From IMG/VR virus record IMGVR_UViG_3300034684_000290, positions 1-20,715 of that record: a DNA stretch of 20,715 nt. One strand, written 5' to 3'. Positions 1-20,715 of this stretch are shown here, piece by piece (the stretch's first letter is position 1; each line of letters starts with the position of its first letter). A program made the translations under genes and the position numbers. The notes beneath the pieces are model-generated. The model was given only the letters and a program-made list of their open reading frames with translations. It was not told where the DNA came from and searched no databases. This DNA is from a virus.

Positions 1-214
1 CTTCCATTTCATCTGAATCATACTCTGACACGGGCCTCTTACTTCTGATGTGGAGAGCCTTTTTCAGTTTGTGTTCTGAGAGTTTATGTGCTGCAGTACC
101 TGCTTTTGCTGCCTCTCCACTTGTGTTTTCAAACTCAAGTTCAAGCCTTGCAGATGGCAAGCAGTGAAGCCATCTGTGTGAAGAAGATGCAGATAGTATT
201 GCGTGATTACCCAT
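1..214 (-). CDS. DUF2800 family phage protein, N-terminal part (runs off the left edge)
   Basis: The frame is open for 71 codons and continues past base 1, so only the N-terminus is present. It begins MGNHAILSASSSHRWLHCLP and ends near a KRPVSEYDSDEME stretch. Both are, as I remember, hallmarks of the N-terminus of DUF2800 proteins from phage replication modules, a family thought to be related to Cas4/RecB-type PD-(D/E)XK nucleases. The catalytic residues would lie beyond the window, so activity cannot be judged here. The ATG lies 9 bases after a GGAGG at 228-224 and overlaps the stop of the upstream gene by 8 bases, which points to translational coupling in one operon. Family assignment is from recalled sequence similarity, not from a search. 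Confidence 0.82.
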   Translation of the reverse strand, partial: MGNHAILSASSSHRWLHCLPSARLELEFENTSGEAAKAGTAAHKLSEHKLKKALHIRSKRPVSEYDSDEME

Positions 215-524
215 TGCCAAGAACCTCCGCATCTTTCAAGATGTCAGCATAGTAGGCCTTGTCAACTGCACTGAGCTTATCCGCACCATACTTCCCGATA
301 ATAGCTCTGACTTCCGCAGTAAAACCAAGCTGGCTTTTTTCGGCAAGGACCATACGCACTTTTTCAAGTGGGATATCCGGCTCTTTTGCTGTTTCCGACT
401 TTGTGGTAGGCACTACTTTTGGCGCAGCATCGCTTTCGGCCATTGCCTTACAAACCACTTCTATGCTGTCTGCAAGGCTTCGCATATCGCTTACCACATC
501 AAGCAGTAACTTTACTTTGCTCAA
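207..524 (-). CDS. Small conserved prophage protein, often mis-named 'rRNA biogenesis protein Rrp5'
   Basis: A protein of about 105 residues. The N-terminal helix (SKVKLLLDVVSDMRSLADS) is followed by a polar, Ala/Pro/Lys-rich linker and a C-terminal helical domain (roughly residues 53-103). Similar proteins precede DUF2800 in many Clostridia prophages and are often labelled Rrp5. Nothing in the sequence supports a ribosome-biogenesis role, and I regard the function as unknown. The layout, a helical tail and a small globular end, would suit a DNA- or protein-binding accessory of the replication module. A TTG at 524 is preferred as start because it lies 8 bases after AAAGGAGG; the ATG at 530 is only 2 bases from that site. 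The start lies inside the upstream gene, and the 26-base overlap suggests coupling. Confidence 0.75.
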   Translation of the reverse strand: MSKVKLLLDVVSDMRSLADSIEVVCKAMAESDAAPKVVPTTKSETAKEPDIPLEKVRMVLAEKSQLGFTAEVRAIIGKYGADKLSAVDKAYYADILKDAEVLGNG

Positions 525-717
525 GTTCATTTCCTCCTTTCGTAGTCTCACAGATAGCAAGTTCCTGGACGCTATCTCCCGGAATAAGAATCGTTACACG
601 CTGTTTATCTCCAAGGAGGAAACGTAGAATGCGCTCCCTTACGGTGACATTACGGCAAGTAACGATTCCGCCTGTCTGTGGCATTTTTGAAACACTGATC
701 TTCAAGTTGTGTTTCAT
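499..717 (-). CDS. Small conserved prophage protein, first gene of the early operon
   Basis: A 72-residue basic protein beginning MKHNLKISVSKMPQTGG, with a central basic segment (RNVTVRERILRFLLGDKQ) and a beta-rich stretch (VTILIPGDSVQELAICE). I recognise it as a type seen beside the Rrp5-labelled gene and DUF2800 in Clostridia prophages, but know no function. Two starts are possible. The ATG at 717 follows AGAGGTGAAGGAT and matches the usual N-terminus. The ATG at 744 follows GGGGAGTAAATA and would add 9 residues. Its last codons contain the ribosome site of the next gene. It is the first gene after the lysis terminator, so it should have its own promoter in 745-808, but I see no convincing -35/-10 pair there. 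Confidence 0.72.
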   Translation of the reverse strand: MKHNLKISVSKMPQTGGIVTCRNVTVRERILRFLLGDKQRVTILIPGDSVQELAICETTKGGNELEQSKVTA

Positions 718-808
718 ATCCTTCACCTCTTTCTGAAGGGTCATTATTTACTCCCCTCTATCTGGTAGCCATGGGAGGGATGGAAATCTGACGGTTTTGT
801 AAAATTGC

Positions 809-850
809 AAAAAAATAATGCCCTCAGAAGTTTTAAACCTCCAAGGGCAT
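809..850 (-). terminator. Strong intrinsic terminator after the lysis genes
   Basis: On the minus strand a 7-bp outer stem (ATGCCCT with AGGGCAT) encloses a second 7-bp stem (GAGGTTT with AAACTTC, one G-U pair). A T-rich run follows. It begins 10 bases after the amidase stop codon and closes the late operon. It also separates the lysis genes from the early operon that starts near 744. Confidence 0.9.
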
Positions 851-859
851 AGTGCTTAC

Positions 860-1549
860 TTATTCGATTTTAATAAAGGCATCCGTAAAGCCTGCAGCTT
901 TTACTCTGGCCAGCATAGCGTCCGCATTAGACTTAACACTGTAGGCACCGACCTGAACTCGGTAAAGCTTTTTAGTTGGTGGAGCAGTAACCGTCAGTAG
1001 CTTTTTAACGTCAGCCCTGAAAGTATCCATACTCTTACCATGCCTAGAAAACCAGTGCCGAGGATCTCCGTGGTTGCTGGCGATTTTCTTTTGATAGCCT
1101 TCATAGTGGCCAATGATATCTTTCTCCGTCAGGTCATAGAGTTTGCAAAGGTGTGCACAAAGCTCAGTGGCTTCTTTATAAACTGCATTGAAGTAGGATG
1201 CATCGGACAGATTGTCTTCACAGATCTCAAATCCGATATGACTATCGTTTGCGTCACCACCTGCATGCCAGCCTCTATGATCCCATGGCAGGGTCTGATA
1301 GGTAGCGATGGTCCCATTTTTAAGTTTTCCAACAAAGGCATGGACACATACTTGCCTCCCACTGGGTCTATGCTGGTTCCAATGATTGTTGTACTGGTTT
1401 TCTCCCAAGATGCCATCATCTGGACCAACGTATCTACGAAGATATGGATTGTTAGCTCCGGTGCTGTGGACCATTATGCCTTTGGGTTTGATTCTTCTCC
1501 CCACTTTATAGCATTCATTTTCTGTAAAGATTAGTTTTTTAAGGTTCAT
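860..1549 (-). CDS. Endolysin: N-acetylmuramoyl-L-alanine amidase with C-terminal SPOR domain
   Basis: A 229-residue protein predicted to cut the amide bond between N-acetylmuramic acid and L-alanine in peptidoglycan at the end of infection. Residues about 20-180 form an Amidase_2 (T7 lysozyme/PGRP-like) domain. Likely zinc ligands and active-site residues are His28 in MVHSTG, His148 in GHYEG and the H160-GDP motif, with the conserved GWHAGG at 93-98. A short Thr/Pro linker (about 187-193) leads to a SPOR-type repeat at about 195-229 (LYRVQVGAYSV onward), a domain known to bind peptidoglycan strands lacking stem peptides. There is no signal peptide, so export should depend on the holin just upstream. 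A GGAGG site precedes the ATG. A strong terminator follows. Confidence 0.93.
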   Translation of the reverse strand: MNLKKLIFTENECYKVGRRIKPKGIMVHSTGANNPYLRRYVGPDDGILGENQYNNHWNQHRPSGRQVCVHAFVGKLKNGTIATYQTLPWDHRGWHAGGDANDSHIGFEICEDNLSDASYFNAVYKEATELCAHLCKLYDLTEKDIIGHYEGYQKKIASNHGDPRHWFSRHGKSMDTFRADVKKLLTVTAPPTKKLYRVQVGAYSVKSNADAMLARVKAAGFTDAFIKIE

Positions 1550-1577
1550 TGTTCTCCTCCTTCAAGATGGCCACGCA

Positions 1578-1994
1578 TTACTTTGTTCCATCCTTATCGC
1601 CACCATCTTTTAGCTGTTCAAGGATCTCTTTGAGTTTCTCAGGTACAGGAAGCCCGATTCTTGTTGAGTTTTCAATGATGCTGATTCCTTCATTGGATAG
1701 ATAAAAGAAGATAACAGCAGTTCTAATGGCACCACCATCTCCGATAATGTTCTGGTCAATAATGTGAGCAATGCCTACCAGAGAGAAGATCACTACTTTC
1801 TTGAAAATGCCCCGAGCACCTACATCACTTGAAAGATGCTTTTCTAAAATGGCGCACATCACTCCAAGAATATAGTCAATCACCACAAAGGCGATCAGGG
1901 CATATAAAAATCCATCGTAACCTCCTAGAAACCAGCCAAGCCAACCACCAATGGCTGCAAAAGCCATTTGAATAAAAGTCCAAATATCTCTCAT
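1578..1994 (-). CDS. Phage holin, Phage_holin_4 (toxin secretion/phage lysis) family
   Basis: A 138-residue membrane protein expected to form inner-membrane lesions that release the endolysin. About four hydrophobic segments are visible, near residues 8-25, 28-50, 66-82 and 89-107, followed by a charged C-terminal tail (EKLKEILEQLKDGGDKDGTK). The motif FYLSNEGISIIEN followed by RIGLPVP is typical of the family. Its size is normal. It sits directly before the amidase, giving the usual two-gene lysis cassette. The ribosome site (GCGAGGAAATTAC before ATG) is weaker than those of most neighbours, and an intrinsic terminator lies just upstream. Both could keep holin expression low until late. Confidence 0.93.
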   Translation of the reverse strand: MRDIWTFIQMAFAAIGGWLGWFLGGYDGFLYALIAFVVIDYILGVMCAILEKHLSSDVGARGIFKKVVIFSLVGIAHIIDQNIIGDGGAIRTAVIFFYLSNEGISIIENSTRIGLPVPEKLKEILEQLKDGGDKDGTK

Positions 1995-2022
1995 GTAATT
2001 TCCTCGCTTTCATTTTTGTGTA

Positions 2023-2049
2023 TAAAAAAATGCCCTATTTATAAGGCAT
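2023..2049 (-). terminator. Intrinsic terminator between the baseplate and lysis genes
   Basis: Read on the minus strand, the 20-base ATGCCTTATAAATAGGGCAT folds on itself with about nine pairs (one G-U) and is followed by a run of seven T. It starts 6 bases after the stop of the hub-like gene and ends about 30 bases before the holin start. It would reduce read-through from the tail genes into the lysis cassette. Confidence 0.8.
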
Positions 2050-2055
2050 CAGTTC

Positions 2056-3411
2056 TTATTCATAAACCCTGCTACTGCTAGTTTTATCTTTTGTTATCTT
2101 TCCGATGTAGTCACTAAGTCTTCCTTTTCCAATTCTTCCTCCGCTGTCCACTGTAAAATCAGTGTAGAATCCGTCCTTCCCAAACCTGTGAGTTATTTCA
2201 GTTATGAGTCCAAGGTTAGAAGAACCTTTATCACTAACAATTACTGCTTCGTCTCCAAGTATAAGTTGTGGTCTGAATGGCCCAGTGAAACTCTCGATCT
2301 TACCAACATACTGAAGGCTTAGAGCTATCTGGTTTGCATAGTTTTCTGCATCGGTTAGTGAGGTTCCTTCAGGCACATTCACATACAGAGTTTTATTAGC
2401 CTGTAAATTCCAGCCGGTATAGGTTTCAACATCCCTATAGACCTTAAGAGAGAAGTTTTGGTTGTGGACGCATACTCGTCTATAGGCTTCTTGATCATCC
2501 CGTACAATGCTTCTTGTAAAAATGTCTTTACCCCTGTAAAAGGTGTAGGTGGTATTTCTTGTAAAGCCAGCATAGTTTGAAGATCCAATTACTACCGTTC
2601 CATCTACAAGTTCTTTTACTTGCCACCCATCCAGAGCCTTTAGAATCTCCATGATCCCTTCAAGACAGCTCATGTTCGCATCAAATTGATAGCCTGCATA
2701 AGTGCTGGTGTTTTCTACAAGCATCTCATCTGAGCTTATGTTTGCCCGAAACAGTATATCCTTCAAAATCTCATGGAGAACCATGTAGGGATATGAGTTC
2801 TCCTCATCAAAGCTTTGATCCCCTAGGGCTTTTCCGATTATGTTTCTACCATCCACACTGATAGCTTCAGATAGAAGAGAAAAATTGCTTCGATCCACAT
2901 AGAATACTCCCATTGGGTAAGGTTCACTATCTCCCATAACAAGTTCAAACTCCACTTTGCTTCCTGGAGATAGAAGGCTTGATTCTTCAGATATGGCCAC
3001 ATTACCTTCATACTCAGGATTTTCATTCATAGGATTATCAAGGCCTAAGGTAAAGGAGGCGATAGGGGTATCCATAGAATGCTTAATTGAACCACTTTTA
3101 AGGTATCGCTCCATCTCAAAAGCAAACTCATAGATTAATAGCTTATGGGTATCAGAGGTTCTGTAGCTTCCCACAACACCAAATCCCTGAAGAATTTGAA
3201 GCTCTAGCTGCTTGATTGTAACATCAGGACTGATCTTTATAGGAGAGAGCCAGGTGGGAGAGCTATACTCCCCGTTTAATTTCTCAGAAGGCTTTCCATA
3301 AAGTTCCTCACCTGTGAGATAAAAGAGCTGTCCTTCTGTCTTTGGAAACTGAAGAAAGTCAGGATATTTTCCCTGACCCACTATTCCCGTTGTAGAGAAA
3401 ACAAGTTCCAT
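2056..3411 (-). CDS. Tail/baseplate protein, hub-like (candidate tail-associated protein)
   Basis: A 451-residue protein at the end of the tail region, directly before the lysis terminator. Residues about 90-200 contain DTPIASFTLGLDNPMNENPE and VMGDSEPYPMGVFYVDR, a layout like the first beta-barrel of gp27/XkdQ-type baseplate hubs. Residues about 200-270 (SYPYMVLHEILKDILFRAN onward) resemble the helical insertion of those hubs. A second beta-rich half follows, with GLITEITHRF near residues 411-420. I infer a hub or Tal role from this pattern and its position. There is no visible peptidase or glycosidase motif. The start at 3411 follows the preceding stop without a gap (TAGATG). Annotation as an unknown tail protein is the safe alternative. 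Confidence 0.6.
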   Translation of the reverse strand: MELVFSTTGIVGQGKYPDFLQFPKTEGQLFYLTGEELYGKPSEKLNGEYSSPTWLSPIKISPDVTIKQLELQILQGFGVVGSYRTSDTHKLLIYEFAFEMERYLKSGSIKHSMDTPIASFTLGLDNPMNENPEYEGNVAISEESSLLSPGSKVEFELVMGDSEPYPMGVFYVDRSNFSLLSEAISVDGRNIIGKALGDQSFDEENSYPYMVLHEILKDILFRANISSDEMLVENTSTYAGYQFDANMSCLEGIMEILKALDGWQVKELVDGTVVIGSSNYAGFTRNTTYTFYRGKDIFTRSIVRDDQEAYRRVCVHNQNFSLKVYRDVETYTGWNLQANKTLYVNVPEGTSLTDAENYANQIALSLQYVGKIESFTGPFRPQLILGDEAVIVSDKGSSNLGLITEITHRFGKDGFYTDFTVDSGGRIGKGRLSDYIGKITKDKTSSSRVYE

Positions 3412-3555
3412 CTAATCACCTACTTCATCCTTATCCTCTGAAAGCTCAAGCTTAAGTTCATGTCTTTTACCGCATTTAATGCAGACCACATAGTCTCTAA
3501 TGGTCTCATAGTAAAACTCCTGACCACATTCACATTTTATGTTTCCTTTCTTCAT
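3412..3555 (-). CDS. 47-residue zinc-ribbon protein between tail genes
   Basis: A small gene of 48 codons including the stop. It begins MKKGNIKCECGQEF, and four cysteines at positions 8, 10, 25 and 28 form a CxC-(14)-CxxC set, a compact zinc ribbon. An acidic tail follows (LSEDKDEVGD). The ATG at 3555 abuts the stop of the preceding gene (TAGATG), the ribosome site GGGGAGGGG lies within that gene's end, and its stop TAG abuts the ATG of the next gene. This exact packing supports a real gene. Small Com-like or DNA-directed zinc ribbons occur in some phage tail regions, but I cannot assign a role. It might act as a translational regulator or a small structural piece. Confidence 0.78.
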   Translation of the reverse strand: MKKGNIKCECGQEFYYETIRDYVVCIKCGKRHELKLELSEDKDEVGD

Positions 3556-5025
3556 CTAGATCCCCTCCCCAAGTACTAAAACAGCCTCGGCATTAAGAAG
3601 ATAATTGGTACCCTTAGGTATCTCGTTGATATGGTGTCTTTTGATGAGCACGATATCTCCTTCTTGTAGAACTGTTGTGTTAAACTTCATCATTGGAAGC
3701 AGGTAGCTTTGCCAGTCAAATAGTTCCATGCTTCCATAGCCTTCTGTAATGTAGCAGTTAATTCTCAAATACTTCTGAGTGGTGTTGATATGGATATATC
3801 TATAGGTAGTTTCATTGGAACCATATCCCAATCCGGTAACGTAATTGACCCATGCATCTTCAGAGTTATCCTTTGTTGCAAAATCATAGTAGCTTCTGGC
3901 ATACCCTTGCCTTGTCCTAAAGCTGATAACAAAATTAAAGCCTTCCTCTGAATAAAGCTCAACCATCCCGCATTGTCTCGTACTACTAATTGTCCCGGTG
4001 TGGAAGTAATGATTATTGATAACTTCAGTCCATTTTGCATAAGATGTTGGAATAACAAGGACATTAAGAAAACTAAATTCCTCGCTTGTATAATTGAAGT
4101 CGCCAAACTCCGTGAAGTAGTGGTCTGTGATCACATTACCATTTACCTTGACTTCTTCAATATCAGTGGTCTTAAAGTTTAGAAACAGCTTGTTGGCTGC
4201 GGCTTCCTCCGCAGAAACCACATACTCATAATACATATCTCCGTCAAAGGTCACAGGCAGAGACCCAACACCTGTCCATATCAGCCTATCCACCGGGATG
4301 TCGAGTTTTCTATCCTTGAAGGTCTTACCGAAGTATCTGCTGCCTGTAGCCTCTATTCCAAGAACAGCATAATTGCTGAACTGACAATTGAGTTTTCTGG
4401 TTCTTGCAACTGCATCTGTGGTAGCTGTCGCACTCATGCCAACATTCGGTTGGCATAGATATTTACTGGTTGATATGGCCAAGGTGTTAGAGGGTACGCT
4501 TCCTGCACCAGCCAGGTAGTCTCTAAGGGTCGTATACCATTCACCGCCATCTGTAAACTCATCAAACTCAACAAATACTGTGGCATAGATATCTATGATC
4601 CTTACAGGTGTCTTTTCTATGGTTAGTTGATTTCCTTCGGCATCAGTTATCATGGCATGGGTATTTATGTTGGTTGTGGTCTCGCTGATGCCTACCTCTG
4701 TTAAGATGTTTCCATTAAACTCAGTCGCTTCAAGCCTTATGGACTTGGTCCATTTAGATACAGGAAATGCCCTGATCAGCTCTACGGTGGAGCAAGGTTT
4801 ATTGCCCACTCGGTTAAAAAGTGTGGTTCTTGTTGGATCCATGGTTCCACTACCAGTGCCAAACACGATCTGGTCAAAGTAACTGCTAAAAGCCACAAGC
4901 CTGGTATAAATCCTATCAAGGACCATATTTTCAGCTTGGCCTCTTAATTCCACTTCACCGGTATCTGCATTGGTTACTTCGATGTCAAATCTATTGTGAA
5001 ACTTGGGTTTTATCTCTGCCCTCAT
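3556..5025 (-). CDS. Large tail/baseplate protein of unknown function
   Basis: A 489-residue protein. The N-terminal part (KPKFHNRFDIEVTNADTGE, then AENMVLDRIYTRL and IVFGTGSGTMDPTRTTLF) resembles the N-terminal attachment region of tail or baseplate appendage proteins in Firmicutes phages, which usually dock on the tail tip. The rest is beta-rich with many aromatic residues and no recognisable catalytic motif, consistent with a binding or fibre-like role. The ATG at 5025 is chosen because GGAGG lies 7 bases before it; an ATG at 5031 is directly against the site. It starts 12 bases after the F5/8C gene and abuts the zinc-ribbon gene. Its exact job in the tail is inferred from position only. 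Confidence 0.6.
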   Translation of the reverse strand: MRAEIKPKFHNRFDIEVTNADTGEVELRGQAENMVLDRIYTRLVAFSSYFDQIVFGTGSGTMDPTRTTLFNRVGNKPCSTVELIRAFPVSKWTKSIRLEATEFNGNILTEVGISETTTNINTHAMITDAEGNQLTIEKTPVRIIDIYATVFVEFDEFTDGGEWYTTLRDYLAGAGSVPSNTLAISTSKYLCQPNVGMSATATTDAVARTRKLNCQFSNYAVLGIEATGSRYFGKTFKDRKLDIPVDRLIWTGVGSLPVTFDGDMYYEYVVSAEEAAANKLFLNFKTTDIEEVKVNGNVITDHYFTEFGDFNYTSEEFSFLNVLVIPTSYAKWTEVINNHYFHTGTISSTRQCGMVELYSEEGFNFVISFRTRQGYARSYYDFATKDNSEDAWVNYVTGLGYGSNETTYRYIHINTTQKYLRINCYITEGYGSMELFDWQSYLLPMMKFNTTVLQEGDIVLIKRHHINEIPKGTNYLLNAEAVLVLGEGI

Positions 5026-5036
5026 GCTCATTCCTC

Positions 5037-5957
5037 CTATGGATTTTCAATACTTGAATAGATCAGCTGGGTTGCTATTGTAAGTCCAACGACCCGTATT
5101 CTCTCGGATAGGTCGTATATATTGTGATAGGTTATTGGTATCAAAATTGTTGTGGTATTTGTTCCTACCGTTAACCTTTCCTCGATGCCAGGATTAGGTG
5201 AGGAGATGAGCTCTGTTGGATCAAAGCCTACTGTAAAGTCCTCCACAGCGCCACCATACCCGATGAGATTTCCCAGCTGACCTTTGTAATGAATGGTGAT
5301 CGCACCTTCTACTTCATCAAAGGCTTCCTGGTAGTTATCATGCAAAGTAATTAGAAGGGTATTTTCCTCAGTAGGATGATGCTCGATTTTCTTAATGGCA
5401 TAGTCTACTTCCTTAAGCTCTCCACCAACAAAGTCTCTTTGAAGTCCAGTTATCTTAATAGCTTTTTCTTCATGAACAAATGCCTCTATCTCATAGAGGT
5501 AAAGGTAGCTTGAATATCTGGTGGTTATGGTCCATCTGTGGTAAAGATAAGCATCAGCATACTGCCAGTAATATTCCTTCCAACCTTGCGTATCCTCGCT
5601 TGTTCCAGTAAATAGATCCGTCCAGTTGACTCCATCATCACTACCTTGAACCTTGAAATCCTTTGGTCTATAGCTGCTCCCCAAATACCACCTGAAGCCT
5701 CCAAGTCTTATGGGTCTTACTGTACTTACCTGAATCCATTGCTCACCGGTCGTCCTTGTATACCACATGGAGGAAGTAGATCCATCAAAGGCATTGGAAG
5801 GTGGGTATGAAGCAGAATAGGTACTACTTGCCCCGTAGAACCCAAATAGGTTTACGAACCTCCCAACGATAAAGGGTAGTTTAGGCAGTATCTCAAGGTT
5901 TCCCATCACCCTGTCACTAAATCTAATGGCAATCTTCTTTCCTTCACTCTTACTCAT
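5037..5957 (-). CDS. Tail protein with F5/8 type C (discoidin-like) carbohydrate-binding domain
   Basis: A 306-residue protein. Residues about 36-161 fit an F5/8 type C domain: ASSTYSASYPPSNAFDGSTS, then MWYT, WIQV, RLGGFRWYLG, the KDFKVQGSDDGVNW motif and a final YLYEIEAF strand. These domains are jelly rolls that bind sugars or membranes, so a host-surface role is likely. Residues about 163-250 form a second beta module (KAIKITGLQRDFVGGELKEV, then ITIHYKGQLGNL), perhaps like the SwmB or bacterial Ig-type modules. The C-terminus carries LIPITYHNIYDLSERIRV, echoed in the upstream protein. The gene overlaps its upstream neighbour by 8 bases. The domain call is firm; the receptor-binding role is inference. 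Confidence 0.8.
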   Translation of the reverse strand: MSKSEGKKIAIRFSDRVMGNLEILPKLPFIVGRFVNLFGFYGASSTYSASYPPSNAFDGSTSSMWYTRTTGEQWIQVSTVRPIRLGGFRWYLGSSYRPKDFKVQGSDDGVNWTDLFTGTSEDTQGWKEYYWQYADAYLYHRWTITTRYSSYLYLYEIEAFVHEEKAIKITGLQRDFVGGELKEVDYAIKKIEHHPTEENTLLITLHDNYQEAFDEVEGAITIHYKGQLGNLIGYGGAVEDFTVGFDPTELISSPNPGIEERLTVGTNTTTILIPITYHNIYDLSERIRVVGLTIATQLIYSSIENP

Positions 5958-7248
5958 TCCACACCTCCTCCACCACAGGTAGCGGTATCTCTATTGGCAC
6001 CAGATTAACTGGTGTGAACTCTATAACGAAGTCATCCATCATAAGACCAAGCTGTGTTTTAAGGTTCTTAATGGTAAGTCTGACACTCCCTTGAGCATTG
6101 TTCATACCAACCAGAGTCTCCTCAGATACTGAAGCTTGATACTTGTTTCCTCCAATATGAGTCACATTCCCAACCGGAATCACCATTCCAAAGTACATAT
6201 CCTCCAGAAATAGGTTCACCACTTGAAGCTCACACATGGGGTAAAGAGTTTCAAACTGTATGGTTCTACCCCAGTCACCGTTTCCATCATCAAGGTTCTC
6301 GATCCATAAAAATTTATTATAAGCATCATGAAAAATGTGCTCTAAACCCGCTGAATAAGGAGAGTAGACCCTAATGGTTTCTGCAGGCTCAAACACATCA
6401 TGATAGGTAATCTTTATCAGTTCTGTCTTTGACTTCTCCAAATATGGCTTTATGGTTTCTGTTGCTATGGCCATACCAGCCCAGTTTCTCTCTGTGACCA
6501 TCCAGTGGATGTTTCCTGAAGAATCCTCAATGGTAAACCCCATCCTAAAGTCATTGGTGATAAACATATTAAGGGATATGGCAGTGGCAGTGAACTCCGC
6601 AAGCAGCCTTTCAGGCTCCCAGACATTAGTAAAGTCCACAGTCTGACAGTAGCTTGAATAATATACCTTCCCATCAGTTTTAATATAGGAAACGATGATC
6701 CCCTGGTCCTTGTCCGGAAAGTTCACATTCTTCCAGCCTCTTATGGCTTTGACTTTCGTAACTGAAGAGGAGATCTGCCTTTTTGTCTCACTTAAATCCC
6801 ACAGCTGACTCCATAAGACTCCATCTGAATCCACCCAGAAAATAAAGGGCTTCTCGTCCGTTGCAAGTCTCCACTTTCTCCTATGAAGCTGCCAGTTTCC
6901 GTTAAAAGCTATGGCCACAGCGCTTCCTTCCCCAAGTTCAAACTGCTGAACCCAGCCTAGCTTAAAGTAATCAGGATATTTCCTGATTGAGGTTTTAACA
7001 ATTCCATCTTCAATATGGATCTCATAGATACTGTCAGGTGACCCATAGGGAACTCTTCTTCTTGCTGCTAGGGATATGTCTCCTAAATTGTCTGCAGTCC
7101 TTATGGTTTCAACGGTCCAGTAGTCTGAATCCATTACGGTGGTCCTGGCCCTGCTTATCCTTATACTCATCTTTGGATCAGCCTTGTTAGCTGGGGTTTG
7201 CTGTGTGCTTGTTAGCTTTTCGTTCAAGTGGGGGGTGACACTTCTCAC
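5950..7248 (-). CDS. Tail/baseplate protein with propeller-like repeats
   Basis: A 432-residue protein with a GTG start 7 bases after GGAGG and a 4-base GTGA overlap with the upstream stop. Residues about 72-252 contain several strand pairs with a turn of the form D-x-x-G followed by an aromatic or hydrophobic strand: KPFIFWVDSDGVLWSQLWD (133-151), QGIIVSYIKTDGKVYYSSY (182-200) and MGFTIEDSSGNIHWMVT (236-252). This looks like a beta-propeller with degenerate Asp-box-type turns, but I cannot confirm the fold. A later module has LIKITYHDVFEPAETIRV (277-294), and the C-terminus (DFVIEFTPVNLVPIEI) is beta-rich. No enzyme active site is evident. Its place between the tail tip and the F5/8C protein suggests a structural or receptor-binding baseplate component. 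Confidence 0.6.
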   Translation of the reverse strand: MRSVTPHLNEKLTSTQQTPANKADPKMSIRISRARTTVMDSDYWTVETIRTADNLGDISLAARRRVPYGSPDSIYEIHIEDGIVKTSIRKYPDYFKLGWVQQFELGEGSAVAIAFNGNWQLHRRKWRLATDEKPFIFWVDSDGVLWSQLWDLSETKRQISSSVTKVKAIRGWKNVNFPDKDQGIIVSYIKTDGKVYYSSYCQTVDFTNVWEPERLLAEFTATAISLNMFITNDFRMGFTIEDSSGNIHWMVTERNWAGMAIATETIKPYLEKSKTELIKITYHDVFEPAETIRVYSPYSAGLEHIFHDAYNKFLWIENLDDGNGDWGRTIQFETLYPMCELQVVNLFLEDMYFGMVIPVGNVTHIGGNKYQASVSEETLVGMNNAQGSVRLTIKNLKTQLGLMMDDFVIEFTPVNLVPIEIPLPVVEEVWNE

Positions 7249-7613
7249 GGCGACACCTCCTCTTTGAGAACCATTTTAATTGTTCCTTCAAAAAGACTCT
7301 TATCTAAATTACCATGCGCAAAATTAATCCGTTTCCAGGAAATATTCTCCTCGATATAAACTACATATTTTTTGTCAAGAAAGATCAGTACCAGTGGGGT
7401 ACCAAGGTCACTTAGAAGGTTGATTCTCTCTGCCTGCCTAAAACTGGATACGATTGTTCCTGTTGTGCTTTTAAGGGGACTACCGATCACCTGCACATGA
7501 TAACTGCCATCTAAGAGCCTGTTTACTACACGATTGGAAACATGCTCAAAGGGAGAGAGGTCCTTAAGAATCCTTGATAGGACTTCTCCGTTAGAAGTTT
7601 CAAGTCTAATCAT
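7245..7613 (-). CDS. Small tail-tip protein following the tape measure
   Basis: A 122-residue protein whose ATG shares a base with the tape measure stop (TGATG) and whose TGA overlaps the next GTG, so it is tightly coupled to both. It is beta-rich, with strands around SYHVQVIGSPLKSTTGTIVSS (split by a turn), TPLVLIFLDKKYVVYIE and FEGTIKMVLKEE. Position right after the tape measure is where distal tail (Dit) proteins lie in siphophages, but Dit proteins are usually near 200-300 residues. This could be a reduced Dit-like barrel or an unrelated tail-tip protein. I recognise no named family. Confidence 0.6.
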   Translation of the reverse strand: MIRLETSNGEVLSRILKDLSPFEHVSNRVVNRLLDGSYHVQVIGSPLKSTTGTIVSSFRQAERINLLSDLGTPLVLIFLDKKYVVYIEENISWKRINFAHGNLDKSLFEGTIKMVLKEEVSP

Positions 7614-9793
7614 CAGATTCTAGCCTCCCTTCTAAACTGGTCCATAATAATTTCAACCACACCAGTTAGCTCATTCTTTGTATTAATCCCTCTAACTTCG
7701 ATAACTCCTGTATGTTGAACTATTGAAGGAGTCTCTCTACTAGGATTAAAACCTTGAAGCGAGTCATCAATATTAAGTCTTGTATCAAGATTAAAATTAG
7801 TAGGTATTGCCCCCTGTATTTCCTTTTCAATTCCGCTCATTGCATCAGTGAAGCCTTCTCCAATACCTTCACCCATGTTAGCACCAATGCCAGCAAATAC
7901 CTTTGAGGGAGAGTTGATACCAAGAACCTTCTTAACACCACCAACAATCCCGTTGACCATGTTTTTTACTTTTTCTCCAAGCCAACCGATCATTGACGCA
8001 ATACCATCCCACAAGCCTCTTGCGATATTTTTTCCGACCTCCAATATGGATGGAATCCCTCTGGTGAGTCCGTTCACAATAGAGAATATGATTTGTGGAA
8101 GTTGAGCAACTATCTGCGGAATAGCCCTGATCAAGCCCATACCAAGTTGGATAGTTAGCTGGACACCCATCTCAATAATTCTTGGTAGATTTGCGGTCAT
8201 GAAACCAACAATACTGTTAATGATTTGAGGTAAGGCTTCAATTAATACAGGTAGGGCATTTAAAATACCAGTAGCCAGTCCCTGAACAAGCTGAAAGGCA
8301 GCATTTAAAATCTGGTCCATGTTGGCAATCAGCGTCTCCACAATCAGAATGATAGCTTGGACAACAGATGGAATCAGTTCTGGAAGTGCTATACCTATCC
8401 CCTCAACTAATGTAGTTACAAGTAAAATTGCTGCTTCAATTAACAGCGGTAGATTATCGATTAGGGCTCCCACTATGGTCATCACTGCATCCACAGCTGC
8501 TGGAATCAGTTCTGGAAGCAAACTGAGTAATGTCCCAAGGACCTGTCCAAAGAGGTCAGTTACGGTACTTAGAAGCACTGGTAGCAGTTCAGCAAGTGCA
8601 ACTAAAATGGCATCCATAGCAGGTGGCAGTGCAGTCACAATGTTCTCAATGATAGGCACAATGTTTTTAACCACTGATTGGAAGGCATCCACGAGATTTT
8701 CTGTCAGATTTGTCATGTCCGCATTGGCATTACCTAATCCTGCTGTAAATGAACCGAGAGCTGCTTGTAAAAGTCCAATAGATCCTGTAACCGTCTCTGT
8801 TGATTCACGGGCGAAGTTTCCAGCGTACTGCTCTGTGTTTTCAAAAAACATCTGCATGGCTACCTCAGCTTTCTCTGCCTGAGTAGCTGTGGCCCAAGTG
8901 AAATCAAGTCCCTTTGCAAGAGCATAGGCTTCGATATTTGTAGCATTCATAGCCACGCCTAGATTATCCATCATGGTAAAGTTGCCCTTTGCAGCGCCAG
9001 CAACAGAATCAAGCGCAGTTTGCATGTCGATACCCATAACGGATGCCATATCAGCGGCTCGTTGCATAGCCTTTTCTGTCAACTCTAGACTCTTTTGCTG
9101 TTCAACACCGGATCCTTGAAATAAAGCACCCATCTTATTGGCTGTGGCAAGATAATCACTTTGAGATACACCCAAGTTCTTATAAGCTTCTTCTCCAGTC
9201 TTTTGAATAGATGAAGCATATTTTCCAAATACAGCTTCGGAACCACCAAGGTTTTGCTCCAGTTCCCCAAACTGCTGAACAATTTCCTTCCCCAGCTTTA
9301 TGGTTGCAGCACCTGCAGCAAGTGCCACAGAACCCATAGCGACACCAATCCCTTTAAGAACCCCTCCAAACTTCTCAAACTTCCCACCAGCGCCTTCTGC
9401 GGACTTACCGGATTCATCTAACTGCTCTCCCAGGTTTTCTGCTTCTACAGCGGAATCTTCCAGTTCCTTTTCCATTTTATTGAGATCTGCATTAGCGTTA
9501 TTTAATTGAATCTGCCAGGCTTTTGTTCGTTTGTCATTTTCCCCGAAGGACTCTGCTGCATTCTTTAAGGCGGATTCAAGTATCTTAACCTTGTCCTTTT
9601 GAGCATCGATTTCTTTATTTAAGACTTCATTTCTTGCTGTTACTGCCTGGAGGGATTTTTCTTGCTTATCAAATTGTGAAGTCACAAGGTTCATTTCTGA
9701 GCCTAGCACTTTAAAGTTTTGGTTTATTTCACGGAGTGCATTTTTAAATTCTTTTTCGCCCTCGACGCCAATCTTCAGTCCAAAGTCCGACAT
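7613..9793 (-). CDS. Phage tail tape measure protein
   Basis: A 726-residue protein that sets tail length and is threaded through the tail tube. Residues about 15-130 are a coiled coil (many Lys/Glu/Gln heptads such as VTSQFDKQEKSLQAVTARN). Residues about 150-330 match the TP901-type core, with EKAMQRAADMASVMGID and SVAGAAKGNFTMMDNLGVAM. Residues about 390-600 are an unusual series of hydrophobic helices with repeated LPxLI/LPQII turns. The GINSPSKVFAGIGANMGEGI motif is typical of the C-terminal part. Using the common rule of about 0.15 nm per residue, the tail would be near 110 nm, a modest length. A GGAGG site precedes the ATG, and an intrinsic terminator lies just before it. Confidence 0.95.
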   Translation of the reverse strand: MSDFGLKIGVEGEKEFKNALREINQNFKVLGSEMNLVTSQFDKQEKSLQAVTARNEVLNKEIDAQKDKVKILESALKNAAESFGENDKRTKAWQIQLNNANADLNKMEKELEDSAVEAENLGEQLDESGKSAEGAGGKFEKFGGVLKGIGVAMGSVALAAGAATIKLGKEIVQQFGELEQNLGGSEAVFGKYASSIQKTGEEAYKNLGVSQSDYLATANKMGALFQGSGVEQQKSLELTEKAMQRAADMASVMGIDMQTALDSVAGAAKGNFTMMDNLGVAMNATNIEAYALAKGLDFTWATATQAEKAEVAMQMFFENTEQYAGNFARESTETVTGSIGLLQAALGSFTAGLGNANADMTNLTENLVDAFQSVVKNIVPIIENIVTALPPAMDAILVALAELLPVLLSTVTDLFGQVLGTLLSLLPELIPAAVDAVMTIVGALIDNLPLLIEAAILLVTTLVEGIGIALPELIPSVVQAIILIVETLIANMDQILNAAFQLVQGLATGILNALPVLIEALPQIINSIVGFMTANLPRIIEMGVQLTIQLGMGLIRAIPQIVAQLPQIIFSIVNGLTRGIPSILEVGKNIARGLWDGIASMIGWLGEKVKNMVNGIVGGVKKVLGINSPSKVFAGIGANMGEGIGEGFTDAMSGIEKEIQGAIPTNFNLDTRLNIDDSLQGFNPSRETPSIVQHTGVIEVRGINTKNELTGVVEIIMDQFRREARI

Positions 9794-9815
9794 GATTTCA
9801 CCTCCTTCAGGGCAT

Positions 9816-9838
9816 AAAAAAACACCTCTTACGGTGTT
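9816..9838 (-). terminator. Intrinsic terminator just before the tape measure gene
   Basis: On the minus strand AACACC, a 6-base loop and GGTGTT form a 6-bp stem that runs directly into T residues. It lies 11 bases after the stop of the frameshifted chaperone product and ends about 20 bases before the tape measure ATG. Its location inside the late operon suggests attenuation or a need for antitermination. Confidence 0.78.
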
Positions 9839-9849
9839 GGTTAGAATCC

Positions 9850-10448
9850 TTATAGAAATGCTGGAATGATATCATCAATGTAATTATCAAGTTTTGGTTT
9901 TGATATACCAATAAACTGTTTATGACACTCCCAAAGGTCCATCAAATAACCTATGGGCATTAACCAGACATCATCTTCCATCCGATTAAGGTGGGCTGTG
10001 CCATAATAAATCAGTCGGGTAAATAACTCTTGATCACTTACCCGACTACCTCGTTTTTTGAGGATTCACTCTCAACATTCCTTTTAGTACCTTTTAGCAT
10101 ACTGGCCATGATGGCATTTTTGTAATTAGCCAGATCAAAGGGAGTGGTTAGAAGCTCAACTTCATCTTCAGTGAGAAGCACCTTTTTATCATCCTTATTT
10201 CTAATATTGTGAATAAGAATGGATTGGTTTGCGAGCAGTGTGATAAGCCACACTACCTCTTCCAGTGCCATTTCAAAGTTCTCACTTTTCATCAGCTTCT
10301 CACCCAGGTTTTCAAGCCCACCATACCGTTTAGCAATTTCCTTTGTCGCTTTTGTGGTCAGAATCATCTTAAACTCTGTACCATCGATATCAATGGTGGA
10401 ACTTCTTTCTTCAGCTGCTTCATCAATTTTTATCTTCTTCTCTGACAT
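9850..10448 (-). CDS. Tail assembly chaperone, gpGT-type long form made by -1 frameshift
   Basis: This joined product reads the short chaperone frame through residue 132, slips back one base at the heptamer A-AAA-AAC (10059-10053), then continues in the -1 frame from the CGA codon at 10053 to a TAA at 9852-9850. It adds 67 residues and gives about 199 in total. The extension contains LIYYGTAHLNRMEDDVWLMP and DLWECHKQFIG, recalled as typical of T-type extensions in Firmicutes tail chaperones. The extension has no good start codon or ribosome site of its own. The long form normally bridges the tape measure and major tail protein during tail assembly. The location between those two genes fits. 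The shift product is inferred from the signal and homology-like features, not measured. Confidence 0.88.
10013..10059 (-). promoter_or_regulatory. Programmed -1 ribosomal frameshift signal
   Basis: On the minus strand the slippery heptamer A-AAA-AAC is in the correct phase (third base of TCA, then AAA AAC). Five bases later comes a perfect 10-bp stem: AGTCGGGTAA at 10047-10038 pairs with TTACCCGACT at 10022-10013 across a 15-base loop. The stem contains the zero-frame stop codon TAA. This is the standard architecture for -1 frameshifting in phage tail chaperone genes. Confidence 0.9.
10038..10448 (-). CDS. Tail assembly chaperone, gpG-type short form
   Basis: A 136-residue acidic, mostly helical protein beginning MSEKKIKIDEAAEER. 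The core contains a small beta region (TIDIDGTEFKMILTT), a KEIAKRYGGLENLGEKL helix and a helical end (FDLANYKNAIMASMLKG). It is the unshifted product, ending GTAGTCGGGTAA. It is the abundant form that coats the tape measure protein before tail tube assembly. The ATG at 10448 is chosen because it lies 7 bases after GGGAGG; the ATG at 10454 abuts that site and the one at 10463 precedes it. The gene sits between the major tail protein and tape measure genes, the expected place. The function is by family knowledge plus context. Confidence 0.88.
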   Translation of the reverse strand: MSEKKIKIDEAAEERSSTIDIDGTEFKMILTTKATKEIAKRYGGLENLGEKLMKSENFEMALEEVVWLITLLANQSILIHNIRNKDDKKVLLTEDEVELLTTPFDLANYKNAIMASMLKGTKRNVESESSKNEVVG

Positions 10449-10462
10449 AGTCATTCCTCCCA

Positions 10463-11344
10463 TTAAGAAACAACAACAGTAGCAACTGTTGTTGTCACGT
10501 TTTCTGCGCCACTAGAGCTTAAGACGCAATAGTAGTAATAGGTATCCGCCAGAAGATCCGTAGGAATGTCGAAGCTTGCTGAGGTTTCTCCGTTAATCGC
10601 TGTACCGCCTGTGGTGCTGTCAAAGGTATTTTCATACCACTGAAAGGTTACAGGGTTTGAAGTGTTGGCACTTGCCACTATAGAAAGACTACCTGTTATG
10701 TTGCCTTCAGTGACCTCTGTGAGAGTTGCTGGTTGAGTTGTGATGGTTATGGTTGGGGTTACGGCTGTAAAGTCTGGTTCATAAACGGATGTGAACCAGC
10801 TTGTAATTGTTGATGCCGCTACACCATTATCTCCTTCAGTAACTTCCGCTTTCCAAGGATGTTTGCTTTCTCCGTCCAGTTTGTTTCTTCTAAAGACGGT
10901 TCCTTCTATGGTGGGACTGCTAAAAGTAATGGAGTCGCCTTTGGTGGCCAGGCTTGTGGCGGGAACAGAGAAGATAACCCTGTAGAGCCAAAAGTAGCGA
11001 TATTTTCCATTGGCCTTCTTGGCACGAAACCCGACTGCCACAGGGCTACCACCATCTTCACTTCTTGAAACCACCACATTGTTGCTGTCAATTTTGCAGC
11101 CCGTTAAGTCCTGGGCCACCAGGGAACCAATGTCATCAATACCGAGTGTCAGGGCGCCACTCTTAAATTCTTTTACCACCTCACTGGCCCCATCATCTGC
11201 GTAGAGAATGGCTTCAATGAGCTCAATGCTCAGCTCCGCAGTCATGGCTTTAGCCAGTACTTTAGGGGTTCCATAGGTTTCGATGCCATTTTGATCTTCG
11301 GTGATCTTGGCATAATATAATTGATCCAAACCAATCGTTGCCAT
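10463..11344 (-). CDS. Major tail tube protein with C-terminal Ig-like domain
   Basis: A 293-residue protein forming the tail tube. Residues about 1-190 match the phi13/TP901 type major tail protein: MATIGLDQLYYAKITED, the KVLAKAMTAELSIELIEA segment, then VGFRAKKANGKYRYFWLYRV. Residues about 197-293 are a separate Ig-like module, with TFQWYEN (Trp237) and the YYYYCVL strand (Cys273). It follows an apparent linker (YEPDFTAVTPTIT). Such modules decorate tail tubes and are thought to bind weakly to cell-surface sugars. A GGAGG site lies 8 bases before ATG. It precedes the chaperone pair, as expected. Confidence 0.92.
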   Translation of the reverse strand: MATIGLDQLYYAKITEDQNGIETYGTPKVLAKAMTAELSIELIEAILYADDGASEVVKEFKSGALTLGIDDIGSLVAQDLTGCKIDSNNVVVSRSEDGGSPVAVGFRAKKANGKYRYFWLYRVIFSVPATSLATKGDSITFSSPTIEGTVFRRNKLDGESKHPWKAEVTEGDNGVAASTITSWFTSVYEPDFTAVTPTITITTQPATLTEVTEGNITGSLSIVASANTSNPVTFQWYENTFDSTTGGTAINGETSASFDIPTDLLADTYYYYCVLSSSGAENVTTTVATVVVS

Positions 11345-11689
11345 TTATTCTTCCTCCGTTTCATATTCTTTCATTACATCAATGGCGTAATGATGAAATT
11401 TAGTATCATGCTCGTAACCCACATACTGTCTATCCGTGATGGTGATCCCGCCAGATTGCAGGGCTTTAGTCAGTTCCTTTTTACGTTTGTTATAATTCTT
11501 CTTTGTAAAAAGGGATAGCCTTGCCTCTGAAACAATCATATAGGCCTCATTATCTGCAAAGAGATCAAGCCTATCAGACATGGGGGTAATAACCAGATAT
11601 TCATCCGGCGGCGTATCGGAAAATACTCCAGTCTCCACAGGAATGTTTAAGGGTTCTAGTATGTGGTTTAAATCCGCAAGTAAGCTCAT
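11345..11689 (-). CDS. Tail completion/terminator protein
   Basis: A 114-residue protein with an N-terminal helix (MSLLADLNHILEPLNIPVE), a GVFSDTPPDEYLVITP strand-turn segment and a LFTKKNYNKRKKELTKALQSGG helix, ending in an acidic tail. This pattern and its place just before the major tail protein match the tail terminator/tail completion proteins of HK97- and SPP1-type phages (gp17-like), which cap the tail and join it to the head. The ATG overlaps the upstream stop by 4 bases (ATGA), so translation is probably coupled. The family is by layout and recalled similarity; the role is an inference. Confidence 0.72.
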   Translation of the reverse strand: MSLLADLNHILEPLNIPVETGVFSDTPPDEYLVITPMSDRLDLFADNEAYMIVSEARLSLFTKKNYNKRKKELTKALQSGGITITDRQYVGYEHDTKFHHYAIDVMKEYETEEE

Positions 11690-12117
11690 AGCTTTTCAAT
11701 CTCCTTATCCAGTTCTGATTTCATAGTTTCAATGCATGCCTTCCGAGATGCGGACTTTGCAGGCTTTAAGAAAGGTTTAGGTGGCTGACCTGATTTACCG
11801 TATTCAAGGATATTTGCAATCTTAGCATTGGCATCTCCATCGCCACGAGGTTCATTAAAGCCAACTTTGACATTGAAGTTTCCATTTCGATCTAGCTTAG
11901 TTGGAGATAGACCAAGGGATGAGACCAGCTCACCAGTAGAACGGCTTTTCTCCTTTGTACCACTTCCGATAACACCTTTCAGGTTGGCTTTGACTTTATC
12001 CAGAACTACTTCACCGCCAGCTTCTAATACTCTCGAGACAATCTCATCTGTCTTATCACCAAGCTTTGTAAGCTTCATTAGAAACTCATCAGGCATTTTC
12101 ATAGTTGTTTTAGCCAC
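11686..12117 (-). CDS. HK97 gp10-like head-tail connector protein
   Basis: A 143-residue protein. A helical N-terminal part (KLTKLGDKTDEIVSRVLEAGG) is followed by TGELVSSLGLSP, a VKVGFNEPRG strand, then IANILEYGKSGQPPKPFLKPA. This last motif (small, Gly/Pro-rich then PFLKPA) is characteristic of HK97 gp10-like proteins, which act at the head-tail joint. The start is GTG at 12117, 9 bases after GGAGG and overlapping the upstream stop by 8 bases. Its stop overlaps the next ATG. Order (connectors, gp10-like, completion protein, tail tube) is standard for this phage group. Confidence 0.88.
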   Translation of the reverse strand: MAKTTMKMPDEFLMKLTKLGDKTDEIVSRVLEAGGEVVLDKVKANLKGVIGSGTKEKSRSTGELVSSLGLSPTKLDRNGNFNVKVGFNEPRGDGDANAKIANILEYGKSGQPPKPFLKPAKSASRKACIETMKSELDKEIEKL

Positions 12118-12442
12118 TTGGAACTACCTCCTTTGCCAGCACTTCAATATACATCCCCCGGCCTTTCACATCTTCAACGGATGTGATTTCAAATCTCTTA
12201 TCACTGTGAATGAGCACCATGGATGTCGTTACAGTTAATCCAGGGATATCTCGAAAACGAAAAAGGTCTGTGGCTTCAGAAAAGGAAGCTCTATTTGCCC
12301 ATTTCTCATTGCCATGGCGACCTTCACGGTAAGCCCTGACAGAAGCTACGATGTTATCAACTTCAGTTTTAAACCCTTCAGAATCTTTAATGGTGACGCT
12401 TTCTACAATATCGATAAAGGTATTCATTTTTCCAAAGCTCAT
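12110..12442 (-). CDS. Head-tail adaptor / head closure protein (SPP1 gp16-like)
   Basis: A 110-residue beta-rich protein beginning MSFGKMNTFIDIVESVTIKD. It contains VRAYREGRHGNEKWANRASF and a LFRFRDIPGLTVTTSMVLIH strand pair, then KRFEITSVEDVKGRGMYIEV. This is the pattern of the Phage_H_T_join family, small barrel proteins that close the portal channel and provide the docking face for tails. The ATG at 12442 lies after GGAAGGTGTAGTT; the TTG upstream at 12457 would be a poorer start. It follows the upstream stop without a gap and overlaps the next gene by 8 bases. Confidence 0.86.
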   Translation of the reverse strand: MSFGKMNTFIDIVESVTIKDSEGFKTEVDNIVASVRAYREGRHGNEKWANRASFSEATDLFRFRDIPGLTVTTSMVLIHSDKRFEITSVEDVKGRGMYIEVLAKEVVPSG

Positions 12443-12444
12443 AA

Positions 12445-12753
12445 CTACACCTTCCAATCTCGATCAAGTCTCAGCAAGAGATTGACTGTGTTCCATACTT
12501 GCTGTCCAGCCTGAACATTATCTGAAAAGAAACCACCGGTGCTGCCGTCCCTGGATTCATAGAAATGGGACGACAACATGATGATGGCTTGCTGTGTGGT
12601 GGCAGGCATAGAAGTCTCTTCATAGTGGTTTTCAGGAAGGTGCTGATAGCTTTCTGCATACCTCGTGGCGGCGGTGATGTACATCTCAAGGAGCTCATCA
12701 TCAGCCGAGTGATCAAGAATAAGATTTGCTTTTACTTTCTCTAGCAGTGTCAT
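12445..12753 (-). CDS. Head-tail connector protein (HK97 gp6 / SPP1 gp15-like)
   Basis: A 102-residue mainly helical protein beginning MTLLEKVKANLILDHSADD, with a second helix set (LLEMYITAATRYAESYQHL) and TTQQAIIMLSSHFYESRDG. This fits the phage connector families of HK97 gp6/SPP1 gp15, ring proteins that bind beneath the portal. The C-terminus NTVNLLLRLDRDWKV is typical. It sits just after the capsid genes and before the adaptor. The ribosome site AAAGGATGGTGG is less consensus than its neighbours. Confidence 0.87.
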   Translation of the reverse strand: MTLLEKVKANLILDHSADDELLEMYITAATRYAESYQHLPENHYEETSMPATTQQAIIMLSSHFYESRDGSTGGFFSDNVQAGQQVWNTVNLLLRLDRDWKV

Positions 12754-12771
12754 ACCGCCACCATCCTTTCA

Positions 12772-12984
12772 TTAGTCTGAAATCATAAGCCCTGCAGTCT
12801 TAAGTTTGGTGAGAAGGGCATTGAAATCTGTAACCAAATCTTCAACTGTGGTAGCAGTGCTTGCCGCTTGATTATCAAGAATAGGGAGGCCAGTAACGAC
12901 CGCCCCTTCCTTGATTTCAAGAGTTCCGCCAATGACGGTTTTTTCGCCGCCCTGTTCGGTAAAGTTCTTTGTGTTATAACTCAT
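12772..12984 (-). CDS. Head fibre-like decoration protein
   Basis: A 70-residue protein beginning MSYNTKNFTEQGGEKTVIGG, then EIKEGAVVTGLP and a C-terminal helix (EDLVTDFNALLTKLKTAGL). The N-terminal signature TEQGGxxTVIGGxLEIxEGA is one I associate with proteins labelled phage head fibre in Firmicutes phages. Head fibres are capsid appendages that may aid host attachment. Here the protein is short and without a distal fibre domain, so it may be only the capsid-binding base or a small decoration protein. It follows the capsid gene with a GGAGG site 8 bases before ATG. Confidence 0.75.
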   Translation of the reverse strand: MSYNTKNFTEQGGEKTVIGGTLEIKEGAVVTGLPILDNQAASTATTVEDLVTDFNALLTKLKTAGLMISD

Positions 12985-12996
12985 AGTGCACCTCCA

Positions 12997-14205
12997 TTAC
13001 GCTTTCTGCTGAAGCACTTTAATGGCTTCAGGTAGAATGAGCTTTCCATCCACACGCTGAGTTGCAGCAAAGCCAACCTGGCCAGTGGCTGCATAGAGCT
13101 CATTGAGTCTCTTAAAGACTCTTCCTTGACGATCCGCCACCCAGTAGTAGCCAAAATCACCGAAGATGATAGACTTTGCAGATGCGGCGATGGTAGGTGC
13201 ATATGCGGAAGTGTATACAGGTCTGTTCAAAATGGTATCAGGGGTTCCAGCCTGAAGAGAAGGCTGCCAGATATACTGACCCTGACCGTCCTTAAGCTTT
13301 CTAATAGCCTTAATGGTGGCATCATTCATCACGAATACTGCCTTGTTTCTGTAAGGCGATTTAAGGGAGTAGAAGAGGTCCAAAATCTCATCAACGGTAA
13401 TAGCTGTAGCACTTGCAGCGGTTACACCGATTTGTGCTCCACCAGTGGCAGCAAGGATCCCCGTAGGCTTACCAGAGCCATCTCCAGTGAAGAAAGCATC
13501 TTCTTCCTTGTTACCAATACGTCTTGCAAACTCCCTAGCGATATAGTTCTCAAGATTAAAGACGCTGTCATTTAGAAGCTCTTCAGAAACCTTGATCATG
13601 GTACCCAGCTTGTAAGCACCAATGGAAACTTGTCCAAAGCTATCATCGCTTTCAGGAATGGCACCTTCTTCATCAATCCAAGAAGCAGTACCTTTGGAAG
13701 CTACCACAGGAATCTTACGATCGCCAGAAGAAGTGGAGATGACGTTGGCCAGCTTTCTGAAAATATTCTCTTCATCCAGGGCTTCAATAAGAGTACGCTC
13801 GAACTCATCTGGTACAAGATAGCCACCTTCCGTGTCGGTGCCGATCTGCAGTGCGTTCTTAATCACCGGATCGAGTCCTTCACCAGAACGGGTTCTCATG
13901 GCATTCCAGAAGGCTTTCTGGTATTCAGCAGAAGCTCTGCCGCCTTTGGATTCCATCCCCTGGAAGATAGGCTTCCCGGTAAGTGGTGTGTTAAGTGGCT
14001 TTGAAAGCTCGCGGTCCAGTGCTTCTTGCTTTTCAAGACGATCAATCTCTTTACCCAGGGCAACCACATCTGCTTCCATCTTTTCATAGGTTGCAGTGTC
14101 TTCAGCAGATACAATGCCATCTGTACCTCTTTTGGTATCCAGGAATGCTTTAGCAGCTTCCCAGGATTTTGCTCTTTTTTCACGCAGTTCAAGAATTTTA
14201 TTCAT
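12997..14205 (-). CDS. Major capsid protein, HK97 fold
   Basis: A 402-residue protein. Residues about 1-100 form the delta (scaffold) domain, with a charged coiled coil (NKILELREKRAKSWEAAKAF; EADVVALGKEIDRLEKQEAL). It is expected to be removed by the protease encoded just upstream. The mature part starts around residue 100 and shows TDTEGGYLVPDEFERTLIEA, the SWIDEEGAIPESD segment, GDGSGKPTGIL and the C-terminal VFKRLNELYAATGQVGF strand. All are typical of HK97-type capsids. Size is normal. A GGAGG site precedes the ATG. Neighbours (protease upstream, connectors downstream) fit the family order. Confidence 0.96.
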   Translation of the reverse strand: MNKILELREKRAKSWEAAKAFLDTKRGTDGIVSAEDTATYEKMEADVVALGKEIDRLEKQEALDRELSKPLNTPLTGKPIFQGMESKGGRASAEYQKAFWNAMRTRSGEGLDPVIKNALQIGTDTEGGYLVPDEFERTLIEALDEENIFRKLANVISTSSGDRKIPVVASKGTASWIDEEGAIPESDDSFGQVSIGAYKLGTMIKVSEELLNDSVFNLENYIAREFARRIGNKEEDAFFTGDGSGKPTGILAATGGAQIGVTAASATAITVDEILDLFYSLKSPYRNKAVFVMNDATIKAIRKLKDGQGQYIWQPSLQAGTPDTILNRPVYTSAYAPTIAASAKSIIFGDFGYYWVADRQGRVFKRLNELYAATGQVGFAATQRVDGKLILPEAIKVLQQKA

Positions 14206-14224
14206 AGTGTTTTCCTCCTAAAAT

Positions 14225-14923
14225 TTAGTGTTGAATCAAAGAAAGTCGCTTTTCTAGCGACTCAATTGGGGTGCCGGGATTCTCTTTTTCTAGTTTGGGT
14301 TTTACCTTATCCAGCAGAGAGTTGGTAACAGCTCTGCGGCTAAAGGCATAGGTAAAATCCTCAGTTTGATTTCTTTTCTTCTCATCCTCCAATATGCCAT
14401 CAGCAAAGCCAAGCTCGATGGCCTTCTTTGCATTTAGCCAGGTTTCAGCATCCATGAGATGGGAGAGCTTTGTCCTTGACTGACCTGTCTTGATTTCATA
14501 GGCATTGATGATGCTCTCTTTAACTTCAGAAAGCATGGCGATGGCTTTTTTCATTTCTTCACTGTCACCAATGGCCACCGTAAGGGGGTTATGGACCATC
14601 ATGAGGGCAGTTGGTGCCATGAGCACCGTTGTCCCCGCCATGGCGATGACAGAGGCAGCAGAAGCGGCAATGCCATCAATCTTTACGGTAACAGTGCCTT
14701 TGTAATCCATTAGCATGGTGTAAATCTGACTAGCAGCAATGCAATCACCTCCTGGAGAATTGAGCCAAATAACAATGTCGCCCTCACCGGCAGTAAGCTC
14801 TGCTTTAAATGCCTTAGGGGTGACATCATCGTCAAACCATGAGTCTTCGGCAATAACGCCGTCTAGATAAAGTGTTCGGACGCCCGTGTTTTCGTCACGC
14901 GCCCAGTTCCAAAATTTCTTCAT
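14225..14923 (-). CDS. Prohead protease, ClpP-like serine peptidase
   Basis: A 232-residue protein that matures the capsid by cutting the scaffold domain. It has the ClpP fold with LNSPGGD (55-60) for the oxyanion region, GIAASAASVIAM with the likely nucleophile Ser88, the MMVHNP motif with His111, and DAETWLNAKKAIELGFAD with Asp158 as the likely third member of the triad. The C-terminal extension past about residue 180 (charged, KPKLEKENPGT) is longer than in housekeeping ClpP, as in phage head proteases. The ATG overlaps the portal stop by 4 bases (ATGA), so the two are translationally coupled, and the capsid gene follows. Confidence 0.95.
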   Translation of the reverse strand: MKKFWNWARDENTGVRTLYLDGVIAEDSWFDDDVTPKAFKAELTAGEGDIVIWLNSPGGDCIAASQIYTMLMDYKGTVTVKIDGIAASAASVIAMAGTTVLMAPTALMMVHNPLTVAIGDSEEMKKAIAMLSEVKESIINAYEIKTGQSRTKLSHLMDAETWLNAKKAIELGFADGILEDEKKRNQTEDFTYAFSRRAVTNSLLDKVKPKLEKENPGTPIESLEKRLSLIQH

Positions 14924-16176
14924 TTAGGTTCCTCCGTTTCTTTAGTATTTGCGAACGCGCCTGCGTCCTGTAATTTTGTCATGGCACCATTGATGAGGTA
15001 GAGGTCACCACCTAATGACTCTGGAATTCTATCCAGATTTTCAAGCTCCCTGATATCATTGGCGCTCATCCAGCCATTCTGCCGGGCAGTAGCATAGCCG
15101 CTCATACGACTTACATAGTCTCCACGCAGAAGGCCATCCACATTGAACTTGATAAAGACATTAGGCTTCTCACTTTCCATGAGAAGCGCCCTGCACATGG
15201 ACTGTTCCCAGCGGACCACCCAAGGGTCGAGGGTGTATTTTACAAACTCCAGTGATTGCTGCTCGATGTTACTAAAGGATGATTTCTCAAGGTCAGCAAG
15301 CATATGAGGTGGGACTCTAAAGATACGAGCGATCTCATTGATCTGAAACTTTCTGGTTTCTAAGAACTGAGCCTGCTCAGGAGAAATACCAATAGGCTGA
15401 TACTTCATCCCTTCTTCAAGGACAGCCACCCTGTGGGCATTACCACTTCCTTGATAGACTGCGTTCCAGGACTCCTTAATCTTTTGTGGGTCCTTAATGG
15501 TACCTGGATGTTCCAGAACGCCACCGGGTGCTGCGCCATTCGCAAAAAACTTAGCGCCATATTCCTCCGTGGCAATGGCAAGGCCCACAGCATTTTTCGC
15601 CATCGCAATGGGTGAATATCCCACCAGCCCATCAAAGCCAAGTCCGGGGATATGAAGGACGTCTGATGGTGAAAGATACACTTGATGTTCTCTGCCAAGA
15701 GTAGGAGCATCTTCACTACCACGCTGATACATATAGAAAAGCCTACCACTTGAATCGCGATCGACCGTCATTTTGTTTGGCATCAGTGGGTAGAGGGAAA
15801 CAACTTCACCACGTGCATTTCGAATAATCTGAGCATATGCATTTCCCCATAATAAAAGATGACTCATCAGCGTCTCTCTAAACGCAAAAGAAGTCATCTC
15901 AGGGTTTGGTTCATCATGAAGCAGCTTATATAATGGATGTTTTAGATTTTTCTCCTTGCCGCCTGAATCATTGTATTTGTAAACATGAAGGGGTAGACCT
16001 GCCAACGTCTCGGATAAGATTCTCACGCAGCTGTACACTGCGGTCATTTGCATGGCGGTCTGCTCATTGACTGGTTTTCCAGCGCTGGTGCTTCCAAAAA
16101 AGAAGCTGTATCGGCTGCCACCAAGTGCATTTTTAGGCTTGTCTCGGGCTTTGAATATTCCTTGCAATATCCCCAT
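14920..16176 (-). CDS. Portal protein, HK97 family
   Basis: A 418-residue protein that forms the dodecameric DNA entry ring at one capsid vertex. Family features in order are an N-terminal SVRILSETLAGLPLHVY-like segment (here CVRILSETLAGLPLHVYKY), LLLWGNAYAQIIRN, the VLHIPGLGFDGLVGYSPI motif, GGVLEHPG, EIARIFRVPPHML and SNIEQQSLEFVKYTLDPWV. The ATG at 16176 lies 9 bases after AAAGGAGG; the ATG at 16182 is only 3 bases away. Its stop overlaps the protease start. The gene follows the terminase closely, which is the usual order. Confidence 0.96.
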   Translation of the reverse strand: MGILQGIFKARDKPKNALGGSRYSFFFGSTSAGKPVNEQTAMQMTAVYSCVRILSETLAGLPLHVYKYNDSGGKEKNLKHPLYKLLHDEPNPEMTSFAFRETLMSHLLLWGNAYAQIIRNARGEVVSLYPLMPNKMTVDRDSSGRLFYMYQRGSEDAPTLGREHQVYLSPSDVLHIPGLGFDGLVGYSPIAMAKNAVGLAIATEEYGAKFFANGAAPGGVLEHPGTIKDPQKIKESWNAVYQGSGNAHRVAVLEEGMKYQPIGISPEQAQFLETRKFQINEIARIFRVPPHMLADLEKSSFSNIEQQSLEFVKYTLDPWVVRWEQSMCRALLMESEKPNVFIKFNVDGLLRGDYVSRMSGYATARQNGWMSANDIRELENLDRIPESLGGDLYLINGAMTKLQDAGAFANTKETEEPK

Positions 16177-16194
16177 AGACATCAACCTCCTTTC

Positions 16195-17760
16195 CTAAAA
16201 TACGAGTAGTCCTCGATCATCATAAACGGAATTACCAGTTTCTCCACCACAGCGGATCGCTCGGTCAAGAGCCATGATTGTGGCAACAGCACCGTCAATC
16301 TTTTCAGTGGATTTTTCTTTATCTGCTTTGATGTTACCAGCAGGATCGGTTCTAATAAAAATGTTATCCATCATCCAGCGGAGAACAGGATGACCACCGT
16401 GAGCGATTTTTTCTTCCAAAGTCAGCTTCATTAATTCTTTTGTAGGCGGAGACATGTCTTTAAATCCCTGACCAAAAGGGACAACTGTGAAGCCTAAATT
16501 CTCTAAGTTCTGTGTCATCTGAACTGCTCCCCAGCGGTCAAAGGCAATCTCGCGGATGTTATATTTCATTCCAAGTTCCTCAATGAATGTCTCAATGAAG
16601 CCGTAGTGTACCACGTTGCCTTCGGTGGTCAGAAGGAAGCCTTGTTTTTCCCAAACATCATAATTGACATGATCCCGTCTAACCCTTAGGTCAATGGTGT
16701 CCTCTGGTATCCAGAAGTATGGAAGTACCACATACTTGTCATCTTCATCCAATGGTGGGAAGACAAGTACGAAGGCTGTAATATCAGTGGAAGAGGAGAG
16801 GTCCAGCCCGCCATAACAGATGCGGCCCTTAAGGCTTTCTGGATTAACCGGAAAAGCACAGGCATCCCATTTATCCATAGGCATCCATCGAATAGCCTGC
16901 TTAACCCACTGGTTAAGTCGTAGTTGCCTGAAGCTGTTTTCTTCAGCGGGGTTTTGTCTTGCAGATTCGTAGGCCATCTTTACTTTATCCATGCTGACAG
17001 TGATGCCAAGGGATGGGTTTGCTTTCTTCCATACCTTTGGATCGGACCAATCATCTTCTAGAGCTGCGCCATAAATGACAGGGTAGAAGGTAGGATCGTT
17101 CTTTCTTCCTGCCATGATATCCAGCGCCTTTTGATGAACCTCCCAGCAGATGCTGTTTTGATTATCTCCGGCGGTAGTGATTAGAAAGTACAAGGGCTGC
17201 ATCCTGGCATCACCACTGCCTTTGGTCATAACATCATAAAGCTTTCGATTGGGCTGAGTATGAAGCTCATCAAATACAACGCCATGGGTGTTGAAGCCGT
17301 GCTTGTTTCCAACATCGGCAGAAAGCACTTGATAGATGCTTCCGGTGGGTTGGTAGATCAGTCTTTTCTGTGAGTCCAGAATCTTTACCCGCTTGGATAA
17401 GGCTGGGCACATTCGCACCATATCAGCTGCCACATTAAAAACGATGGAGGCTTGGTTACGATCTGCAGCACAGCCATAAACCTCAGCCCGTTCTTCGTTA
17501 TCTCCACAGGTTAAGAGCAGGGCAACAGCCGCCGCAAGCTCACTTTTTCCCATCTTCTTTGGAATCTCTACATACGCTGTATTAAATTGGCGATAGCCAT
17601 TTGGTTTTATGGTTCCAAATAAATCCCTGATGATTTGCTCTTGCCAATCTATCAGTTCAAAGGGCTTTCCTGCCCAGGTTCCTTTGGTATGGGAGAGGCA
17701 TTCAATAAAACCTACTGCATAGTCCGCCATTTCCTTACTGTAATAGGAATCCTTCGCCAT
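16195..17760 (-). CDS. terL: Terminase large subunit (HK97 type)
   Basis: A 521-residue packaging motor, as read from the first ATG. The ATPase domain has the Walker A-like IPKKMGKS (66-73), Walker B VVFDE (161-165) and coupling motif LITTAG (193-198). The C-terminal RNase H-like nuclease has Asp320 in GGLDLSSSTD, Asp408 in FDRWG and Asp489 in EKIDGAVA. All are in normal order. The ATG at 17760 has no ribosome site. A good GGAGG lies at 17810-17806, 9 bases before an ATC at 17796 (12 codons upstream, in frame: IRKLKKYKPTAY), where relatives usually start with MRKLKKY. An in-frame stop TAA lies just upstream of the GGAGG, so no ordinary start exists before 17760. The small terminase subunit is not in the window. 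Confidence 0.95.
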   Translation of the reverse strand: MAKDSYYSKEMADYAVGFIECLSHTKGTWAGKPFELIDWQEQIIRDLFGTIKPNGYRQFNTAYVEIPKKMGKSELAAAVALLLTCGDNEERAEVYGCAADRNQASIVFNVAADMVRMCPALSKRVKILDSQKRLIYQPTGSIYQVLSADVGNKHGFNTHGVVFDELHTQPNRKLYDVMTKGSGDARMQPLYFLITTAGDNQNSICWEVHQKALDIMAGRKNDPTFYPVIYGAALEDDWSDPKVWKKANPSLGITVSMDKVKMAYESARQNPAEENSFRQLRLNQWVKQAIRWMPMDKWDACAFPVNPESLKGRICYGGLDLSSSTDITAFVLVFPPLDEDDKYVVLPYFWIPEDTIDLRVRRDHVNYDVWEKQGFLLTTEGNVVHYGFIETFIEELGMKYNIREIAFDRWGAVQMTQNLENLGFTVVPFGQGFKDMSPPTKELMKLTLEEKIAHGGHPVLRWMMDNIFIRTDPAGNIKADKEKSTEKIDGAVATIMALDRAIRCGGETGNSVYDDRGLLVF

Positions 17761-17793
17761 GTAAGCAGTTGGTTTATACTTCTTTAGTTTTCG

Positions 17794-17810
17794 GATATGC
17801 GGACACCTCC
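17794..17810 (-). promoter_or_regulatory. Terminase ribosome binding site facing an ATC codon
   Basis: On the minus strand GGAGGTGTCCGCAT is followed by ATC at 17796-17794, in frame with terL. Spacing is normal for a start codon here. No ATG, GTG or TTG lies between the in-frame stop upstream and the ATG at 17760. Either ATC is used as a rare start or a former ATG has been lost. Confidence 0.7.
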
Positions 17811-17821
17811 TTTAAAAGACA

Positions 17822-17845
17822 TAAAAAATAGACCCTAAGGTCTTC
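17822..17845 (-). terminator. Intrinsic terminator before the terminase gene
   Basis: On the minus strand AGACC, a TTAG loop and GGTCT form a 5-bp stem followed by a run of T. Upstream, at about 17850-17882, a longer imperfect hairpin is suggested by AGGAA and TTCCT arms. Together these fill most of the 141-base gap before terL. They could damp or gate transcription into the packaging genes. Confidence 0.6.
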
Positions 17846-17901
17846 TGTAACGAGGAAAAGAGCCATACAGCCCTGTTCCTTTATGTGTTTCTATCTTGTT
17901 G

Positions 17902-18126
17902 TTAATTGTATTCCTTCATGAATATTTCAAGTGCAGCTTGCGCATTGGTGTCGATGGGTTCAATGTCCCAGCCTCTATCAAAGTTTGCAATGATCTGGCC
18001 ATCTCGCTTTAGCATCAGTTTTGAAATCCTACCTTCATCAATGCCGTAAGGGGAGCCTAAGTCAAAGCTTTTGATCCAGTAATAAATGGTTTTGTTTTCG
18101 ACTTCGATTTTACCTTCTCTCCACAT
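17902..18126 (-). CDS. Small phage/mobile-element protein of unknown function
   Basis: A 74-residue protein beginning MWREGKIEVENKTIYYWIK and containing YGIDEGRISKLMLKRDGQI, then FDRGWDIEPID. The order (aromatic-rich strands, then a helix ending LEIFMKEYN) suggests a single small alpha/beta domain. From memory it resembles the DUF7678 type found in Clostridia mobile elements, but I have not verified this. GGAGG lies 10 bases before the ATG. It is the last gene before the terminase-leader hairpins. No function is known. Confidence 0.72.
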   Translation of the reverse strand: MWREGKIEVENKTIYYWIKSFDLGSPYGIDEGRISKLMLKRDGQIIANFDRGWDIEPIDTNAQAALEIFMKEYN

Positions 18127-18140
18127 GGTCTAAGTCCTCC

Positions 18141-18497
18141 TTAAATCCTAACCAAGATTGCTGGTAGCATTTGCTTTTCGCCGGTCTGCCAGTCGCTATA
18201 GCTTGTCTTAACCTTGGTAAGTCCATCCATCCTACAGCCATGCTTTTCAAATTCAGCAAGGGTTGCAATCAGCCCTGAAAAGGTGCTAGAAATGGTGATA
18301 TGGTCTATTCCGTAGGCTCTGCAGGCTTTAACAATGGGTTCAATGTCGTAATCCCAAATGACTTCGGAAAAGTCGATGGTGTCGTTTCCTGCTTCCTTGC
18401 TTCTTTGGTAGGCCCAGTACATGGTGCTGTTGATTCCTGATTCCTTAAAGTTTGCGCCGGCCAATTTGGCCTCTTCAAATGCTTTGATTTCTTTCAT
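18141..18497 (-). CDS. Small phage/mobile-element protein of unknown function
   Basis: A 118-residue protein beginning MKEIKAFEEAKLAGANFKES. It contains TMYWAYQRSKEAGNDTIDFS, the VIWDYDIEPIVKACRAYGID helix, the ITISSTFSGLIATLAEFEKH segment and a C-terminal basic part. I recall relatives labelled DUF7698, without functional data. The ATG at 18497 is chosen because GGAGG lies 7 bases before it; an ATG at 18512 overlaps the site itself. A 35-bp regulatory-type repeat lies about 40 bases upstream, so this gene may be the first of its own small transcription unit with the following 74-residue gene. Confidence 0.74.
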   Translation of the reverse strand: MKEIKAFEEAKLAGANFKESGINSTMYWAYQRSKEAGNDTIDFSEVIWDYDIEPIVKACRAYGIDHITISSTFSGLIATLAEFEKHGCRMDGLTKVKTSYSDWQTGEKQMLPAILVRI

Positions 18498-18536
18498 GTT
18501 CTCATCCTCCATTTAGTGTGGTTTTGTTTTGGTATT

Positions 18537-18571
18537 ACATATATCACTCTAAACGAGAATAATAGCAAGTC
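18537..18571 (-). repeat. Shared 35-bp regulatory-type element, copy 1
   Basis: The minus strand reads GACTTGCTATTATTCTCGTT then TAGAGTGATATATGT. It matches copy 2 (19862-19896) at 31 of 35 positions. It contains TTGCTA and, 17 bases later, GATATA, which could act as a weak -35/-10 pair. It lies about 40 bases before the ATG of the gene starting at 18497. It may instead be an operator or both. Confidence 0.75.
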
Positions 18572-18608
18572 CTTTCTGTAGTAATAGAGCAACTTTCTGG
18601 CCTGAAGA

Positions 18609-18920
18609 CTAATCTTCAATCCCACAGTAGCGTGGATAGTCGTAGCCTTCAGGATTGGTGAGTATCTTTTCACCGGTGTCTTTGTTAATGACCCTAATGC
18701 ACCTAAGCTCACCTTTTTCATTGGTGCCGCCATCTGACTTCTTAATCCAGGGCTGATCCTCTAGGAAATCACTGGTGAACTTTTTAAACTCTGAATCAGT
18801 AAGCTCAACTTCTCGAATCACAGTGTAATCAGAGCCAATGACACCATCTTCCTTAGCTTCTTCGGTTGCTGCTTTTAGTTCCTTAAGGTTGTAGAACTTT
18901 CGACCAAATAATGCCTTCAT
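18609..18920 (-). CDS. Small phage/mobile-element protein of unknown function
   Basis: A 103-residue acidic protein beginning MKALFGRKFYNLKELKAATE. A short N-terminal basic start is followed by a helix, then DYTVIREVELTDSEFKKFTS and SDFLEDQPWIKKSDGG, with a C-terminal VINKDTGEKILTNPEGYDYP segment. I recall the label DUF6329 for similar proteins near DUF4314 in Firmicutes mobile elements, with no established role. GGAGG lies 8 bases before the ATG, and the gene starts 2 bases after the DUF4314 stop, so the two are likely co-translated. Confidence 0.72.
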   Translation of the reverse strand: MKALFGRKFYNLKELKAATEEAKEDGVIGSDYTVIREVELTDSEFKKFTSDFLEDQPWIKKSDGGTNEKGELRCIRVINKDTGEKILTNPEGYDYPRYCGIED

Positions 18921-18922
18921 AG

Positions 18923-19165
18923 CTATGCCTCCTCAATGGACTTTTCATCGATTACCTTACAAGAATCGACACCGTAAACCACATTCAAGTTGCTACCGTT
19001 GTCCCATTGAACCATGATGGAGCCTGTGTCATCCACGCCCCACACGGTGCCTTTTGTGCCCCTTGGTGGTGCTTGCACATCATCCATCGAAAGGAGCTGG
19101 ACCCTGGCGCCAGCGGGGTACTGCTTGCGTAGGTGGGCCAGTCTTTCTTTACTGATCGGTTCCAC
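18923..19165 (-). CDS. DUF4314 family protein
   Basis: An 80-residue protein with the DUF4314 signature: RLAHLRKQYPAGARVQLLSM, MDDVQAPPRGTKGTVWGVDD and IMVQWDNGSNLNVVYGVD. This resembles an SH3-like beta barrel of the kind that reads a small ligand or a partner, but no function is established. The start is a GTG at 19165, 7 bases after an AAAGGAGG site; the longer open frame upstream has no ribosome site. It overlaps the end of the upstream gene by 17 bases. The family call is strong, and co-occurrence with the DNA methyltransferase and terminase is common in such phages, as I remember. Confidence 0.85.
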   Translation of the reverse strand: MEPISKERLAHLRKQYPAGARVQLLSMDDVQAPPRGTKGTVWGVDDTGSIMVQWDNGSNLNVVYGVDSCKVIDEKSIEEA

Positions 19166-19832
19166 TTGGAGCACCTCCTTTGAAAGCACTGCTTCCTGAG
19201 AGGTTCTGAAGAAGAATCTTTCTGTGGGTTTTGAATTCCTCTCCAATAAATCCAAGGCGGAGAAGGAAGCAGCGGAATGCGTATTTCTCATTGTCGACTT
19301 CTTTTTCTTTTACGGTGATTCTCTTTTGGGTTTTCGCCATCTCACAAAGCTTTGTAATGAACTGGGAGTAGGCTTTTATCTCATCTGGATTTGGCAGTTT
19401 TGAAAACCAAGGGAAGCTAATGCGTTCTTCGTCGGCTTCAATGGGAAGGGCATCTACATTCAAAGCTTTCTTAATGAGGTTTCCTTTTGCCTCTAGCAGT
19501 TTGGCTAGCTTCTCCAGGTCTCCACCAGATAGGGAGTCTTTTGGAATCTGGATGATGAGTCCAGTTCCCTCAGGTTCCGCTTCAGCAGAAGCTGGTTCAT
19601 TCACCTCAGCTTCAAACCCTTCATCTTGTAGCTTTTTCATCAGCGTCTTGATATCGTCCTGATCCACTTCGGTGTCAAAGGTTAGCTCACCGTCTTTTCC
19701 AATTTGGTAAGGTCCAACCTGGTAAGCACAGGATGGGACCCCCAGGTATTTTGAAGGAACCTCTGTGATTTCACTGATGAGCTTCACCAGCTTTTTACGT
19801 TCATTACCAGTTACGTTGTAATTGATTTTCAT
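19149..19832 (-). CDS. Phage protein often annotated 'virulence-related' (function unknown)
   Basis: A 227-residue protein beginning MKINYNVTGNERKKLVKLIS. Residues about 1-50 (ISEITEVPSKYLGVPSCAYQ) are followed by an acidic central part and a Pro/Glu-rich linker (ASAEAEPEGTG). Then come IIQIPKDSLSGGDLEKLAKL and a C-terminal helical domain with SFPWFSKLPNPDEIKAYSQF and FRCFLLRLGFIGEEFKTHRK. Related proteins carry the name virulence-related in databases, which I believe is a historical label without evidence. It starts after a GGAGG site and one copy of the regulatory element, and is followed with overlap by DUF4314. No enzyme motifs are visible. Confidence 0.75.
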   Translation of the reverse strand: MKINYNVTGNERKKLVKLISEITEVPSKYLGVPSCAYQVGPYQIGKDGELTFDTEVDQDDIKTLMKKLQDEGFEAEVNEPASAEAEPEGTGLIIQIPKDSLSGGDLEKLAKLLEAKGNLIKKALNVDALPIEADEERISFPWFSKLPNPDEIKAYSQFITKLCEMAKTQKRITVKEKEVDNEKYAFRCFLLRLGFIGEEFKTHRKILLQNLSGSSAFKGGAPSGTDQ

Positions 19833-19861
19833 GGTATTGACCTCCTTGTTTTTTGCTTACT

Positions 19862-19896
19862 ACATATATCACTCTAAGCGATGTTAATAGCAAGTC
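19862..19896 (-). repeat. Shared 35-bp regulatory-type element, copy 2
   Basis: The minus strand reads GACTTGCTATTAACATCGCT then TAGAGTGATATATGT, matching copy 1 at 31 of 35 positions. It begins about 20 bases after the methyltransferase stop and about 30 bases before the ATG of the gene at 19832. Just upstream lies a small hairpin (CTATC, GAAA loop, GATAG at 19909-19896) touching the element. A promoter for the accessory genes is the likeliest reading. Confidence 0.75.
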
Positions 19897-19914
19897 TATC
19901 TTTCGATAGTTGTG

Positions 19915-20715
19915 TTATTTATTTTCAGGGAGGTCGCTGTAGCGGTATTCTTTGCCATCACGCAGGAGATAGACATCATCTGAAGTCTGTGCTCCAGAAA
20001 TAAATCTTTCAACTATAACGTCACAGAACTTTTCATCAAGCTCAATGGTATGACAAATTCGCTGGGTCTGATCGCAGGCAATAAGCGTACTACCAGAACC
20101 GCCAAAGGGATCAAGGACAATGCAGTTGCTAAGACTTGAATTGAGAATCGGATGGGTCACAAGAGCCACCGGCTTCATTGTTGGATGGGAACCATTCTTC
20201 TTAGGTTTTTCAAATTCCCAGATGGTGGTTTGCTTTCTGTCGGCGTACCAGTTGTGCTTGCCTTTCTTCTTCCACCCAAAGAGGACAGGTTCATGCTGCC
20301 ACTGATAAGGGGACCGACCAAGAACCAGTGATTGCTTTTTCCAGATACAGGTGCCGGAGAGGTAAAATCCGGCTTCAGAGAAGGCTCTTCTAAAGTTTAG
20401 TCCTTCCGTATCTGCGTGGAAAACATAGATGGAGGAGTCCTGGGTCATGACTGCTTCTGTATTGGTAAAGGCCGCCAGTAGGAATTCATAGAAAGCAGAA
20501 TCACCCATGTTGTCGTTTTTGATTTTACCGGCAGAGCCTTCATAGTTCACATTGTAAGGGGGATCTGTCACCACAAGGTTTGCCAGCTTTCCATCCATGA
20601 GTAGCGTGAAGGTTTCTGCTTTGGTGGAATCACCACAGACCAGTCTATGGGGACCAAGCTTCCAGACGTCACCCAGTTTTGTCATGGCGGGTTTTTCCAG
20701 CTCTGCATCCACATC
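19915..20715 (-). CDS. DNA methyltransferase, beta class, N6-adenine or N4-cytosine (partial at the right edge)
   Basis: The frame is open through the window edge, so the N-terminus is missing. What remains, about 267 residues, has the catalytic DPPYNV motif (IV) about 50 residues in, then the SHPTMKPV segment, and last the AdoMet-binding DPFGGSGST (motif I). DPPY before FGGSG marks the beta class, N6_N4_Mtase family. The motif order and typical C-terminal end (DVIVERFIS...) agree. The likely roles are protection from host restriction or regulation of packaging. In relatives an N-terminal ParB-like domain precedes this region. No restriction enzyme gene is visible in the window. It precedes the accessory genes, in the same orientation. 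Confidence 0.93.
   Translation of the reverse strand, partial: DVDAELEKPAMTKLGDVWKLGPHRLVCGDSTKAETFTLLMDGKLANLVVTDPPYNVNYEGSAGKIKNDNMGDSAFYEFLLAAFTNTEAVMTQDSSIYVFHADTEGLNFRRAFSEAGFYLSGTCIWKKQSLVLGRSPYQWQHEPVLFGWKKKGKHNWYADRKQTTIWEFEKPKKNGSHPTMKPVALVTHPILNSSLSNCIVLDPFGGSGSTLIACDQTQRICHTIELDEKFCDVIVERFISGAQTSDDVYLLRDGKEYRYSDLPENK

Follow-up and report, generated by a model that had tools for sequence, protein, structure and literature searches.

Frameshifting in phage tail chaperone genes has long been known, and the locus described here is a well-supported new example. The tail assembly chaperone frameshift of lambda G/GT was reportedly worked out by Levin in 1993 and by Xu, Hendrix and Duda in 2004 and 2013, and its slip site is GGGAAAG. 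Lambda needs G and GT at a ratio of about 30:1, with G binding the tape measure protein and T binding the major tail protein (PMC5009743). In TP901-1, both gpG and gpGT are required for functional tails, and the slip site is GGGAAAG (PMC4493119). For the tail assembly proteins of Paenibacillus larvae phages, including Wanderer, a G/GT-like frameshift has been predicted on the A-rich heptamers AAAAAAA, GGAAAAA and TAAAAAA (predictions only, PMC6256562), and reporters for another phage tail chaperone cluster gave 6-7% frameshifting (PMC3711429).

Like lambda G/GT, the gene considered here lies between the major tail and tape measure genes, consists of a short form and a -1 extension with a heptamer shortly before the short frame ends, and is expected to yield its two products in unequal amounts; like TP901-1 gpG/gpGT, it belongs to a Bacillota phage and has its -1 extension at the same gene position. 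Unlike lambda, it carries A_AAA_AAC together with a strong, conserved hairpin that holds the zero-frame stop, and the same heptamer sets it apart from TP901-1 and from the sites predicted in the P. larvae phages. Neither the short form nor the extension was found to share a sequence family with lambda G or T.

The chaperone locus and its two frames

The window, that is, the whole stretch of 20,715 nucleotides that was analysed, is a 20.7-kb virus record with its head and tail genes on the minus strand (Table 1). The order of major tail protein, chaperone and tape measure genes is identical in annotated relatives, and the relatives of the chaperone locus are Bacillota prophages and gut phages. 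An earlier note on this DNA had placed a tail chaperone frameshift in the interval from the major tail protein gene to the tape measure gene, and this reading, as a G/GT-type frameshift, is strongly supported by the TIGR01603/phrog_88 and phrog_58 neighbours as well as by the conserved extension. Judged from its sequence, the locus very probably belongs to a siphophage-like provirus of Bacillota with a frameshifted tail assembly chaperone gene of the lambda G/GT type.

Table 1. Positions of the features discussed, numbered along the window
Feature	Position	Strand	Details
Major tail protein gene	10463..11344	-	upstream neighbour; TIGR01603 E 8.9e-25; phrog_88 E 3.6e-49
Short tail assembly chaperone (G-like), 136 aa	10038..10448	-	ATG 10448 to TAA 10040-10038
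Slippery heptamer A AAA AAC	10053..10059	-	-1 slip phase; zero frame TCA AAA AAC
Putative stimulatory hairpin, 16 bp, 5-nt loop CAAGA	10012..10048	-	RNAfold; arms 10048-10033 and 10027-10012; spacer 4 nt
Zero-frame stop TAA of the short form	10038..10040	-	within the 5' arm of the stem
-1 frame extension (T-like), 67 codons and stop	9850..10053	-	phrog_10988 E 1.4e-23; predicted frameshift product 199 aa
Terminator-like hairpin and T tract	9816..9838	-	between extension and tape measure gene; terminator scan
Tape measure protein gene	7613..9793	-	downstream neighbour; phrog_58 E 9.3e-75

As for the neighbours themselves, the C-terminal part of the major tail protein carries an additional Ig-like region (window 10463-10770, minus strand) that is absent from shorter relatives of ~195 aa.

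The start of the short form is suited by a GGGAGG Shine-Dalgarno sequence at 10461-10456; starting instead at an alternative upstream ATG at 10463 would give a short form of 141 aa, but GGGAGG fits the ATG at 10448, which makes residue 132 the last before the shift, as in the earlier note. In profile searches the short form was assigned to phrog_2115 (tail protein, E 3.5e-24), and 4 of 18 relatives gave weak matches to phrog_183 (tail chaperone). Its predicted structure is mainly helical (pLDDT 80), and a fold search with this model returned viral proteins annotated as tail assembly chaperones, among them that of Paenibacillus phage Wanderer, a weak fold match (E 0.15, prob 0.98). The same search against the PDB matched no solved structure, and searches of Pfam and NCBIfam with both the short form and the extension gave nothing useful, including no Pfam tail chaperone model.

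The -1 frame is open only from a stop at 10068; after the heptamer it reads RGSRVSDQELFTRLIYYGTAHLNRMEDDVWLMPIGYLMDLWECHKQFIGISKPKLDNYIDDIIPAFL, with the stop ending at 9850. The open frame of 67 codons lacking a ribosome site of its own, as claimed in the earlier note, is borne out: the first possible start, at 9981, lies 24 codons in and lacks a Shine-Dalgarno sequence. The extension belongs to phrog_10988, a family without assigned function, and its structure model is poor (pLDDT 63).

Slip signal and extension among the relatives

Relatives were gathered from viral contigs, bacterial genomes and phage records with the extension alone as query. Homologues of the 67-residue extension, on which the earlier note had staked its reading, are indeed present directly behind AAAAAAC, in all 110 loci of a first set, which also have TAA at the same place, and in 168 of the 173 distinct relatives of an enlarged set. 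The five exceptions comprise two with AAAAAAC one codon upstream, one with AAAAAAA, one with CAAAAAC and one weak stray match. Across 56 representatives the heptamer has an entropy of 0 bits, compared with a mean of 1.75 and a minimum of 1.21 at upstream zero-frame third positions; these representatives are less than 85% identical and were picked for carrying the heptamer, and the unbiased rate is that of the 168/173 set. In the window the heptamer stands at 10059-10053 (minus strand) in the phase originally read, and among the approximately 57 listed slippery heptamers on both strands it is the only one with a stem of at least 8 bp close downstream. On these comparative data, a chance origin of the predicted frameshift signal is excluded. 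Two further elements around the heptamer were considered. A small hairpin in the window's fold, whose stem CCTC/GAGG would put the heptamer in the loop, pairs in only 15-41 of the 56 representatives and is not conserved, and a search of the same 56 for a dnaX-like Shine-Dalgarno stimulator upstream of the heptamer found no sharply conserved element, the purine-rich stretch there being explained by codons.

The perfect 10-bp stem with 15-nt loop and 5-nt spacer that had first been noticed is present (10047-10038 with 10022-10013), and the full stem is longer, at 16 bp. RNAfold gives the hairpin -21.6 kcal/mol, compared with -7.7 +/- 2.3 for shuffled sequences (z = -6.0), and none of 200 shuffles was as stable. 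Among the relatives the ten core pairs are kept at 98-99%, with fixed spacing and no gaps. Two of the stem pairs link bases that are both third codon positions in the -1 frame; these pairs covary, one as UA/CG/UG/GU/GC and the other as GC/AU/GU/CG. When codons were exchanged only between sequences that carry the same residue, none of 2000 shuffles reached the observed pairing at each of 121, 56 and 19 non-redundant sequences, and 20 of 2000 did so at eight sequences. An independent count over 23 sequences gave a covariation of 0.270, against 0.153 +/- 0.014 when shuffled and at most 0.104 with slid partners, and none of 500 shuffles reached it. Because the covariation exceeds that of synonymous shuffles, the stem is selected as RNA, beyond what coding demands. 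Read in this way, the locus is a putative hairpin-stimulated -1 programmed frameshift with its downstream stem backed by compensatory changes.

The frame could in principle be changed by RNA polymerase slipping on the A run instead of by the ribosome, and a run of six A is found in nearly all copies. A runs as short as six, however, usually slip inefficiently for RNA polymerase, while the C at the seventh base, the phase, and a stem that covaries at constant distance from the heptamer suit ribosomal slippage; we regard slippage by the polymerase as extremely improbable.

Past the stem, the extension frame has no stop in any of 55 representatives, and its three codon positions have entropies of 0.63/0.50/1.44. 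The extension has a dN/dS of ~0.12, the zero-frame reading of the same DNA a pN/pS of 1.24, and the length is 67 codons in nearly all relatives. By these sequence measures the predicted extension is evolving as protein. A relative with a stop in the extension frame (L106) looks like a decayed copy.

Both halves, short form and extension, occur in the same 19 phage records, and the records that were opened annotate them as separate genes, with hypothetical proteins of 31-43 aa at the extension. Could the extension then be a separate small gene, begun at an internal ATG or GTG? Its conservation sets in with the codons read immediately after the slip, before any start codon is reached: V5, S6, F11, R13, Y16, G18 and L22 all precede the first start codon of the window (24 codons in) and are invariant or nearly so. 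That start in the window has no Shine-Dalgarno sequence, the annotated lengths vary by record whereas the whole -1 frame is always of ~67 codons, and a separate gene would leave the heptamer and stem unexplained. We therefore find this arrangement very unlikely and keep to an extension reached by frameshifting.

Proposed decoding and the stop codon within the stem

From signal anatomy and conservation we infer that slippage occurs. Most ribosomes would end at the TAA and release the short form, while a minority, held up by the hairpin when AAA occupies the P site and AAC the A site, would shift back by one base to AAA AAA and translate 67 further codons to complete the long form of 199 aa. The efficiency is probably a few percent. 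A_AAA_AAC is a modest slip site in E. coli, weaker there than A_AAA_AAG (PMC5009743), a comparison to be read with the caveat that the E. coli ribosome may differ from that of the host. By analogy with lambda, the part shared by both forms would coat the tape measure protein and the extension would recruit the major tail protein; these putative partners of the G-like and T-like parts are suggested by synteny together with weak profile and fold similarity.

The zero-frame stop follows the slip codon at a distance of 12 nt, and 170 of 173 relatives have a stop at this position (TAA in 159, TGA in 9, TAG in 2). The earlier note had suggested that its location in the stem could tie the ratio of short to long form to stem stability. 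The conserved placement upholds the observation, but the consequence drawn from it does not follow: since ribosomes in either frame must open the stem, the placement of the stop alone would not set the ratio. One may still ask whether the stop is a working part, such that a terminating ribosome covers the slip site and holds the hairpin open, and the ratio follows the speed of termination and the spacing of ribosomes. The constraints on this site allow such a reading. Besides the fixed position and the preference for TAA, the codon after valine at the stop site never starts with T or C, and serine at the stop-site codon is written AGY in 47 of 47 representatives, compared with 14 of 72 serines elsewhere in the extension. 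Base pairing alone also accounts for most of this, however, the AGY bias being largely due to pairing with the 3' arm, and we consider a working stop unlikely.

The interval before the tape measure gene

The distance from the extension to the tape measure gene differs among relatives. The tape measure start lies within the fetched DNA in 134 of 183 distinct relatives, at most 300 bases from the extension in 114 of these; the gap exceeds 300 bases in 20 relatives, and in others unrelated genes are found there. The genes carried include AbiEi/AbiEii, HepT-like with nucleotidyltransferase, PIN with MazE, a Gp49-like toxin, ToxN and SLFN_AlbA_2, as well as the PADLOC candidates PDC-S11 and PDC-S01 (relatives L285, L012, L314, L090, L360, L102, L244, L232 and L195). 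The junction is an insertion site that has taken up toxin-antitoxin and defence genes. Between the corresponding tail genes HK97 carries a known moron, gp15, so the site itself is not new; its toxin-antitoxin load may be. A palindrome, GTCNNNTTNGTNCGTA...TACGAACNAAAATGAC, directly follows the extension stop at 18 distinct loci (including L327, L316, L308, L281, L314 and L301). In L314 and L301 it forms a promoter-like operator before abiEi, and it is kept also where abiE genes are missing.

Of 177 distinct relatives, 57 have a terminator-like hairpin after the extension, mainly those of the window's own clade, whereas such a hairpin arose in 13 of 531 shuffles; in the window this hairpin (9838-9816) may lower transcription of the tape measure gene relative to that of the tail tube.

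In one relative (L382, PV036457.1), a group II intron of 2471 nt that carries a reverse transcriptase occupies 1588-4058, 7 nt past the frameshift hairpin. Its removal restores exactly the 67-residue extension, so the long form of this phage would be expected to depend on both splicing and slippage. Terminator stem-loops are the insertion sites of class C introns (PMC4424553), and the frameshift hairpin may have served as such a target. A second candidate intron, in L108, proved to be only a decayed fragment.

This intron position, together with a terminator scan that flags the frameshift stem, raises the question of whether the stem is mainly a transcription attenuator or terminator with an incidental heptamer. 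Yet what follows the stem is an interrupted tail (ATTTATTATG) that encodes a conserved L/I-Y-Y-G, the distinct terminator-like element lies further down, and the conservation of heptamer, phase and frame would be left unexplained. We hold a primarily terminating role to be highly improbable, and retain the stem as the likely stimulator of frameshifting.

Lastly, we need to consider how this family has been recorded so far. The PHROG library keeps phrog_2115, the family of the short form, and phrog_10988, that of the extension, as unrelated families, with descriptions that state no frameshift link. A literature search, which covered subscription literature in part, found neither this family nor the invariant A_AAA_AAC, the covarying stem or the joining of the two PHROG families. 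The present analysis unites phrog_2115 and phrog_10988, now apart, as a single frameshifted chaperone, and provides a large natural alignment of a single frameshift signal in which the stem covaries and the stop keeps its place. Standard gene calling misses the long form, and annotation of these prophages should merge the two pieces.
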